Origin: Bdellovibrio sp. BCCA
Lineage (GTDB): Bacteria; Bdellovibrionota; Bdellovibrionia; Bdellovibrionales; Bdellovibrionaceae
Length of the DNA stretch: 64,000 nucleotides
Assembly: GCF_037996825.1 (NCBI RefSeq)
Contig: NZ_JBBNAC010000001.1
Location: forward strand, 1,798,001-1,862,000
Direction of reading: 5' to 3'
Of the stretch, positions 1 to 64,000 are shown piece after piece. The notes below the pieces were generated by a model. The model saw nothing but the letters and a program-made list of their open reading frames with translations. It made no database searches and was not told the origin of the DNA. Made by a program: the position numbers and the translations under genes. Position 1 is the stretch's first letter. Every line of letters begins with the position of its first letter.

Positions 1-56
1 GCAAGTCCTGAAACGCTAATTAGGATGCCAGTAAGAAGTGTGAAGACGAGTTTCAT
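1..56 (-). CDS. Exported protein, N-terminal fragment only
   Basis: Only the first 18 codons lie in the window; the rest runs off the left edge. The ATG reads from 56 leftward and is preceded by a strong ribosome binding site, GGGAGGT on the minus strand at 63-67. The visible peptide begins MKLVFTLL and continues as a hydrophobic stretch (TGILISVSG), with a lysine at position 2. That is a typical Sec signal peptide start, so the product is probably exported. Nothing can be said about the mature protein. The next gene upstream on the same strand starts at 980. Confidence 0.6.
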   Translation of the reverse strand, partial: MKLVFTLLTGILISVSGL

Positions 57-140
57 AAGAACCTCCCGGTTTACAGAAGGTCTTACGATAAGATCGGCGC
101 ATGCGTAAAATTAAACGATTTGATGCGCCTATCGATTTTA

Positions 141-980
141 TTAATGTGTCGTTTCGGTCAATTCAAAGAAGCTTGTAGACAGAGCAAAGAGTGTATCCTT
201 GGTATCGACAGATTGAAGCTCTTGCATAATCTCAAGACGGAACTCACGGATTTTTTTAGAAATCTCTCGGGCTTTTTGTAAGTTCGTCGGCACCATCGTG
301 CAGCCCATGTCCCAACGTTTTTTATTTCCCATGTCCATGGCTTCGTTAGCTTTCTGTTGCATCTGCATAAAGTAATTGCGTGCAGCTTGCGAAGATCCAC
401 CATAAGATGAAGAGTATTTATTATTATTATTGTTCGGCACCCATTTGTCGCCGACCTTAGAGATAAGCTTCACAGTTTCAAGGCGCTCTAAAGCTTTTTC
501 AACTATTTCAACAGATAGGCCTAAGCGGTTGCCGATATTTTCAAGAGTTCCTTCGAAGCCATCCAAACCTAAAACTTCAGCGATCGCCGTGTGATACCAG
601 TCAGAAATAACTGCAAATTCTTCTTCGCCGAATTTTTCAAAAGCTTCTTCGCGCGCCTGAACTCTTTTTAAAGCCATATCGCGAAGAACCGCACTGCGCG
701 CATGTTCGGAAAGAGCAAGATCAACAAAGAATTCTCTTTCTGAAGGAGCCAGGTTTAATTTCACTGCGAGATTCATAGCGCGAGATTCAGAAAGTCCCAC
801 TTTGCCATTGATGATTTCGCTTAAGCGAGAGCAAGGAACTTCCAAATCACGAGCATAAGCTCTGAGGGAGTAAGAGGGATTCTTTCTTTGTCTGCGCTCA
901 AGTTCTTTTAAAATATAATCGCGATAGTGATGTTTTGCCATGGGCGGGGTTGTAGGGGAGTTTTTGTCTGGAGTCACCAC
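141..980 (-). CDS. TIGR02147 family protein (HTH plus DUF4423-type domain)
   Basis: A 279-residue cytoplasmic protein. Residues about 35-60 form an XRE-like helix-turn-helix (SLRAYARDLEVPCSRLSEII). A middle segment (about 75-170) contains the EEAFEKFGEEEF and VISDWYHTAI signatures typical of TIGR02147 proteins, a family expanded in Bdellovibrio and Fibrobacter. Members are thought to be regulators, but their targets are unknown. The GTG at 980 is chosen because GAGGGG lies about 10 bases upstream; an internal ATG at 941 has no ribosome binding site. Residues around 187-191 are a run of five asparagines followed by a Ser/Gly-rich stretch, probably a flexible linker. Family call is firm; role is inferred. 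Confidence 0.85.
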   Translation of the reverse strand: MVTPDKNSPTTPPMAKHHYRDYILKELERRQRKNPSYSLRAYARDLEVPCSRLSEIINGKVGLSESRAMNLAVKLNLAPSEREFFVDLALSEHARSAVLRDMALKRVQAREEAFEKFGEEEFAVISDWYHTAIAEVLGLDGFEGTLENIGNRLGLSVEIVEKALERLETVKLISKVGDKWVPNNNNNKYSSSYGGSSQAARNYFMQMQQKANEAMDMGNKKRWDMGCTMVPTNLQKAREISKKIREFRLEIMQELQSVDTKDTLFALSTSFFELTETTH

Positions 981-1201
981 TCTAGTTAAGCCCCTCAGGC
1001 ATTTTGTTCCGGTTCATTCCAGGAACTTCCATAAACAAAAGCCATTGTAATATTAGCAACTTAACCGATTTCAGTGAGAGAATCTGAAAAACTTGAGTAA
1101 TTTTAGGATCTTGGATTTGTCACCGTATTTGACTGCGTAAGGTCGATCTTGTGTTCATGACAACTGTGACATTATCTCCGGCGGGCAGCTGTGCAAATTG
1201 T

Positions 1202-1672
1202 TCAAACAAGTTTAGATACGATCTCGCGAAGAGTTTCTTTTTCTTTTGCTGAAAGCGGGGAGAGGAACTCGTCTTCTATTTCCTGACGAATGCGTGCGAG
1301 TTTCTGGAGATCCTTTGCGCCTTTTTCTGTGAGTTCCACAAGTTTGATGCGGCGATCATTTTTGTCAGGAACGCGGCGAACATATTTTTGTTTCTCAAGA
1401 CCATCAATAAACTTCACCATCGAAGCTTTGTCGATGTGCATATCTTGTCCTAAAGAGATCTGGCTAGCGGGGCCATTCATCTGAAGAAGTTTCATAATTC
1501 CAAGCTGTGGGGAGACAACTTTGTATTTCTCAAGTTCTTTCGCAAGCATGCTTTTGTGTTTGAGTGCGGCTTTTGAGAGACAGTATCCAAAATACACCTT
1601 TAAGGCAGGGTGCACTCCGGGTGTTTCCCAAGGTGAGCTTGCACACATCTGATCGTCTTGCTTGCGTTTCAA
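1202..1672 (-). CDS. MarR family transcriptional regulator
   Basis: A winged-helix repressor of 156 residues. The DNA-binding region is clear: LGIMKLLQMNGPASQISLG, then the recognition helix HIDKASMVKFIDGLEKQKYV and the wing RRVPDKNDRRIKLVELTEKG. The TTG at 1672 is chosen because AGGAGG (minus strand, 1679-1684) sits six bases upstream; an in-frame ATG at 1726 has no such site and would extend into the promoter region. The gene is divergent from the tolC-hlyD-MFS efflux operon, with 108 bases between the two starts. That is the classic arrangement for a drug-responsive repressor controlling the pump beside it. Ligand unknown. Confidence 0.88.
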   Translation of the reverse strand: MKRKQDDQMCASSPWETPGVHPALKVYFGYCLSKAALKHKSMLAKELEKYKVVSPQLGIMKLLQMNGPASQISLGQDMHIDKASMVKFIDGLEKQKYVRRVPDKNDRRIKLVELTEKGAKDLQKLARIRQEIEDEFLSPLSAKEKETLREIVSKLV

Positions 1673-1729
1673 AATAATCCTCCTGTTTAATGAAAAGGAA
1701 GTGAGAGTTAATTGATAGTAACACAAATA

Positions 1730-1744
1730 GTTTGCATCGCAAAC
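1730..1744. promoter_or_regulatory. Inverted repeat, candidate MarR operator
   Basis: A perfect six-base inverted repeat, GTTTGC then ATC then GCAAAC, lies in the 108-base space between the divergent MarR repressor and the efflux operon. MarR dimers bind short palindromes of this size, so this is the obvious candidate site for control of both transcripts. No clear -35/-10 pair could be assigned with confidence. Confidence 0.5.
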
Positions 1745-1780
1745 GGTTTTCGGTTAAAACATTTCAAGATTAGGTGGCGT

Positions 1781-3103
1781 ATGAATCCCATTATGAAGTG
1801 TAGCAAGCTGTTCGTTAGTAGCTTCGTCGCTCTCGCCTCCATTCAAGCTCAGGCTGAAGTCTTGAGACTGAATGAGGCACTGCAAGAGGCCCTCAATAAT
1901 TCTCCTAAAGTTCAAAGATCCGAATCACAGTACAGAGAAACCAGTTGGAAAAAGACAGAGTCGTACTCTGGTTTTTTACCGACGTTGTCTGCAAATGCGA
2001 CGTATCTCTTTGATAAGAAATATGCGTTGGTGGACGTGAATCTGGGCGGGGCTCCGCTGTCGATTCCGCAAGTGGTGCCGACGACAAATCTTTATCTGAC
2101 GGCGCAGTGGTCGATCTTTGATGGTTTCTCAAGTACAAATAGATATCTTAGTTCGAGCGCTTTTGAAGACTCCGCAAAAAGTGATTACGATTGGACTCGT
2201 TTCACGGTGGAGCGTGAAGTGACGGTTCTTTTTTATAAGGCTGTCGCGGCCAAGGAACTCAAAGCCGTTGCAGAACAAAACGTGCGTGCTTTGGAAGATC
2301 ATCTTAAAGACGTTCGTCTTTTCAAAAAGGTCGGCTCTTCCACAAACTATGATGTGCTTCGCGTGGAAGTGCAAATGAGTGAGGCTCAATCGGAGCTTCT
2401 CAATGCCACAGATAATGTGGAAGTGGCACGCGCGCGTCTGAGTGAATCTCTTGGTCAGGATGCTGATGTGGCCGAAGTGGATGGGGCCTTGCCTCGTCTT
2501 AAAGCGGATCTTGTTGCGAACCTTAAAGAGTTTAAAATGGAAGAACGCAAGGACTTGGAATCTTTACGCCAGAAGGCGGAAGGCTTCCGTCATCAGGAAG
2601 ATTCTGCGGAGAAATATTGGGTTCCTCGCATTGCTTTGATCGGTCAGTATCAGTACTACAACAATCGCAATGATCGTTTTGATGACTACGACAATTTTAG
2701 AGATGCTTACCAGTATGGTGTGAGTCTGACTTGGAATCTCTTTGACGGTATGACTTCGATTTCTCGTTCAAAACAAAGTATTGAGCAAAAGTATCAAGCC
2801 GAGAAGACCTTACGTCAGGCAGAACTTAAGGCTAAGCGCGACTTTGATTTCTGGAAAAGAAAATACGTTTATTATATCTCTGTTTATGAAGCACGCTTGA
2901 ACGACATCGTGAAAGCCGAAGAGAGTGTGCGTCTGTCACGAGAAGGTCAGAAGGTCGGAGCGAGAACAAACACAGACGTTCTTGATGCCGAAGCGGAACT
3001 TTATCGTGCCAAAGCAGGTGCCGTGAATGCTCAGATCGGGGCGATTGAAGCCATCGTGAATCTTGAGTTGAGCACCGGTCAAAAATTGGTTCAGTTTAAT
3101 TAA
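1781..3103 (+). CDS. TolC family outer-membrane efflux protein
   Basis: Outer-membrane channel of a tripartite pump, 440 residues. The start at 1781 gives a signal peptide (MNPIMKCSKLFVSSFVALAS, cleaved near AQA-EV); AGG of a short ribosome binding site lies six bases upstream. The reading frame is open further upstream but gives no signal peptide. The mature protein has the two repeated TolC halves: each has a long helical segment and a strand pair, seen in LTAQWSIFDGFSS (first half) and LTWNLFDGMTSISRS (second half), the hallmark W-x-hydrophobic-FDG motif. It is followed 11 bases later by the membrane-fusion gene. Specific substrate cannot be read from sequence. Confidence 0.9.
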   Translation: MNPIMKCSKLFVSSFVALASIQAQAEVLRLNEALQEALNNSPKVQRSESQYRETSWKKTESYSGFLPTLSANATYLFDKKYALVDVNLGGAPLSIPQVVPTTNLYLTAQWSIFDGFSSTNRYLSSSAFEDSAKSDYDWTRFTVEREVTVLFYKAVAAKELKAVAEQNVRALEDHLKDVRLFKKVGSSTNYDVLRVEVQMSEAQSELLNATDNVEVARARLSESLGQDADVAEVDGALPRLKADLVANLKEFKMEERKDLESLRQKAEGFRHQEDSAEKYWVPRIALIGQYQYYNNRNDRFDDYDNFRDAYQYGVSLTWNLFDGMTSISRSKQSIEQKYQAEKTLRQAELKAKRDFDFWKRKYVYYISVYEARLNDIVKAEESVRLSREGQKVGARTNTDVLDAEAELYRAKAGAVNAQIGAIEAIVNLELSTGQKLVQFN

Positions 3104-3114
3104 GGATTAGGAAA

Positions 3115-3963
3115 ATGAATAAAAAGAAAAAGATATTGTCAGGTGTGGGAGTTCTTGCAGCTCTGATCGGGATTTATTTCCTTTATGAACATCTTATGTA
3201 TGTGACAACAGACAATGCGCAGGTTGAAGCGCACTCTGTGATGGTTGCGGCGAAAGTGGGCGGTTACGTGAAGGCCGTGCACATCGCTGAAGGCATGAAA
3301 GTAAAAAAAGGAGATTTGATGGTCGAGATCGATGATCGAGATTATCAAAACACTCTTCGTCAAATGAAGGGTGAGCTCTCTTCTTTGGAAGCGCGTAAGC
3401 GTGATGCCGAGAAAAACGTAAAACGTATCTCTGAGTTGTTTTCTAAAGGTGTCGTCTCTCAACAACAATACGACACGACAACAACAACAGCGGCAGAAGT
3501 GAAAGCCAAGTTTGAAGCGCTGTCTGCCCAAGTGGCACAAGCGGAATTGAACTATGAAAATACCCACATCAAAGCCCCTTCCGATGGTTTTATCGCTAAG
3601 AAAGCGGTCGAAGTAGGACAGCTTGCGGCTCCAGGAGTTCCTTTGATTGGTTTTGTTGATGCCGGTGAGCGCTGGGTGACAGCGAACTTTAAAGAAACGG
3701 AAATCGAAGGCATTCAACCTGGTAAGAAAGTTAACATCGACGTGGATGCGATTTCTGGAAAAAGTTTTGAAGGCATTGTTGAGTCTATCAGCTCTGCAAC
3801 GGGTGCCACATTCACCTTGCTTCCTCCAGACAATGCCACCGGGAATTTCACGAAGGTCGTTCAGCGCGTTCCTGTAAAAATCAAATTTGCTAACGTTTCT
3901 GAAGAAGAAATCGAAGCATTGAAAGCGGGTCTTTCCGCGTTTGTGAAAGTTCACAAACACTAA
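3115..3963 (+). CDS. HlyD/EmrA family membrane fusion protein
   Basis: Periplasmic adaptor of the pump, 282 residues. One membrane anchor (residues about 8-25) follows a lysine-rich N-terminus. Next come the barrel-sandwich half (YVTTDNAQVEAHSVMVAAKV, with GYV and EGMKVKKGDLMVEIDDRDY), a short coiled coil (about 80-145) and the second lipoyl half (NTHIKAPSDGFIAKKAVEVG). The TDNAxVxA motif is characteristic of EmrA-type adaptors that work with DHA2-family MFS pumps, which is what follows eight bases downstream. The coiled coil is rather short for EmrA. It bridges the MFS pump to the TolC protein. Confidence 0.9.
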   Translation: MNKKKKILSGVGVLAALIGIYFLYEHLMYVTTDNAQVEAHSVMVAAKVGGYVKAVHIAEGMKVKKGDLMVEIDDRDYQNTLRQMKGELSSLEARKRDAEKNVKRISELFSKGVVSQQQYDTTTTTAAEVKAKFEALSAQVAQAELNYENTHIKAPSDGFIAKKAVEVGQLAAPGVPLIGFVDAGERWVTANFKETEIEGIQPGKKVNIDVDAISGKSFEGIVESISSATGATFTLLPPDNATGNFTKVVQRVPVKIKFANVSEEEIEALKAGLSAFVKVHKH

Positions 3964-3970
3964 GGATTTT

Positions 3971-5530
3971 ATGAAAAAGGAAGGTGTTCTAATAGTCGTC
4001 GTGGCGGTGATGGCTTCTCTTTTAGAGATCATCGACGCCTCGATCGTGAACGTGGCTTTGCCATCGATGATGGGAAATCTAGGGGCGACCTTAGAAGACA
4101 TCAGTATGGTGATCACAGGTTACGCCATCGCCAATGCCATCGTCCTTCCGGTTTCAGCATGGCTGGGTGAGCGCATTGGGCGCAGAACGTATTACCTTGG
4201 TTGTATCTTGTTGTTTACGGCGACATCGGTGGCTTGCGGACTTGCTCCAAATCTTGCAACTCTTACGGTCTTTCGTATCTTGCAAGGTCTTGCCGGAGGA
4301 GCGCTTCTTCCGACTTCTCAAACCTTGATTTACGAACAGTTCCCAAAGGAAAAAGCCGGTATTGCCGGTGCGATCTTCGGGATGAGCGTGATGATCGGAC
4401 CAACACTTGGACCGACTTTGGGTGGTTACCTCACGGACACTTTTGGTTGGAGATCGATCTTCAACATCAACTTGCCATTAGGTTTGCTAGCGTTCTTCGT
4501 TGGTGCAATGGTGATCTTTGATCGGGAGAAAGATCCGGCTCATAAGGAAGAAAAACACGAATTGGATATTTGGGGTTTGACGTTCCTGGTTTTGGGAATC
4601 GGTTGCCTTCAATATGTTCTTGAGCGTGGAGAATCCGAAGACTGGTTTGCTTCAAAATTAATTTTATTCAATACGGTTGTTGCCACAGTCAGTTTGCCGC
4701 TCTTTGTTTGGTGGGAAACGAAAGTGAAAAATCCAATCATCGACGTGCGCTTATTCTTAAAACCTATCGTGAGTAATGGCGTTCTCTTAATGGGTATGGT
4801 GGGATTTTTTCTCTATGGAGTGGTCTTTATCTTGCCGATTTATGTCTCGCGAACTTTGCATTTTGATGCCACGCAAACGGGAATGCTCTTTATTCCGGGA
4901 TCGTTGCTCACAGTGGCGGTCATGCCGTGGGTGGGGCAGCGGATGTACAAAGGAACCAATCCGAAGTGGTTGATCTTTGTGGGGCTTCTGTCTTTAGAAG
5001 TGTGTTTGTATTTGATGACACTTCTTTCACCACTGTCTTCAAAAGGTGAAATCTTAAGAATGCTCTTCGTGCGTGGATTTGGAATGGCTTTCTTGTTCGT
5101 TCCGATCAATTCGTCGATCTTAAGTCAGTTTAAAGGCATTGAGATGGGACAGGTTTCTGGTTTGTTAAACCTCGCCCGTCAAATCGGAGGCAGTATTGGT
5201 ATTGCCTTGATTGGCACGATGTTGAATAAAAACAGTCATCAGAATTACTTGGATCTCTCGACGAAAGTATCGCTCTTAAACTCCAATGCTCAGAGTGCTT
5301 ATTATTCTTCAGCGAATGGTTTGACGCAAAAAATGAGCGATAGTCTAGGTATGGCAAGCGGCAATGAGGCAGCGCTAAAAAGTCTTTACGGACGAATTCA
5401 AAATCAAGTTTTCATGCTGAGTTTTAAACAGCTTATGTTCTTGATGATGATTATTTTTGCGATCTCTTTCATTCCGCTTTACTTGTTGCGCTTCAAAGAA
5501 AAAACCAACAAGGTTGTCGACGCTCACTAA
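3971..5530 (+). CDS. DHA2-family MFS drug transporter (EmrB/QacA type)
   Basis: Inner-membrane proton antiporter of 519 residues with about 14 membrane segments. The N-terminus has the motif LEIIDASIVNVALPSM (the D1-type LDxTIVNVALP signature of DHA2 transporters), then motif A (GERIGRR, residues about 66-72) and the motif C region (GMSVMIGPTLGPTLGGYL). It is the third gene of the tolC-hlyD-MFS operon, so the three proteins should form an EmrAB-TolC-like complex moving hydrophobic compounds across both membranes. Probably controlled by the divergent MarR protein. Substrate unknown. Confidence 0.92.
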   Translation: MKKEGVLIVVVAVMASLLEIIDASIVNVALPSMMGNLGATLEDISMVITGYAIANAIVLPVSAWLGERIGRRTYYLGCILLFTATSVACGLAPNLATLTVFRILQGLAGGALLPTSQTLIYEQFPKEKAGIAGAIFGMSVMIGPTLGPTLGGYLTDTFGWRSIFNINLPLGLLAFFVGAMVIFDREKDPAHKEEKHELDIWGLTFLVLGIGCLQYVLERGESEDWFASKLILFNTVVATVSLPLFVWWETKVKNPIIDVRLFLKPIVSNGVLLMGMVGFFLYGVVFILPIYVSRTLHFDATQTGMLFIPGSLLTVAVMPWVGQRMYKGTNPKWLIFVGLLSLEVCLYLMTLLSPLSSKGEILRMLFVRGFGMAFLFVPINSSILSQFKGIEMGQVSGLLNLARQIGGSIGIALIGTMLNKNSHQNYLDLSTKVSLLNSNAQSAYYSSANGLTQKMSDSLGMASGNEAALKSLYGRIQNQVFMLSFKQLMFLMMIIFAISFIPLYLLRFKEKTNKVVDAH

Positions 5531-5540
5531 TTCTTAAAAA

Positions 5541-5570
5541 CTCTAGCAGTGTCCCTCGGCACTGTTAGAG
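5541..5570. terminator. Stem-loop after the efflux operon
   Basis: An 11-base stem (CTCTAGCAGTG with CACTGTTAGAG, one G-U pair) around an eight-base loop, 10 bases after the MFS stop codon. There is no T-run after it on the plus strand; five A residues before it would give a T-run on the minus strand. It is likely the end of the efflux operon, but it could also be an RNA-processing or stability hairpin. Confidence 0.5.
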
Positions 5571-5656
5571 CAAAAGCTTCGAAGTTAAAACTTTATCTCC
5601 AGGTCACTACCAGCAGAAATTGCAAGATCGTCACTTGTCGATTACTTGCCTCTAAA

Positions 5657-5685
5657 GACACTCTTATTGCTAGTCAAGGAGTGTC
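5657..5685 (+). promoter_or_regulatory. Leader hairpin overlapping the aceB ribosome binding site
   Basis: A perfect seven-base inverted repeat, GACACTC (5657-5663) and GAGTGTC (5679-5685), lies just before the aceB ATG at 5689. The ribosome binding site AAGGAG (5676-5681) enters the 3' arm, so in RNA the stem would partly cover it. It could be a translational switch or, as DNA, an operator. See findings. Confidence 0.45.
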
Positions 5686-5688
5686 GCC

Positions 5689-7314
5689 ATGAACGAACCA
5701 AAAATAAAAACTGAGATCATTACGCCCGATGCCGCTGAGTTTTTAATCTCTCTTCATGAAAAATTCGACAATCTTCGTCGCAATCTTCTTTTGCGACGTC
5801 GGACTCAGGCGCAGCAATTCGCGCAAGGACAGAAGCCCCGCTTTCCCGCAGAAACGTTGAGCATTCGCCAAGCGGCGTGGACGGTGGCAAAGACCCCTGC
5901 AGATCTTCAAGATCGCCGTGTCGAAATCACGGGCCCTGCAGAGCCAAAGATGATGATCAATGCCCTTAATTCCAAAGCTAAAGTTTTTATGGCGGATATT
6001 GAGGATTCACTTTCTCCGACCTGGAGTAACGTTTTACTTGCGCAAGATTCATTAAAAAAAGCCGTGCGTCGCACGCTCACGTATGAAAGTGAAGACGGTA
6101 AGAAATATTCTTTGAACGAAAAAACAGCGACCCTTGTGGTGCGCCCGCGCGGTCTTCATTTAGAAGAGCGAAATTTCCAAATCCGCGGTGAACCGATTTC
6201 CGCTTCACTTTTTGATTTCGGTCTTTATTTTTTTCACAACGCTTATGAACTTTTAAAACGAAATACCGGTCCGTATTTTTATTTGCCCAAATTAGAAAAC
6301 CACGAAGAAGCTGCATGGTGGAACGATGTTTTTAATTTTGCCCAAGACCGCTTGAAAATTCCCCGCGGAACTATTCGTGCCACGGTGTTGATTGAAACCA
6401 TTACGGCGGCTTTTGAGATGGACGAAATTCTTTACGTTCTGAAAGATCATGCTTCAGGTTTAAATGCCGGCCGCTGGGATTATATTTTTAGTATCATCAA
6501 AAAATTCAACTTTAACAGTGATTTGATTTTTCCAGACCGCGCGCAGGTGACAATGGCCATTCCTATGATGGAATCTTACTGTCAGCTCTTGGTGCAAACC
6601 TGCCACCGCCGTGATGCCCATGCTATTGGTGGCATGGCCGCGTTTATTCCTAATAGAAAAGATTCTGAACTCAATAGCAAAGCGATGATGAAAGTCGCGC
6701 AAGATAAATTCCGAGAAGCGTGTCTTGGTTTTGATGGCACTTGGGTGGCGCATCCGGATCTTATTCCTATTGCCGAGGAAGAACTTAATCGCGCACTCGC
6801 TAAAGGCCCACATCAAAAATCAATGATTCCTCCTGGAAAGGTCAATGACAGTGATCTCCTCAGAATGCCGTCCGTAGAAGGAAAAATCACAGAAGAAGGA
6901 GTGCGAACCAATATCAATGTCAGTCTGCTTTATTTTGACCGCTGGCTTTCAGGCGTTGGTGCAGCGGCTTTACACAATATGATGGAGGATGCCGCAACGG
7001 CAGAGATCTCTCGCAGTCAACTGTGGCAATGGCTCCATCACGCCGTGAAACTTTCTGACGGTCGTGTGTTCACGCCCGAGCTGTATCAGGAAATTTTAAT
7101 CGATGAAGTGAAGAAGTTGATTCCAGAAAATCTTCCGCATCTGGACCGTGCGACAAATTTTTTAAATTCATTAATTCTCACGGAGCAGTTTCCTGAGTTC
7201 TTCACAACGAGCGCTTCTGAAATTTTAAACCAAATAGAAAATAAAGGAGAGTACAATGATTTTAAATCCGGAGCTTCAAGCGCGACAGCTCGAATTCAAT
7301 TGGACCACCGATAA
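5689..7314 (+). CDS. aceB: Malate synthase (MSA type)
   Basis: Condenses glyoxylate with acetyl-CoA to malate, the second step of the glyoxylate shunt. The 541 residues match malate synthase A in length (about 530-540). Landmarks are [39 protein letters not shown], the [18 protein letters not shown] strand, [14 protein letters not shown], and [16 protein letters not shown] near residue 345. AAGGAG precedes the ATG. The 3' end runs 59 bases into aceA in another frame, which adds a C-terminal tail ([16 protein letters not shown]...) that does not look like a conserved part of the family. aceB and aceA must be co-transcribed. No aceK is present. Confidence 0.95.
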
Positions 7315-8596
7315 ACGTTGGGCGGGAATTCAAAGAAACTATTCGGCCATGGATGTTGTGAAACTTCGCACGAGTGTGCCGGTGAAACACACGCTGGCAG
7401 AAATGGGTGCTGGCCGTTTGTGGAAAGGACTAACAAGTCCCGGGTATTTGAGCACCTTTGGAGCATTGACGGGTGGTCAAGCTGTGCAAATGGTGAAAGC
7501 CGGTTTGCAGTCGATCTATTTAAGCGGATGGCAAGTCGCCGCCGATGCAAATCTCTCAGGACAAACTTATCCTGACCAAAGCTTGTATCCTTCAAACTCT
7601 GTTCCTTCTTTGGTGAAGCGGATCAACAACGCTTTTATGCGTGCCGATCAAATCGCCAATCAATCCGGAAAAGATTTAAAAGGTCTTTCTTGGTATGCGC
7701 CGATTATTGCCGATGCTGAAGCCGGATTCGGTGGACCTTTGCATGCGTTTGAATTGATGAAGTCAATGATTGAAGCGGGAGCCTCCGGAGTCCATTTCGA
7801 AGATCAATTGGCGGCCGAAAAAAAATGCGGGCACTTGGCTGGAAAAGTTCTTGTTCCGACGAGCAACTTTATTCGTACATTGCAAGCCGCACGTTTAGCG
7901 GCTGATGTTTTGGATGTTCCGACCGTGATAGTCGCCAGAACCGACGCATTAAGTGCGACTCTAATGACTTCAGATATTGATCCCGCAGATCGTCCGTTCC
8001 TGACTGGAGAAAGAACTCCGGAAGGTTATTACGTCATTCGCGGTGGACTTGATTATGCGATCTCTCGTGCGATGTCGTATGCTCGCTGGGCGGATGTGCT
8101 GTGGTTTGAAACCTCCAAGCCGGATATGAAAGAAGCTGAAACTTTCGCTCGCGAAATTCATAAAGAGTTCCCGGGAAAAATTTTAGCTTACAATTGTTCG
8201 CCATCGTTTAATTGGAAAATGCATTTAAGTGATCAAGAGATCGCCGAGTTCCAAGATCGTCTTGGAAAACTCGGATACAAGTTTCAATTCATCACTTTGG
8301 CGGGATGGCACTTAGTGAACTATCATACTTTTGATTTAGCTCATCAGTATGTTACAGACGGCATGAGTGCTTATGTGAAACTTCAAGAAAAAGAATTCGC
8401 AGCGGCCGATCACGGTTACACAGCAGTGAAGCATCAGGCAGAAGTGGGAACTGGATACTTTGATCATGTTTTGCAGACCGTGATGGAAGGAAAGGCTTCA
8501 ACGGGGGCTTTGAAAGGCTCAACCGAAGAACAATTCCATCCGCAAGCGCAACAGCAACAGCCGGAAGCGCAGACGGTTCAACCAAGAGGGCATTAG
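7256..8596 (+). CDS. aceA: Isocitrate lyase
   Basis: Splits isocitrate into glyoxylate and succinate, the entry step of the glyoxylate shunt. The 446 residues are close to E. coli AceA (434). The active-site signature KKCGH is at 189-193 with the catalytic Cys191, and the metal- and substrate-binding segments [34 protein letters not shown] and NCSPSFNWK are present. The start at 7256 has AAAGGAGAG upstream and is inside the aceB reading frame, giving a 59-base overlap. The C-terminus ends in a Gln-rich tail ([10 protein letters not shown]) with no known role. Having both shunt enzymes lets the cell grow on acetyl-CoA from fatty acids. Confidence 0.96.
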
Positions 8597-8602
8597 ATTT
8601 TT

Positions 8603-8635
8603 TTTGAAAAAGGCGCTTCAGAAAGGGAGCGCCTT
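8603..8635 (-). terminator. Rho-independent terminator for the pgsA transcript
   Basis: Perfect eight-base stem AAGGCGCT (8610-8617) and AGCGCCTT (8628-8635). On the minus strand it is followed by TTTTT and then more T's after a short break, so it works best for transcripts arriving from pgsA and the small reading frame downstream of it. It may also slow plus-strand transcription leaving aceA. Confidence 0.75.
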
Positions 8636-8643
8636 AAATACTA

Positions 8644-8784
8644 TTAGCGAAGAATTTGTGCGAAAGAAGAACTCGCAAAGAAAACAGGTTTCGTCGGTTT
8701 CGCCGACGCGATTTTCAAATAGCCTGTTAAAAGAAAGGCTAAGAAAATCAGAAACCAGTTACTTGGTGAAAGGTACATAAGCAT
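8644..8784 (-). CDS. Possible small membrane protein downstream of pgsA
   Basis: A 46-codon reading frame begins 12 bases after the pgsA stop and ends just before the terminator at 8603-8635, so it would be the last cistron of the pgsA transcript. The peptide starts MLMYLSPSNW and has one hydrophobic segment (WFLIFLAFLLTGYLKIA), then a basic and polar tail ending FAQILR. Topology would be a single-pass inner-membrane peptide. The ribosome binding site is weak (GGGA about nine bases before the ATG; a second ATG at 8778). I do not recognise it. Its position between a gene and its terminator is the main support. Confidence 0.4.
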   Translation of the reverse strand: MLMYLSPSNWFLIFLAFLLTGYLKIASAKPTKPVFFASSSFAQILR

Positions 8785-8796
8785 AAAGCAAAATCC

Positions 8797-9357
8797 CTAA
8801 GCCTTCCGGCTTTTAAGGTATCCTAAATAGTACTCAATACCGCTTGTTATACTCAAAATGACGCTGATCCACAAGACGCCGTAGCCAATTTTGTCCAAAT
8901 ACGGAACATATGGGTCCATATTTCCAATAATTACAATGGGAATGGCCACCATCTGCATCGCCGTTTTCCATTTTCCGGCGGGTTTGGCCGCAATAATGAT
9001 TTGATCTGCCGCAGCAACCGAGCGGATACCTCCGATAAAGTTATCGCGGGCCAGAATAATGATCACCATCCAGGCATCGATTTTACCTTGAGCTAAAAGC
9101 ATCGCCAAAACACTCGTCACTAAAATCTTATCAGCAATTGGGTCCATGAATTTCCCAAAATTGCTGACAGCATTGTATTTGCGAGCGTAATAGCCGTCGA
9201 AATAATCCGTCGCAGAAGCGAAAATAAAAAAGACTGCCGCAGCCACATTCCAGTAGAGCGTGTTGGGCCACATCATTGCCACAATAACAGGCACTGCGAA
9301 AATGCGACTCATGGTGATTCGCATAGGAAGACTTTTTTGAAATTCTGTGACGGCCAT
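8797..9357 (-). CDS. pgsA: CDP-diacylglycerol-glycerol-3-phosphate 3-phosphatidyltransferase
   Basis: Makes phosphatidylglycerol phosphate from CDP-diacylglycerol and glycerol 3-phosphate in the inner membrane. The 186 residues fit PgsA. The CDP-alcohol phosphatidyltransferase motif is complete: DYFDGYYAR, then a glycine in NFGKF, then MDPIADK, supplying the aspartates that bind two metal ions and CDP. There are four or more hydrophobic segments after it. The N-terminal LPMRITMSRIFAVPVI matches the usual PgsA start (NxPNxLTxxRixxxP). Divergent from ybgC with 50 bases between starts. Related head-group transferases share the motif, but context-free length and N-terminus favour PgsA. Confidence 0.9.
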   Translation of the reverse strand: MAVTEFQKSLPMRITMSRIFAVPVIVAMMWPNTLYWNVAAAVFFIFASATDYFDGYYARKYNAVSNFGKFMDPIADKILVTSVLAMLLAQGKIDAWMVIIILARDNFIGGIRSVAAADQIIIAAKPAGKWKTAMQMVAIPIVIIGNMDPYVPYLDKIGYGVLWISVILSITSGIEYYLGYLKSRKA

Positions 9358-9407
9358 TTTTGTCCTTTTAGTTGCTTCAACCTATCAGTTTAGACTAGAA
9401 AGAATCA

Positions 9408-9818
9408 ATGTTTATTCATCGTCACAAAGTGCAGTTTTACGAGACCGACCTTATGGGGATCGTCCACCACAGCAACTATTTGCGTTTTTATGAAGAAGCG
9501 CGGGTAGGATGGGCGCATGAAAAAGGTCTGATTGATTATCAAAAACCGGGTTCAGCTAGTCACTTTGCTGTTTATGAAACGCAAGTAAAGCACATGAAAC
9601 CAACTTTTTTCGGTGATGATTTAGAAATTGAAGTGCAGGGAAAAACCGAAGGCAATCGCATCATCTTTCAATATCGTTTAAGAGGAAGAAACGGCGAAGT
9701 TTGCTCGGTGGCGAAAACAGTGCACGTGTCATTGGGACTTGATTTAAAACTTTTAAGATTACCGGCTGATATGAAAGCCGCCATGGAGAGTGAACAATGG
9801 ACAGAAACCTGGCTTTAG
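9408..9818 (+). CDS. ybgC: YbgC-type acyl-CoA thioesterase (hotdog fold)
   Basis: A 136-residue single hotdog-domain thioesterase. The active-site region YETDLMGIVHHSNYLRFYEEAR (the aspartate of TDLMGIVHHSNY) is the YbgC/4-hydroxybenzoyl-CoA thioesterase signature, followed by the strands HFAVYETQVKHMKPTFFGD and IIFQYRLRG. It hydrolyses acyl-CoA thioesters in the cytoplasm. In many proteobacteria ybgC heads the tol-pal cluster; here it is instead upstream of glpX, whose start lies 22 bases inside it, so the two are translationally coupled. Specificity cannot be read from sequence. Confidence 0.85.
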   Translation: MFIHRHKVQFYETDLMGIVHHSNYLRFYEEARVGWAHEKGLIDYQKPGSASHFAVYETQVKHMKPTFFGDDLEIEVQGKTEGNRIIFQYRLRGRNGEVCSVAKTVHVSLGLDLKLLRLPADMKAAMESEQWTETWL

Positions 9819-10759
9819 AATTCGTACGTGTGACAGAAGCAGCAGCTCTGGCTTCCGCTCGCTGGGTGGGCCGTGGAGAAGAAAAAACAGCTGATGCGGC
9901 AGCCGTAGACGCCATGAGAAAAGCCTTCGACGTGATTCGCATGGATGGAACTGTTGTGATCGGCGAAGGGGAGCGTGACGAAGCTCCGATGCTTTATATC
10001 GGTGAAAAAGTTGGTCACAAAACAGAAGACGCTCCGGCGTTGGATATTGCTTTAGATCCTTTGGAAGGAACAACAATCTGTGCGACGGGTGGACCGGGTT
10101 CTATCTCTGTGATCGCAGTGGCGGAGCAAGGTAAATTCTTGCATGCACCAGACACTTACATGGATAAAATCGCGTGCGGTCCTGCGGCTCGCGGGAAAAT
10201 TGATATTGATAAATCAGCGACAGAAAATATCAAAGCTGTCGCGCAAGCGCTGAACAAGCCCGTCAGCGAAGTGACTGTGGTGATTTTAAATCGTCCTCGC
10301 CATGAGGCTTTGATTGCAGAAGCTCGCAAAACCGGCGCGCGTATTAACTTGATCGGTGACGGTGACGTTTCTGCGGCAGTGGCAGCAGCGTGGGAAGACT
10401 CTGGTATTGATTTGCTTTTGGGTATTGGTGGAGCGCCGGAAGGTGTGATCTCTGCAGCAGCGATGCAGTGCCTGGGTGGAGACTTCCAAGGTCGTTTGAA
10501 ATTCAGAAACGAAGAAGAAAAATCTCGCGCCAAGCGCATGGGTCTTAGTGATCCAGACAAGAAATTTACAATTGATGAACTGGCTTCTGGTTCCGTGATG
10601 TTTATCGCCACCGGAGTGACAGATGGTTCCTTGCTTAAAGGTGTTCGCTTCCTGGGTAATGGTATTGCAAAAACGCATTCTATTGTCATGCGTTCTGCAA
10701 CTGGTACAATCCGTACCATTGAAGCTCAACACGATCTTGAGCGTAAACCAAAAATCTAA
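9797..10759 (+). CDS. glpX: Class II fructose-1,6-bisphosphatase
   Basis: Dephosphorylates fructose 1,6-bisphosphate in gluconeogenesis. The 320 residues match GlpX (about 320-336). Signatures are RVTEAAALASARWVGRGEE at the N-terminus, the metal site GTVVIGEGERDEAPMLYIGE, DPLEGTTICATG, and the C-terminal LLLGIGGAPEGVISAAA. This class is unrelated to the Fbp class I enzyme. The start overlaps ybgC by 22 bases and a strong terminator follows directly. Beside the glyoxylate shunt genes it fits a cell that builds sugars from two-carbon or amino-acid sources. Confidence 0.95.
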   Translation: MDRNLALEFVRVTEAAALASARWVGRGEEKTADAAAVDAMRKAFDVIRMDGTVVIGEGERDEAPMLYIGEKVGHKTEDAPALDIALDPLEGTTICATGGPGSISVIAVAEQGKFLHAPDTYMDKIACGPAARGKIDIDKSATENIKAVAQALNKPVSEVTVVILNRPRHEALIAEARKTGARINLIGDGDVSAAVAAAWEDSGIDLLLGIGGAPEGVISAAAMQCLGGDFQGRLKFRNEEEKSRAKRMGLSDPDKKFTIDELASGSVMFIATGVTDGSLLKGVRFLGNGIAKTHSIVMRSATGTIRTIEAQHDLERKPKI

Positions 10760-10780
10760 AAAGGTACCAGGTACCTTTTT
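10758..10780 (+). terminator. Terminator after glpX
   Basis: Nine-base stem AAAAAGGTA and TACCTTTTT around the loop CCAGG. The left arm begins inside the glpX stop codon, and the right arm supplies the T-run. The core contains two GGTACC sites. A very similar hairpin ends the tsaE gene at 21485-21506. Confidence 0.85.
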
Positions 10781-10791
10781 CCCCGGGGATT

Positions 10792-11085
10792 ATGGATACA
10801 AAACTTATTTGTTTTAATTGCAACAAAGAGATGACGTTCTCTGGAAATATCGGGCGACGTGAGGAATGCCCTCACTGTCGTGCGGATGTGCACGTTTGCA
10901 AAAACTGTGAGTTCTATGATCCCAAGGTTTATAATGAATGCCGCGAAACTTCGGCTGACGTTGTGCGCGAAAAAGACCGCGCGAACTTCTGTGATTTCTT
11001 TCAGCCCCGCAAAGGCGGCGCCGGAGCTGTCGATAAAGCCGCAGCCTTAAGAGCTGCGGCCGAAGCTCTTTTTAAAAAATCCTAA
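10792..11085 (+). CDS. Small zinc-ribbon protein, function unknown
   Basis: A 97-residue cytoplasmic protein with cysteine pairs that look like one or two zinc ribbons: CFNC at 8-11, CPHC at 26-29, CKNC at 36-39, then single cysteines in NECRE and NFCDFFQP. The C-terminus is Ala-rich and ends FKKS. The pattern resembles small rubredoxin-like or zinc-ribbon proteins often found in Bdellovibrio and Myxococcus, but I do not recognise a named family. The ATG has GGGG just upstream. Its stop codon overlaps that of the convergent oxidoreductase gene (bases 11082-11085). Confidence 0.75.
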   Translation: MDTKLICFNCNKEMTFSGNIGRREECPHCRADVHVCKNCEFYDPKVYNECRETSADVVREKDRANFCDFFQPRKGGAGAVDKAAALRAAAEALFKKS

Positions 11086-11990
11086 ATTTTTAAAATCACT
11101 TTTCCGTGAGCATGTCCATTTTGACTGATGTCTTGCGCTTGTTTTGCTTCTTTCAGAGGAAGCACTTCGCCCACGCGGACTTGAATCACTTTTTGATCAA
11201 AGAGTTTAGCAAGTTCGGAAAGATCCTTGGCGTTAGGACTCATCACGAAGTTTGCACCTTGAACGCCGAACTTCGCAGCATCGGTTTCTTTAAAGGCACC
11301 TACGGTCGACAGAGCAATGCCGTCTTTTTTCATCACTTGATAAGATCGTGCCAGCGTGTCTCCTCCGACAAGGTCGATCACGACGTCAACGTCTCTTGCG
11401 AATTCTTCAAAGCGGTCTTTTTTATAATCGATCGTTTTTTGCACGCCTAATTTTTTTAAATATGAAACGTCATCAGCGGAAGCCGTGCCAATTACATTTG
11501 CTTTTTTCCAAAGAGCGATTTGACAAGCGATAGATCCGACGCCACCTGCAGCACCATGGATAAGAATATTTTGATTGGCCTTGAGTTGGGCTTTCTCAAG
11601 AAGCTGCCATGCTGTCAACCCTGGGGTGGGAATGGAAGCCGCTGCTTCATAATTTAAAGACTTTGGCATTAGGGCGATTTTATTTGGAGAGACCAAAGCG
11701 TATTCAGCGTACGAGCCTGGTGCAAAACCGAAAACATTATCACCCGATTTAAAATCCCGAACTTGATCGCCGACAGCGACGATTTCTCCAGCGAAATCTT
11801 GTCCCAGCGTGATAGGGAAGTGCGGACTTGTTTGTTTCATAAAGCCTTCGCGGATTTTCCAATCCACGGGATTCACACCGGCATCGTGAACTTTCACGAG
11901 AATGTCTTCGCTATGCACCTGGGGTTGTGGTGATTCTTCGATTTTGATTTCATCTGAATTTCCATAAGAATAAATTCTTGCGACCTTCAT
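11082..11990 (-). CDS. Zinc-independent MDR oxidoreductase (quinone reductase type)
   Basis: Medium-chain dehydrogenase/reductase of 302 residues, NADPH-dependent. The start MKVARIYSYG at 11990 has GGAGG about five bases upstream; an upstream in-frame ATG at 12098 lacks one. The N-terminal GroES-like domain (VNPVDWKIREG, LGQDFAGEIVAVGD) is followed by the Rossmann fold with ILIHGAAGGVGSIACQIA, whose AAxGxVG motif marks the quinone oxidoreductase/leukotriene reductase branch. The structural zinc cysteines are absent. It likely reduces quinones or enones. It is convergent with the zinc-ribbon gene and divergent from the RatA-like gene. Confidence 0.88.
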   Translation of the reverse strand: MKVARIYSYGNSDEIKIEESPQPQVHSEDILVKVHDAGVNPVDWKIREGFMKQTSPHFPITLGQDFAGEIVAVGDQVRDFKSGDNVFGFAPGSYAEYALVSPNKIALMPKSLNYEAAASIPTPGLTAWQLLEKAQLKANQNILIHGAAGGVGSIACQIALWKKANVIGTASADDVSYLKKLGVQKTIDYKKDRFEEFARDVDVVIDLVGGDTLARSYQVMKKDGIALSTVGAFKETDAAKFGVQGANFVMSPNAKDLSELAKLFDQKVIQVRVGEVLPLKEAKQAQDISQNGHAHGKVILKI

Positions 11991-12160
11991 AAACACCTCC
12001 GAAAAATATTTCACTCGAAGCTTGCTTCCGTTAGTGAGTGCTCGCAAGCGCTTCCTACGAAATATGTCAGTTGTCCGCATGAATTTTAAATGTAACATAA
12101 TCGCTTTATGGTCCAGCTCGCGATTGACTCAGTGTTACTGTAAAGACACACTAAAAGCCT

Positions 12161-12592
12161 ATGGCAAAAGCATCAACCACCGAAGTTTTCAATTGTACTC
12201 CTGAGCAATTTTTTAAAATCATCTCTGACTACGAAAAGTATCACGAGTTTCTTCCGGAAGTGAAAAAGTGCACGGTTTTAAAAACCGAAGGCAACAGAAA
12301 ACTTGTGGAATACAGCGTTCAAGTTATCAAATCTTTCAAATACAATTTGTGGATGACGGAGAATGCCCCGAACAGTATCACTTGGGAGTTTGCCTCTGGC
12401 GATGTTTTTAAAACCTCTGTCGGTTCCTGGAAGCTTGATAATGAAGCTGGTAAAACGCGCGCGACTTACACCGTGGAAGCGACGTTCAGTATGTTTGTTC
12501 CCGGCCCGATTGCAAATGCGTTGGTCAGCGTGAATCTTCCGAATATGATCAGCAGTTATCACAAGAGAGTAAAGCAGCTTTATGGCGTCTGA
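12161..12592 (+). CDS. RatA/Coq10-like START-domain protein
   Basis: A 143-residue protein of the polyketide cyclase/START superfamily. The opening STTEVFNCTPEQFFKIISD, then YHEFLPEVKKCTVL and the C-terminal amphipathic helix GPIANALVSVNLPNMISSYHKR, are those of the RatA/Coq10 lipid-binding group. In E. coli RatA affects ribosome assembly; the mitochondrial Coq10 relatives bind ubiquinone. Which applies here is open. The next gene starts 11 bases inside it, so the two are translationally coupled. No antitoxin partner of RatB type is adjacent. Confidence 0.7.
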   Translation: MAKASTTEVFNCTPEQFFKIISDYEKYHEFLPEVKKCTVLKTEGNRKLVEYSVQVIKSFKYNLWMTENAPNSITWEFASGDVFKTSVGSWKLDNEAGKTRATYTVEATFSMFVPGPIANALVSVNLPNMISSYHKRVKQLYGV

Positions 12593-12941
12593 TGACAGTC
12601 AAAAGAAAGACGAAAAAGACCAACCCGGAGATCTTAAAGGTCTTCTGGGTGACACCGTAAAAAAGGTTTTTACGGCGGGGGTCAGTGCGGCTTTCATGAC
12701 TGAAGAAAGCTTGCGCGCGTATGTTTCTGAATTGAAACTCCCGAAAGAAGCTTTGAATTTGCTTTTGCAGGGAGCAAATAAATCCAAGGACGAAATCACT
12801 CAACGAGTGACAAAAGAAATCGTCGGTATCATTCAAAAAATCGATTTCGTGAAAGAAGCTTCAAAGTTTGCAGAAACTCATAAGTTTAAAATCACAGCTG
12901 AAATCGATATCGTTAAAAAAGACCCTTCAGAAAAACTCTAA
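12582..12941 (+). CDS. Conserved hypothetical protein coupled to the RatA-like gene
   Basis: 119 residues, no signal peptide, no membrane segment. The N-terminus is highly charged (DDSQKKDEKDQPGD) and precedes an amphipathic helical body (LLGDTVKKVFTAGVSAAF, LPKEALNLLLQGANKSKDEI) that looks like a small helical bundle; it ends in a basic and acidic tail. I do not recognise a named family, though the pattern recalls helical phasin-like proteins. The start lies 11 bases inside the preceding START-domain gene, suggesting co-translation and perhaps physical partnership. Confidence 0.7.
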   Translation: MASDDSQKKDEKDQPGDLKGLLGDTVKKVFTAGVSAAFMTEESLRAYVSELKLPKEALNLLLQGANKSKDEITQRVTKEIVGIIQKIDFVKEASKFAETHKFKITAEIDIVKKDPSEKL

Positions 12942-12992
12942 AACTCGACCAAGGGCGATCTCAAGTTGAGACGCTTTTGGCCGATAAGTTCT

Positions 12993-13226
12993 ATGATGGA
13001 ACACGAACTCTTAAGCCTTATTTCAGTCGTTTTGTTTTGCGGATGCTGTCACCAGTTTATCAAAACTATCGTGACACCCATCCCGCTTCTGGCTTCTGAA
13101 AGACCTTATGCGCGTGCAGCAATGCAGCTTGGCAAGTTCTACAAGTCTGTCGCTTGGGGTGCTATGACAGGTGCTTTCCTTGTGGGTCTTGTTGTGTCCT
13201 TTCAACAAGTCTTTACAGCTCTCTAA
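12993..13226 (+). CDS. Small two-helix membrane protein, function unknown
   Basis: About 77 residues. Two hydrophobic segments are visible: LLSLISVVLFCGCCHQFIK near the N-terminus and AWGAMTGAFLVGLVVSF near the C-terminus, joined by a basic loop containing SERPYARAAMQLGKFYKS. This suggests an inner-membrane hairpin. The start is uncertain: a TTG at 12966 and two ATGs at 12993 and 12996 are possible and none has a good ribosome binding site. It follows the preceding gene on the same strand by about 50 bases. I do not recognise a family. Confidence 0.6.
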   Translation: MMEHELLSLISVVLFCGCCHQFIKTIVTPIPLLASERPYARAAMQLGKFYKSVAWGAMTGAFLVGLVVSFQQVFTAL

Positions 13227-13293
13227 TTACATCTCTACTGCTCCGCGGTTTACCTGGGGCTTTGTTTATGGCAGCCTTTTCTTGGAGGTTGTT

Positions 13294-14649
13294 ATGAGCT
13301 CATTTTCAACTGTCAATCCTGCAACCGGAGACACCCTTAAAACTTATCAACACGTCACTTGGGATGAAGCGCAGAAAGCGATTCAAGCCGCGTCTCAAGA
13401 TTTTCAAATTTGGCGAAAAGCTTCTTGGGAAGAGCGCTCGCAAGCTCTTCATAAGCTGGCGGCGGCGTTGCGTGAGCATAAGACCGAATTTGCGCAGATG
13501 ATGAATCAAGAGATGGGAAAGCTTCTAAGTGAAGGCAAGGCAGAAATCGAAAAGTGCGCTGTCACTTGCGAATTTTATGCGAAAGAAGCTCCGGGAATGT
13601 TGCGCAATCAACCGGCGGTGTCTTCGCCTTACACTTCTGCTGAAGTCAGCTTTCAACCCTTGGGAGTTGTTTTTAGTATCATGCCTTGGAATTTCCCTGT
13701 GTGGCAGACGATTCGTTTTGCGGCGCCAGCCTTGATGGCGGGAAATGTGATCGTCTTAAAGCACGCCGATCTCACTGCGGGAACAGCCGAGTTGCTGGGG
13801 AAAATTTTTGCGGACATCACTCCCAACTATAAACTTTTGCGCAATATTCAAGTGGATCACGAAGTGGCAGCGCAAGTGATTGCCGACGCCAATGTGCGAG
13901 GAGTGACCTTCACAGGAAGCAGTGCTGGCGGGCGAGCTGTTGCTACTGAAGCAGCTAAAAATTTAAAAAAGATCGTTTTGGAATTAGGTGGCAGTGATGC
14001 TTATTTGGTTCTTGATGATGCCGATATAGAAATGGCCGCAAAAACTTGTGTGAAAGCGCGTCTTGTGAATTGCGGACAAAGCTGTGTTGCGGGAAAAAGA
14101 TTTATTGTTGATGAAAAAGTCTCTAAAGAGTTCATTGATATTTTCGTAAGGGAAATGAAGGCAGCGGAAATCGCGCCGTTGGCCAGTGTGAAATTTCAAA
14201 AACAAATCATGGAGCAAGTTGAAAAACTAAAATCCTGGGGCGGTAAAGTGGTTCTTGGCGGATCGGCTCCGCAGGGCGCAGGCGCTTTTTATCCTGCGAC
14301 CGTGATTGTTTTTGAAAAGGACCATCCTGAGCTTCATAAAATGGAAGTGTTCGGACCTGTGGCTTCAATTCTTGTTGTGAAAAACACGCAGGAGGCCTTG
14401 AAAGCGGCGAATTCGTCTCCGTATGGACTTGGCGGTGGGATCTTCACGCGCGACCTTAAAAAAGGAAAAGAACTCATAGAAAAAGAGTTGCAGGCTGGAT
14501 TTGTCGTGGTGAATGATTATGTGAAGTCCGACCCGCGCATTCCATTTGGCGGCGTGAAAGAGTCAGGCTACGGTCGGGAATTGGGACATTTTGGAATTCT
14601 CGAGTTCGTCAATATTAAAACGGTGGCCGTCGCAGGGGAAATGAAGTGA
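13294..14649 (+). CDS. NAD(P)-dependent aldehyde dehydrogenase, succinate-semialdehyde type
   Basis: Cytoplasmic aldehyde dehydrogenase of 451 residues. Start MSSFSTVNPATGD at 13294 has GGAGG five bases upstream; the frame is open further upstream but carries no better start. Landmarks are FQPLGVVFSIMPWNFPVWQ, GVTFTGSSAGGRAV, the catalytic Glu in VLELGGSDAYLV and the catalytic Cys in NCGQSCVAGKRF, then PFGGVKESGYGRELG. The short length and this C-terminal motif are like E. coli Sad (YneI), which oxidises succinate semialdehyde to succinate. The next gene, tilS, overlaps the stop by four bases; the two functions are unrelated. Confidence 0.88.
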   Translation: MSSFSTVNPATGDTLKTYQHVTWDEAQKAIQAASQDFQIWRKASWEERSQALHKLAAALREHKTEFAQMMNQEMGKLLSEGKAEIEKCAVTCEFYAKEAPGMLRNQPAVSSPYTSAEVSFQPLGVVFSIMPWNFPVWQTIRFAAPALMAGNVIVLKHADLTAGTAELLGKIFADITPNYKLLRNIQVDHEVAAQVIADANVRGVTFTGSSAGGRAVATEAAKNLKKIVLELGGSDAYLVLDDADIEMAAKTCVKARLVNCGQSCVAGKRFIVDEKVSKEFIDIFVREMKAAEIAPLASVKFQKQIMEQVEKLKSWGGKVVLGGSAPQGAGAFYPATVIVFEKDHPELHKMEVFGPVASILVVKNTQEALKAANSSPYGLGGGIFTRDLKKGKELIEKELQAGFVVVNDYVKSDPRIPFGGVKESGYGRELGHFGILEFVNIKTVAVAGEMK

Positions 14650-15596
14650 AGTTACTAAGAGCAAAGCAGGATCTTGATCATCATGTTTGGAAATTGATTA
14701 AACTTCACTCCTTACAGGAAAAAAAGATCTTGGTTGCTCTTTCCGGCGGCACGGATTCTGTTGCTCTTCTTCGTGTGCTTTCAAAAGTTCATAAAAAAGA
14801 ATTGCTCGGTGCTTGTTATTTCCATCATGGTGAAGATTCCAATCAAGAGTATCGCAAAGAAGCACAGGTTTTCTGCGAAAAGCTCTGCAAAAAATTGGGA
14901 ATTAGCTTTTTCCCTCTGAAATCTTCGATGCTTGCCAAGTCGGAAGCGGAGTATCGAGAGCTTCGCTATGAAGCTTTGGATCGCTTGATGAAAGACGAGA
15001 AATTTCAGATTTTAGCGACGGGACATCATCGGGATGATCTTTTAGAAACGCGTTTGTTAAGATTGATTCGCGGAACGGGCGCGCAAGGTTTTCAAGCAAT
15101 GCACGTTTTTAAAGACAGCGTCTTCCGTCCCTTTTTAGAAATCACAAAAAAAGAACTGAAAAAATATTTGCGTGAAGAAAAATTACGCATTTTTGAGGAT
15201 CCTTCGAACTCCAAACTGGACCCTTTGCGTAATTGGATTCGTGAAGAGTGGTTAAAGGAGTTAGAACGTCGCGCGCGAGGTGCATCGGCGGCCTTAGCAC
15301 GCTCACTGGAAACTATTGCGCTTGAAATTGAAAATCGTCCGTGGGGTGATCTCCTGAGTCAAAATGAGTCTTATAAGACACAGGGGCTTTCGCGTGGTTT
15401 TTATCTCACTTTAAGCCCGTTTGAACAAAAAAGATTGTTGGCGCAGTACCTTTTTGCCCTCGGAAAACGCGATTTTTCCCAATCTCATCTTGAAGAAATT
15501 CAAAAGCGCCTGGACAAGTCACAAAAAGTGATCACATTCAAAGTAGGTGGCTGTCACTGGGAAGTTAACGCAGAGCAAGTCAAGGTCCAGTCCTGA
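14646..15596 (+). CDS. tilS: tRNA(Ile)-lysidine synthetase
   Basis: Converts C34 of the minor isoleucine tRNA to lysidine so that it reads AUA codons. The PP-loop ATP-binding motif SGGTDS is at residues 33-38, followed by the family motifs CYFHHGEDS and ATGHHRDDLLETRLLRLIRGTG. The 316 residues are shorter than E. coli TilS (432), and the protein appears to lack the C-terminal domain, as in the shorter TilS form known from other bacteria. The start is a GTG overlapping the aldehyde dehydrogenase stop (GTGA, four bases). Confidence 0.9.
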   Translation: MKLLRAKQDLDHHVWKLIKLHSLQEKKILVALSGGTDSVALLRVLSKVHKKELLGACYFHHGEDSNQEYRKEAQVFCEKLCKKLGISFFPLKSSMLAKSEAEYRELRYEALDRLMKDEKFQILATGHHRDDLLETRLLRLIRGTGAQGFQAMHVFKDSVFRPFLEITKKELKKYLREEKLRIFEDPSNSKLDPLRNWIREEWLKELERRARGASAALARSLETIALEIENRPWGDLLSQNESYKTQGLSRGFYLTLSPFEQKRLLAQYLFALGKRDFSQSHLEEIQKRLDKSQKVITFKVGGCHWEVNAEQVKVQS

Positions 15597-15650
15597 TTTG
15601 AGAGGGAGTCATTCTCTTTGCGAAGTTTCTTTTTTTGAGATGGCATCCGT

Positions 15651-15668
15651 GTTACCCTTGAGGGTGAC
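15651..15668 (+). promoter_or_regulatory. Stem-loop in the ftsH leader
   Basis: GTTACCC, loop TTGA, then GGGTGAC (one G-U pair), 26 bases before the ftsH start, in the 98-base space after tilS. No T-run follows, so it is unlikely to be a terminator. It could be a leader hairpin or protein-binding site for the ftsH promoter region. Function is a guess. Confidence 0.3.
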
Positions 15669-15694
15669 TTGACCTCTGACCGAAAGGAACTGTA

Positions 15695-17635
15695 ATGCGA
15701 TCAACTCAGAAAACGCTGGCTCTCTGGTTCTTCCTGATCATCATGGCTGTTTTTCTATTTCAAGCCTATGAGAGTAAGCACCAAAAAGTGATCACTGATT
15801 TTAACTACCCGAAATTTTCTGAAGCGGTGAAATCTGGTGAAGTGGCTTCTGTCACATTCCGCCAAGACACAAGTGAAATTGTCGGCGAATTAAAACCAGA
15901 ATTCGAAAAGAAATACAACGGAACGCACTTTGCGATCGTGGGTAACACGGGCGATAAGGGCCTTGCCTTCCTTCAAGAACACGGAATCACTCCAAACTAT
16001 GAACGCGCCGATAGCGGTGGCTTCTTCCAAACATTTATTGTGAATTGGTTGCCATTGATTCTTATCGTAGCGATGTTCCTCTTTATCATGCGCCAAATTC
16101 AAGTTGGCGGCGGTAAAGCGATGTCTTTTGGAAAAAGCCGTGCGCGTCTTCTGACAGAGCATAAAAACCGTGTGACGTTCAAAGAAGTCGCTGGTGTGGA
16201 TGAAGCGAAAGAAGATTTGCAAGAAATCGTGAGCTTCCTTAAAGATCCAAAAAAATATACAAAATTGGGTGGTCGTATTCCTAAAGGTGTTTTGCTTGTA
16301 GGTCCTCCGGGAACAGGTAAGACGTTGCTTGCACGCGCAGTGGCGGGTGAAGCAGGTGTGCCATTCTTTACAATTTCTGGTTCTGACTTCGTTGAGATGT
16401 TCGTGGGTGTCGGTGCGAGCCGTGTCCGTGACTTATTTGAACAAGGTAAGAAAAATGCTCCGTGTTTGATCTTTATCGACGAGATCGATGCCGTAGGTCG
16501 CCATCGTGGTGCTGGCATGGGGGGTGGTCATGACGAGCGTGAACAAACTCTGAATCAATTGCTTGTTGAGATGGATGGTTTTGAATCTTCTGAAGGTGTG
16601 ATCTTAATCGCAGCGACAAACCGTCCTGACGTTCTAGATCCTGCGTTGTTGCGTCCAGGTCGTTTCGACCGCCGTGTGGTGGTGAATAAGCCAGACCTTA
16701 AAGGTCGTGAGCAAATTCTTGCCGTTCACATGCGTAAGACGCCATTGGGTCCTGATGTGGAAGCAACGAAAATTGCCCGCGGAACTCCAGGCTTCTCAGG
16801 TGCTGACCTTGAGAACTTGGTGAATGAAGCGGCCTTGATCGCAGCTCGCACAGATAAAAAATATCTTGAGATGGAAGACTTTGAAAAAGCCAAAGACAAA
16901 GTCATCATGGGTTCTGAAAGAAAATCGATGGTGATTTCGGATGAAGATAAAAAAGTGACGGCCTATCATGAAGCAGGTCACACGCTTGTTGGTAAAAAAC
17001 TGGCGGGTCTTGATCCTATTCACAAAGTGACGATCATTCCTCGCGGAATGGCTTTGGGTGTGACACAAACATTGCCTGAAAAAGAAAGCGTGTCTTTGTC
17101 TAAGAGCAAAGCGGAAAACATGATTGCTTTCTTGTTCGGTGGCCGTGCCGCGGAAGAAGTGATCTTTAAAGATGTCACAACAGGTGCTGGAAACGACATT
17201 GAACGTGCCACTGATATCGCGCGCCGTATGGTGTGTGAATGGGGTATGAGTAAATTGGGACCTTTGGCATTTGAAAAACGTGGTGGCGAAGTGTTCTTGG
17301 GAATGCAATACGGTCATCAAGGTCATAAAGATTATTCAGAGTCAAAAGCTGAAGAAATCGACGCGGAAGTTTCTAAATTTATCGATCACGGTTATGAAAC
17401 AGCCGTGCGTATCTTGACTGATTACAAAGACGCTTTGGAAAGATTGGCGCAAGCTCTTCTTGAGTACGAAACTATCGACGGTCACGAAGTAGAAATGCTT
17501 GTGAACGGTGCTGCTGTGACGGAGATTGAAAAATACCGTAACAGCAAAAAGGACGGCGGCCTGGGCGTGGCGGTGACTCCTAAGAAGGACACTTCCGGCG
17601 ACCCCGTTGGTAACACTGGTCCTGTGACAATTTAA
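15695..17635 (+). CDS. ftsH: ATP-dependent zinc metalloprotease FtsH
   Basis: Membrane-anchored AAA+ protease that degrades misfolded membrane proteins and regulators such as LpxC in E. coli. The 646 residues are typical. Membrane segments are at about 8-24 and 114-132 with a periplasmic domain between. The AAA module has Walker A GPPGTGKT at 203-210, Walker [14 protein letters not shown], and the second region of homology [20 protein letters not shown]. The zinc site HEAGH is at 425-429. AAAGGAA precedes the ATG. A terminator follows at 17651. It is a separate unit between tilS and the c-di-AMP operon. Confidence 0.98.
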
Positions 17636-17650
17636 TAATTTGCAGACAAC

Positions 17651-17677
17651 GGCTCAGGCACATCGCCTGGGCCTTTT
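17651..17677 (+). terminator. Terminator after ftsH
   Basis: Nine-base stem GGCTCAGGC (17651-17659) and GCCTGGGCC (17665-17673) with one G-U pair, five-base loop, then TTTT. It lies 15 bases after the ftsH stop and 20 bases before the cdaA start. It may separate the two units or act as an attenuator allowing some read-through into cdaA, since little room is left for a separate promoter. Confidence 0.8.
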
Positions 17678-17697
17678 AACGTTTTAGAGGCATCTTG

Positions 17698-18510
17698 ATG
17701 TTGCAACAGTTTGTCGACAACTTGGTATTCATCGTCCAGCATCTGCGCGTTCAAGACGCGATAGATATGCTTCTGGTGTGGATGGTTGTGTATCGCATCC
17801 TGGTTCTGATCAAAAGAACCGGCACCATCCAAATGCTTTCAGGTCTAGGCGTTCTCGCGATCGGATACATCTTAAGTATCTGGCTTGAGCTTTTCACCTT
17901 TAACTGGATCTTAGAAAAATTCTTCTCAAATCTTTTTGTGATCGTGGTTGTCTTGTTCCAAGGGGAGATTCGTCGTGCCTTGGCTCATATCGGAAGCAAT
18001 CCGTTCTTTAGCGATGCTTCGACAATTCAAGAAACTCAGGTGATCGAAGAGATCGCAAAAGGTGTGATCCTCACAGCGCAAAAAGGTTTCGGAGCCTTGG
18101 TGGTGGTTGAGCGTGAGATCGTGATCGACTATCACATCGAGTTCGGAACTGAAATGGATTCAAAAGTTTCAGCGGAACTTTTAGCCTCCATCTTCCATCC
18201 GGAAAGCCCCATGCATGATGGGGCTGTTTTGATTCGTAACGGAAAAATTCACTCGGCGGGTTGTTTCCTGCCTCTGAGTAAAAATCCAGCTCTTGATAAA
18301 AACCTGGGAACGCGCCACAGAGCTGCGATTGGTTTAACAGAAGAAACCGACGCTCTAGTCTTTGTGGTTTCTGAAGAAAATAAATCCATCGGTATCGTTC
18401 AAGGGGGCCACTTGAGCCCGAACGTGGAACTAGGTGACATTCGCAAAGCCCTCTATGAGACTTTCGGTCTTAAATACAAAGCCTTCTCTCAGCAAGGGGA
18501 GGTGTCGTAA
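17698..18510 (+). CDS. cdaA: Diadenylate cyclase CdaA (c-di-AMP synthase)
   Basis: Makes cyclic di-AMP from two ATP at the inner membrane. 270 residues, the usual CdaA size. Three membrane segments occupy about residues 20-38, 45-62 and 72-88. The DAC domain follows with the catalytic DGA at 174-176 (MHDGAVLIR) and RHR at 206-208 (GTRHRAAIG). The ATG at 17698 is preceded by AGAGG seven bases upstream; a TTG one codon earlier is less likely. The downstream genes are cdaR and glmM, the same order as in Firmicutes, where CdaR and GlmM modulate CdaA activity. The arrangement supports the call strongly. Confidence 0.95.
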   Translation: MLQQFVDNLVFIVQHLRVQDAIDMLLVWMVVYRILVLIKRTGTIQMLSGLGVLAIGYILSIWLELFTFNWILEKFFSNLFVIVVVLFQGEIRRALAHIGSNPFFSDASTIQETQVIEEIAKGVILTAQKGFGALVVVEREIVIDYHIEFGTEMDSKVSAELLASIFHPESPMHDGAVLIRNGKIHSAGCFLPLSKNPALDKNLGTRHRAAIGLTEETDALVFVVSEENKSIGIVQGGHLSPNVELGDIRKALYETFGLKYKAFSQQGEVS

Positions 18511-18932
18511 TGAAGCGTCGTTGGTCGAGTATGCTGACTGAAAATTTCAGCTATAAAGTCGTCGCTCTTTTTATTTCCCTGATCCTTTGGCTCACTATTC
18601 TAGGGCGCAGGGACTTTGTCCTAAGCAAAAACATTGATATTGAGCTTGTAACAGCTCCAGGAACCCATGTCGTGGCGCAGACTACAGACCACATCAAGGT
18701 AAAAGTTTCGGGCCCAAGATCGGCTCTAAAAAAGTTCTTGGAGAGTTCTTTATCTCAGAGTATTTCTCTTGATATTTCACAAAGGGGCGAAGGGGTCGTT
18801 TATGTCGATATTCCTTTGAATAAAATAGAAGTGCCCATTGGTGTAAGAATTCTGGGTGTCCGTCCTAATCAGATTCAGGCGGAAGTAGTCAAAGTGAAAG
18901 GCCCAACTCATGACGAACAAAAAGGTCAGTAA
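18510..18932 (+). CDS. cdaR: YbbR-domain protein CdaR, regulator of CdaA
   Basis: 140 residues with one membrane anchor (about 15-30, KVVALFISLILWLTILG) and an extracytoplasmic YbbR-like domain (DIELVTAPGTHVVAQTTDHIKVKVSGPRS and RILGVRPNQIQAEVV). Firmicute CdaR has several YbbR repeats and is two to three times longer; here only one complete repeat is present. Its ATG overlaps the cdaA stop by one base, and it overlaps glmM by 23 bases. In other bacteria CdaR binds and modulates CdaA; that role is inferred here from position and fold. Confidence 0.88.
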   Translation: MKRRWSSMLTENFSYKVVALFISLILWLTILGRRDFVLSKNIDIELVTAPGTHVVAQTTDHIKVKVSGPRSALKKFLESSLSQSISLDISQRGEGVVYVDIPLNKIEVPIGVRILGVRPNQIQAEVVKVKGPTHDEQKGQ

Positions 18933-20313
18933 AGTGGTTGATAAGAAATCTACAAAGTTGTTCGGTACGGATGGCATCCGTGGCACTGCCAATCAGTGGC
19001 CTATGACTCCGGATATGGTAGTTAAAATCGGTCAGGCGATTGGTTATATTCTGCAAAAACAATCTCTGAATGTGCCAGCGGCGTCTCGCAAAGTCGTTAT
19101 CGGAAAAGACACGCGTCTTTCTGGTTACATGATCGAACAGGCTCTTGCGAGTGGCTTGAATTCCATGGGAATTTTCGTTCAACTTGTCGGCCCCCTTCCA
19201 ACTCCGGGTATTGGATATCTCACTCGCACAATGAGAGCGGCGGCAGGAATCGTGATTTCTGCTTCTCACAATCCGTTTCATGATAACGGTATTAAAGTTT
19301 TCGGTGCGGATGGTTTTAAAATTTCCGAAGAGATGGAAAGAGAAATCGAACGCCTGGTTCTTGAAGAAGACTTAAGCACTCTTTTGCCAGCGAGCAAAGA
19401 AATCGGCCGCACGAAACGTATTGAAGACTCTCAAGGTCGTTACATCGTATACGTGAAGGGCACTTTCCCACTTGAGTATACACTTGATGGAATGCGCATC
19501 GTTCTTGATACAGCCAATGGAGCTTCCTACAAAGTAGCTCCTTCCGTCTTCCAAGAGTTGGGTGCGGAAGTGATTCAGTTGGGTGATGATCCAAATGGCA
19601 CAAACATCAACGACAAAGTCGGAGCCCTTTATCCGCAAAAACTTTCTGAAGCGGTTCAACAGTATCGCGCGGATGTCGGTATCAGTCTTGATGGTGACGC
19701 TGATCGCGTGATCATGGTGGATGAAAAAGGCGAAATCGTAAACGGAGACCGTATTCTTGCGATCTGCGCTCTGCACATGAAAGAGCGTGGTCTTCTGAAA
19801 GGTGACACATTGGTGGCAACACAGATGTCGAACTTCGGTCTTGAAAAACGCATGAATGAAGCCGGCATCAAACTTGTGAAAACAGGTGTCGGTGATAAAT
19901 ACGTTGTCGAAGAGATGAGAAAAAATGGTTACAACCTGGGCGGTGAACAATCAGGTCATATCATTTTCTTAGATCACACAACAACAGGGGATGGTTGTAT
20001 AGCGGCCCTTGGAGTTCTTGCGGTAATGAAACAAACGGGCAAGAAGATGAGTGAGCTGAACCGCGTTTTTGAAGACGTGCCTCAGGTCCTTATCAACTGC
20101 CGGGTAAAACGTCGTACAGAGCTTCACGAGCTGACGGGTTACAACGACCTTATCCGTACAATTGAAAAGAAACTCAATGGCGATGGACGTGTTTTCGTTC
20201 GTTTCTCAGGCACAGAGCCGGTGATCCGTGTTCTTGTCGAGGGACCTGATAAAGCGCAAATCAGTATGTTTGCCGAAGAGATCGCCTCCTTCCTAGAAAA
20301 AGAGCTGTCATAG
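18910..20313 (+). CDS. glmM: Phosphoglucosamine mutase
   Basis: Interconverts glucosamine 6-phosphate and glucosamine 1-phosphate for UDP-GlcNAc synthesis, feeding peptidoglycan and LPS. 467 residues, slightly longer than E. coli GlmM (445) because of an N-terminal extension of about 16 residues. Motifs are FGTDGIRG (18-25), the phosphoserine loop ISASHNP with Ser119, the metal loop DGDADR, the sugar loop GGEQSGH and the phosphate loop RFSGTEP. The start is 23 bases inside cdaR. Placement after cdaA and cdaR is the conserved c-di-AMP and wall-synthesis cluster; GlmM is known to inhibit CdaA in Firmicutes. Confidence 0.97.
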   Translation: MTNKKVSKVVDKKSTKLFGTDGIRGTANQWPMTPDMVVKIGQAIGYILQKQSLNVPAASRKVVIGKDTRLSGYMIEQALASGLNSMGIFVQLVGPLPTPGIGYLTRTMRAAAGIVISASHNPFHDNGIKVFGADGFKISEEMEREIERLVLEEDLSTLLPASKEIGRTKRIEDSQGRYIVYVKGTFPLEYTLDGMRIVLDTANGASYKVAPSVFQELGAEVIQLGDDPNGTNINDKVGALYPQKLSEAVQQYRADVGISLDGDADRVIMVDEKGEIVNGDRILAICALHMKERGLLKGDTLVATQMSNFGLEKRMNEAGIKLVKTGVGDKYVVEEMRKNGYNLGGEQSGHIIFLDHTTTGDGCIAALGVLAVMKQTGKKMSELNRVFEDVPQVLINCRVKRRTELHELTGYNDLIRTIEKKLNGDGRVFVRFSGTEPVIRVLVEGPDKAQISMFAEEIASFLEKELS

Positions 20314-20314
20314 T

Positions 20315-21040
20315 ATGAAACATAAAATCCGTCTTGGTGTGAATGTGGACCACGTAGCGACCCTACGTCAGGTCCGAGGTGGAACTACACCTTATCCAAA
20401 TCTTTTGGACATGGTGAAAAAATCCGTAAAAGGTGGCGCTGAGCAAATCACAATCCATCTTCGTGAAGACCGTCGCCATATTCAATTGGAAGACTTAAAG
20501 GTTCTCTCGAAGGCTTGCCCCGTGCCTTTAAATCTTGAAATGGCAGCGACTCCACAAATGGTTTCGTTTGCAAAAAAATATCGTCCTGATTGGGTGTGCT
20601 TTGTTCCTGAAAAAAGAGCGGAGCTTACAACCGAGGGCGGCCTTGATGTAAAGAAAGGCTTTAAGAAAATGGCTCCGATGGTTGAAAAACTTCAACGTAT
20701 CGGCATTGAGATCTCAATGTTCATTGAGCCTTCCATGGAACAAGTTGAAGCGTCTTATGAAATTGGTGCTGATGCTGTTGAATTTCACACGGGAAAATGG
20801 GTTCACCTCACAGGTCCTCGTAAGCAAAAAGAATGGGATCGCCTGGTAGATACAGCGGAGTGGGCTAATTACTTGGGCCTTAATGTTCACGCGGGTCACG
20901 GTCTTGATTATCACCATTCAAAACTTATCAACAAGCTTCCCTACCTTCAGGAAGTGAATATCGGTCACTCGTTGATCTGTTACGCTCTTGAAGACGGTCT
21001 TGAAGATTCTGTTCGTAAGATGAGAAAGATCTTAAAGTAA
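20315..21040 (+). CDS. pdxJ: Pyridoxine 5'-phosphate synthase
   Basis: Last step of the DXP-dependent vitamin B6 pathway, condensing 3-amino-2-oxopropyl phosphate with deoxyxylulose 5-phosphate. 241 residues, the family length. The opening RLGVNVDHVATLRQVRGG is diagnostic, followed by ITIHLREDRRHI, the strand LNLEMAATPQM, VCFVPEKRAELTTEGGLD, VSMFIEP-type IEISMFIEPS and NVHAGHGLDYHH. ATG begins one base after the glmM stop codon, and the stop overlaps tsaE by one base, so it belongs to the cdaA-tsaE operon. Confidence 0.97.
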   Translation: MKHKIRLGVNVDHVATLRQVRGGTTPYPNLLDMVKKSVKGGAEQITIHLREDRRHIQLEDLKVLSKACPVPLNLEMAATPQMVSFAKKYRPDWVCFVPEKRAELTTEGGLDVKKGFKKMAPMVEKLQRIGIEISMFIEPSMEQVEASYEIGADAVEFHTGKWVHLTGPRKQKEWDRLVDTAEWANYLGLNVHAGHGLDYHHSKLINKLPYLQEVNIGHSLICYALEDGLEDSVRKMRKILK

Positions 21041-21486
21041 TGTCGAAAATCCTGAACTCGGAAAGAACAGTGAATAATCTCATTGAGCTTAAAGAGTTCT
21101 GGAAAGAATTTTTGCCCCACTTAAGTGAGCGCTGCATTTTACTGATGAGCGGTGACGTCGGTGCCGGCAAAACAACGTCCGTACAAATGATCGCTGAAAT
21201 TCTCGGTATGCGCGATGTTCAGTCGCCGTCATTTGCGATTCATCTGCGTTATGAAAATGCCGAAGGAAAATCTTTAGATCATATCGATCTGTATCGTCTG
21301 AAAGACGATGATGATTTGGAAAGCTCAGGCTTCTGGGATCTCTTCGCACCGAAACAAGGATTGATCATTATCGAATGGGCGAATCGCCTGGATTTTGATT
21401 ATTTGCCACTGAATTGGCAAAGAGTCGAAGTGAAGTTTGAAAAAACATCGGCAGAGTCGCGAAAAATCCTCTGCCGAACTATCTAA
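21040..21486 (+). CDS. tsaE: tRNA t6A biosynthesis ATPase TsaE
   Basis: Small ATPase required with TsaB, TsaC and TsaD for threonylcarbamoyladenosine at A37 of ANN-decoding tRNAs. 148 residues. Walker A GDVGAGKTT is at 38-46, the switch region SPSFAIHLRYE follows, then HIDLYRL and the Walker B-like segment LIIIEWANRLDF, all TsaE hallmarks. The start overlaps pdxJ by one base (TAATG). A strong terminator abuts the stop codon, marking the end of the cdaA operon. Confidence 0.93.
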   Translation: MSKILNSERTVNNLIELKEFWKEFLPHLSERCILLMSGDVGAGKTTSVQMIAEILGMRDVQSPSFAIHLRYENAEGKSLDHIDLYRLKDDDDLESSGFWDLFAPKQGLIIIEWANRLDFDYLPLNWQRVEVKFEKTSAESRKILCRTI

Positions 21487-21506
21487 AAGGTACGCCGTAC
21501 CTTTTT
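21485..21506 (+). terminator. Terminator of the cdaA-tsaE operon
   Basis: Stem AAAAGGTAC and GTACCTTTT around the loop GCC, followed by one more T. It overlaps the last bases of the tsaE stop codon. On the minus strand the A-run also gives T's, so it can serve the convergent nuclease gene ending at 21520. Nearly the same sequence as the glpX terminator. Confidence 0.85.
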
Positions 21507-21519
21507 GCATTGTCTTGCG

Positions 21520-22170
21520 TTAGTTGTATCCGTTTTTATAAGCTAAATCATAGTCAGGAAAGAAAACGCGTTTCCACACTGGAATTTGTTCGATGTCTTC
21601 AGGAGAGAGAACTTTTTTAAGTTCGAAATCTCCCACGGGATTTCTTCCTACTTGCTTGCGAACTCTTAAACGGAATAAGTACGGAGCTTCCGTTTCTTTA
21701 TATTCATTCGAGAAAACGCCACGTTTATTGTCAAAAGCTTCTTTCGCGGCTTTGCTGAACTTGCTCACGACACCTTTATCAAAAGGGTAGATGAAGTAAA
21801 TCAGGCCCCAACCTTGGCGAAGCATTTCTTCATTCAAATCTTTTCCGTCCTTTAAGAGACGACCTAAGATGCGACCGTGTTTATCAACGTCACTGTCTTC
21901 AGACAGAATAAGAATAGAACCCTCAGGCGCCATCGCTCTTAAAGCGTCGCGAGCTTTCAAGGAAACGTCACCTTGTGTGTTCTTATAGAAATCGACTTCA
22001 GGGGTATCCACACCCATCAAACGCACTTTGTATCTTTCGTCGTCATCAACGCCGACAGCCGTCAGAGTATCGCCATCGTGAACGCTCACAACTTTCAAGC
22101 GAATGCCTTCAGCAAAAAGAGTGGCAGGGAAAAGAAGGATCAATAATAAAAGACTGCGTAGGTAATTCAT
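21520..22170 (-). CDS. Exported thermonuclease-family protein (SNase fold)
   Basis: 216 residues with a clear signal peptide (MNYLRSLLLLILLFPATLFA). The staphylococcal nuclease domain is intact: VVSVHDGDTLTA (calcium-binding aspartate), YKVRLMGVDTPE (the arginine and glutamate of the active site), and DKHGRILGRLL (second active arginine), then EEMLRQGWGLIYFIYPFDKG. A C-terminal extension of about 60 residues follows and is not recognised. A secreted calcium-dependent DNase/RNase fits prey nucleic-acid digestion in a predator, but that role is inferred. Last gene of the minus-strand group here. Confidence 0.88.
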   Translation of the reverse strand: MNYLRSLLLLILLFPATLFAEGIRLKVVSVHDGDTLTAVGVDDDERYKVRLMGVDTPEVDFYKNTQGDVSLKARDALRAMAPEGSILILSEDSDVDKHGRILGRLLKDGKDLNEEMLRQGWGLIYFIYPFDKGVVSKFSKAAKEAFDNKRGVFSNEYKETEAPYLFRLRVRKQVGRNPVGDFELKKVLSPEDIEQIPVWKRVFFPDYDLAYKNGYN

Positions 22171-22206
22171 AAATTGCAGTCTTAATTCGCGAAACCCGGA
22201 AACGCA

Positions 22207-22230
22207 AGAAGCCTCTAAAACGAGGCTTCT
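22207..22230 (-). terminator. Stem-loop between two minus-strand genes
   Basis: Perfect nine-base stem AGAAGCCTC and GAGGCTTCT with loop TAAAAC, lying between the stop of the exported protein at 22272 and the start of the nuclease. On the minus strand only TTGCGTTTC follows, so it is at best a weak terminator; it may separate the deiminase-like pair from the nuclease gene. Confidence 0.5.
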
Positions 22231-22271
22231 AAGTCAGTAGGAAATACTAAAGTGTCTAAAAAACCGACGCT

Positions 22272-22766
22272 TTACTTGCTGCCTTTGCTTCTTTTGTTCA
22301 AAGGATTTTTCTGTGACTGTGGAAAACGGGCGCCAATTCCGTGATCTTTCAGATTATTGGTGACTTCTTTACAGTCGGAATAACCAGTTCGATTTCGCCA
22401 AGCAATCTGTGCAGACGGGGGTACTCCGGGCTGAGTGGAAACATTTAAAGTGATGCGTTTGCGAAGATGACGATTGAACGATTTTTCAAAGGGACTGCAA
22501 GCTTCCGGAATTGTTTTAAAAATGACTTCGGAAATTTTACCCGAAGAACTGTCCTGCACACTTTCAACAGCCATGGGGCAGGTGACGGTGTCAGATGACG
22601 AAGTGATTTTAATTTCCGCATGATCCAAATCGCTGACGTTCACCAAGCCGGAAAGATTTTGTTTTTCCAACCAAGCATCATTGATTTTGCAAGAGTAAAG
22701 CGTCTCTGCGGCCGAGGCGGTATTAAGAATCCCCAAGAAAAGAAAAGTACTGAGAGCGGTTTTCAT
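22272..22766 (-). CDS. Exported protein of unknown function, coupled to the deiminase-like gene
   Basis: 164 residues. Signal peptide MKTALSTFLFLGILNTASAA, cleaved before ETLYS. The mature part has four cysteines (YSCK, VTCPM, EACSP, SDCKE), which could form two disulfides, and beta-rich sequence such as AEIKITSSSDTVTC and RKRITLNVSTQPGV. The C-terminal 25 residues are strongly basic (SQKNPLNKRSKGSK). No family recognised. The ATG overlaps the stop of the upstream deiminase-like gene by one base (TAATG), so the two proteins are made together and both are exported; it could be a partner, inhibitor or chaperone. Confidence 0.75.
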   Translation of the reverse strand: MKTALSTFLFLGILNTASAAETLYSCKINDAWLEKQNLSGLVNVSDLDHAEIKITSSSDTVTCPMAVESVQDSSSGKISEVIFKTIPEACSPFEKSFNRHLRKRITLNVSTQPGVPPSAQIAWRNRTGYSDCKEVTNNLKDHGIGARFPQSQKNPLNKRSKGSK

Positions 22767-24427
22767 TATTTCTTACCCCCTTGAGGACGGCAGTAGCGAA
22801 TGGCGTGACTTGAACAATGCAAGTTGCCTTGTTGGACGTGAGCGAAATGGGTGTCGATGTAATCTGTTTTTAATCCGAGACCTTTTATTTGATTGTCTAT
22901 ATCGGCTTTAAACGCGGGATTCACGGGCTCAGGCATGATGTAGGTATTTCCGACAATTTCACCATTTGTAGGATTCGGAAATAAGGAAAGGCCTGTACCC
23001 ATGGCATACGAGGCTGGTTGTTTATCGTAGTCCATCATGCCTTGATAGATATCGGGAATATCGAGAGTCTTTGGAGAGCACTGAGGATATTTTTGTTTTA
23101 GTTTCGCTAAAAGATCTTTTTTGAATTGTTGAATGGCTTTTTCAACGGACTCATTGAAATCTTTAAATTCTTTGTCTGACTCAATGATTTTCGCCAAATC
23201 CTTGTTCGTCATTTCAAGGCACTCTTTAGCTTCATCCATTTTTGCCTTTGATTTCAAATAGCCTGCTTTTTTCATCTGCTGCTGTATTTTGTTGAGGATT
23301 TCATTTTTGCGAGCAAGAAGTCGCTGTCTTTCTTCCACAGATTTCGGTTCCATATCATCAAGGGCCTGAAGCTCTTTGTAGAGGTTTTCAACTTTCGGAT
23401 CTGTGATTGACAGAACTCCGGCAAAAGCTTTTGTGATCGACAGATCCCAAAGCAGTTGCGAAACGCCTTTTCCTGAGCGGGTTTTCCCTGGGGAAGGAGG
23501 CAGATTTTGTGATCTCTTGCTGGCTGTGTAAGCAGCACAAATTTCGCGATATCCCGATTGTCTGACACGAGTGATAAGTTCTTCGCCAGAAACACCGGGG
23601 AAATCGAAAACTTTTCCGTCGGGATTTCCCTTTAAAACTTCAAGACCTTTTTTAGGGCTTGCAAAGGCCAAGGCAAAATCGCAAGGTGGTTTTTGCGAAG
23701 GATCTTTGAGAGTTTTAAACATCTCATCGGTATGACCCACCTTAAGAAAATCAGAAGGCGTTTTCACTGCGGCGTCCATGTTAGTGCAAGTGGATTTAGC
23801 GTAAGAGTCCCATTCATTGTTGTTGAAGTGATCCGCTCCTAAAAGACACAGTCCATTGACGGCCTCAATGTTTCCACCGCTGTGACCGGATTTGTACTGA
23901 GCATTTTCCAATAATACGCCGGCATGAATATTACATTCTTTGGCGGTGGAGTTGATCATGGAAGTGTAAGAATCTCCATGGCGTCCGTAACCTTGAACCT
24001 CACGAAGAACAGGTTGGCCCGTTTTAGGATTATAAAAGTTGTCGAAATAATCTTGCTGCCAGTTCCAGCGATTGTTTCCTTCAACACGTGTTAAACCTTT
24101 GATCCACTGGTCGGCGACTTGCGGTGAAGGAGCTTGTTTGCGAAGTTCGGCAACAACGGACTCATAAGTTTCAGGTGTCACATGAAGAAAAAACTGCGGA
24201 GGTTTTTGCGGTTGGGCCTTCATGACTTTTGTTACATAAGACTTCACCCACTCAGGACCGCCTTCGTAGTCAGAAACTGTGGCTGCCATAATCGGATAAT
24301 TTTCGGAAAGAAGAGTGCTGCCTGTCGTGGGACATGCAGGCACATCAGAACTCATGGGATTGTGTTGGGAGCAGGCGTTTTGTCCTTGAGCGAAGACTAA
24401 GTTGATGAGGAGGAGAAAGAACGTCAC
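22766..24427 (-). CDS. Exported protein-arginine-deiminase-like (PAD C-terminal domain) protein
   Basis: 553 residues, GTG start with AGGAG five bases upstream and a signal peptide (MTFFLLLINLVFAQG). The body matches the animal PAD catalytic domain in order: NNRWNWQQD with Asp126 (PAD4 has NDRWIQD, Asp350); GYGRHG with Arg149; GGNIEAVNGLCLLG (PAD4 FGNLEVSPP...LGRILIG); FLKVGHTDE with His232 and Asp234 (PAD4 WLAVGHVDE); FALAFASPKK; LDIPDIYQ (DIIDIPQLF); LFPNPTNG; LGLKTDYIDT; and GNLHCSSH with Cys538 (PAD4 GEVHCGTN, Cys645). All four catalytic residues are present. A coiled-coil insert fills about 345-445. The animal N-terminal calcium-binding domains are absent. Predicted to convert arginine to citrulline, probably in exported or prey proteins; activity is inferred. 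Confidence 0.8.
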   Translation of the reverse strand: MTFFLLLINLVFAQGQNACSQHNPMSSDVPACPTTGSTLLSENYPIMAATVSDYEGGPEWVKSYVTKVMKAQPQKPPQFFLHVTPETYESVVAELRKQAPSPQVADQWIKGLTRVEGNNRWNWQQDYFDNFYNPKTGQPVLREVQGYGRHGDSYTSMINSTAKECNIHAGVLLENAQYKSGHSGGNIEAVNGLCLLGADHFNNNEWDSYAKSTCTNMDAAVKTPSDFLKVGHTDEMFKTLKDPSQKPPCDFALAFASPKKGLEVLKGNPDGKVFDFPGVSGEELITRVRQSGYREICAAYTASKRSQNLPPSPGKTRSGKGVSQLLWDLSITKAFAGVLSITDPKVENLYKELQALDDMEPKSVEERQRLLARKNEILNKIQQQMKKAGYLKSKAKMDEAKECLEMTNKDLAKIIESDKEFKDFNESVEKAIQQFKKDLLAKLKQKYPQCSPKTLDIPDIYQGMMDYDKQPASYAMGTGLSLFPNPTNGEIVGNTYIMPEPVNPAFKADIDNQIKGLGLKTDYIDTHFAHVQQGNLHCSSHAIRYCRPQGGKK

Positions 24428-24445
24428 CGAAACTCCTGTTTGTTT

Positions 24446-25918
24446 TTAAGCTGCCTGCAATCCTTTGACAAAATCGGTCGATAATTTTTCAGCCAAATTC
24501 AAGGAGACTTTATTGTAAGCAGATTTTTCCGCAAATCCCATGAGCATTCCCACCAGTTTTTCATTCACAATAATAGGGGAAATCGTCACGTGATCTGGAA
24601 TACGACCTTGGTTCCAGCCTTCAAAGAATTTTTCATTGATCTCGTTTAAAGAGATATAGCCATGGAAGGATTTTTGTGTAGAAGCTACGATATTAAAAAT
24701 ACTTGGCGTTTTCAAAGGAACGCGCATTGACGTGTCTTTCATTCCCTGGAAATTTTCATCCCAAGCAAAAGCCGTCAATTGCGTTTCTTGATCGTCCAAA
24801 GTCAAAATCATGGATTTTTCAAAATGCACTTTCATTTCACTCAAGGCTTGTTTCACCTTTTCGTTCATCAAAGCGGTATTTTTCTTTTTCATTTTCTCTA
24901 ACGAGAAATTTCCACTCGCCACAGGATTGATCGTTGGTTTAGCAACGCCTGCAGGACGGGGAACGATAGGAATCGGTTTGTTTCCAAAGCTGTCTTCAAA
25001 AGGCGGAGGCATCTCCGATTTTGGAGGAGGCGGTGGAACTTTTTTCGGCGCCGAAGAATCTGCAACAGGTGAAGCCGCAGCAGGGGCTGCCGCGATAGGA
25101 ACTGGAATCGGCGTTTTATCTTCACTTAAAACCAATTCATCGACTTGTGTTTTTGGCTCTAGTTCCGCAGAAAATTCCTGTAAAGCAGCATCGGAAGTTG
25201 AAGAAACGACTTCAATAGAAGGATTTGAATTTGCCTGAGGAGTTTCTTCTTTTGAAGATAATGCCTCTAAGCGAATCACGGTCGGTCCGTCAAAAAGACC
25301 ATCCATGCTCTCTGACTTTTCGGCTGATTCATCAAGAGCAGCCGGAGCTTTTTCTTCATCAACACCAAGATCATCAAACGAGAAACTGTCCGAAGCGCCA
25401 TGCTTCGTCACGGTCGCTAAAGAAAGATCAATGCCTTCCGGTGCATCTTCAACAGCCGACGAAACGGGAGCCGGTGCCACAGTTTTTTCAGGATGAAGTT
25501 TTCTCCAAGCCTCTTGCAAGTCTTCAAAACTTGCTAAGACAATAACGCTTGAAGGAGTGGAAGGGAAATCCTGTGGCGGTTGAAGACATGCTACGATGAG
25601 TGAACCGTCCCACTCCGCCACAGGCAGACACTCCACAGACCACGGGTAATGGGTCGCCCACTTTGCGAACATTTCCTGGGAAAGAGGAGTCTCTGTAAAA
25701 AATCGTGACTGAAGTTTCGGTAGTTTGTAGTGAGTCATCGCCCACGGTAAATAATCATCCGAGCGGAGGCGTTGTTCCTTCAAGGCATACCCTAAAAGAC
25801 TTAAAGGCGAACCACTTTGTTCAAATGATTCTGTAAGTCCTTGAAGTTGCTCTTTAAAATGTTCAAACCATACGTGATGACTCATCTCTTTGTTTATCGG
25901 TAGATTGGGGTAAAACAT
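24446..25918 (-). CDS. Proline-rich linker protein with GspE-N-like start, unknown function
   Basis: 490 residues, no signal peptide or membrane segment. Residues about 35-130 (SLLGYALKEQRLRSDDYLPWAM ... LPVAEWDGSLIVACLQPPQ in parts) follow the pattern of the GspE/MshE N-terminal domain: a helical start, then a strand pair with VxxLPV and VA. Residues about 150-330 are a low-complexity acidic and Pro/Ala-rich linker including KKVPPPPPKSEMPPP. The C-terminal 150 residues look like a GAF-type sensor fold (SMILTLDDQETQLTAFAW ... VGMLMGFAEK). No ATPase motif. Start at 25918 is uncertain; ATG at 25885 is an alternative. Perhaps a scaffold or regulator of a secretion or motility system. Confidence 0.65.
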   Translation of the reverse strand: MFYPNLPINKEMSHHVWFEHFKEQLQGLTESFEQSGSPLSLLGYALKEQRLRSDDYLPWAMTHYKLPKLQSRFFTETPLSQEMFAKWATHYPWSVECLPVAEWDGSLIVACLQPPQDFPSTPSSVIVLASFEDLQEAWRKLHPEKTVAPAPVSSAVEDAPEGIDLSLATVTKHGASDSFSFDDLGVDEEKAPAALDESAEKSESMDGLFDGPTVIRLEALSSKEETPQANSNPSIEVVSSTSDAALQEFSAELEPKTQVDELVLSEDKTPIPVPIAAAPAAASPVADSSAPKKVPPPPPKSEMPPPFEDSFGNKPIPIVPRPAGVAKPTINPVASGNFSLEKMKKKNTALMNEKVKQALSEMKVHFEKSMILTLDDQETQLTAFAWDENFQGMKDTSMRVPLKTPSIFNIVASTQKSFHGYISLNEINEKFFEGWNQGRIPDHVTISPIIVNEKLVGMLMGFAEKSAYNKVSLNLAEKLSTDFVKGLQAA

Positions 25919-25994
25919 AAGGAAATCCGAGGTCTAGTCCAGCTTCTGCCCTTCGGGCGGCAGCCTCCTGCGCCAAGCGCGCATGAATAATTTC

Positions 25995-26064
25995 CAGCCT
26001 AGGCGAATAGATAGACAGCCTAAGTGCTTAAATATTCTTAGAAGTTTTCAATACTTAAGAAGTG
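25995..26064 (+). promoter_or_regulatory. Repeated sequence elements upstream of the cysteine desulfurase gene
   Basis: Two copies of CAGCCTA (25995-26001 and 26016-26022) are 21 bases apart, two helical turns, and two related copies of CTTA(A)GAAGT follow (26037-26045 and 26054-26064), just before the start at 26084. They sit where a promoter and operator would be expected. No match to the IscR consensus was seen. Also in this space is a short GC-rich hairpin near 25945-25965. Confidence 0.3.
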
Positions 26065-26083
26065 TGCTACCTTCCTGCGACCT

Positions 26084-27292
26084 ATGATCCAGTCAAAAGT
26101 GTTTCATTATTTCGACCATAATGCCACGACCCCTGTGTGCAAAGAAGTCCTTGAGGCTTTGCCAGAATTGGCGAAGGCGTGGGGCAATCCAAGTTCCATT
26201 CACTGGGGCGGTCGACAGCCGAAGAATATTCTTCGTGATGCAAGAAAAGCCGTGGCCGATGCGGTGGGCGCGAGCAGTCCGCTTGAAATCGTTTTTACTT
26301 CCGGCGGAAGTGAAGCAAACAACACCGTGATCAAAGGTCTTTTTGATTATTATCAAACAGCTCAATTCCTCACTCCCGAGCAACGTCTGCGCACGCACTA
26401 CATGTGTTCAGCCGTTGAACATCCGGCCGTGATCAAAGCCATGCAGCACATTCAGTCTCTGGGCGCCCGCGTGGATTTTATTCCCGTGAATCGTCGCGGA
26501 GAAATTGATTTGGAATTTTATCAAGCGCACCTTAGCGAAGAAACCGCTTTGGTCTCTGTGATGTTTGCCAATAATGAAACAGGCACATTGTTTCCAATAA
26601 AACAAATGGCGGAGATGGCTCACAAAAAAGGGGCTTTGTTCCACACCGATGCCGTTCAAGGCTTTGGAAAAGTGCCGGTAAATTTGCAAGAGCTTGGGGT
26701 TGATTTCGCTTCTTTCTCGGGTCACAAATTTTATTCGATCAAAGGATCTGGATTTTTGTATTCAAAAAAAGGATCTAACTTTAGCTCTTTGATCAATGGT
26801 GGCGGTCAGGAACGTCACCGTCGTGGGGGGACTGAAAACACGTTGGGTATCGGTTGTTTGGGAGTGGTTGCAAAGCGGGTGGGTTTGATTGCGGAAAAAG
26901 CGGAAGCTTTAGCAAAACTTCGCGATCACATGGAAGCCCGCATTCTTGCTGAAATTCCGGACGTCACAGTGACAGCCGGTGAAACACCTCGTCTTCCTAA
27001 CACAAGTTCTTTGGTGGTGAAGGGGGCTGACGGAGAAACAATGCTGATGTCTTTGGATATCAAAGGCTACGCAGTTTCTACGGGAGCAGCCTGTTCGAGC
27101 GGAAATCCAGAGCCCAGCCCTGTGCTTTTAGCGATGGGGCTGACTCGTGAAGAAGCGCAAAACAGTTTGCGCATCAGTCTTGGTTGGGAGACCACGGCTG
27201 AAGAAGTAAATGGTTTTATTGAAGCATTAAAAGTGGTGGTCGCAAGGTTGCGTTCACTGAACAACAATGAAGGAGACTCTTGTCATGTCTAA
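26084..27292 (+). CDS. Cysteine desulfurase (NifS/IscS family)
   Basis: PLP enzyme that takes sulfur from cysteine and passes it as persulfide to acceptors. 402 residues, the IscS/NifS length. Motifs are [25 protein letters not shown], the cofactor lysine in FSGHKF (Lys215), [14 protein letters not shown], and the active-site loop [14 protein letters not shown] with Cys337. It is immediately upstream of mnmA, and the ends overlap by eight bases, so here it very likely supplies sulfur for 2-thiouridine in tRNA. No iscU or iscA is adjacent, so a role in Fe-S assembly is not shown by context. Confidence 0.92.
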
Positions 27293-28367
27293 AGGGAGAG
27301 TCCTTGTTGCTATGAGCGGAGGCGTGGACAGTTCTGCCGCGGCTGCGCTCTTGGTCGAACAGGGTTATGAAGTGATCGGTGCTACGATGCAAGTGTGGGA
27401 TTATTCCACATGCGATATCGAAGAAGGAAACGGCACATGCTGTTCTAGCATCGACGTGGATGATGCTCGTGCGGTTGCAGACCGTTTGGGAATTCCATTT
27501 TATGTTTTAAACTGCGAAGCGAAATTTCGCGCGGCTGTGATTGATCCATTCCTAAAGGCCTACTTGGAAGGACAAACGCCACTTCCTTGTGTGAACTGCA
27601 ATACCTATCTAAAATTCGATCATCTTGTGAAAAAGATGAAAGAGCTTGAGTGTGATTACCTGGCAACAGGTCACTATGCAAAAATCGTTTACGATGAAAA
27701 TGGCAAAGCGGCGATTCACACGTCCACGGATGACTGGAAAGACCAAACATATTTCCTTTTCACGATTGATCCAGAGCTTGTACCAAAACTTCTTTTCCCT
27801 GTGGGCGATATGAAAAAGCCCGAGGTGCGTGCTTACTCTGAAAGCCGCGGTCTTGTGACGGCTCGTAAGAAAGACTCCCAAGGCATTTGCTTTGTGGGGA
27901 ATATGGGCTATCAGAATTTTATCAAAGGCCAAGTGGATAAAACGGTGTTGGCGTCTAAAGCCGGTAAAATCAAACGCTATCCTCAAGGTGAGGTGATGGC
28001 GAATCACGACGGCATTCACAACTTCACAATTGGACAAAGCAAGGGTCTTGGCATGGATCATCACGAAAAACTTTTCGTGATTAAAATCGATGCCGCTGAC
28101 AACACGGTATGGGTGGGCGACGAAAGTCACTTGTTTGCTCACGAAGTGGATGTGGTTGATCCAAAACTTTTGGGTGAAGTTCAAGACGGCGAATTTATGA
28201 GCGTAAAAATCCGCTATCAACATAAAGGTTCTTTGGCGCAAGTCTTTAAAACAGAGACGGGCTATAAGTTGAAATTCCAAGAGCCACAAAGAGCGGTGAC
28301 CCCAGGTCAAGCAGCTGTGTTCTATCGTGACAAAGAACTTGTGGGAGGCGGATGGATCACTCTCTAA
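27285..28367 (+). CDS. mnmA: tRNA-specific 2-thiouridylase
   Basis: Adds sulfur to U34 of Glu, Gln and Lys tRNAs. 360 residues from the ATG at 27285, with AGGAG upstream; an earlier ATG at 27267 contains that binding site and is unlikely. The PP-loop is [15 protein letters not shown]. The catalytic cysteines are in [12 protein letters not shown] and in DSQGICFVG, and TGHYAKI is present. The start overlaps the desulfurase stop (ATGTCTAA). The downstream mtaB also modifies tRNA, so this stretch is a tRNA-thiolation operon. Confidence 0.96.
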
Positions 28368-29695
28368 AATATCAAGTTCACACCTTTGGTTGTAAGGTGA
28401 ATACTTACGACGCAGGTTTGATCCAGAAGAATTTAAATGCGAATGGTTTTGCTCCTGTGGTTTCAGGACAGAAAGATGCGCGCATTCATGTTCTTAATAC
28501 TTGTGCAGTGACTGCCGAAGCGACGAAAGAGGCGGTTCGCTATATTCGTCGTCTTAAAGTAAAAGATCCGTTCTGCACTGTTGTTGTAACAGGTTGTGCA
28601 GCACAAGTTGATACCGGCTCCTTTTCAAGTTTGCCGGGCGCTGATTTGATTGTGGCAAATTCCCACAAAGGATCTTTGCCGGAGCTTTTAACAAAACACT
28701 TCAGAGGCGAACTCACTGAAAAAGTCTTTAAGTCCAATATCTTTAAAAAAGAAGATTTGGAAGCTGGTGGTGGTATTGAAAAATCCCACACACGCACGTT
28801 CTTAAAAATTCAAGATGGCTGCAATAGCTTTTGCACTTACTGCATTATTCCTTATGCGCGCGGGAAAAGCCGTTCTATTCCGGTGGTGGACCTTGTTCAG
28901 CGTATTAATGATCTCTATGCGGAAGGCTCCCGCGAAGTCGTATTAACGGGAGTTCATATCGGTGATTACGAAGACGAAGTCGGTGGCAAAAAATATGTTA
29001 TGGAAGATTTGATTGAAAATCTTCTGGCAAAAACAAAAGTGCCGCGCTTCCGTTTGGCAAGCTTAGAGCCTGTCGAAGTTTCTGAAAGACTTTTGGAGCT
29101 TTATCAAGACAAACGCATGTGCCCGCATTTCCATATGAGTATTCAAAGTGCGAATACGGACGTGCTTTTCCATATGAAACGCAAGTATACGCAAGACGAC
29201 GTTCGTAAATCTCTCAACGCTATTGCTGAGCGCGTTCCAGGTTCTTTTGTCGGAATGGACGTGATCACAGGTTTCCCGACAGAAACTGACGAACAATTTG
29301 AAGACACGTATAAAACTCTTGCAGAACTTCCTTGGACGAAGCTTCATGTTTTCCCTTATAGCGAAAGACAGGGAACTCGTGCGGCAGCCATGGATGTTTC
29401 GGTTTATCCTCACATTCGTGCAGAGCGCGCGGCTCGTTTACGCGATTTGAGTATTGCTCGTTACGAAGAACAAGCAAAACTTCAATTAGGAACAATTAAA
29501 AAAGTTTTGATTCTAAAAAATGCTGCCAAAGGCGGGCAAGGTTTAAGTCACGACTATTGGCCTGTCGACATTTCAGGAGCAGAAAGCTTCCTGGAGCATT
29601 GGGCGGGACAAGAAATTGATGTTAAAATCACGGGCTATGATCACTCTAATAAACAGCACATGGAAGGACACTTAATTGGCGAGGTTCTATCATGA
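28352..29695 (+). CDS. mtaB: tRNA ms2t6A methylthiotransferase
   Basis: Radical-SAM methylthiotransferase acting on t6A37 of tRNA. 447 residues in three domains: N-terminal UPF0004 with Cys14, Cys51 and Cys82 ([24 protein letters not shown]); radical SAM with the cluster motif CNSFCTYC at 157-164 ([17 protein letters not shown]); and a C-terminal TRAM-like part. The motif TFGCKVN rather than TYGCQMN separates MtaB from MiaB. The start overlaps mnmA by 16 bases, and the stop overlaps rnc by four. Its substrate t6A is made by the TsaE pathway, whose tsaE gene is also in this window. Confidence 0.92.
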
Positions 29696-30381
29696 AGGAG
29701 TTAGAGCAGAGACTGGGATACCAGTTTAAAAATGCGGCTCTTTTAGAAAGAGCGCTCACTCATAAAAGCTTTGCCAATGAGCTTAAAAGTCCGACGGAGC
29801 ACAATGAAAAGTTGGAATTCTTAGGCGATGCTGTTTTGGATTTAGTTGTCGGAGAATTTCTTTTTGAAAAATTCCCGAACGACACCGAAGGTGGTTTGTC
29901 TAAAAAACGCGCCAGTATCGTGAATGAAGAAGTTCTCTCTGAACTCGCACTCGATATGGGACTGAATAAGCTCATGCACTTAGGAAAAGGGGAGACCTTG
30001 ACCGGAGGCGCGCAGAAGCCTCGTCTGACAGCCTCTTCATTTGAAGCCATTGTCGGAGCTTTGTATTTGGACGGTGGTTTTGAAGTGACGAAGAATTTTA
30101 TTCGTCGCGAATTTGAAACTCTCACGGCGCGAGTTTGTGGCAGTGAGGATTTTGAGAAAGATTATAAAACACGCTTGCAGGAACTGGTGCAAAAGTCTTT
30201 GAAAGAGACTCCGAAGTACGAGGTTCTGGCGGAAGAAGGACCTCCTCACGATCGTGAGTTCTTAGTGTGTGTGAAAGTAAAAGAAGAAGTGTGGGCCCAG
30301 GGGCGCGGGCGCAGTAAAAAAAATGCGGAACAATCAGCAGCGAAAAACGCCCTGGAAGTTAAATGTAAGGAGACTCATTAA
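29692..30381 (+). CDS. rnc: Ribonuclease III
   Basis: Cleaves double-stranded RNA in rRNA and mRNA processing. 229 residues. The catalytic signature HNEKLEFLGDAVLDLVVGE is at about 38-56, followed by the second metal site in SFEAIVGALYLDGG, and a C-terminal dsRNA-binding domain (DYKTRLQELVQKS ... GRSKKNAEQSAAKNAL) completes the enzyme. ATG overlaps the mtaB stop (ATGA). The downstream neighbour is era, the common rnc-era pair in proteobacteria; the ends overlap by one base. Confidence 0.97.
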   Translation: MKELEQRLGYQFKNAALLERALTHKSFANELKSPTEHNEKLEFLGDAVLDLVVGEFLFEKFPNDTEGGLSKKRASIVNEEVLSELALDMGLNKLMHLGKGETLTGGAQKPRLTASSFEAIVGALYLDGGFEVTKNFIRREFETLTARVCGSEDFEKDYKTRLQELVQKSLKETPKYEVLAEEGPPHDREFLVCVKVKEEVWAQGRGRSKKNAEQSAAKNALEVKCKETH

Positions 30382-31292
30382 TGGGATATAAAGCGGGATT
30401 TTTAGGACTCATCGGGCAGCCGAATGCTGGCAAAAGCACCTTGATGAATTACCTTGTAGATGAAAAAGTCTCTATCGTTTCGGCAAAACCTCAGACGACT
30501 CGTCGTCGTATCTTAGGTATTTGGAGCACGGATCAAGGACAAATCGTTTTTGTCGATGCTCCAGGAATTATCAAAGCAGATAAGGGCCTCAATGGTTTCT
30601 TGGCAAAAGAAGCTGAAGACGTGATTTCTGAATCCGACGCGCTTTTAGCGGTGATCAGCATTGATGAACAAAAACCGGAAGACGCTGAAAAAGTGATCGA
30701 ACTGGTTTCTAAAAGCGGCAAACCTTGGATGGGCGTGATCACAAAAGCGGATATTGAAGAAAAAGCTCACCGCGTTTTGATTCTTAAAAAGATGATCGAA
30801 GAAAAGGGCGGTAAAGCCATGTCCGTATCTGTAAAAGATTCGGAAGGTGACAATGAAGAGCGTGAAGCTATGCTTATTGAGTTCCTTGAGCTTCTTCCTG
30901 AATCTCCAGCACCTCTTTACGATACAGAGCTTTACACAAACGAAAACGTGCGTGAAATGGCTAGCGAAGTGATTCGCGAAAAGTGTTTTGAGATTCTTCA
31001 TCAAGAGATTCCGTACTCACTGGCTGTGCGTATCATAAAATTTGATGAAAACGCAGCGCCGGTTCCAAAGATCCATGCCGAGATCATCGTCGTGAAAGAC
31101 AATCACAAAGCGATCGTGATTGGTAAAGAAGCAAAAGTGATCAAACAAATCGGAATGGAAGCACGTAAAGAAATTGAAAAACTGATGGGGGAGAAGATTT
31201 TCTTAGACCTCCAAGTGATCAGCAAACCAGACTGGTTTGAGAATAAGAGAATGATGAAGGAGTTGGGCTATGGAACAAAATCAGAGGGCTGA
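30381..31292 (+). CDS. era: GTPase Era
   Basis: GTPase that helps mature the 30S subunit by binding the 3' end of 16S rRNA. 303 residues. G1 is GQPNAGKST (12-20), G2 region PQTTRRRILG, G3 DAPG, G4 TKAD, then the type II KH domain with the motif VIGKEAKVIKQIGMEARKEI near the C-terminus. ATG overlaps the rnc stop by one base (TAATG). The der start is 23 bases before its stop. rnc, era and der in a row place ribosome maturation factors together. Confidence 0.97.
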   Translation: MGYKAGFLGLIGQPNAGKSTLMNYLVDEKVSIVSAKPQTTRRRILGIWSTDQGQIVFVDAPGIIKADKGLNGFLAKEAEDVISESDALLAVISIDEQKPEDAEKVIELVSKSGKPWMGVITKADIEEKAHRVLILKKMIEEKGGKAMSVSVKDSEGDNEEREAMLIEFLELLPESPAPLYDTELYTNENVREMASEVIREKCFEILHQEIPYSLAVRIIKFDENAAPVPKIHAEIIVVKDNHKAIVIGKEAKVIKQIGMEARKEIEKLMGEKIFLDLQVISKPDWFENKRMMKELGYGTKSEG

Positions 31293-32619
31293 GTTTTCGC
31301 CGAAGGTGGCGATTATCGGTCGTCCCAACGTAGGTAAGTCGACGTTATTTAATATCATTACTGACAGCCGTAAAGCCGTGGTGAAAAACCAAGCCGGAGT
31401 GACTCGTGATATTATCATCGAGCCTGTGGATATCTGGGGAAAACAATTCGATTTAATTGATACGGGCGGTATCACGGAAGCGGGAGATATTTTCTCTAAA
31501 CTCATCCGTGAACAAGTCACAGAGTTTTTGCACTCTGTGGATTTGATCGTGGCGGTGATGGATGGTCGCGCAGGACTTGTGCCTGAAGATCGTGACATCA
31601 TTCGTGTCGCGAAACAAACGGGAAAACCGTTTTTGCTTGTGATCAACAAAGTCGACAAAGTCTTTGAAGAAGACATGTTTAAAGCGGACTTCTATGAGTT
31701 CGGTGTCGACATCATCGCGGCTTCCTTTGAACAACGTCGAGGCGTGGGTGAGATCCTTGAGTGGATCGTAAACCAAGTTCCAGAAAATCCAGGAACAGTG
31801 AAAGAAGGTATGAACATCGCTATCGTCGGTAAGCCGAACGTTGGTAAGAGTTCTATCTGTAACTGCATTCTTGGTTCCAATCGCATGATCGTTTCTGATG
31901 TTGCGGGAACGACAATTGACTCTGTGGACTCTCCGTTTATTTATAATGGGGCAAAGTACACGTTGGTTGATACTGCAGGTCTTCGCAAATCAGCTCGTCG
32001 TGAAGAAGATCTAGAAATCATCTCAGCGTTTAAATCTCAGGAAGCCATTCGCCGTGCTGATATTGTTCTTTTGATGGTCGATGGAACTATAGGACCGACG
32101 GATCAAGATGCGCGCATCATGCAAGCGATCTTAGAGGATCACAAAGGTGTGATCTTGGTTGCCAATAAATCTGATCTTGGTGGTAAAGAAGTTCCAGAAT
32201 ATCGTAAGACTTTCCGTGAACAGGTTGAGCGCGTATTCCACTTCTTTAAAGACGTTCATATCGTCTTTACAAGTGCGAAAACAGGTCAAGGGATCGACGA
32301 TCTTTTTGAAATGATCGCGAAGGTATCTGGTCAGATGAACTTCCGAGTTCCAACATCCGAGTTGAATGACTTCTTCTTTGAGACCATTCGTAAAGCTCCA
32401 GCTCCGGTTTGGGGAACAACGAATGTGAAGTTCTATTACCTCACACAAACTTATCAAAGACCTCCGGCATTTATTGCCTTTGCGAATCATCCTGACGGCG
32501 TGACGAATTCGTATCGTCGTTTCTTGATTAAGAATATCAAAGAGCGCTGGGATCTTCATGGTCTGCCAATTCGTATTTTCTGTATGAAGTCTCGTCGTGG
32601 TGGTGGAGATAATGAATAA
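31270..32619 (+). CDS. der: GTPase Der (EngA)
   Basis: Tandem-GTPase needed for 50S assembly. 449 residues. First G domain: GRPNVGKST, DTGG, NKVD. Second: GKPNVGKSS, DTAG, NKSD. A C-terminal KH-like domain follows (WDLHGLPIRIFCMKSRR). The ATG has AAGGAG upstream, inside the end of era, with a 23-base overlap. Its stop overlaps the next gene, a membrane transporter, by eight bases. Length and the double G-domain layout are those of the family. Confidence 0.97.
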   Translation: MEQNQRAEFSPKVAIIGRPNVGKSTLFNIITDSRKAVVKNQAGVTRDIIIEPVDIWGKQFDLIDTGGITEAGDIFSKLIREQVTEFLHSVDLIVAVMDGRAGLVPEDRDIIRVAKQTGKPFLLVINKVDKVFEEDMFKADFYEFGVDIIAASFEQRRGVGEILEWIVNQVPENPGTVKEGMNIAIVGKPNVGKSSICNCILGSNRMIVSDVAGTTIDSVDSPFIYNGAKYTLVDTAGLRKSARREEDLEIISAFKSQEAIRRADIVLLMVDGTIGPTDQDARIMQAILEDHKGVILVANKSDLGGKEVPEYRKTFREQVERVFHFFKDVHIVFTSAKTGQGIDDLFEMIAKVSGQMNFRVPTSELNDFFFETIRKAPAPVWGTTNVKFYYLTQTYQRPPAFIAFANHPDGVTNSYRRFLIKNIKERWDLHGLPIRIFCMKSRRGGGDNE

Positions 32620-33976
32620 ACGCGGCTCGTGGAGAACTCGCTTTGGATTTTACCTTTTGGCCATTGGCTCTGCCTGTGGTCTGGGAAATCTATGGCGTTT
32701 TCCCTACGTGGTGGGTGAAAACGGAGGCGGGGCGTTTATCCTGATTTACGTTTTCATGGCTCTGGCGATTGGTGCGCCGATGTTGATTGCCGAATTGATG
32801 GTTGGTAAAAATAGCCGTCGTTCGGTGATTGTGGCGACTCAGCAGTTGGGTCAAAAAGCCGGTCGTGGTTTTCGCTGGGCCGGTCGCTTTGCGGTGATCT
32901 TAAGTATTGTTGTTTTGTCGTATTACGCCGTGATCAGTGGTTGGGTTTTACACTTTATGACGCAATTCCTGATTTCATTCTTTAGTCCTCCTGAAATGGT
33001 CACGGCAAAAACGAATCTTGCAGCATTGATGTCCAATGGTTGGTTGCAGTTGATGCTTGCCAGTGCGCATTTACTTATCACCGTGGTCGTTGTTGTGAAG
33101 GGTGTGCAAGAAGGTCTAGAGAGATGGATCGGTTACACGATGCCGCTCTTTGCAGTGCTTGTGGGAATTCTGGTCGTAAAATCTTTTTCGATGCCTTCTA
33201 CACCAGAGGTTTTACGTTTTCTTTTTTATCCTGACTTTTCAAAATTGACTTGGTCTTCTTTAAATCATGCTTTAGGTCACGTGTTCTTCACTTTGTCTGT
33301 GGGCTTTGGAACCATGGTGACGTTTGGTTCGTATATGCGTGAGTCTGATCACGCGCCGACAGCGGGATTCCGTGTGACGTTGGTGGATACAGCGATTTCC
33401 TTGATCGCGGTCGTGATGATTTTTCCTGTTGCGTTTCAAGCGTCGAATGTGCCTTTAACAGATCCGGCTTTGATGTTTGAAGTTTTACCGAAGTATCTTT
33501 TAGGTATTCGCGGTGGAACATTATTTGGTTTGGCTTTCTTTGCGTGTCTTTATATGGCGGCACTGAATGCCAGCATCGGTTTGTTAGAGGTTGTCGTTTC
33601 AAACTGGGTGGATGCGCAAAAGAAAATGGATCGCGGCAGAGCAACTTGGTACTCAGGTATTTTTGCCTTGGTGCTGACGATTCTTCCGGCTCTTTCAAGC
33701 TCGGTCTTTAAAGACATTCGTGTATTAGGAAGATCGTTGATTGAGTCTTTGGATTCGTTGTTGATCAACTGGTTCTTGCCTATGGTGGCGTTGGGAATTC
33801 TTATCGCCTATAATCGTGGTACGACGGAAAAAGAAAAGGAGCTGAGCTTTGTCGATAAAGATAAATTTGTCAGCTATACAATGTATCCACACTGGAGTTT
33901 TACTTTGAAATGGGCTGCGCCAGCCGTGATTGTGTTAGGACTTGTTCTTCAAGTCCTTGGCGTTTTCTTAAAGTAG
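32612..33976 (+). CDS. Sodium-dependent transporter, NSS (SNF) family
   Basis: 454 residues with about 11-12 membrane segments. The start MNKRGSWRTRFGF has GGTGGAG upstream inside der; an upstream in-frame start is unlikely. The N-terminus GFYLLAIGSACGLGNLWRFPYVVGENGGGAF is the NSS signature, with the unwound helix 1 that binds sodium and substrate. Bacterial members such as LeuT and TnaT move amino acids. The substrate here is unknown. It is translationally coupled to der, and its stop is two bases from the stop of the convergent barrel gene. Co-transcription with a GTPase may only reflect compact gene packing. Confidence 0.92.
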   Translation: MNKRGSWRTRFGFYLLAIGSACGLGNLWRFPYVVGENGGGAFILIYVFMALAIGAPMLIAELMVGKNSRRSVIVATQQLGQKAGRGFRWAGRFAVILSIVVLSYYAVISGWVLHFMTQFLISFFSPPEMVTAKTNLAALMSNGWLQLMLASAHLLITVVVVVKGVQEGLERWIGYTMPLFAVLVGILVVKSFSMPSTPEVLRFLFYPDFSKLTWSSLNHALGHVFFTLSVGFGTMVTFGSYMRESDHAPTAGFRVTLVDTAISLIAVVMIFPVAFQASNVPLTDPALMFEVLPKYLLGIRGGTLFGLAFFACLYMAALNASIGLLEVVVSNWVDAQKKMDRGRATWYSGIFALVLTILPALSSSVFKDIRVLGRSLIESLDSLLINWFLPMVALGILIAYNRGTTEKEKELSFVDKDKFVSYTMYPHWSFTLKWAAPAVIVLGLVLQVLGVFLK

Positions 33977-33978
33977 AT

Positions 33979-34749
33979 TTAGAAGTTCATTCCGAGAATC
34001 ACGAGGAAGTTATAAAAATCCCCCGTCAGGTTTTTATCTAGTTTTTCAGAACCATCCACGTAGGATTTGTTTTCGTCACTGAAGTTCACGTAGTGATACG
34101 TTCCCTGAATTCCCAAATAAGCTTTTTTACGCATCAAGGGAATCTCTAAGCCCGCACCCAAATCAAAACCCATTGTTGAGTCACGGCTGAATCCATCAAG
34201 ACCCGCGATGGTGTACGTGCGGTAGAATTGCCCAAGGCCGCCGAGGAGGTAAGGATTGAGGTCCGCTAGACCACGCGTTACGTTTTGCGTGTTTAAGTAA
34301 TATTTTAAGTCGAAGTTCACGGAAGTGATAGACACATTACCAGTGTAAGTTTTGGATTCATTGTTCACCGTGAATTTCACGGCGTGATCACCAGTTTGGA
34401 AACCCAGGCTCATCGCCACACGAAGGTCAAAGAAGTAGCTTAAGAAAATACCGAAAGTTGGCGCACTTTCGTAGGCGTCGGCAAAGTTCCCAGTAAAGCC
34501 GCGATAGCCACCGGCAAGACCCACTGTAAAGAAACGACCGTTACGGAAAAAGTTAATATCGGCCTCTTCATCAGACTCTTCGTCGAATTCACTGTAGTCG
34601 GTGAAGGGGTCATAAGCCTCATCGGGGTCCACTTGAGAGATAAGATAAGATTTGTGGTCAGATTGCGCTTGGACGTGAGTAGGTAAAAAGCTAATTCCCA
34701 GCAGGAAAGCCAGAAGAATAAACTGAAATAGTGGTGCTGCGGTTTTCAC
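33979..34749 (-). CDS. Exported outer-membrane beta-barrel protein
   Basis: 256 residues. GTG start with GGGGGAA upstream; signal peptide MKTAAPLFQFILLAFLLGIS cleaved near VQA-QS. An acidic segment (YDPFTDYSEFDEESDEEAD) separates it from a barrel of alternating strands, for example FFTVGLAGGYRGF, FGIFLSYFFDLRVAMSLGFQ, ITSVNFDLKYYL, LNPYLLGGLGQFYRTYT and KAYLGIQGTYHYV, ending in the aromatic FLVILGMNF, the usual terminal strand for Bam insertion. Probably an eight-stranded OmpA/OmpW-like barrel with no periplasmic OmpA domain. Role unknown. Confidence 0.8.
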   Translation of the reverse strand: MKTAAPLFQFILLAFLLGISFLPTHVQAQSDHKSYLISQVDPDEAYDPFTDYSEFDEESDEEADINFFRNGRFFTVGLAGGYRGFTGNFADAYESAPTFGIFLSYFFDLRVAMSLGFQTGDHAVKFTVNNESKTYTGNVSITSVNFDLKYYLNTQNVTRGLADLNPYLLGGLGQFYRTYTIAGLDGFSRDSTMGFDLGAGLEIPLMRKKAYLGIQGTYHYVNFSDENKSYVDGSEKLDKNLTGDFYNFLVILGMNF

Positions 34750-34872
34750 AAGTTCCCCCTCTGAGTATTATCGAATAAAAGAGGGCAAAACTTCAAAAAA
34801 AAGTATCAAAACGAAGTCCAGACTTCATGCTTTGTCTCAAGCTGAAACACTTCCCTCTGGTGAAGGTCGTGT

Positions 34873-35430
34873 TTAGAGGGGTTCGGCTAAAGCTTTTTCA
34901 ATTTCTCTAACAATCGAATCGGAAGAAGGTTTCGTGATCGAGCTCCATCTTTCGATAACGTCGCCCTTGCGATTCACCAGAAATTTTTCAAAATTCCAAC
35001 TGACATCGGCGAAAAGAAGGCCTGGTTTCTTACGAGTCAAAAATTCGTAAACCGGCTGTTTGTCAGGACCTTTCACAGGAGCTTTTTCAAAAAATGGAAA
35101 GGTGATGCCGTATTCTTTTTCAGCGAATTTCTGAATGGCGGCACCGTCTGCTTTTTCTTGTTTGAAGTCATTGGAAGGAAAGGCAAGAACGACGAAACCA
35201 CGGTCTGCGTATTTTTTGTACAATTCTTCAAGTTCTTTCAATTGCGGAGTGAAGCCGCATTGGGAGGCTGTGTTAACCACAAGGACGACTTTGCCTCTGT
35301 AGGTGGAAAAATTAATCTTTTTTCCCGTCAAGGTTGCCGCAGAAAGATCAAAGAAGTTCTCTGTCGCGTCTTTAGCGAAGCCTGCTGTGTGCAAGCCAAA
35401 AATCAGGGCAAAAATGAAGAGAAAACGCAT
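34873..35430 (-). CDS. Exported glutathione-peroxidase-family protein, single-cysteine
   Basis: 185 residues with a signal peptide (MRFLFIFALIFGLHTAGFA), so probably periplasmic. The fold is the Gpx/thioredoxin type: VVLVVNTASQCGFTPQ holds the peroxidatic Cys58 (cysteine, not selenocysteine), FPSNDFKQE replaces the usual FPCNQF, and SWNFEKFLVNRKG carries the conserved Trp and Asn. The mature protein has no second cysteine, so the usual resolving cysteine is missing; it may depend on an outside thiol. The ATG at 35430 follows GAGGTG; a GTG at 35436 is possible. Detoxifies peroxides by family. Confidence 0.85.
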   Translation of the reverse strand: MRFLFIFALIFGLHTAGFAKDATENFFDLSAATLTGKKINFSTYRGKVVLVVNTASQCGFTPQLKELEELYKKYADRGFVVLAFPSNDFKQEKADGAAIQKFAEKEYGITFPFFEKAPVKGPDKQPVYEFLTRKKPGLLFADVSWNFEKFLVNRKGDVIERWSSITKPSSDSIVREIEKALAEPL

Positions 35431-35594
35431 ACTCACCTCGTCCTCAAGAGAGTCTAAGAGGGACTTCGAAAAATCACAAGAAAAAGCCCTGAAGGAGTGT
35501 TTAGATGCAGTGCGCGGCTTTGACTTTGCGAGGGCCTGATTTTCTAATTATTACTTCAAGTTAGGTCGTTCTTTGTCTGAGGAGTAAAATAGCG

Positions 35595-36896
35595 ATGGAG
35601 TTGGGAAATCCGGTCATCTTGATTTCTGCTTTTGGGCGCGGTCACTGGTTGGCGGCGGCCTTGGCGCAAGAAGGTATCAAGACAACTCTCGTGGACGTGT
35701 CTTCGAAGTTGGGTGTGTGGCCTTCGGAAGACGTGGAAGGTCCTTTTGGTTTTTTTCGTAACGAAAAAATTTCTGAATCGCAGATGGAACGTTTGTACGC
35801 CGACGATCCTTACGATGAAGTTCCCAACGGATTTACTCTGTGGCAGAAGCAAGGTCCTTTTGAATTCAAAGGTCCGACGACAAAATTTAAAATCGAAAAA
35901 ACGTCTTTGTCTTCACACATCAAAGATTTTCTTTTAAGCGGCACCGGCAATAAAAATACAAAAGCTTTATATAAAAATCTGGATGCGTTTAATTTTGAAC
36001 AAAGCTGGCTTTTGCATCTCGCTCATCAGTGGGCGGGGACGACTTACAAGCCCAATGCTCAAGGCGCAAGGGCCGGGGAAGCGGTTCCGCTTTTTTCTTC
36101 TTTCTTGGTTCGTCAGGCCACACGCAACGGACTCGAGCAATCTTTGGAATGGCTCGCGACAAAAGGTGTGGAAGTCATCCGACCTCAGCAGATCGTCGAT
36201 GCCTCTTTTGGTGGAGGAAAATCCATCACGGGTCTTGAGCTTTCCGGAGAGAAGCAAGGTCTGTTCCGTCTTGAGCAAATCGTATGGATGCTCACAAGTG
36301 AGGAAAGTTATTTCTTAAATGAACGCCTAGGAAAATACTTTTTCCCGGAAGGACCTCTAGAGCCGGAGTGGTGCTGGGTTCGCTACCGTGTGAGTCTTCA
36401 GCAGTGCTTTGAGCGCGATCACCTTCCGGCGCACACACTGGTGATGGATGATCTTTATTCTCCCTGGACTCATGAAAATATGATGGTCCTGCAAAGAACG
36501 ACATTACCGGACCAGTTTGATGTGTGGATGAGAATCCCGACGGTGCAACGCTTTAACAAAGAATACCTCACAGTTCGCAGTCTGCGCATGAAAGCAAATC
36601 TGGTCGAACGTATGTCTTTGTCAGATCCTCAAGTTTTAAGTTTTCCGCAAGAGTATTATTATACTTATGCACAACTTGGGGCTGCGCGCTTCCCGGTTTT
36701 CGGAGAAAAGCAAAGCTCCCGTCGCGGAAAAGTTCTTTACAGCAATTTACAACTCGATGGGCCTGAAGAGTGGCCTCATTATGCGTGGGGTTCTTACTTT
36801 GAACGTCACGAAATGATTTTGAGTCAGCTTGTAAGCTGGTGGAAAGAAAAATTGTTGAAAGAGCAAAAAGAAAAGAGAAAGGAACAAGTTCCGTGA
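35595..36896 (+). CDS. Putative dinucleotide-binding protein of unknown function
   Basis: 433 residues, no signal peptide. The first 50 residues form a Rossmann beta-alpha-beta start: NPVILISAFGRGHWLAAALA then IKTTLVDVS, with a GxGxxxAxxxA loop and an acidic residue at the end of strand 2. This is like FAD- or NAD-binding amine oxidoreductases. The remainder (for example WLLHLAHQWAG, LVRQATRNGLEQSLEWLATKG) could be the substrate and cap domain. No named family recognised. The C-terminus is lysine-rich (WWKEKLLKEQKEKRKEQVP). The stop overlaps the GTG start of purB, so the two are coupled. Confidence 0.65.
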   Translation: MELGNPVILISAFGRGHWLAAALAQEGIKTTLVDVSSKLGVWPSEDVEGPFGFFRNEKISESQMERLYADDPYDEVPNGFTLWQKQGPFEFKGPTTKFKIEKTSLSSHIKDFLLSGTGNKNTKALYKNLDAFNFEQSWLLHLAHQWAGTTYKPNAQGARAGEAVPLFSSFLVRQATRNGLEQSLEWLATKGVEVIRPQQIVDASFGGGKSITGLELSGEKQGLFRLEQIVWMLTSEESYFLNERLGKYFFPEGPLEPEWCWVRYRVSLQQCFERDHLPAHTLVMDDLYSPWTHENMMVLQRTTLPDQFDVWMRIPTVQRFNKEYLTVRSLRMKANLVERMSLSDPQVLSFPQEYYYTYAQLGAARFPVFGEKQSSRRGKVLYSNLQLDGPEEWPHYAWGSYFERHEMILSQLVSWWKEKLLKEQKEKRKEQVP

Positions 36897-38176
36897 TCGA
36901 AAGATACACCCGACCTGAAATGGGCCTTTTGTGGCACGCAGATCATAGATTCGGAAAAATGATGGAAGTCGAAATCGCCGTGGCTCAAGTGCAAGCGCAA
37001 ATGGGCATCATCCCTAAGAATGCAGCCAAGGTGATTGCGCAAAAAGCTCGCTTCAACGTCAAACGTATTTCGGAAATTGAGAAAGAAACGAAGCACGATG
37101 TGATCGCCTTTGTTTCGAACATGGCTGAAAACGTTGGTCCTCAAGGAAAATTCATTCACTACGGTCTGACGTCGTCAGATGTTTTGGATACAGCCTTTAG
37201 CTTGCAAGTGCGCGAAGCGGGCGCTGTGTTGATGAAATCTATCGAAGGTCTTGAGAAATCTTTAAAGTCTTTAGTGAATAAACATGCGGATACTTTGTGT
37301 GCTGGTCGCACACACGGCATGTTTGCAGAGCCGACAACATTTGGTTTTAAAATGGCGGGTTTCCTAGCGGAGACGGAACGCAATAAAAAACGCGTGAAGG
37401 CCGCGCTGGATAACATGATGATTTGCAAGCTTAGCGGGGCGGTGGGAACTTACTCCAGCCAATCTCCAAAAGTGGAAGCGGCTGTTGCAAAGAAGCTTAA
37501 ATTGAAAGCGGAAACAATCGCGACACAAGTGATTCCGCGCGATCGCCATGCTGAGATGTTAAATGCCTTGGCGATTTTAGGGACGGGACTAGAGCGTTTG
37601 GCAATCGAACTTCGCCACTTGCAAAGAAGTGATGTGGCGGAAGTGACAGAAGGATTTACGAAGGGTCAAAAGGGTTCTTCGGCAATGCCTCATAAGAAAA
37701 ATCCGATCAGTGCTGAGAACATCACCGGACTTTCCCGCTTGCTTCGCGGTTACGCGATTGCGGGACTTGAAAACGTGGCTTTGTGGCACGAGCGTGACAT
37801 CAGTCATTCTTCCGTAGAGCGCGTGGTGTTTCCGGATGCGTTTATCGTGGCAGACTATGCTCTAAACCGCATGAGCATTTTGTTAGATGGTCTGGATGTG
37901 AATAAAAAACGCATGCTCGACAATATCGAAAGTTCTCAAGGACAGATTTTCAGTTCGCATGTTTTGCTGGGACTTGTACAAAAAGGCATGCGTCGTGAAG
38001 ATGCTTACGTTTTGGTGCAACGCCTTTGTCACTCGCTTGGTTACGGTGAGCATTTAAGAGACAAGCTCATGGTGGATGACGAAGTTCGCGGACTTTTAAA
38101 ACCCAAAGAGATCGATGAGATCTTCACAGGGAAAAAACATAAGAAATCGATCAAAGAAATTATCAAAAGAGTTTAA
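36893..38176 (+). CDS. purB: Adenylosuccinate lyase
   Basis: Two steps of purine synthesis: SAICAR to AICAR and adenylosuccinate to AMP. 427 residues from the GTG at 36893 (MIERYTRPEMG), which overlaps the previous stop (GTGA); AAAGGA lies upstream. Motifs are HYGLTSSDVLDTAF, the catalytic histidine region AGRTHGMFAEPTTFG, and the fumarase-superfamily signature GSSAMPHKKNPISAEN, then HERDISHSSVERVV. It matches the shorter bacterial PurB type as in B. subtilis rather than the 456-residue E. coli form. Next gene starts three bases on. Confidence 0.96.
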   Translation: MIERYTRPEMGLLWHADHRFGKMMEVEIAVAQVQAQMGIIPKNAAKVIAQKARFNVKRISEIEKETKHDVIAFVSNMAENVGPQGKFIHYGLTSSDVLDTAFSLQVREAGAVLMKSIEGLEKSLKSLVNKHADTLCAGRTHGMFAEPTTFGFKMAGFLAETERNKKRVKAALDNMMICKLSGAVGTYSSQSPKVEAAVAKKLKLKAETIATQVIPRDRHAEMLNALAILGTGLERLAIELRHLQRSDVAEVTEGFTKGQKGSSAMPHKKNPISAENITGLSRLLRGYAIAGLENVALWHERDISHSSVERVVFPDAFIVADYALNRMSILLDGLDVNKKRMLDNIESSQGQIFSSHVLLGLVQKGMRREDAYVLVQRLCHSLGYGEHLRDKLMVDDEVRGLLKPKEIDEIFTGKKHKKSIKEIIKRV

Positions 38177-38178
38177 TC

Positions 38179-39111
38179 GTGGCGAATTGGAAGTTTTTTA
38201 ACGAAGGTGACATTGTTGATGTGGTAGCTCCAGGTTACCCGTCAAAGCCTCATGAAGTTGAGGGCGCTCACGATTTTCTTTTGAAATGGAAATTGCATCC
38301 GCGCATTCCTAAAGGTCTTATCAAGCCGCATTTTTTGCACGCTCACGAAGATGAGGCGCGCTTTGCGTTTTTAAAGGCGGCGATCGAATCTAAAGACTCG
38401 CGCGTGATCTGGTGTTTGCGTGGTGGTTACGGCAGCAATCGTTTGATCCCGATGCTGGCAAAACTTAAAAAACCAAAAGAGCCAAAACTTCTTATCGGCA
38501 TCAGTGATATCACTTCCTTGCATAGCTTTTTTATTCAGGAGTGGGGTTGGTCGACTTTGCACGCTCCGCTTTTGGATCGTTTGGGAAGAAACCTGGTGGC
38601 ACCAAAGTTTGAAAAAGAATTGCATGACATTCTTTTTGGTCAAGAGACTGATGTGGTGTTTAAGAATTTAAAACCGCTCAACGAAGCCGCTCGCAAGGTA
38701 AAGAGCCTCAAATCAAAAATTGTCGGCGGAAATCTCACGGTTCTTCAATCTTCTATGGGAACACCTTGGCAATTGCAGACGAAAAAGTCTTTGCTCTTTG
38801 TGGAAGACATTGGTGAGCGCGGTTATCGTATTGACCGTATGTTTGAACAGTTCCGCCAGGCGGGATTGTTTAAACAATGTGATGGCATCATTCTAGGTGA
38901 TTTTATCGGCGGCGAAGAGCCCGCCACTCAAAAAAATAATTTTAAATTAGTATTTAAGCGTTGGGCCCAGGATCTTGAGATTCCTTTGTTTCAGGGACTG
39001 CAAGCAGGCCACGCTGTGATTCAACGACCTGTTCCTTTTAATACACCGTGTGTTTTGGATGTAACAAAAGGAAAGGGCCATTTGGTGATTCAAACCGGAG
39101 GGCGTAAATGA
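38179..39111 (+). CDS. ldcA: LD-carboxypeptidase (peptidase S66)
   Basis: 310 residues, cytoplasmic (no signal peptide). Cleaves the terminal D-Ala from murein tetrapeptides during recycling. The S66 triad is visible: nucleophile Ser109 in LIGISDITSLH, Glu209 in LLFVEDIGERGYRID, and His278 in LQAGHAV. The opening VDVVAPGYPSKP and WCLRGGYGSNRL loops match LdcA. GTG start three bases after purB. The next gene starts four bases inside its stop, then mpl follows, which ligates the tripeptide this enzyme makes. A related branch (MccF) hydrolyses microcin C; context favours LdcA. Confidence 0.9.
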   Translation: MANWKFFNEGDIVDVVAPGYPSKPHEVEGAHDFLLKWKLHPRIPKGLIKPHFLHAHEDEARFAFLKAAIESKDSRVIWCLRGGYGSNRLIPMLAKLKKPKEPKLLIGISDITSLHSFFIQEWGWSTLHAPLLDRLGRNLVAPKFEKELHDILFGQETDVVFKNLKPLNEAARKVKSLKSKIVGGNLTVLQSSMGTPWQLQTKKSLLFVEDIGERGYRIDRMFEQFRQAGLFKQCDGIILGDFIGGEEPATQKNNFKLVFKRWAQDLEIPLFQGLQAGHAVIQRPVPFNTPCVLDVTKGKGHLVIQTGGRK

Positions 39112-40169
39112 AATTTTCAGTCTTAGAAAAAAACCTTATTAAACAGCTTGAAGAGCGTATTCGCGACACCACTCCGGGCGTGATGGTGCGGGCTTATCAA
39201 GGCGGTCGTATTATCTGTGACGTCGCTGTGGGAAATACGTATGCGTATTATGATCTTGCGAGTCTCACGAAAGTTATTTTTACGACCCAAGCGATGATGT
39301 ATGCTTATGAACAGGGGAAGTGGAATTTTGAAACGAAGGTTTCTGATTTTCTTTCTTGGTTTCCGCATAAGGAAACAAAAATAACAGAACTTCTTACACA
39401 CAGCTCAGGCCTCGCGTGGTGGCTTCCTTTGTACCAGGAAATCAATACGCAGCTTTCGACGGAAAAGCGTCGTGAGCAGCTTCAAGATATTCTTAAAGGC
39501 CTTAAAATTGAAAAACAAGAAACGGCCGTGTATTCCGATGTTGGCTTTTTGGTCCTTGGGTTTATTTTAGAAAAATTCTTCGACAAACCTCTTTTGGATG
39601 TTTGGGAGGAAGTAAAAAATAAATTTTATTTGGGAACGACATTGGAGTTCCATCCCGAAAATCAATTCACAACCAGAGCGGCTTTGTTTGCACCAACTGA
39701 AGAGTGCCCTGTGCGTAAAAAACTCATCCAAGGCGAAGTTCATGATCTGAACTGCTGGTCTTTGGGTGGGGTTTCGACCCACGCAGGTCTTTTCGGAAGT
39801 ATCGATGATACAGGTTGGTTCTCGTTGCATTTGCGTTCGCAGCTCATGGGGATTGCCCGTTATTCTATTCGTCAAAAGACCGCGCAACTTTTTGCTAAGC
39901 GGGCTCTTCCGGAAGGAAAAGGCGATTGGGCGATGGGATATATGATGCCGACACCGGGCTCAGCAAGCTGCGGAACTTATTTCTCGTTGGATTCTATTGG
40001 GCACACGGGCTTTACAGGAACGTCCATTTGGTATGATCCCAAGATGGATATGAGTGTAATCATTCTTTCCAATCGAGTTCTTTACGGGGCCGATAACAAA
40101 GCCTTTGGAAAATTGCGTCCTGAGATACATAATTGGATTGTCGAAAATTACAGACGTAGCGGAGTGTAG
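39108..40169 (+). CDS. Beta-lactamase-fold serine hydrolase (class C/EstB-like)
   Basis: 353 residues without an obvious signal peptide. The SxxK motif is SLTK (Ser52, Lys55) in YDLASLTKVIFTTQ; the second motif is YSD in AVYSDVGFLVLGFIL; a late HTGFTGTSIWYDP segment supplies the third (HTG in place of KTG). This is the class C beta-lactamase/penicillin-binding family, which also includes esterases and D-amino peptidases. ATG overlaps the ldcA stop (ATGA). Between ldcA and mpl, a role in handling murein peptides is more likely than drug resistance; a cytoplasmic location fits this. Confidence 0.82.
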   Translation: MKFSVLEKNLIKQLEERIRDTTPGVMVRAYQGGRIICDVAVGNTYAYYDLASLTKVIFTTQAMMYAYEQGKWNFETKVSDFLSWFPHKETKITELLTHSSGLAWWLPLYQEINTQLSTEKRREQLQDILKGLKIEKQETAVYSDVGFLVLGFILEKFFDKPLLDVWEEVKNKFYLGTTLEFHPENQFTTRAALFAPTEECPVRKKLIQGEVHDLNCWSLGGVSTHAGLFGSIDDTGWFSLHLRSQLMGIARYSIRQKTAQLFAKRALPEGKGDWAMGYMMPTPGSASCGTYFSLDSIGHTGFTGTSIWYDPKMDMSVIILSNRVLYGADNKAFGKLRPEIHNWIVENYRRSGV

Positions 40170-40182
40170 CGCGGGAGAGTTT

Positions 40183-41592
40183 ATGAATTTAAAACCAGGC
40201 AGTCATATTCATTTGATGGGTATTTGTGGCACAGCCATGGCTTCTTTGGCCGGTCTTCTTAAGGACCGTGGCTTTAAAATTACGGGCAGTGACTTAAATC
40301 CTTATCCTCCAATGTCGACTCAGCTTGAAAGCTTGGGCATCAACATCATGAAAGGTTATAAGGCTGAAAATCTTCATCCAAAACCAGACTTCGTGATTGT
40401 TGGAAACGTGATTTCTGCAAACAATGAAGAAGCCCAGGAGCTTAAGAAACTGGAAATTCCATACGCATCACTTCCTAAAGCGATGGGTGAATTTATCATT
40501 GCAGATCGCGAAAGCGTTGTGATCTCTGGAACTCACGGGAAAACGACAACGACATCCATGATGTCGTGGGTTGCGGAAAACGCGGGTGTGAAGCCGGGCT
40601 TTTTGATTGGTGGGATTCCAAAGAACTTCTCTCAGTCCTTTAAAAATCCTGAAGGCAATTACTTTATTATCGAAGGGGACGAGTACGACACCGCTTTCTT
40701 TGATAAAGTGCCTAAGTTTATTCACTACAAACCAAAGCATGTGATTTTGACCTCTGTTGAGTTTGATCACGCCGATATTTACAAAGACTTGCAAGCGGTG
40801 AAAGACGCTTTTGCGCGTTTGATGACTTTGATTCCAGAAAATGGAACGTTGTTGGCGTGCGCAGAAGACGCCAACGTGATGGAGCTTCGTAAGCTGGCTA
40901 AGTGCAAAAACTCTTTCACTTATGGATTTAACAGCAACGCGGACTTCCGCGCTAAAGTGCTTTTCCAAAATGAAAAAGGTTTGGGATTTGAAGTTCACCA
41001 CAAGGGTGAAATCCTAGGACCTTATGCCATGCAAATCACCGGCGATTACAATGTTCTTAATGCCACGGCTGTTGTTGCGATGTCGAAGATCTTGGGATTC
41101 TCTGAAAATAGAATTCAAATCGCGTTGGAGTCTTTTGAAGGTGTTAAACGCCGTCAGGAGATCTTGGGAGAACCAAACGGTGTCCTTGTGATTGAAGACT
41201 TTGCCCACCATCCAACAGCGGTGCGTGAGACGGTGAAGGGGATTCAGAAAAAATATCCAAACCGCAAGGTGTTCTCGGTGTTTGAACCTCGAAGTGCGAC
41301 GTCTCGTCGTAAAGTTTTCCAGCAAGACTATGTGGATGCCTTTAAAGGATCGCATGAAGTGCTATTAGCGAAGGCTTTTGATCAATCTAAAATTGATGAA
41401 GAAAACCGTTTTTCTTCTCATGAGCTTATTGAGGATCTTAAAAAGTCCGGAGTCACGGCGGCGGATTTCGATACGGCTGATGATATCGTGGCAGCTTTGA
41501 AATCGCGCGCAAAAACCGGTGATGTGATTTTGATCATGAGCAACGGCGGCTTTGACGGCATCTATGGAAAATTGCTAAAGGCCCTCGCATAG
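40183..41592 (+). CDS. mpl: UDP-MurNAc:L-Ala-gamma-D-Glu-meso-DAP ligase (murein recycling)
   Basis: Attaches recycled murein tripeptide to UDP-MurNAc, bypassing MurC, MurD and MurE. 469 residues from the ATG at 40183 with GGGAGAG upstream; upstream in-frame ATG at 40105 is inside the previous gene and unlikely. Signatures are the Rossmann start SHIHLMGICGTAMASLAGLLKD, the P-loop SGTHGKTTTTSMMSW, EGDEYDTAFFDK and EDFAHHPTAV. Length and the YDTAFFD motif fit Mpl rather than MurC. With ldcA two genes upstream, the tetrapeptide-to-UDP-MurNAc-tripeptide route is complete apart from the amidase AmpD. Confidence 0.93.
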   Translation: MNLKPGSHIHLMGICGTAMASLAGLLKDRGFKITGSDLNPYPPMSTQLESLGINIMKGYKAENLHPKPDFVIVGNVISANNEEAQELKKLEIPYASLPKAMGEFIIADRESVVISGTHGKTTTTSMMSWVAENAGVKPGFLIGGIPKNFSQSFKNPEGNYFIIEGDEYDTAFFDKVPKFIHYKPKHVILTSVEFDHADIYKDLQAVKDAFARLMTLIPENGTLLACAEDANVMELRKLAKCKNSFTYGFNSNADFRAKVLFQNEKGLGFEVHHKGEILGPYAMQITGDYNVLNATAVVAMSKILGFSENRIQIALESFEGVKRRQEILGEPNGVLVIEDFAHHPTAVRETVKGIQKKYPNRKVFSVFEPRSATSRRKVFQQDYVDAFKGSHEVLLAKAFDQSKIDEENRFSSHELIEDLKKSGVTAADFDTADDIVAALKSRAKTGDVILIMSNGGFDGIYGKLLKALA

Positions 41593-41597
41593 AGGGC
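41581..41597 (+). terminator. Short hairpin at the mpl stop codon
   Basis: GCCCTC, loop GCATA, GAGGGC. The mpl TAG stop lies at the loop and first base of the 3' arm. TCTTGG follows, so the T-run is poor. Probably the end of the purB-mpl transcription unit. Confidence 0.5.
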
Positions 41598-41667
41598 TCT
41601 TGGTCTCAAAGTGGTTCACTTTTGGTGTTCCTCAGAGTGTTTTCCTGGAGTGAGGAAACAGTTTGTT

Positions 41668-41701
41668 ATGAAGTGTTCCATCTTGTTCTGAGGCACTTCA
41701 T
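41668..41701. repeat. Inverted repeat in the cytochrome-operon upstream region
   Basis: ATGAAGTG (41668-41675) and CACTTCAT (41694-41701), an eight-base perfect inverted repeat with an 18-base centre, in the 269 bases between mpl and the next operon. A smaller repeat TTTCCT/AGGAAA lies just before it. The region should hold the operon promoter; these may be operator sites. No open reading frame is present. Confidence 0.35.
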
Positions 41702-41841
41702 GACCTCTTATCAAATACTTAACACTGTTGCTTGATAAAAATCGTTTCATTCTGTGATGTTCATTAGCGAAATGTCCCCAAACGCTCTCTCAGAAGGGGC
41801 TATCGCGAGTCACCTTTTTTGGAAATTTAGACGATAATGTA

Positions 41842-41859
41842 TTCACTCGGGGGAGTGAA
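41842..41859 (+). promoter_or_regulatory. Leader hairpin covering a ribosome binding site
   Basis: Perfect seven-base inverted repeat TTCACTC (41842-41848), loop GGGG, GAGTGAA (41853-41859). The ribosome binding site GGGGGAG (41849-41855) fills the loop and enters the 3' arm. The ATG is at 41862. In RNA the hairpin would hide the site. Similar in form to the aceB leader. Confidence 0.45.
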
Positions 41860-41861
41860 AT

Positions 41862-43718
41862 ATGAGGGGCTACAAGTTGCTAGTTGTGGCTTCATTGGTA
41901 TTTTCGTCAGTTAATGCCAGTGCAGCAGCTTCAGAAGCGGATATGCGCAATGCAAAGCGACTTTATGAACGTATGACAGGGGTGAAGGTTTCATCAAAGA
42001 AACCGGAGCTTAAAACTGTCGCGGATCTATTGGCGCTAGGTAAAAATGCAGAAGCAGCTAAGTATATTACAACCACGTCTGATTTTTTAAATGTGCAGGT
42101 CAAAAATCTTTCACTTCGTCTTTCCAATAAAGATGAATCCGTGAAAGTTCCGTTCAACGATTTTTCTGCGTTGATCGTGGGTGTTGTTCGTGACAACAAA
42201 GACTTCCGTGAAATCTTAACTTCGGATTATTACTACGACATCACAGGTGTTGCGAATGACGATGACTTAAGAACAAGATACTTTAATCAAAACAATTTTG
42301 CAGCCGTTGAAACGGCTTATGTTGATTTGATGAAGGCTTTGACTTTCAGAGGTCAGCAACAAATGGTCACGGTGGCATACGATACACCTTACATGCAAAA
42401 TCAAAAGTCCTATCCTCTTATGGTGACAAAACCTAACAAAGATGCGGCGGGTGTTTTTACAACCAGAACATTTGCTGAAAGAAATCTGGGTGGAGGTTCA
42501 AACCGTCGTGCGGTGGAATTTTCTTTGAAACAGTTTCTTTGTGTTTCTATGGCGGAAGCGGCGGATTCAAGTGCTTCCGACCAATATGTCGGTCGTGACG
42601 TTGAACGCTTTCCTGCCGGTGACTATAATAAGTACCTCACAAGCTGTAAGAGCTGTCACTCTGTGATGGACGGTATGCGTGGCGCTTTTGCAAAAATGGA
42701 TTACGATAACTTTACCAATTCGGCAGCGACAGGTGTTTATTCGCAAATGCATGGTGATTTCTTTAAAGATCAAGACATTGCCAACGCCTATTCTAAGTAC
42801 GTGACGGATGTCGTGACACCTACAACAAATGCCGTGATTCCGGATCTTGAAGTGAATCAGGCAAATTCAATCTATTATAAAACTCGCTATGATTTCTTGA
42901 TTGCTCGTGGAACGGCCGCAGCTTCAGCGAAATCCAGCTTAGACGCGGTTTTAAATACGGTTCGTGATCCCAAAATTGCGACAGACTTGATTGCCGATTT
43001 CCGTGCTAAAAACACGACGCTTTTGGCGGATCTTAAAACAAACAGAAACAACACGACTTACAGAGCAACTTACGTTAAGGCGTGCTTGGATCATTTCAGC
43101 AATACGGCTTTGACTCAGCAACAACAAGAAGAAAAGTTTTTACTTTGCAACCTCGACAATAAAAAAGACATGTCTTTAATCTACGCGCATTACTCTAATG
43201 CTTTGACAGCAAGTAAAACTGCGGATGCCGAAAAAGACCGCCTTTTAGGTAAGTTGATCAATAGAGGTCGCGCATCAAATGGAAATATGATCATTCCGTA
43301 TCTTCAAGCGAAAGACATTTCAAAGCTTTATGCGCGCAATGCTTTTGACTCTGAAACGGGTGTTGCTACGAAAATGAATAAGGGAAGTTATCCTTATGGT
43401 TTCGTTGTGAAAAGCGATTCTTTCGTGAACAACGCGGTATTGGGAAGTAAATCCACTTTCTTTGGCTGGAGAGGACCGAACAAGTCTGGCGGTAACGGCC
43501 TTAAAGATTTCGGTCGTATGCTGGGCGATTCGCGCAGATTCAGTCAGTGTATGGCTAAACGTGTGTACGAAAGTGTTTGCCTTAAAAAACTGGAATCAAC
43601 TCAGTACACGACATTGGTTCGTTTAGGCGACCGCTTTGAAGCATTAAACTACAATCTTAAAAATCTCTATCAGGAAATCGCTCTAGACCCAGTCTGTGGC
43701 GTGATGAAGGGGGAGTAA
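41862..43718 (+). CDS. Exported c-type cytochrome-like protein, DUF1592/1588-like
   Basis: 618 residues with a signal peptide (MRGYKLLVVASLVFSSVNASAA). One heme c motif, CKSCH, sits near residue 263 in KYLTSCKSCHSVMDGMRGAFAKMDYDN. The mdGMRGAFxxMDYDN stretch after it resembles the heme region of planctomycete-type DUF1588/DUF1592 proteins, in which CxxCH is followed by a glycine-containing MDPLGFA-like segment. The rest is alpha-helical and unrecognised. First gene of a four-gene operon with a lipoprotein, a Tat-exported DUF1501-like protein and a diheme lipoprotein. Periplasmic; redox role inferred. Confidence 0.75.
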   Translation: MRGYKLLVVASLVFSSVNASAAASEADMRNAKRLYERMTGVKVSSKKPELKTVADLLALGKNAEAAKYITTTSDFLNVQVKNLSLRLSNKDESVKVPFNDFSALIVGVVRDNKDFREILTSDYYYDITGVANDDDLRTRYFNQNNFAAVETAYVDLMKALTFRGQQQMVTVAYDTPYMQNQKSYPLMVTKPNKDAAGVFTTRTFAERNLGGGSNRRAVEFSLKQFLCVSMAEAADSSASDQYVGRDVERFPAGDYNKYLTSCKSCHSVMDGMRGAFAKMDYDNFTNSAATGVYSQMHGDFFKDQDIANAYSKYVTDVVTPTTNAVIPDLEVNQANSIYYKTRYDFLIARGTAAASAKSSLDAVLNTVRDPKIATDLIADFRAKNTTLLADLKTNRNNTTYRATYVKACLDHFSNTALTQQQQEEKFLLCNLDNKKDMSLIYAHYSNALTASKTADAEKDRLLGKLINRGRASNGNMIIPYLQAKDISKLYARNAFDSETGVATKMNKGSYPYGFVVKSDSFVNNAVLGSKSTFFGWRGPNKSGGNGLKDFGRMLGDSRRFSQCMAKRVYESVCLKKLESTQYTTLVRLGDRFEALNYNLKNLYQEIALDPVCGVMKGE

Positions 43719-43721
43719 ACC

Positions 43722-44399
43722 ATGAAGACAAAAAATAAAATTGGTGCATTCATTGGTCTTACTTTTTCTTTCCTGATTGTCGGTCTGGGGTTTCAAAACT
43801 GTGCGCAACAAGTCGATATGGCAAGCCTTGAGGCCAACGACAGCGTGAATGGCAGTTCAATGGGTGGCACGGACACTCCAGTTACCAAAGTGGAAAGTGA
43901 TCTAGGTGTGTCGCCGACAGATGCGAAGCAATCACTTGAATCAATGATGTCTTTATTAGGTTTAACTCCGAAGGATATCAATATGAATGAAGTGAATAGC
44001 GAGATCAACTATCGTCGTAATTTGCTTGTTCCTCAGAACGATATCACTCTTTTAAATTCACCTTCAATCATTGCCATGACCTCTTTGGCTGGCGTGGTTT
44101 GTAAGCAGGCGGTGAATAAAGAGAAAAAGGGAACTCGCGATATTTTTAAGTTCATCGATTTTTCTCAAGGTCCTAAGGCTTACGGAAAAATGGGTGCAAT
44201 CAATACTTATATTTCGTTGGTAGACCGTCTGTGGATGCGCAAGCCTTCAAAAGAGGAATTGCAAGCGATCACAGAAGCGGTGGACGAGTATTTCAGTACA
44301 TTGGACTCGACAGCGATGGGGAAAGCTGCTGAGTCTGATAAGCTAGCGATTTTTATTTGCACGGGCATGTTAGCTGTTCCTGAATCTTATCTTCTTTGA
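43722..44399 (+). CDS. Lipoprotein of the cytochrome/DUF1501-like operon
   Basis: 225 residues. The N-terminus MKTKNKIGAFIGLTF, then SFLIVGLGFQNCAQQ, is a lipoprotein signal with the lipidated Cys27 in the FQNC box, shared with the fourth gene of the operon. The mature part is helical, contains one further cysteine pair candidate (VVCKQAV, FICTGM) and has the segments LMSLLGLTPKDINMNEV and TYISLVDRLWMRKPSKEELQAI. The last of these resembles the RLWxRxPTxxE region of DUF1592/DUF1549 proteins that partner with DUF1501. Starts three bases after the previous stop. Role unknown; position suggests a complex. Confidence 0.75.
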   Translation: MKTKNKIGAFIGLTFSFLIVGLGFQNCAQQVDMASLEANDSVNGSSMGGTDTPVTKVESDLGVSPTDAKQSLESMMSLLGLTPKDINMNEVNSEINYRRNLLVPQNDITLLNSPSIIAMTSLAGVVCKQAVNKEKKGTRDIFKFIDFSQGPKAYGKMGAINTYISLVDRLWMRKPSKEELQAITEAVDEYFSTLDSTAMGKAAESDKLAIFICTGMLAVPESYLL

Positions 44400-44425
44400 T
44401 TAGCGCGAGGGGAATTGGGGGAATC

Positions 44426-45841
44426 ATGAAAAACGACAAACTAAAAAAAGTCTTGGACGCTAAGACGGATTTGCCGGGCCTTCGCCTATCTCGTCGTGAA
44501 CTTCTTGAAGCGGGCGTGATTTCATTCGCGGCTCGTATTGCAGTTCCAGGAGCAGTCACTTCTATTTTAACAATGACTCAAAAAGCCGAAGCGCAAGCTG
44601 CTGCGGGATCGATGATGCCATTCGTGACTTTAAGTCTCAGCGGTGGCGCCGCTCTTCACGGCAATTTCGTCGTGAAAAATGCCGGCGGAGATTTACTCAG
44701 TGCTTATACAAAACTAGGTCTGGGTAATGCGGGATTCTCGACTGAGAAATTGTTAGGTGCTGATTTTGCGGCAACGGCGCAGCTTCATAAAGGAATTAAA
44801 TCTGTAGCTTCAAACGAAGCGCTTTCTAAATCACGTCTGGTTGCTCTTTGTACGAATACAGCCAACGACACGAATGCCTTAGTGGCGCAACGTCCCTTTT
44901 ATGATTTGTCGGGTCCTCTAGAAAAAGCGGGTCTTATCGGCAAAGTTCTTCCGACGGTGCATTTAGGAAGTTCTGCAGAAAACTTAAAACCTGTATTTGG
45001 TGCCCCTAACTCGACATTAGAAATGGCGAGCCTTGATTCAATGTTCGGTGCCTTGAATTATTCAAGTGTTCTTGCGGATAATGGTCTTTTAAGTAAAAAA
45101 CAAAAAGAAGCTTTGAGTTCTTTTGTGTCGAAGATGACTCGTTCACAAATTGCCAAGCTCAATTCCAAAGACGATGGTTTAAAAACTGTTTTGCAAGAAG
45201 CAGGTATTAAATCCGGTGAAATCATCAAGGCCGGTGGTGCTTCTGGCGTGGATCCGCGTAAAGACGCCATGACTCAAGCCGTTTATAAAATCACGGCAAC
45301 GACGGCGGCAAATGATGCCACGGCGATGGCTGCGGGTGTTGTTTATAATGCTTTGAATGGAAATATTTCTCATGGTCGCATCACAATGGGTGGCTATGAC
45401 TATCATGCTCCGGGTTTAAGAACTCAAGCGGATGCTAAGGATTTCACAGCGGGCGTGCAAATCGGCCGTATGTTGGAGCTTGCATTGAAAATGAAAAAAC
45501 CATTGTTCATTCTTGTGACGACAGATGGCGCCTGCGTTTCAGAAACTTCTGAGTCAGCAACGAGCATCTGGTCCAGTGACTATTCATCTTCATTGCAGTT
45601 TATTATTGCCTTTGATCCGAATGGTAAAGTCGCTTCAAGTGGAACTCAAATCGGTCACTACTTGGATGATCAAAGCGTGGATACAACCACATTAGTGGGG
45701 TCTCGTCCTGATTATGTTGCGGCAGCGGTTCTTGCGAACTATCTTAATTTAAATAAAAAATTAGGAATGTTTAAACAGCTTGCTCCTGCGACATTGCAAG
45801 CGGACGACGTTGAAAAAGTAGTTAAATTGCACGTTGCTTAA
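44426..45841 (+). CDS. Tat-exported DUF1501-like protein
   Basis: 471 residues from the ATG at 44426, preceded by GGGGGA. A twin-arginine motif is visible: LRLSRRELLEAGVISFAAR, then a moderately hydrophobic stretch to about residue 55 (QKAEAQA). The body resembles the DUF1501/sulfatase-fold family: FVTLSLSGGAALHGNFV near the start, GGYDYH (the family GGWDTH), and ILVTTDGA (the conserved aspartate region). Proteins of this family are encoded beside exported DUF1549/DUF1592 cytochromes in Planctomycetes, the same pairing as here. Substrate is unknown. Export folded suggests a bound cofactor or metal. Confidence 0.75.
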   Translation: MKNDKLKKVLDAKTDLPGLRLSRRELLEAGVISFAARIAVPGAVTSILTMTQKAEAQAAAGSMMPFVTLSLSGGAALHGNFVVKNAGGDLLSAYTKLGLGNAGFSTEKLLGADFAATAQLHKGIKSVASNEALSKSRLVALCTNTANDTNALVAQRPFYDLSGPLEKAGLIGKVLPTVHLGSSAENLKPVFGAPNSTLEMASLDSMFGALNYSSVLADNGLLSKKQKEALSSFVSKMTRSQIAKLNSKDDGLKTVLQEAGIKSGEIIKAGGASGVDPRKDAMTQAVYKITATTAANDATAMAAGVVYNALNGNISHGRITMGGYDYHAPGLRTQADAKDFTAGVQIGRMLELALKMKKPLFILVTTDGACVSETSESATSIWSSDYSSSLQFIIAFDPNGKVASSGTQIGHYLDDQSVDTTTLVGSRPDYVAAAVLANYLNLNKKLGMFKQLAPATLQADDVEKVVKLHVA

Positions 45842-45853
45842 GAGGGGATGACG

Positions 45854-47134
45854 ATGAGAATGAGTAAACCTCAGGCTCTTAAAATTTTAGGCACAGTTTC
45901 AGGAACGGTTTTGCTTTTGTTGGCGTTTCAAAACTGCGGGCAGCAATTAGGGGAAGGTTTCCAAATCGACACCAAGTCTGTTCAGTTGAATAGCCAAGGA
46001 AATTCTTTAGGGAATGTCGATACAGGAACAAAGACTCCTGCTGGTGACGGTGATGAAGACTTAGGTGAGGCGAGCACCGGAGATCTTTGTGAAGATCAGC
46101 TGCTGGCGAAATTTGGATCCGGCTATCACGTCTTCTTGAAGCAGAACTGTGCAGGTTGCCATGATGGAAATCATGAGGCACCGGCATTTGCTTCAAAAAA
46201 CGTTCTCGCTTCTTATCAAGTTTTTAAAGACAAAGGTTATTTGGCGATTTCAAACAATGCTGTGAGCGAGAAACACAATCCTCCAGCGACAGGCGCGCAT
46301 AATAACGGTGCCATCAGCAGTTTGAAACAAGAATGGGAATCGGCGCAGGCGGCGTGGTTGCAGTGTAAGGGATCTGATGCGCAAGATAAGTCGATCGTGA
46401 CAGTAAATAAAACGGATGCAAACATCATTGCATCAAAAGCCAACTCGGCGACTTGGACGACTTTGGCTTGGAATTTGAATACGGAAGTCGCAGCGAACAT
46501 GCCGAAATTTCCTCTGCAAATGACGGTGGAAGCGCAAGTGGCTAAAGTGAGTGGCAACGAAGTCGGGTATGCGGTTCGTAATCCAACAATGTCCATCACT
46601 TCGGGGACAGCGAAGTATCGCGTGAAGGCATTGTTCTTTTACGTGAATAGCAAGCTTTTAGATTCAGCAACGGTCTATCGTAATATCAATGCAGTTGTGT
46701 GCCCTGGTACCCCGTTGAATTTGGCGCCAGTCGGAAATGCACAGCTTCTTGTAATGTCGCCAATCAAAAATACAGACAAGTTTGCGTTGCAGTTCACTTC
46801 GATTGAAAAAGCGGAATCCACGGCGAAGTGCGGTACAGGTTCTACAGACGCAGCTCCAATTGATAACACACCTGCCACAGTGAGCTTCGCGCAGTTAACC
46901 GCAACCACAGGAACGCTGAATGTGTTTAGAACTCAATGCTTCAGTTGTCACACAGGTGCGGGAGCTAATGGCGGTCTTGATCTTAGCAACTACACGGCTT
47001 CAAAAAATGCCGCGAGCAAGATCCTCACTCGTATCAACGATGCCGGAAGCCCGATGCCTCGTTCAGGTTTGATGTCATCGCAAATGAGAGCCATCGTAGA
47101 AAAATGGGTGACGACGGGCACTCCGCAGAACTAA
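45854..47134 (+). CDS. Diheme c-type cytochrome lipoprotein
   Basis: 426 residues if started at 45854, where GAGGGG is six bases upstream; an ATG at 45848 touches that site and is less likely. Lipoprotein signal LLLLAFQNCGQQ with the FQNC box. Two heme c motifs: CAGCH in KQNCAGCHDGNHEAP and CFSCH in RTQCFSCHTGAGANGG. The second is followed by RINDAGSPMPRSG, which supplies a methionine ligand in an MPxxG setting. A beta-rich domain lies between. Last gene of the operon, ended by the terminator at 47164. Probably a membrane-anchored electron carrier for the DUF1501-like partner. Confidence 0.82.
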   Translation: MRMSKPQALKILGTVSGTVLLLLAFQNCGQQLGEGFQIDTKSVQLNSQGNSLGNVDTGTKTPAGDGDEDLGEASTGDLCEDQLLAKFGSGYHVFLKQNCAGCHDGNHEAPAFASKNVLASYQVFKDKGYLAISNNAVSEKHNPPATGAHNNGAISSLKQEWESAQAAWLQCKGSDAQDKSIVTVNKTDANIIASKANSATWTTLAWNLNTEVAANMPKFPLQMTVEAQVAKVSGNEVGYAVRNPTMSITSGTAKYRVKALFFYVNSKLLDSATVYRNINAVVCPGTPLNLAPVGNAQLLVMSPIKNTDKFALQFTSIEKAESTAKCGTGSTDAAPIDNTPATVSFAQLTATTGTLNVFRTQCFSCHTGAGANGGLDLSNYTASKNAASKILTRINDAGSPMPRSGLMSSQMRAIVEKWVTTGTPQN

Positions 47135-47163
47135 AAGTGACTCTAAAATAATCAACTAACGCG

Positions 47164-47195
47164 CCGCATCTCTAAAGGGTGCGGTTTTCTTTTTT
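47164..47195 (+). terminator. Terminator of the cytochrome operon
   Basis: CCGCA (47164-47168) and TGCGG (47180-47184) form the stem around an 11-base loop, followed by TTTTCTTTTTT. It begins 29 bases after the lipoprotein stop and ahead of mutS. Confidence 0.8.
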
Positions 47196-47271
47196 AAACC
47201 TTCATTTTCCCTCTCAGATGCGATGCGTTTTTGAGTGAAACGCCGTGCCGCCTTCGATACTTTTTTCAGCT

Positions 47272-49791
47272 ATGTCGAATCAAACTCCACTCATGAAGCA
47301 GTTCTGGGACATTAAGTCCGTTCACCAAGATAAAATTCTCCTTTTCCGCATGGGGGATTTCTTCGAAATGTTCTTTGATGATGCTGTGAAAGCAGCGCCG
47401 GTGATCGGTATTGCTCTGACTCAAAGAAATAAAAAATCCCAGGACGAAACGCCGATGTGCGGAGTGCCTCATCACTCGATCGCGGGACCTATCAATAAAC
47501 TTTTAGCAGCTGGCTTTAAAGTTGCGATCTGTGATCAGTTGGAAGATCCCAAAATGGCCAAGGGAATTGTGAAGCGTGGAGTGACGCGCGTTCTGACTCC
47601 GGGAATGGTTTATGATTCCGACACTTTGGATGGGACAAAGCCTCACTACCTAGTGGGTCTTGATAAAGAGTCGATCAGCTTCTTGGATGCAACAACGGGC
47701 GAGGCTTTCTTTTTTAAATCACAAAAGACATCTGAACTTTTGCGTTTCTTGCAAATCCTTCCTGTCGCAGAGATCGTGATCGCAAGTGAAGATGAGTCTT
47801 TGCTTGTAGGTGTCGAAGGCATTTTGATCAGCCGTCATGATGAACTTCCGGATATGCTTCATGACCTTTTGAAAAATGAAGCGCCAATGTCAGCGGCCCG
47901 TCTGGTTTCATACGTAAAAAGTCTTTCTGGAGAAGAGTCGCTAGCGACTTTGTCTCCGTTTGTTGAAAGAGATCTAGAACATCGTCTTGAAATTTCAGGA
48001 ACAGTGCTTCGTCATTTAGAAATTTTCTCAACGTATAAAGGCGAAGGTCTTGGAAGCTTATTCCACGCGATCAATCGCACGCAGACTTCTGCGGGAAGCC
48101 GTCTCCTTCGTCAGTGGTTGAGTTTCCCCTTGCGTGATCCGAAGGCCATCGAAAGCCGTCTTAGCTCTGTGGAGTTCTGGCGCAGTCACGTTGTCGAATT
48201 AAAACGCGTTCGTCAAATCTTGGGACAAATGGGCGATATTGAACGTCGTCTGGGAAAAATCTCTCAACCTCAGTGCAACGGTCGTGATCTTCTGGCGTTG
48301 GCGGGAAGTGTTCATGCGGGTATCAGTGCTTTGGAAGTTTTAGTTCACGCTTCAGGTGGAACGGCGAACTTTGATTCTCTCCGTGAATTGGCTTATAAAA
48401 TTGAGCACACCATCGTTGAGGAACCACCTCTTGCAACAAAACAAGGTTACCTCATTCGTCAGGGTGTTTCCGCAGAGCTTGATGATTTGATTGAGCTTTC
48501 AACGCATTCTCAAGCGTTGGTTGCTCGTATGGAAGCGGAAGAAAAAGAAAAGACCGGAATTTCCAGTCTTAAAATCCGCTATAACAATGTTTTTGGTTAT
48601 TACATCGAGATCACAAACACGCATAAAGATAAAGCGCCTGCGCACTATCAAAGAAAGCAGACGCTTACAAATGCGGAACGTTATTGCACAGATGAATTGG
48701 TCGAGCTTGAAAGAAAAGTTCTTAGCGCTAATACCAAACGTGCCGATCTTGAGTTTGAATTCTTTGAAGCTCTTCGTAAGCAGATTCTTGCGCAATGTCC
48801 TTCCTTGTTGAATCTTGCGCATGAGTGCAGCGAAGTGGATGTGGTTTCTGCTCTTGCTTGGTTAAGTCTTGAAGAAAAATACGTGCGCCCGCAATTCACT
48901 CAAGATGGTTCTTTGAAATTAAGAGCCAGCCGTCACCCGGTTGTTGAACAAACAGTGAAAAAGAATTTCGTGGCGAATGATATTGAACTTCGTCCGCATT
49001 CTTGTTTGCTTCTTACAGGACCGAATATGGCCGGTAAGTCGACTTTGATGAGACAAGTCGCTTTGATCGCGATCATGGCGCAAATGGGATCTTTTGTTCC
49101 TTGCGATGAAGCTTCTTTGCCAATCTTTGATGCGATCTTCACGCGTATCGGAGCAAGTGACCAGTTGTCTGAAGGTCTTTCAACATTCATGGTTGAGATG
49201 ACTGAGACTTCGGCGATGCTTAGAAATGCCACAAAAGAATCTTTGGTGATTCTGGATGAAGTGGGACGCGGAACAAGCACATTTGATGGAATGTGTTTAG
49301 CGCAATCAATCCTTGAGCATCTTTTAAGTGATGTGAAAGCGTTAACGTTCTTTGCGACTCACTATCATGAGTTGACGTCCTTAGATCAAAGCTTTGGCCA
49401 AATCACGAATGCGCATATGACAGTGGCTGAAAGAAACGGCGAAATTCGTTTCTTGCATACATTGGTGAAAGGTCCTGCTTTGAAATCTTACGGGGTGCAA
49501 GTGGCAGAGCTGGCGGGACTTCCGCCTTCAGTCACGAAGCGTGCGAAAAGCCTTCTTCGTGAAGTGGAATCAAAACGCGTGCAGGCCACAAGTCAGTTAT
49601 CACTTTTAGATTCTTTTGCACTTGATGATGCGGCTCCGGTTGAAATTGAAACTCCAAAAGTTCCTGAAGAAATCAAGAGCTTGATGGCGGAAGTTGAAAA
49701 GTATCCGCTCATGCAAATGAGTCCTCTTGAGGCGATGAATCAGATCGCGAAGTGGAAAGAGATTGTCGCTCGCGCCGGAACGGAAGTTTAA
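47272..49791 (+). CDS. mutS: DNA mismatch repair protein MutS
   Basis: Recognises base mismatches and small loops, then recruits MutL. 839 residues from the ATG at 47272 (MSNQTPLMKQFW), the usual MutS opening; a GTG nine codons upstream is possible and neither has a strong ribosome binding site. Domain I has the mismatch-reading motif FRMGDFFEMF (the Phe-x-Glu is in DFFEMF). The ATPase has Walker A GPNMAGKST, the Walker B region VILDEVGRGTSTFDG and ATHYHEL. Six bases separate it from glnD. Length is typical for bacterial MutS. Confidence 0.97.
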   Translation: MSNQTPLMKQFWDIKSVHQDKILLFRMGDFFEMFFDDAVKAAPVIGIALTQRNKKSQDETPMCGVPHHSIAGPINKLLAAGFKVAICDQLEDPKMAKGIVKRGVTRVLTPGMVYDSDTLDGTKPHYLVGLDKESISFLDATTGEAFFFKSQKTSELLRFLQILPVAEIVIASEDESLLVGVEGILISRHDELPDMLHDLLKNEAPMSAARLVSYVKSLSGEESLATLSPFVERDLEHRLEISGTVLRHLEIFSTYKGEGLGSLFHAINRTQTSAGSRLLRQWLSFPLRDPKAIESRLSSVEFWRSHVVELKRVRQILGQMGDIERRLGKISQPQCNGRDLLALAGSVHAGISALEVLVHASGGTANFDSLRELAYKIEHTIVEEPPLATKQGYLIRQGVSAELDDLIELSTHSQALVARMEAEEKEKTGISSLKIRYNNVFGYYIEITNTHKDKAPAHYQRKQTLTNAERYCTDELVELERKVLSANTKRADLEFEFFEALRKQILAQCPSLLNLAHECSEVDVVSALAWLSLEEKYVRPQFTQDGSLKLRASRHPVVEQTVKKNFVANDIELRPHSCLLLTGPNMAGKSTLMRQVALIAIMAQMGSFVPCDEASLPIFDAIFTRIGASDQLSEGLSTFMVEMTETSAMLRNATKESLVILDEVGRGTSTFDGMCLAQSILEHLLSDVKALTFFATHYHELTSLDQSFGQITNAHMTVAERNGEIRFLHTLVKGPALKSYGVQVAELAGLPPSVTKRAKSLLREVESKRVQATSQLSLLDSFALDDAAPVEIETPKVPEEIKSLMAEVEKYPLMQMSPLEAMNQIAKWKEIVARAGTEV

Positions 49792-49796
49792 AACTT

Positions 49797-52109
49797 ATGG
49801 CGCAAAAGTCGTTCTTAAGTTCTGAACAGTGGGAGCAAGCTAAAGAAGTGTTGAATCCACCTCTTATGACACCTGACGGAGATGTTCGTCAGGTGTTTTG
49901 CTTTTCAACTGAGAACTTTTCGAACTGGCTGGGTGCACGCCTGGAAGATATTTTTAAATCTTCAAAGGATTGGGAAGACTGTCATCCGGTCATCTTGGGA
50001 TCTTGGGCTCGTGAAGAACTCAGTCCCAAATCCGATATCGATGTTCTTTTCTGTGGTGACGAAGAAAAAGTAAAAAAGTTTGTCGATGCCGTTCAAGAGC
50101 GAGGTTTAAAACTTCGCTACCGCATGCCTCATAATCCGGAGGATTGGACTGAGAACGTCGAAGCATTTGATATCTTGGCATTGCTGAAGGCCCGTCCATG
50201 GACTCCGGAGGCGGCCAAAAAACTTTTTGAACAACAGAAAAAAATCTGGGCCAAGAAAAAACACTACCGTCGTATTTTGCTAAAGGCTGTAAAAGACGAA
50301 CGTAAAAACCGTGCGAAACGTTTTGATTCGATCACGAACTATCTTGAGCCGAATATCAAATATGGTCCAGGAGGTCTGCGCGATCTTGAGCAAGGTCTGC
50401 AAATTTATGAACTCTTCGCTGAAAAGTTCACGCACCCAGGACATGCGCTCAATGTTCTTCAATACTATCGCAGTTATTTCCTGAACATCCGTCAGAAGCT
50501 TCATTTGGAAGGTCATGGTGATATTTTGTCCAGTGCCATTCAATTTGATCTTGGTAAATGGATGGGTTTTAAAAGCCATAAAGATTTTATGCGTGATTTG
50601 CAGCGCGGTCTTTCGCGTGTGCATTTTTATTCGGATTGGATTGTTGAAGTGGCCGAAGCTTCTGAAAAAGAGCTTAAGCAAATTGAACAATTGGAATTTA
50701 AGAAGATCGAAGATCTTACGAATGCGTTACATAAAAATTCCAGCGTTTTAGTCCAGAAAAAAGTCCGTGAAAACCTCGACACTTTTTTGCCTGATAAGAA
50801 AGTTAAAACGACGGCGAAACGAAGAGGGGCTGCTTTAGAACAAGTTCTCAATGTTCAAGCAGAGGATGAACTTTTAGTCAGCGTTTTCCGCTCGCGATTG
50901 ATTGATAAATTAGTTCCAGAAATCCGTCGCTTAGTGGGCTATGTTCAACACGATCAATATCATCGTTTCACGGCCGATTCGCACATCATGCAAGCCTGTC
51001 GTGAAGTAAAACGTATCTATAAAAAGCCATCCGAATTGGGACCTCTCAAATTCATTCATAAGAATCTCACGCAAGAAGACTGGCGCATTCTTTCCTGGAG
51101 TTGTTTGTATCACGATCTTGCAAAAGGTTTGGAAAGTTCTGAACATCACTCCGACCTTGGTGTGACCATCACCGAGAGAGATTTTAAATCTTACGGTTTA
51201 AGTAAAGCTTTAACTGAAGAGGTAAAGTGGATGGTGAAAAACCATCTGGAGCTTTCACAAGCTGCTTTCAGAAAAAATCCTAAAGACCCGAAAGTGTGGC
51301 AGGAACTTCGTCAAAGAGGAGTCGAAGGTGCAAGGCTTTATCGCTTAGCTCTTTTCACCGCCATCGATATCCGTGCGACCAATCCGGAAGCTTGGAATGA
51401 ATGGAAAGCAAAACTCTTAAAGGAACTTGTGATCAGTCTTGAATCCAAAAAAGCTCAAGACTATTTCGATTTCCAAACTCTGCGTTTGCGTAAGAAATTG
51501 CAAATTCCATCGGAGATCGTCGAAGAGCTGGGTCCAGTCCTGCTCGACAGTCTTGCAGTGAAAGATCTTGTTGATGACATGAAGAAAGCCGAACTCAGTG
51601 AAACGTCTTTAAAGCCTTGGGTTCATAAAACTCGCAAAGGGGATCTTTGGATTCGCTTCCATGAGAAAAAAGACCGTAAAGGGCTTTTAGCGGATTATGT
51701 GGGGCAATTGTATTCATTGGGCTTGGGAATCCGTCACGCTTCGATTCACACCATCTCGAAGGTCGGTGTTTACGATTGGTTCCAGGTAGCGACTTCAAAA
51801 AACATCCAACAACTGGCAAAAGTTTTAGAAAACGCGCAAGTACAATCAAAACCGATTCCTGCGGTAAAGTTTGATGCGATTCAATTGATCAGTGCCGATG
51901 ACAAGGAACTTGTGATTAGTTTTAAAGCGCCGGATCAGACGGGGTTGTTGGCCTCTGCTGCGAAATCTTTAAGTGATTTGGGTGTAAGTGTGAAATCCGC
52001 TCGTGTGCACACATGGGGTCGTCAGGTTGACGATATCTTTTTTGTGAAGGCGGATCGTGAGCCTCAAGAACTGCTGGCAGCCTTGAGGCAGAAATACGAT
52101 TTGAATTAG
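49797..52109 (+). CDS. glnD: PII uridylyltransferase/uridylyl-removing enzyme
   Basis: Senses glutamine and uridylylates or deuridylylates PII. 770 residues from the ATG at 49797. Domains in order: nucleotidyltransferase with GSWAREELSPKSDIDVLF (about 70-87); the GlnD helical region with YGPGGLRDLEQG; the HD phosphohydrolase with YHDLAKGLESSEHHSDLG; and two C-terminal ACT domains, the last starting SFKAPDQTGLLASAAKSLSD. It is shorter than E. coli GlnD (890), but all four functional parts are present. Its stop overlaps the stop of a convergent small gene by four bases. Confidence 0.95.
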   Translation: MAQKSFLSSEQWEQAKEVLNPPLMTPDGDVRQVFCFSTENFSNWLGARLEDIFKSSKDWEDCHPVILGSWAREELSPKSDIDVLFCGDEEKVKKFVDAVQERGLKLRYRMPHNPEDWTENVEAFDILALLKARPWTPEAAKKLFEQQKKIWAKKKHYRRILLKAVKDERKNRAKRFDSITNYLEPNIKYGPGGLRDLEQGLQIYELFAEKFTHPGHALNVLQYYRSYFLNIRQKLHLEGHGDILSSAIQFDLGKWMGFKSHKDFMRDLQRGLSRVHFYSDWIVEVAEASEKELKQIEQLEFKKIEDLTNALHKNSSVLVQKKVRENLDTFLPDKKVKTTAKRRGAALEQVLNVQAEDELLVSVFRSRLIDKLVPEIRRLVGYVQHDQYHRFTADSHIMQACREVKRIYKKPSELGPLKFIHKNLTQEDWRILSWSCLYHDLAKGLESSEHHSDLGVTITERDFKSYGLSKALTEEVKWMVKNHLELSQAAFRKNPKDPKVWQELRQRGVEGARLYRLALFTAIDIRATNPEAWNEWKAKLLKELVISLESKKAQDYFDFQTLRLRKKLQIPSEIVEELGPVLLDSLAVKDLVDDMKKAELSETSLKPWVHKTRKGDLWIRFHEKKDRKGLLADYVGQLYSLGLGIRHASIHTISKVGVYDWFQVATSKNIQQLAKVLENAQVQSKPIPAVKFDAIQLISADDKELVISFKAPDQTGLLASAAKSLSDLGVSVKSARVHTWGRQVDDIFFVKADREPQELLAALRQKYDLN

Positions 52110-52306
52110 TTGCTGTTGTTTTTCTTTTTTGCACCACCGGCCATGCCAGTGTGATTGCGCCAGTTGTATTGAGGGTCTGTTTTAGTACGGTTGTGCCAAG
52201 CTTCCCATTTTTTCTTTGGAAGTTTGTGTGACACATTTCCTTTTTCGTCGAAAATGTCTGGATCTTTTCCTACTAAAAAATCGCCAATGGCTTTGAGAAT
52301 TCCCAT
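52106..52306 (-). CDS. Small conserved hypothetical protein
   Basis: 66 residues. Begins MGILKAIGDFLVGKDPDIFD, then a positively charged section (SHKLPKKKWEAWHNRTK) and an Asn/Gly/Lys-rich tail (GGAKKKNNSN). No signal peptide. I do not recognise a family, but it recalls the small basic proteins conserved in Bdellovibrio. AAGGAG is nine bases before the ATG and lies in the loop of a nine-base inverted repeat (52307-52336). The 3' end shares TTAG with the glnD stop. Confidence 0.7.
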   Translation of the reverse strand: MGILKAIGDFLVGKDPDIFDEKGNVSHKLPKKKWEAWHNRTKTDPQYNWRNHTGMAGGAKKKNNSN

Positions 52307-52336
52307 TTAAAACCGCTCCTTAAATAACGGTTTTAA
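52307..52336 (-). promoter_or_regulatory. Leader hairpin displaying a ribosome binding site
   Basis: Perfect nine-base inverted repeat TTAAAACCG (52307-52315) and CGGTTTTAA (52328-52336) touching the start codon of the small gene at 52306. On the minus strand the 12-base loop contains AAGGAG. The site would be held in a loop, not hidden in the stem. Confidence 0.4.
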
Positions 52337-52371
52337 TATAAGCGAGGAGTGACCTGAAGGGAAGGCCTAAA

Positions 52372-52635
52372 TTAAGAACGAGGATTTGCGCACACGTCGA
52401 TGATGTCAAGACCACGGTCTTCAGAGACTTTGCCAGCACCTTTATAGAAATTAAAGCATTGTTGAGCCGCGCCTTCGTAAGCGTCCTCATAACTCGCTGC
52501 CGTTCTCTTGATTTCAAGTGTTTGGCCCGAGAGTTTGTATTTGAAGGTGAATTCTTTTTCTGGAGTGCCCTTGCTTGACCAAGCAAATGAGGTGCACGAG
52601 AAAGCCAAGAGTGCGATTGTTAGAAGTGTTTTCAT
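52372..52635 (-). CDS. Small exported protein
   Basis: 87 residues with signal peptide MKTLLTIALLAFSCTSFA, cleaved before WSSKG. The mature part of about 69 residues is a strand-helix mix: EKEFTFKYKLSGQTLEIKRT then YEDAYEGAAQQCFNFYKG, with two cysteines (QQCFN, DVCANP) that may form a disulfide. No family recognised. Short periplasmic proteins of this kind are common in Bdellovibrio. A ribosome binding site GGGGG stands before the ATG. Confidence 0.7.
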   Translation of the reverse strand: MKTLLTIALLAFSCTSFAWSSKGTPEKEFTFKYKLSGQTLEIKRTAASYEDAYEGAAQQCFNFYKGAGKVSEDRGLDIIDVCANPRS

Positions 52636-52876
52636 AAGGTCCCCCTTTTTCAGGTTTCAGTCTTTGTCTTTTATAGGAGCAAGGCAGGTGCCAGAAGGGC
52701 TCAAAATACCCGCCCGCAATGCGTCATAAATACTTGAAATAACTAGATAAAACAGTCTCAGAATGGGTCATGCCAGAAAAGGGGTGTTAGGGCCCTCACA
52801 TGACAGGTTTGGGAATGCGGTTGAATATGTTTTAGACACTCGCTAAGCTCAAATAAATCAAACAAGGACGTGTCGG

Positions 52877-53347
52877 ATGAGATTTCTTTTATTTGCTCTT
52901 TTGAGTCTTTCCTTCTCAACATCTTTCGCAACCACGCGTGGGCAGTTCGTGGGATTGCAGATGCTCGTAAATATCTGGTCGACGTCCTATGACGGCTCGG
53001 TAGATGGCTCTCCGCAAGTTTTATTTGAAGCGATGGATCGTCCTGAGCAGGATTCAATGGTGGGTCGTGGAAAGGTTCTTGATACACCTCAGAAAGTTTT
53101 GAATTTTATCTGTGCTAAAAAAGGCGAGAATAATTACCAGTGCTCCATTACAATTCACAGATCTAATTTCGCCTCTATCGGCCCAGGAAAAGCTCAATTC
53201 GTAGCCCGTGGCGCAGACGCTAAGGCTATTTTCGAACAGTTCCATACGCAAAACGATCGTTTTTCTTATCGTGACGAAATGTCGATGTTCTCGATTGAAG
53301 CAACACCCGATATATTCGTGATGAAGTTTAACGCTCAGGGTCTCTAA
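52877..53347 (+). CDS. Exported protein of unknown function
   Basis: 156 residues. Signal peptide MRFLLFALLSLSFSTSFA. The mature part has two cysteines (NFICAKK and YQCSITI) and a mixed fold with DTPQKVLNFICAKKGENNYQ, SNFASIGPGKAQFVARG and a final strand IFVMKFNAQGL. No family recognised. AAGGACG lies ahead of the ATG. It is followed by a terminator-like hairpin at 53338-53362, so it is probably transcribed alone. Confidence 0.68.
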   Translation: MRFLLFALLSLSFSTSFATTRGQFVGLQMLVNIWSTSYDGSVDGSPQVLFEAMDRPEQDSMVGRGKVLDTPQKVLNFICAKKGENNYQCSITIHRSNFASIGPGKAQFVARGADAKAIFEQFHTQNDRFSYRDEMSMFSIEATPDIFVMKFNAQGL

Positions 53348-53362
53348 AGAGGCCCTTCCTTA
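53338..53362 (+). terminator. Hairpin at the end of the exported-protein gene
   Basis: GGGTCTC (53338-53344), loop TAAA containing the stop codon, GAGGCCC (53349-53355), one G-U pair, then TTCCTTATT. A moderate rho-independent terminator. Confidence 0.55.
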
Positions 53363-53403
53363 TTCAGAATTAATGGATGATTGTCATATTTGTGCTATAC
53401 AAA

Positions 53404-53419
53404 CCTCTCCGTGGGGAGG
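53404..53419 (+). promoter_or_regulatory. Leader hairpin over a ribosome binding site
   Basis: CCTCTCC (53404-53410) can pair with GGGGAGG (53413-53419), with the innermost pairs opened to leave a usable loop. The 3' arm is the ribosome binding site of the App1-like gene at 53427. Confidence 0.35.
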
Positions 53420-53426
53420 GGGTTCC

Positions 53427-54230
53427 ATGAAGCATTTCATCGCATTAGTTCTGTTCATTTTTTCGCTTTCAGCGCACGCACAAACTCTTTTTGTCAGTGA
53501 TGTGGATGACACGATCAAGCTGGCCAATGTTCAGGATATTTCCGAAGCCGCTCGTTACGCTTTCGATGACAAAAGCCGCTTTATCGGAATGAGCGAGCTT
53601 TATAATCTCTTCGCGCAAGAACAATCTGATGTATCGATCGTATATCTTTCAAAAGCTCCTGAATGGTTCATGAAGGGAACTCATAAGAGTTTTTTAGTGA
53701 ATGGAAAATTTCCGGCGGGAACTTACATCGGCCGCACGAATTACGATGCGGATGTGCACAAGCTTAAAAACTTGCGCAAGCTTATGAACGACATCAAGCC
53801 TCGCAAAGTTGTTTTCATCGGTGATAACGGTGAGCAAGACCCCGAGGTTTATAACACCATCGTGAAAGAATACGCGAATCAAGGTATCGAGTTTCACCAA
53901 TTTATTCGCATCGTGTACTCGAAATCTTTCTTTGTGGAATGGGGAGCGAAGCTTTTTGAAGATCAAATCGGCTTTGTAACTCCGATTGAAATCGCTTTGG
54001 AAATGGAAAAAGAACATCTGCTAAGCACACAAGCCGTGCAAACAATGATGAGCACGGTGGCCGTGGATATCGTCAAATCCAAAGCTTATGGATCTGAAGG
54101 AATCGTCGCGTTTCCGTATTTCGTGAACTGCAGCGATTTTGTGTGGAAATGGGATGACAGTCTTTCTCGTTTCGACATTATGACACTACTTAAGGCTCGT
54201 ATTGTAGATCGCTGCCGAATTAAGCCGTAA
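53427..54230 (+). CDS. Exported App1-like phosphatase (DUF2183)
   Basis: 267 residues starting with the signal peptide MKHFIALVLFIFSLSAHA. The HAD-type catalytic motif DVDDTI is at 25-30 (VSDVDDTIKLANVQD), then the second motif SKAP (VYLSKAPEWFM), a lysine motif (DADVHKLKNLRKLM) and the acidic motif VFIGDNGEQDPEVY. These four together define DUF2183, the catalytic domain of yeast phosphatidate phosphatase App1. The start at 53427 follows a G-rich site GGGGAGG that may pair with an upstream CCTCTCC. Probably a periplasmic or secreted lipid phosphatase; substrate inferred from the family. Confidence 0.8.
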   Translation: MKHFIALVLFIFSLSAHAQTLFVSDVDDTIKLANVQDISEAARYAFDDKSRFIGMSELYNLFAQEQSDVSIVYLSKAPEWFMKGTHKSFLVNGKFPAGTYIGRTNYDADVHKLKNLRKLMNDIKPRKVVFIGDNGEQDPEVYNTIVKEYANQGIEFHQFIRIVYSKSFFVEWGAKLFEDQIGFVTPIEIALEMEKEHLLSTQAVQTMMSTVAVDIVKSKAYGSEGIVAFPYFVNCSDFVWKWDDSLSRFDIMTLLKARIVDRCRIKP

Positions 54231-54239
54231 GATAGTTTC

Positions 54240-55052
54240 ATGTTATTAAAGTACCAGCTGCCTCGTGTTTACGAAAATATTCTGCCTCGGGAAATTTTAG
54301 ATTTCTCTCCACAAGAAACAAAAGCCACTTGTGATACCTGCGCGATGTCTCGTCCCAGACATCGCGGCAAAATCCATTACCGCGAAGATCTGAAGTGCTG
54401 CACATTTCATCCGTTTCTTCCCAATTACATGGTCGGAGCTCTTTTTAACGAAAGTTCTTCAACGGAAGCACATCGCATTTTCCGCGATAAGATTTCCCGC
54501 CGTGAGTACGCTTTGCCGATTGGCCTTGTGGCACCCGTTCGTTATCAGGTGGAGTTCAATCACCGCGAAGAAGGGGATTTTGGTCAAAGAGAAGACTGGC
54601 TTTGCCCTTACTACAATAAAGAAAAACAAAACTGCAACGTGTGGAGAAATCGCGGTGTGGTGTGCACGACATTTTTCTGCAAAAGCTCTTACGGAAAACC
54701 GGGATTGAAATTCTGGGAAAAGTTAGGAAGCTATCTTTGGTATGTGGAGCTGGCGTTGCTGGAAGAAGCTTTAGTTATGCTGGATTTTTCACCGCGCCAG
54801 ATTATGACGTTGCTGGATTATCACAATCGTCACGATGGAACGGCGGCCGAGAAAAAATCCTGGGTCATGCCCGAAACCAAAGCCAAAGAACTTTGGAATG
54901 GCTACTATGAAGACCAAGAAGGCTTTTATAAAAAATGTTTTGAAGTTATCTCTAACATGAATAAAAAATCTTTCCACGAGTTGATCGGTGAACAAGGTCA
55001 ATCGTTGGAAGAAGATTTGTTTTCGATCATTCCGACATTGAAAGTGAACTAG
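54240..55052 (+). CDS. Cysteine-cluster protein (YkgJ-like)
   Basis: 270 residues, no signal peptide. Eight or nine cysteines fall in a pattern like the YkgJ zinc/iron-chelating family: CDTC (TCDTCAMSRPRHRG), then CC in LKCCTFHPF, then CPYYN, NCNVW, VVCTTFFC. The last stretch (EKQNCNVWRNRGVVCTTFFC) matches the family C-x-V/I-Y/W-R..R...C...FC pattern. The second half is helical (YLWYVELALLEEALVML and KKCFEVISNMNKKSF). It binds a metal or an Fe-S cluster by family. Two bases separate it from sufE, so a link to Fe-S chemistry is possible. Confidence 0.65.
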   Translation: MLLKYQLPRVYENILPREILDFSPQETKATCDTCAMSRPRHRGKIHYREDLKCCTFHPFLPNYMVGALFNESSSTEAHRIFRDKISRREYALPIGLVAPVRYQVEFNHREEGDFGQREDWLCPYYNKEKQNCNVWRNRGVVCTTFFCKSSYGKPGLKFWEKLGSYLWYVELALLEEALVMLDFSPRQIMTLLDYHNRHDGTAAEKKSWVMPETKAKELWNGYYEDQEGFYKKCFEVISNMNKKSFHELIGEQGQSLEEDLFSIIPTLKVN

Positions 55053-55054
55053 AC

Positions 55055-55492
55055 ATGGCAAGCATCCAAGAAAGACAGAATAAAATTATCCAAGATTTTT
55101 CAGCGCTCACACAGTGGGAAGATCGCTATAAAAAAATCATCGAGATGGGAAAAGCTCTTCCTGAGATGCCGGAAAATTTGAAGACTGAACAGAATGCGGT
55201 GAAAGGATGCCAGTCACAAGTCTGGCTTTCAGCGAATCTGAACGAACAAGGTCAGATGATTCTTCAAGGCGACAGTGATGCGCTGATTGTGAAGGGTCTA
55301 GTGGGTTTATTATTGTCCGTGTATTCAGGGGCATCTCCGAGTGAAATTCTTGCGACTCCGCCGGAGTTTTTGAAAGCTTTGGGATTCGAAGGAAACCTTT
55401 CTCCTAGCAGGGCCAACGGCTTGCACTCGATGCTTAAGCAAATCAAACTCTATGCAACGGCCTTCGACTATCTACTAAAAACTAAAAAATAG
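55055..55492 (+). CDS. sufE: SufE family sulfur acceptor
   Basis: 145 residues. SufE takes a persulfide from a cysteine desulfurase and passes it on. The family motif is clear: ALPEMPENLKTEQNAVKGCQSQVWL, with the acceptor cysteine in KGCQS, then GDSDALIVKGLVGLLL and FLKALGFEGNLSPSRANGLHSML. Size matches SufE and CsdE (about 140). No sufS or csdA is adjacent here; the desulfurase at 26084 is 28 kb away. The start is two bases after the cysteine-cluster protein stop codon, so the pair is a small operon. Confidence 0.92.
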   Translation: MASIQERQNKIIQDFSALTQWEDRYKKIIEMGKALPEMPENLKTEQNAVKGCQSQVWLSANLNEQGQMILQGDSDALIVKGLVGLLLSVYSGASPSEILATPPEFLKALGFEGNLSPSRANGLHSMLKQIKLYATAFDYLLKTKK

Positions 55493-55527
55493 TTTGTTTT
55501 TCCCTGTCAATTTACAGAGACTTTTTT

Positions 55528-55563
55528 AGAGGGGAATGTTCAGGAAGAACGTTCAGAGGGGAA
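55528..55563 (+). repeat. Duplicated ribosome-binding-site segment in the protease leader
   Basis: AGAGGGGAA occurs at 55528-55536 and again at 55555-55563, 27 bases apart, before the GTG at 55567. Between them GTTCAG is also repeated. The second copy is the working ribosome binding site; the first would be a decoy or a standby site. Confidence 0.3.
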
Positions 55564-55566
55564 AAA

Positions 55567-56436
55567 GTGAAAAGGAATTCATTCGTGGCGGCCGTCAGTG
55601 TCGCTGTTGCAGCAACGTTTTCAGTTGGCTTTGTCAATATCACACCCAAAGTAATCTACGGCGACGACAATCGTGTTGATGTGTATCAAGTGGAAAGAGC
55701 GGACATCCGTGATGTCGCTGATTCGACAGTCGCTTTGATTCCGACAAGAAGTATCGTGAATAGCGGAAATGGCCTCGTAAAAATTCTTTCTTCTCAGTTC
55801 GGAAAAGAAATGAACCTGTGCTCTGATGAACCATTCTTTGATCAACCAACGGCAGCGAATTGCTCAGGTTCTCTTGTCGGAGACGATTTGATCGCAACAG
55901 CCGGTCACTGCGTCAGCAATGCGGATTGTTCTGCTTATGCATTTGTATTTGGTTTTAAAATGGCTGACGCGAAAACAGCTCCGGAGTCATTGTCGGCTTC
56001 TGAAGTTTATAACTGTAAGGAAATCGTAGCGCGTGAATACACAAGCGCTCAAGACTACGCCCTTGTTCGTTTGGATCGTCCTGTCCGTGGGCACAGACCT
56101 TTGACTTTGCAGCGCACTCCTGTGCAAGCCGGTGACGGGATATATGTTGTCGGCCATCCATCAGGTCTGCCGACAAAGTATGCCGATGGTGCCAATGTTC
56201 GTAGCCAACAAGGCGCTTACTTTCAAGCGAACTTGGATACTTACGGTGGAAACTCGGGTTCTGCGGTCTTCAATGCAAGAACAAATGAAGTCGTAGGAAT
56301 TCTTGTTCGTGGCGCAAGTGATTTCACTTATGACAGAGCAAGAAAATGCACAATGAGTAACAAATGCGCTGACGGCGGTTGTCGTGGTGAGGATGTTACA
56401 AATATTTCTTACATCGTGGATGCTTTGAAAAAATAA
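55567..56436 (+). CDS. Exported trypsin/V8-like serine protease
   Basis: 289 residues; GTG start five bases after GAGGGG. N-terminal signal MKRNSFVAAVSVAVAATFSVG. The chymotrypsin-fold triad is His114 (ATAGHCVS), Asp163 (AQDYALVRLD) and Ser230 (GGNSGSAVF). The GNSGS nucleophile motif is that of the V8/glutamyl endopeptidase (S1B) branch. Cysteines are CSDEPF, NCSG, HCVS, DCSA, YNCKE and a C-terminal cluster (KCTMSNKCADGGCRGED) which may form disulfides. Ended by the terminator at 56460. It is likely periplasmic or secreted and could digest prey proteins. Confidence 0.88.
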   Translation: MKRNSFVAAVSVAVAATFSVGFVNITPKVIYGDDNRVDVYQVERADIRDVADSTVALIPTRSIVNSGNGLVKILSSQFGKEMNLCSDEPFFDQPTAANCSGSLVGDDLIATAGHCVSNADCSAYAFVFGFKMADAKTAPESLSASEVYNCKEIVAREYTSAQDYALVRLDRPVRGHRPLTLQRTPVQAGDGIYVVGHPSGLPTKYADGANVRSQQGAYFQANLDTYGGNSGSAVFNARTNEVVGILVRGASDFTYDRARKCTMSNKCADGGCRGEDVTNISYIVDALKK

Positions 56437-56459
56437 AAGATCGAAAGCCTAGAAAAAAA

Positions 56460-56482
56460 GGGAGCACAAGCTCCCTTTTTTT
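56460..56482. terminator. Bidirectional terminator between convergent genes
   Basis: GGGAGC, loop ACAA, GCTCCC, with an A-run before (56453-56459) and TTTTTTT after. It works on both strands, ending the protease gene (+) and the small exported protein (-), whose stop codon sits in the T-run. Confidence 0.92.
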
Positions 56483-56837
56483 ATTCGACATCGATGGGCA
56501 CTCCGGATTTATCCATATTATGGGTGCTTGGATGATCGGGAAGTTCTCCATCACCAGGACATGTCGTACTATGAGTTTCGACTTTCGCTAAATCACGTAG
56601 TTTGCCTTCTCTGACTTGTGGACCTGCAGGGCAGGGGACAAGTGAGGGATCTTTCTTCATGTCGCTCGCGGGTTCACGCTGTGTTTGCTGTTTCAACATT
56701 TCTTGTTTCTCTTTACGTTCTACGATTCGCGTGGCTGCGGAACTTTCTCCGTTGACCTGCATTTTATCTGTGTAAGGAACGCCTTGAACTAGATGAGGAA
56801 TGATTAAGAGAAGGGCTGCCAAAAGAGCTGTTCTCAT
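56481..56837 (-). CDS. Small exported protein
   Basis: 118 residues with signal peptide MRTALLAALLLIIPHLVQG. The mature part is charged and probably poorly folded: RIVERKEKQEMLKQQTQREP, then proline- and glycine-containing stretches with two cysteines (VPCPAGP, STTCPGDGE). No family recognised. The start has an AGGAGGT-type site (CCTCCT on the plus strand at about 56842-56847). It shares the terminator with the protease gene. Confidence 0.65.
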   Translation of the reverse strand: MRTALLAALLLIIPHLVQGVPYTDKMQVNGESSAATRIVERKEKQEMLKQQTQREPASDMKKDPSLVPCPAGPQVREGKLRDLAKVETHSTTCPGDGELPDHPSTHNMDKSGVPIDVE

Positions 56838-56970
56838 AAACTACCTCCTTTTGTGTAATGGTCTGTCATCAACTGACAACTTTATTCTAGCATGGAATAA
56901 ACGGGTAAAAAGCGAAGTGTCGTCTAACGCTGGACCTTGGGGTTCTTTGACTTCAATCTTAAAGAGCGAA

Positions 56971-58836
56971 ATGATGAAAGACATGAAGTTTGCGAAATCT
57001 TTAGCGGAAGCCGAAAATTTTATTTTTTCGCGTTTGGGATCTTCGATCAGGCTGGCCACTCCCTTGGGATTGGGAAAACCAAATCAGCTTGTGAATCGTA
57101 TCTATGAAAGAGCTAAAAAAGACTCACGGATTTCACTTAAGATATTTACGGCTCTTTCTTTGGATTTTGAAAATCCTAAGAACGAATTGGAAAAACGTTT
57201 TTTAGGTCCTTTTTACTCCAGACATTTTGGAGATGACTATCCTCATCTCACTTATCTGGAAGATCTTCACAAGAAGCAAGTACCATCGAATATTCATCTG
57301 CATGAATTTTATTTTCAGGCAGGCACTCTTTTAAAAAATGAAAACGCCCAGCAGTCCTACATCAGCCTTAATTACACCCACGTGGCAAGAGCGGTTTTGG
57401 ATCACGATATCAATGTGATTGTACAAATGGTCGCTCTTTCTAAAGACCGCAGCAAAATCAGTTTGAGCTGCAATCCCGATTTAACTTTGGATGTGATGGA
57501 GCTTTATAAAAAATCCCAGAAACCACTTCTTATGATCGGGATAATCCACCCGGATTTACCTTATCTGGGAGGAGATGCTGAGGTCGATGCTTCGTTTTTT
57601 GATTTCATTGTTGAAAGTGAAGAAGTTCGCCATTCTCTTTTTGCCGTTCCTCGCGTGTCAGTAGATGAAGCCGAGCACCTTATTGGCTTTTATGCAAGCC
57701 AACTCGTCGTGGATTCCGGAACTTTGCAGATAGGTATAGGGTCTCTTTCAGATGCCTTGGTGAATGCAATGATCATGCGACAAAAGAACAATGCTCTTTA
57801 TCGTAAAATCTCCGAACATCTGTGGAAGGGACGCGCGGATCTGCATCAGAAAATTCATTTAAACGTTTTGCAAGAAGGCCTTTATGGAACGAGTGAAATG
57901 TTAATGGATGGTTTTATGCATTTACGAAAGGCCGGTATTTTAAAGCGCGAAATCTTTGATCATGATGAATCCGCAAGAAGATATTTGCATGGGGCTTTTT
58001 TTCTGGGATCTAAAGATTTTTATCACTGGTTGAGATCACTTTCCGGTGCGGACTATGAAGGGCTTTCGATGACGAAGGTCTCAAAGGTCAATGATCTCTA
58101 TGATCCCCACGAACTGGCCATCCGAAAGCAAAGAAAAAATGCACGCTTTTTTAATACTTGTATGGCAGTCACTTATCTGGGGGCGGCGGCTTCGGACACT
58201 CTTGAAAATGGCCAGGTGGTGAGTGGGGTGGGCGGTCAATATAACTTCGTTGCAATGGCACATGAACTTGAAGACGCACAATCGGTTTTGATGTTGCGAA
58301 GTACGAATCTAAAAAACAATCATAAAGCCTCCAACATCCTGGAAGTCCATGGTCACGCTACGATTCCTCGCCATCTGCGGGATGTCGTGATCACGGAGTA
58401 TGGCATAGCTTTTCTAAAAGGGGAAAGTGACGACACCGTGATCCGTCGATTGATTGAAATTGCTGATAGTGAGTTTCAAGAAGAACTTGTCGAAACGGCT
58501 CAAAGAAATGGCAAGCTTTCGAAAGAGTATAAAATTCCTTCTTATGCGAAAGACAATTCACTCAAGAGAGTAAAAGAGTTTGTTCAATCTTATAAAGACG
58601 AGTTTAAACTTTTTCCTTTTGGCAGTGATTTTACGATTGAAGAAATCAATTTGGGGAAATCTCTGAATCAGCTTAAGAAGGCTCACACTGAGAAACTTCT
58701 CGGCTTCTTTGTAAAAGGGCTTGGTGTTTCTAAAAATAAATACAGTGCGGAATTAGAGCGCATGGAGCTTTATAAAACCAGAACTGCTAAAGACTTCTTT
58801 TACCAGAGACTGATTTTAGGTGCTTTAGGAAAATAA
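56971..58836 (+). CDS. Acetyl-CoA hydrolase/CoA-transferase family protein
   Basis: About 621 residues from the ATG at 56971; the frame is open back to 56800 but that would cover the start of the divergent gene. The family parts are GIGSLSDALVNAM, LYGTSEMLMDGF, GVGGQYNFVAMAHEL and VVITEYGIAFLKG, then RRLIEIADSEFQEEL. These are the acetyl-CoA hydrolase/4-hydroxybutyrate CoA-transferase signatures. It is longer than the usual 430-500, with a C-terminal extension (KSLNQLKKAHTEKLLGFF...). AAAGAG precedes the start. It moves CoA between acyl groups; acids involved are unknown. Confidence 0.85.
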   Translation: MMKDMKFAKSLAEAENFIFSRLGSSIRLATPLGLGKPNQLVNRIYERAKKDSRISLKIFTALSLDFENPKNELEKRFLGPFYSRHFGDDYPHLTYLEDLHKKQVPSNIHLHEFYFQAGTLLKNENAQQSYISLNYTHVARAVLDHDINVIVQMVALSKDRSKISLSCNPDLTLDVMELYKKSQKPLLMIGIIHPDLPYLGGDAEVDASFFDFIVESEEVRHSLFAVPRVSVDEAEHLIGFYASQLVVDSGTLQIGIGSLSDALVNAMIMRQKNNALYRKISEHLWKGRADLHQKIHLNVLQEGLYGTSEMLMDGFMHLRKAGILKREIFDHDESARRYLHGAFFLGSKDFYHWLRSLSGADYEGLSMTKVSKVNDLYDPHELAIRKQRKNARFFNTCMAVTYLGAAASDTLENGQVVSGVGGQYNFVAMAHELEDAQSVLMLRSTNLKNNHKASNILEVHGHATIPRHLRDVVITEYGIAFLKGESDDTVIRRLIEIADSEFQEELVETAQRNGKLSKEYKIPSYAKDNSLKRVKEFVQSYKDEFKLFPFGSDFTIEEINLGKSLNQLKKAHTEKLLGFFVKGLGVSKNKYSAELERMELYKTRTAKDFFYQRLILGALGK

Positions 58837-58838
58837 AA

Positions 58839-58867
58839 AAGACGCCGCTCTTTTAAAGCGGCGTCTT
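58839..58867. terminator. Bidirectional terminator between convergent genes
   Basis: Perfect 11-base stem AAGACGCCGCT and AGCGGCGTCTT, seven-base loop. CTTATTTC follows on the plus strand and a run of T's on the minus strand. It ends the CoA-transferase and yebC. Confidence 0.9.
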
Positions 58868-58889
58868 CTTATTTCATTCTCAAAAAAGA

Positions 58890-59591
58890 TTAAATAGTTG
58901 CGTGCACGCGGTGCGTGTCGTCCATATCGTCAAGGTAATTTAGGAACTCCTCAACGTCTTTTCTTTGTTCATCAGAAAGCTCAGTGATGTTCTTTGCTTT
59001 GAATGAAAGCTCACCCTTTGTGATCTTCCAGCCACGCTTCATAAGAGCGTCGCGAACTGCATCTAAGTCGTCTGCGTTTGTGTAGAACTCATACGCTCCG
59101 GATTCATCCGCATAAACTTCGTTGGCTCCCGCTTCAATCGCTTCTTCGTCCGGATCGAATTTACCTTCTTTAGTTCCTTCGATAAGACCCACGCGATCAA
59201 ACATCCACGCCACAGAGCCCACCTCGCCCATATTGCCTTCATGAGATTTAAACGCATGACGCATGTCCGGAGCTGTTCGGTGTTTGTTGTCTGTTTGGCA
59301 TTCCACGATCACACCCACACCGTGAGGACCGTAGCCCTCGTAAGTGATCTCTTCGATGATTTTGCCGTCATCCAAAAGACCCGCACCTTTTTTGATGGCG
59401 CGTTCGATGGTGTCATTCGGGCAAGATACTTTTTTCGCCGCATCGATCGCCATGCGAAGACGGGCATTGGCATTGGGATCAGGGCCACCAGCTTTTGAAG
59501 CGACTGCGATTTCGCGCGCAAGTTTGGTGAATATTTGGCCTTTTTGTTGAGCTTTCTCAACTTTACCGGCGGTTTTCCATGATTTTCCCAT
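58890..59591 (-). CDS. yebC: YebC/PmpR family protein (translation or transcription factor)
   Basis: 233 residues from the ATG at 59591 (MGKSWKTAG), with GGAG four bases upstream; a longer upstream reading frame has no such site. The opening GKSWKTAGKVEKAQQKGQIFTKLAREI and KVSCPNDTIERAIKKGAG are diagnostic, with EGYGPHGVGVIVECQTDN following. Members were first described as DNA-binding regulators, and recent work on the family points to relief of ribosome stalling. Which role holds here cannot be read from sequence. It is divergent from the DUF455 gene and shares a terminator with the CoA-transferase. Confidence 0.93.
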   Translation of the reverse strand: MGKSWKTAGKVEKAQQKGQIFTKLAREIAVASKAGGPDPNANARLRMAIDAAKKVSCPNDTIERAIKKGAGLLDDGKIIEEITYEGYGPHGVGVIVECQTDNKHRTAPDMRHAFKSHEGNMGEVGSVAWMFDRVGLIEGTKEGKFDPDEEAIEAGANEVYADESGAYEFYTNADDLDAVRDALMKRGWKITKGELSFKAKNITELSDEQRKDVEEFLNYLDDMDDTHRVHATI

Positions 59592-59676
59592 ATGTCTCCT
59601 TCTTCGCCTTGAGGATATATATTGCAGCAAATCAGGAAATATTTGGCAAGAATGGGAGCAGGATGTAAAAGGGGAT

Positions 59677-60456
59677 ATGTTCAGTTTTTCCACCCCGGAC
59701 GTCTGGGAAAAGATTCAAAATATCGAAAAATATTGTGAAGAGGCTCTTAAATTGAGCTCTCCTTATCTTGTGCCCGAAGAACCGGCCCGGGATGTCCCCG
59801 TTTTGCACCCTAAATTTCATCCTCCTAAAAAAGGTTTTTCGACCCTTGAAGGTCAGGCCCGCATGCTTCATGACTTGGCCAGCATCGAACTTCAGGCCAT
59901 GGAACTCGGAGTTCGCACCTTGGTGGAGTATCCGGATGCGCCGCAGGGATTCCGCGAAGAACTTTTGGCTGTGACTGTCTCGGAAGCTCAACATTTGCGC
60001 ATGTGCTTAGAGGGCATCGCAGATCTTGGCTTTAAATGGGGAGATTGGCCCGTGCACATGGCCTTGTGGCGAGCGGTGAGCGTTGAAGACTCGCTCTTAG
60101 ATCGTATCTTGATTGTGCACCGCTATCTTGAGGGCAGTGGCCTTGATGCGGGAGACACCTTGATCCGTCGCTTAGAAGGAACAGACGGAAAGAACACCAT
60201 TCAAAAAATCGTGAAGCAGATCAATTACGAAGAGATCGGTCACGTTGATTTTGGCTCAAGATGGTATCGCGAAATTTGCAACAAAGAAAAACTTGATCCC
60301 TCTCAGGATTTTCCAGAGAGAATGGACTCCTTAAGAAAAAGGCTCCCCAAACGTATTGAACCTTTGAATCGCGATTTAAGAATCAAAGCGGGGTTCACTG
60401 AAGAAGAAATTCAGTACTACGAAAAACTGCGTTTGGATTTCTTAAAACCGATGTAG
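59677..60456 (+). CDS. DUF455 ferritin-like protein
   Basis: 259 residues. Ferritin-like four-helix pattern with paired Glu/His metal ligands: LHDLASIELQAMELG (E), TVSEAQHLRMCLE (E..H), VHRYLEGSGLDAG and NYEEIGHVDFGSRW (E..H). These are the DUF455 signatures, a group related to diiron enzymes such as MiaE. The metal and reaction are not known. An ATG at 59677 starts it, 85 bases from the divergent yebC start. Followed by a long stem-loop at 60456-60485. Confidence 0.82.
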   Translation: MFSFSTPDVWEKIQNIEKYCEEALKLSSPYLVPEEPARDVPVLHPKFHPPKKGFSTLEGQARMLHDLASIELQAMELGVRTLVEYPDAPQGFREELLAVTVSEAQHLRMCLEGIADLGFKWGDWPVHMALWRAVSVEDSLLDRILIVHRYLEGSGLDAGDTLIRRLEGTDGKNTIQKIVKQINYEEIGHVDFGSRWYREICNKEKLDPSQDFPERMDSLRKRLPKRIEPLNRDLRIKAGFTEEEIQYYEKLRLDFLKPM

Positions 60457-60485
60457 TTTCCTCCCGTCAGGCGACAGGAGGAAAC
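60456..60485. terminator. Long stem-loop between convergent genes
   Basis: GTTTCCTCC (60456-60464) and GGAGGAAAC (60477-60485), a perfect nine-base stem with an inner GTC/GAC pairing that extends it. It begins at the last base of the DUF455 stop. No T-run on either strand, so it may end transcription weakly or protect RNA ends. Confidence 0.5.
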
Positions 60486-60494
60486 CAAAGACGT

Positions 60495-60848
60495 TTACAG
60501 CAAATCACACAAAGAATTGGTGCTGCCAATAGCTTTTACCTTCGCATCACGAACGCGGCGAAGACCGTTCAAAGCATCTTGTCTTAAATCTTTGATGTTC
60601 TGAGATGTATCGCCAAAGGTGCAAAGATCTAAAGCCTGATTGTAACCTTCTAGAACTGAATCCGTTCTAAAATCAATACCGGCAGCGATCCCGATATCTC
60701 GACAGGCCAACATGTCTTTCTCCTCAAGGATGCTAAAGATGGCATTGCACACCATTTGAAGAGAGAGCTCTTCGGGTGGAGTGTCGCCCTGACCCGCCGA
60801 TGCAAACGACGAGCTTAGGAAAATAACCGCAATAATAACTGACTTCAC
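60495..60848 (-). CDS. Small exported protein
   Basis: 117 residues from a GTG at 60848 with AGGAG six bases upstream. Signal peptide MKSVIIAVIFLSSSFASA, cleaved before GQGD. The mature part has four cysteines (MVCNAI, LACRDIG, LCTFGD, LCDLL) spaced to form two disulfides, and helical sequence such as NIKDLRQDALNGLRRVRDAK. No family recognised. Convergent with the DUF455 gene. Small disulfide-bonded periplasmic proteins are typical of this region of the window. Confidence 0.68.
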   Translation of the reverse strand: MKSVIIAVIFLSSSFASAGQGDTPPEELSLQMVCNAIFSILEEKDMLACRDIGIAAGIDFRTDSVLEGYNQALDLCTFGDTSQNIKDLRQDALNGLRRVRDAKVKAIGSTNSLCDLL

Positions 60849-60970
60849 AAAAATCTCCTTTCTTTGATTTTGTTGTGAAACCAAAGAAAGCAAGCTGTAT
60901 GCCTTGTTTTTTATAAGCCAAGACGACGGTGTTTGATTTTACAAGGAAAGGCCGGATGAAAATATCTGAA

Positions 60971-61007
60971 CGATAAGTTTATCGATAAATGTTCACAGAA
61001 GGTGAAC
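60971..61007 (-). terminator. Two hairpins downstream of lpxR
   Basis: GTTCAC, loop AGAAG, GTGAAC (60991-61007), next to a palindrome CGATAA/TTATCG (60971-60984). On the minus strand they follow the lpxR stop codon; the T-run is poor. Likely end of the SDR-lpxR operon. Confidence 0.35.
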
Positions 61008-61014
61008 GGTGGGT

Positions 61015-62052
61015 TTATTCAAAATCCCGGAAGTAAGAAAGCGAGATCGAAGCATAACTGCTAAATTCACTTTTTTCTTCAAACTCAGGTGACACTGTGA
61101 CAAAGCGCCAAGAGTAACTCCAGTGAGAGATCTGCACGGCATAACCCACTTCAGTTTCCGCCGTGAAGGGATATTTTTTAACTCGATGGCTTTCACGAAA
61201 AGTGTTTCCGTCTAAGAAAATATTTCGAGCAATGGCATTTCCACGAATGCCGGCAAAGCCATACACACGCCAAGGAATATGATGAGGCTTGCCATCAAAA
61301 TTCACAATAGCATCACCGTCGGCGGAAGAAAGGCGGGAAGGACCAAAGTCATCGGGAAGACGGACGCCCACGCGAGCTATAGCGCCGATATGACCGGCGA
61401 CAAGAACGTTGCCAAAAGAAGCTCCCCCGTAAGGAATAAAATCAAAACTTCGTCCTGATTCGTTTTCTAATTCAAAGAAACGAATTTTTTGAAAGTAGGA
61501 AGCTTGCAAAGTCGGCTCGGTAGAAAGCTGATTCTTCCACCCCTTTGCGTCTGGAACATTGATCATATCGTGAAAACTATTTTGTACTTTTTCGCCCATG
61601 GCTTCAGGGCCGATCATGCCGATATCTAACTCCAAAGAATGACTGTGTGTTGGCGTTTTAAAGTTCGCCGTAAAACCTAAATAGAGCCAACCCGCATAAG
61701 GACGATCGTTCTTAATAAGCTCCGTTGTGTTCTTGTTGTTAGGAGTGTAAATTTGTTGAGCTAAAGAAATACCGAAGTTTGTCGTGGATTTATTAAATTC
61801 TTTATTCAGTCGCTCCGACCAACCTGTTAGAGGCGGAATCCACCCAGGAATTTTGTTTTCCGCATACACGTAAGAAAAACGAATTCCATTGGTATAACCT
61901 TGATCTGAGTTAGGACCACCCAAGCGACGGGTGTCGTTCTCAACGTAAACGGTGAAAGACTCTCCATGAGGTTTTACTGTTTCCGTCGCGTTTGGAGCTT
62001 GTCCAAAAGTTTTTAGCGAAATCAGAAACAGGAAAAGAAAAATCTTTTTCAT
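61015..62052 (-). CDS. lpxR: LpxR-like outer-membrane lipid A deacylase
   Basis: 345 residues with signal peptide MKKIFLFLFLISLKTFG. LpxR removes the 3'-acyloxyacyl chain of lipid A in the outer membrane. Motifs match: VENDTRR with Asn39 and Asp40, QGYTNGIRFS, RPYAGWLYLGF, ELDIGMIGPE and QNSFHDMI with His161, the residues that bind calcium and act in catalysis. Barrel strands and a C-terminal aromatic end (SLSYFRDFE) follow. The ATG is three bases after the stop of the upstream pseudouridine synthase. It could act on its own LPS or on prey outer membrane. Confidence 0.85.
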   Translation of the reverse strand: MKKIFLFLFLISLKTFGQAPNATETVKPHGESFTVYVENDTRRLGGPNSDQGYTNGIRFSYVYAENKIPGWIPPLTGWSERLNKEFNKSTTNFGISLAQQIYTPNNKNTTELIKNDRPYAGWLYLGFTANFKTPTHSHSLELDIGMIGPEAMGEKVQNSFHDMINVPDAKGWKNQLSTEPTLQASYFQKIRFFELENESGRSFDFIPYGGASFGNVLVAGHIGAIARVGVRLPDDFGPSRLSSADGDAIVNFDGKPHHIPWRVYGFAGIRGNAIARNIFLDGNTFRESHRVKKYPFTAETEVGYAVQISHWSYSWRFVTVSPEFEEKSEFSSYASISLSYFRDFE

Positions 62053-62055
62053 AGA

Positions 62056-62790
62056 TTAATCAAGTGTCTCGTCATCTTCCAGAAAGCGCCATTTACCTTC
62101 TGGCAATTGACCCAAGCGAAGTTTCCCGATGCGCACGCGTTTTAATCCGGTCACTTTAAGTCCGACAGCTTCACACATGCGACGGATCTGACGTTTTTTT
62201 CCTTCACGTAAAATAAAGCGCAATTGGTCTTGATTGAGCCATTCCACTTTCGCAGGCTTTAAGGCTTTTCCATCTAAAGAAAGCCCATGATTGAGCAGCT
62301 TTAATTTGTCGTCAGGCAAAGTGCCTTGCACACGCACGATGTATTCTTTTTCCAGTTTGGTTTCTTCACCGATGATTTTTTTGGCAATACGACCGTCTTG
62401 CGTGAAAAGCAAAAGACCTTGAGAGTCGATATCCAAACGCCCGGCGACAGCCAATCCTTGAAAGTGTTCCTGACGTAAACGCTGTTTGGAATCGCCAAAC
62501 TGATTTTCTGGCGTGATCAGTTTGATCGCAGGCTGATAGGGTGGTTCAGGTTGCGCTGACACGTAACCAATCGGTTTGTTCAAAATAATCGTCGCTAAAC
62601 GCTTTTGTTTTTTTAAAGCTTCCGCTTCCAAGGTGATTTTAACGTTGGGATCTACTTTTGTTCCCAATTGATCAATTTTAATACCGTCAACAAGAACAAG
62701 ACCCTTAGCAATGTATTCATCCGCTTCACGACGGGAACAAATGCCTCTTTCAGCCATGAGTTTTGATAAACGTACTTTTTCTTCGCTCAT
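62056..62790 (-). CDS. rRNA pseudouridine synthase (RsuA/RluB/RluF family)
   Basis: 244 residues from the ATG at 62790; GGAG lies eight bases upstream inside the previous gene. N-terminal S4 RNA-binding domain ([25 protein letters not shown]), then the catalytic motif [17 protein letters not shown] with the conserved aspartate, and [16 protein letters not shown]. This is the RsuA/RluB/RluE/RluF branch, which modifies 16S or 23S rRNA. The exact target cannot be read. The start overlaps the PTPS-like gene stop (ATGA) by four bases; lpxR follows after three bases. Confidence 0.92.
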
Positions 62791-63176
62791 AGGCGGATCT
62801 CCGTCCAAAGAGTGTCCATTTCATAAAGCTTGATATAAGAAAGATCTTTTTCTGAAACAGATGATTTTAATTTGTCTAAAAAATAAAGTGCGATGTTTTC
62901 CGTAGTCGGAACTTTGTCTTTAAACTCTGGAATCACAAAATTAAGATGTTCGTGATCCAAGCGCGTCGTCAGTTGAGTTAAAAGATTTTGGTATTCTGAT
63001 CTTCTAGAAAGTTCTTGAGAGTTATGAAGAACAAAACCGACTTCCAGAGTGTAGTTGTGTCCATGGCCGTACTGTGTGTAGCAACGGCCAAAAGTATTCT
63101 CGTTTTGAGTTTTATCCCAAAGAGGCTGAGCATAAAAATGAGCGCTGCTAAATGAGCTTTTTAAAGTCAGAATCAT
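62787..63176 (-). CDS. 6-pyruvoyl-tetrahydropterin synthase/QueD family protein
   Basis: 129 residues. Zinc ligands are His13 (FSSAHF), His38 and His40 (YGHGHNY); the catalytic cysteine is Cys32, then LDHEHLN with Asp74 and His75, PTTEN at 90-94 and Glu119 in YEMD. The Cys-to-His spacing ([14 protein letters not shown]) equals that of animal PTPS (FGKCNNPNGHGHNY), while QueD usually has CxxxHGH. That favours a pyruvoyl-tetrahydropterin-type enzyme, though bacterial members can be promiscuous. The start overlaps the SDR stop by four bases (ATGA). An SDR beside PTPS recalls sepiapterin reductase. Confidence 0.85.
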
Positions 63177-63919
63177 GTGAGGCTGATTCCTCCATCCACA
63201 GTCAGGATAGCTCCCGTTGTCCAGCTTGAAAGATCCGAACCCAGGAAGTAAGCCGCTTTCGCGACGTCTTCAGGTGTACCAATCCGCCCTAGAGGTTGCA
63301 GCGATTTCATTTTATCTAAAGCCGCCGCTTTTTTGTCGGCGTCTAAACTATGGAAACCATGAATGGGTGTGTCGACAATTCCAGGGCACACACAGTTTGC
63401 ACGAATTTTAAAAGGTCCACCTTCAAGAGCCAGACACTGAGTCCAGTTTACCATCGCCGCTTTGCTGGCAGAGTAAGAAGAGGTTGGTCCCGCAGGGCGA
63501 AGTCCAAGCGTGGAAGAAATATTCACAATGCTTCCGCCGCCTTGCTCTTTAAAGTAAGGAAAAAAAGCACGGGCAATACGCACAGGTCCTAAGAGATTTA
63601 CTTCAAACTGTTTCATCCAAATCTCGTCAGTGCCTTCTTCCGTGGAATGCGTTTGATAAATTCCGGCGTTGTTCACAACGACTTCAATACGATGGATTTT
63701 TGCGGTGAGCATTTCATCAAGGCGTTTGTTCAAGGCTGTGACATCGGTGACATCACAAGAGACAATCGAAGCACCGCTACGGCACTTGGCTGCGACTTCT
63801 TGCAGACGTTCTTTATTGCGAGCCATGAGGTAAACGAAATAGCCGTTTTTAGCGTATTCAATAGCTGTCGCAGCACCGATCCCGCTACTAGCTCCGGTAA
63901 TTAAAGCGGCTTTCTTCAT
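63173..63919 (-). CDS. Short-chain dehydrogenase/reductase
   Basis: 248 residues, the classical SDR length. Cofactor loop TGASSGIG at 8-15; the basic residue in LMARNKERL after strand 2 suggests NADPH; NNAG at 83-86; catalytic Ser135, Tyr149 and Lys153 in NISSTLG and SYSASKAAM; GIVDTP and a C-terminal GAILTVDGG. The ATG has GGGGAT upstream. It heads an operon in which all genes overlap or nearly touch: SDR, PTPS-like, pseudouridine synthase, lpxR. Position next to a PTPS suggests a pterin reductase, but many SDRs would look the same. Confidence 0.9.
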   Translation of the reverse strand: MKKAALITGASSGIGAATAIEYAKNGYFVYLMARNKERLQEVAAKCRSGASIVSCDVTDVTALNKRLDEMLTAKIHRIEVVVNNAGIYQTHSTEEGTDEIWMKQFEVNLLGPVRIARAFFPYFKEQGGGSIVNISSTLGLRPAGPTSSYSASKAAMVNWTQCLALEGGPFKIRANCVCPGIVDTPIHGFHSLDADKKAAALDKMKSLQPLGRIGTPEDVAKAAYFLGSDLSSWTTGAILTVDGGISLT

Positions 63920-64000
63920 GGCACATCCCCTGTGGTTAAACTGGACTTATACTAGCAAAGGCGGGGACCGAAGAGAAGTCATGTCCATGCGCGAAGCGTT

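Follow-up and report, generated by a model that had tools for sequence, protein, structure and literature searches.

The 64,000-nucleotide stretch of DNA analysed here (the window), part of a Bdellovibrio genome of 4.0 Mb, encodes an apparently exported protein that is the catalytic domain of a peptidyl-arginine deiminase (PAD) alone, without PAD_N or PAD_M, followed by a small exported partner. As far as the tools show, what is new is that predators have this stand-alone, disulfide-rich exported form of PAD, together with its accompanying family of partners; bacterial PADs, and citrullination by a bacterial PADI, are already known. Our preferred reading, which by analogy with a characterised pair from the same genus we consider almost an even prospect, is that the locus encodes an exported peptidyl-arginine deiminase that would act on prey, together with a dedicated periplasmic inhibitor. 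The features of the locus are as follows.

22766..24427, minus strand: putative exported protein with a PAD-family catalytic domain, 553 aa, GTG start (frame intact, AGGAG-type ribosome site upstream; PF03068, profile and model)
24389..24427, minus strand: putative signal peptide MTFFLLLINLVFA, residues 1-13 of the PAD protein (its sequence and the signal peptides of relatives)
24050..24052, minus strand: Asp126, counterpart of catalytic PAD4 D350 (PAD4 alignment; invariant in two alignments of relatives)
23732..23734, minus strand: His232, counterpart of catalytic PAD4 H471 (PAD4 alignment)
23726..23728, minus strand: Asp234, counterpart of catalytic PAD4 D473 (PAD4 alignment)
22814..22816, minus strand: Cys538, counterpart of the nucleophile, PAD4 C645 (PAD4 alignment)
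23864..24055, minus strand: span with Gln125 (Q349), Asp129 (E353) and Glu188 (E411), counterparts of calcium site 1 (alignment columns; roles presumed from PAD4)
23222..23539, minus strand: variable helical insert, about residues 297-402 (alignment of relatives; model, low confidence in part)
22272..22766, minus strand: the partner, a small exported protein of 164 aa, predicted to be an eight-stranded barrel, with four invariant cysteines
24446..25918, minus strand: gene upstream of the PAD gene, 490 aa, with a weak GAF-like end
21520..22170, minus strand: exported SNase-like nuclease, downstream

The original prediction had placed an exported PAD in an open frame that, as confirmed here, runs exactly from 22766 to 24427; it left unstated that the frame is on the minus strand. 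PAD identity and export are both supported, but the neighbouring partner gene and the lack of PAD_M had been missed. A gap of 18 bp separates the GAF-like gene from PAD, so these two and the partner may be co-transcribed; the ATG of the partner overlaps the PAD stop codon (TAATG). Scans for promoters and terminators gave nothing informative.

Membership in the PAD family is shown by several computational comparisons. The PF03068 profile matches the protein significantly, at 53.7 bits against a curated cut-off of 25 (E=2.2e-14), and matches 20/20 relatives as well. A single-sequence query of the PDB gave PAD4 as the closest relative of solved structure (E=6.8e-5), and a 29-sequence profile retrieved the human PADs (PAD4 at E=1.3e-25). 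AlphaFold, given 20 sequences, produced a model with a pLDDT of 82.5 and a pTM of 0.80; when this model was used as a Foldseek query (E=6e-16), all 50 of the 50 matches listed were PADs or egg cytoplasmic-lattice entries containing PADI6. The overlay on PAD4 suggested by the original prediction matched residues 37-552 of the model to PAD4 296-660, the catalytic domain alone, with a Z of 31.4 and an rmsd of 2.7 over 327 residues (VIA-align). Pfam gave no match to PAD_N or PAD_M, and only ~36 residues, signal peptide included, precede the equivalent of PAD4 residue 296. The Porphyromonas gingivalis enzyme PPAD, a pentein superfamily member, is likewise a deiminase that a bacterium exports, but it belongs to a different, agmatine-deiminase-like family, whose Pfam profile left the Bdellovibrio protein unmatched at E up to 1, in keeping with the earlier view that the two are unlike. 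What had been described as a coiled-coil insert is indeed a helical stretch at about residues 300-400, but its length varies and it is much shorter in several relatives, and so it is no fixed feature of the family.

The catalytic machinery is intact. Alignment to a PAD4 reference that had been checked against the PDB pairs Asp126, His232, Asp234 and Cys538 with D350, H471, D473 and C645, and all four are invariant in 20/20 sequences, as the claim that every catalytic position survives would have it. The motifs cited for that claim all occur at the residues given and in the right columns, although the PAD4 strings quoted for comparison were slightly off (DDQWMQD, not NDRWIQD). Counterparts were found for PAD4 W347, Q349, D350, E353, E411, V469, H471, D473, N588, H637, H644 and C645, and the majority of these positions are invariant in the 20 sequences. 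W347 and V469, which we take to flank the side chain of peptidyl-arginine in PAD4, correspond to W123 and V230 and are kept in nearly all relatives. R374 and R639 are presumably the other two PAD4 residues that serve the substrate side chain; the former is matched by a conserved Arg142 in only one of two alignments, and the latter is not kept, being Q532 in the Bdellovibrio protein. Among what we take to be the side-chain ligands of PAD4 calcium site 1 (Q349, E353 and E411), E353 is represented by D129 in the Bdellovibrio copy and by Glu in most relatives, and judging from these columns site 1 probably remains in the Bdellovibrio enzyme. The counterparts of E351, D369, S370 and N373, presumably the ligands of calcium site 2, are not kept. 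In one member of a membrane-anchored PAD group from the same phylum (L050:1399-2907, genome G106), the catalytic His, Asp and Cys have all been replaced, and this copy is a probable pseudoenzyme.

An animal enzyme in a bacterium is not in itself a novelty. Excerpts of a 2021 survey report PF03068 proteins from 295 bacterial species, including 69 species of proteobacteria (Cummings et al. 2021, PMC8826395), and describe a cyanobacterial PADI that was shown to citrullinate proteins (PMC8826395); exported-looking PADs occur in Streptomyces too. According to the same excerpts, a divergent PAD_M is retained in those bacterial and fungal PADs that fall outside the animal-type clade, so the stand-alone Bdellovibrio form is an architectural variant (PMC8826395). 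The cyanobacterial, actinobacterial and fungal PADIs (PMC8826395) are likewise non-animal PF03068 proteins, but in them a PAD_M-like region precedes the catalytic domain; the actinobacterial ones examined here also have signal-like N-termini, and those of Streptomyces are almost free of cysteine. No partner gene for non-animal PADIs was found in the excerpts of the survey (PMC8826395) or at two annotated Streptomyces loci, and our literature search found no paper on a Bdellovibrio PAD. Animal PAD1-4 (PADI) share with the Bdellovibrio protein the catalytic fold, the catalytic tetrad, W347, V469 and the calcium site 1 ligands; the Bdellovibrio protein differs from them in lacking PAD_N and PAD_M, calcium site 2 and R639, and in its export, its nine extra conserved cysteines, its variable helical insert and its partner gene.

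Export of the Bdellovibrio PAD is supported mainly by its relatives. Nearly all of them start with a recognisable signal peptide, and nine non-catalytic cysteines are kept in at least 19 of the 20 sequences, a pattern compatible with disulfide bonds formed outside the cytoplasm; Streptomyces PADs, by contrast, have one cysteine in their catalytic part. The signal peptide proposed earlier for the window protein itself stands on weaker ground, since it is short and has no positive residue ahead of its core. PAD export is not peculiar to predators, because Streptomyces plasmid PADs also begin with signal-like sequences. On a plasmid of Streptomyces sp. NBC_00984, an exported-looking PAD gene (L166:1580-3565) lies between genes for a response regulator and a histidine kinase, neighbours that suggest regulated secretion of the PAD. 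A second, diverged PAD group within the phylum (L048, L049, L051-L053 and L055) has an N-terminal membrane anchor, or in some members a lipoprotein-like start instead, and keeps the catalytic residues without an adjacent partner gene.

The partner fits none of the families in Pfam, NCBIfam or PADLOC. Its model (pLDDT 84.4) predicts a barrel of eight antiparallel strands, for which Foldseek found no clear fold relative (best E=0.025; Z up to 7.8, to GID4 and avidin-like barrels), and the likeness to these proteins may reflect merely a common barrel arrangement. Cysteines at positions 26, 63, 90 and 132 are invariant and common to 20 partner proteins that have 10-52% identity to the window copy. 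A profile made from Bacteriovoracia partners alone found the Bdellovibrionia members among 3833 open frames (E 6e-8 to 0.014), and nearly all of its matches were frames adjoining a PAD gene. By this leave-one-class-out comparison of sequences, the partners form one family.

The association between enzyme and partner holds across the phylum. In a survey of 369 Bdellovibrionota genomes, PAD was present in 77, the partner in 29 and both in 26 (Fisher p=9.6e-17). There were 32 well-scoring PAD genes (above about 330 bits), one of which lies at a contig end and was not readable (G155); among the remaining 31, the partner adjoins 30, as a rule downstream, with the G083 partner, which the profile did not match, identified solely from its position, size, signal and four cysteines. 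In 20 named loci from Bdellovibrionia and Bacteriovoracia (L058-L077), a small exported protein is encoded directly 3' of every PAD gene. G122, and apparently G311, have the opposite gene order, so synthesis of the partner does not always follow that of the enzyme. The sole exception among the 31, G070 (L159), carries changes in calcium site 1 (Gln125 to Lys and Glu188 to Gly) that would fit an enzyme past the need of restraint, as a single case. PADs without an adjacent partner otherwise occur in G016, G062, G063 and the membrane-anchored group; the one in G016 (L132) has lost calcium-site-1 residues too. At one locus with tandem PAD genes (L063, G089:C26), each gene is followed by its own partner, and the two partners have diverged from each other. 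An orphan that is a good partner homologue (L086:1086-1586, G078:C135) was also seen, with no PAD found adjacent to it or elsewhere in that fragmented genome.

Within the genus Bdellovibrio, the partner is present in 6/6 genomes that have the PAD orthologue and in 0/18 that lack it; one of these 18 (G016) has its diverged PAD elsewhere in the genome. Since only 6/24 Bdellovibrio genomes have the cassette, it is no general requirement for predation. The GAF-like upstream gene is kept in 24/24 genomes, with or without PAD, and the SNase-like nuclease forms the other border of the cassette in most of the genus. What lies between the GAF-like gene and SNase/TsaE (22170-24446 in the window, and the corresponding site in L120-L131) varies within Bdellovibrio; by gene names assigned by eye, this site holds PAD and partner or, in PAD-less genomes, isochorismatase-like, GNAT-like or other exported accessory genes, or nothing. 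Two broken PAD copies with internal stops were found in a genome of the same family as the window genome (G041:C85 and C220).

Both genes are under selection against change, with dN/dS values of 0.04-0.06 among three close strains. The PAD sequence changes faster than those of its neighbours, and outside the genus the identity of the partner falls to about 10-23%, versus 25-36% for the enzyme. In a tree that contains no cyanobacterial sequence and has long branches in its deep part, the Bdellovibrionota PADs form one group distinct from human PAD4 and Streptomyces, and sequences of Bdellovibrionia and Bacteriovoracia branch separately; the cassette is thus probably old and often lost. We rejected a recent transfer from an animal or a cyanobacterium, as the tree, within those limits of branch length and sampling, agrees with ancient inheritance accompanied by losses. 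Cargo of a phage or plasmid is likewise unsupported: PAD relatives were found in no viral contig, phage or plasmid, and in the genus the site is fixed between conserved genes.

How might such a pair work? The enzyme would be exported by the Sec pathway and would fold with disulfide bonds in the predator periplasm; it would bind at least one structural calcium, at site 1, and its Cys/His/Asp/Asp site would convert arginine side chains of proteins to citrulline. The barrel would bind the enzyme and block it in the predator periplasm until delivery to prey. The model for this last step is a pair from B. bacteriovorus: Bd3459, an exported endopeptidase, and Bd3460, a small exported ankyrin protein whose gene follows immediately. 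Bd3460 co-purifies with Bd3459, inhibits it and shields the predator from its own weapon (PMC4686830). The two loci share a genus and a layout, an exported enzyme followed by a small exported protein, but the enzymes are different, and the partner described here is predicted to be a four-cysteine barrel in which no ankyrin repeats were found (no Pfam match); inhibition is proposed by analogy with Bd3460 (PMC4686830). Arrangement and precedent are the whole basis on which the partner may be seen as an inhibitor. The fuller version of this idea, in which the barrel is a natural, genetically encoded PAD inhibitor and the pair a predatory effector and self-protection cassette that citrullinates prey proteins and brings its own antidote, is tentative, and we would put it well below even. 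Against the preferred reading stand the loss of calcium site 2 and R639, the alignment-dependent match to R374, the short signal peptide, the lack of a clear fold relative for the barrel, the reversed gene orders, the PADs that have no adjacent partner and the restriction of the cassette to 6/24 Bdellovibrio genomes.

The main rival is that the partner is needed by the enzyme rather than restraining it, as an obligate chaperone, an activating subunit or an export adaptor; in a two-subunit secreted deiminase the barrel would replace the missing PAD_M. The enzyme does lack the PAD_M that, in the excerpts of the survey, other bacterial PADs have (PMC8826395), both proteins are exported and translated from overlapping genes, and the partner is nearly inseparable from the stand-alone PAD form while being absent beside most other PADs of the phylum. 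The far weaker conservation of the partner would, however, be unusual for an integral subunit, the precedent set by Bd3459 and Bd3460 is one of inhibition (PMC4686830), and membrane-anchored stand-alone PADs in the same phylum manage without a partner; on balance we think an obligate role unlikely. We are equally doubtful that the enzyme works within the envelope of the predator itself and not on prey, citrullinating exported proteins such as the partner, pilus or surface proteins for their maturation or for resistance to the predator's own arginine-cutting proteases. A signal peptide takes the enzyme to the periplasm only, no sign of transfer to prey was found, and the phylum includes a related group with a membrane anchor, but patchy presence within one genus and faster change than the neighbours suit an accessory tool better.

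It is also conceivable, if rather improbable, that this is a PAD-fold enzyme for another substrate, namely free arginine, small guanidino compounds or peptides of digested prey, feeding arginine breakdown. The loss of R639 and calcium site 2 and the alignment-dependent match to R374 would suit such a change, whereas the conservation of the W347 and V469 counterparts speaks for a peptidyl substrate, and no obvious arginine-pathway gene lies beside PAD in the loci examined, with neighbours judged by eye. We give very little credence to a non-catalytic relative kept for binding: the phylum does contain one copy without the catalytic His, Asp and Cys (that of G106), but the invariance of the four catalytic residues and a PAD dN/dS of 0.04-0.05 speak against it.

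Should the enzyme prove active as our preferred reading has it, protein citrullination would be a tool of bacterial predators, made by a PAD reduced to its catalytic part, and the locus would show how this part can function in the absence of the calcium-switch domain found in animal PADs. If the partner inhibits the enzyme, it would be, to our knowledge, the first PAD inhibitor to be found among natural proteins, and may be of use against PADs linked to arthritis.
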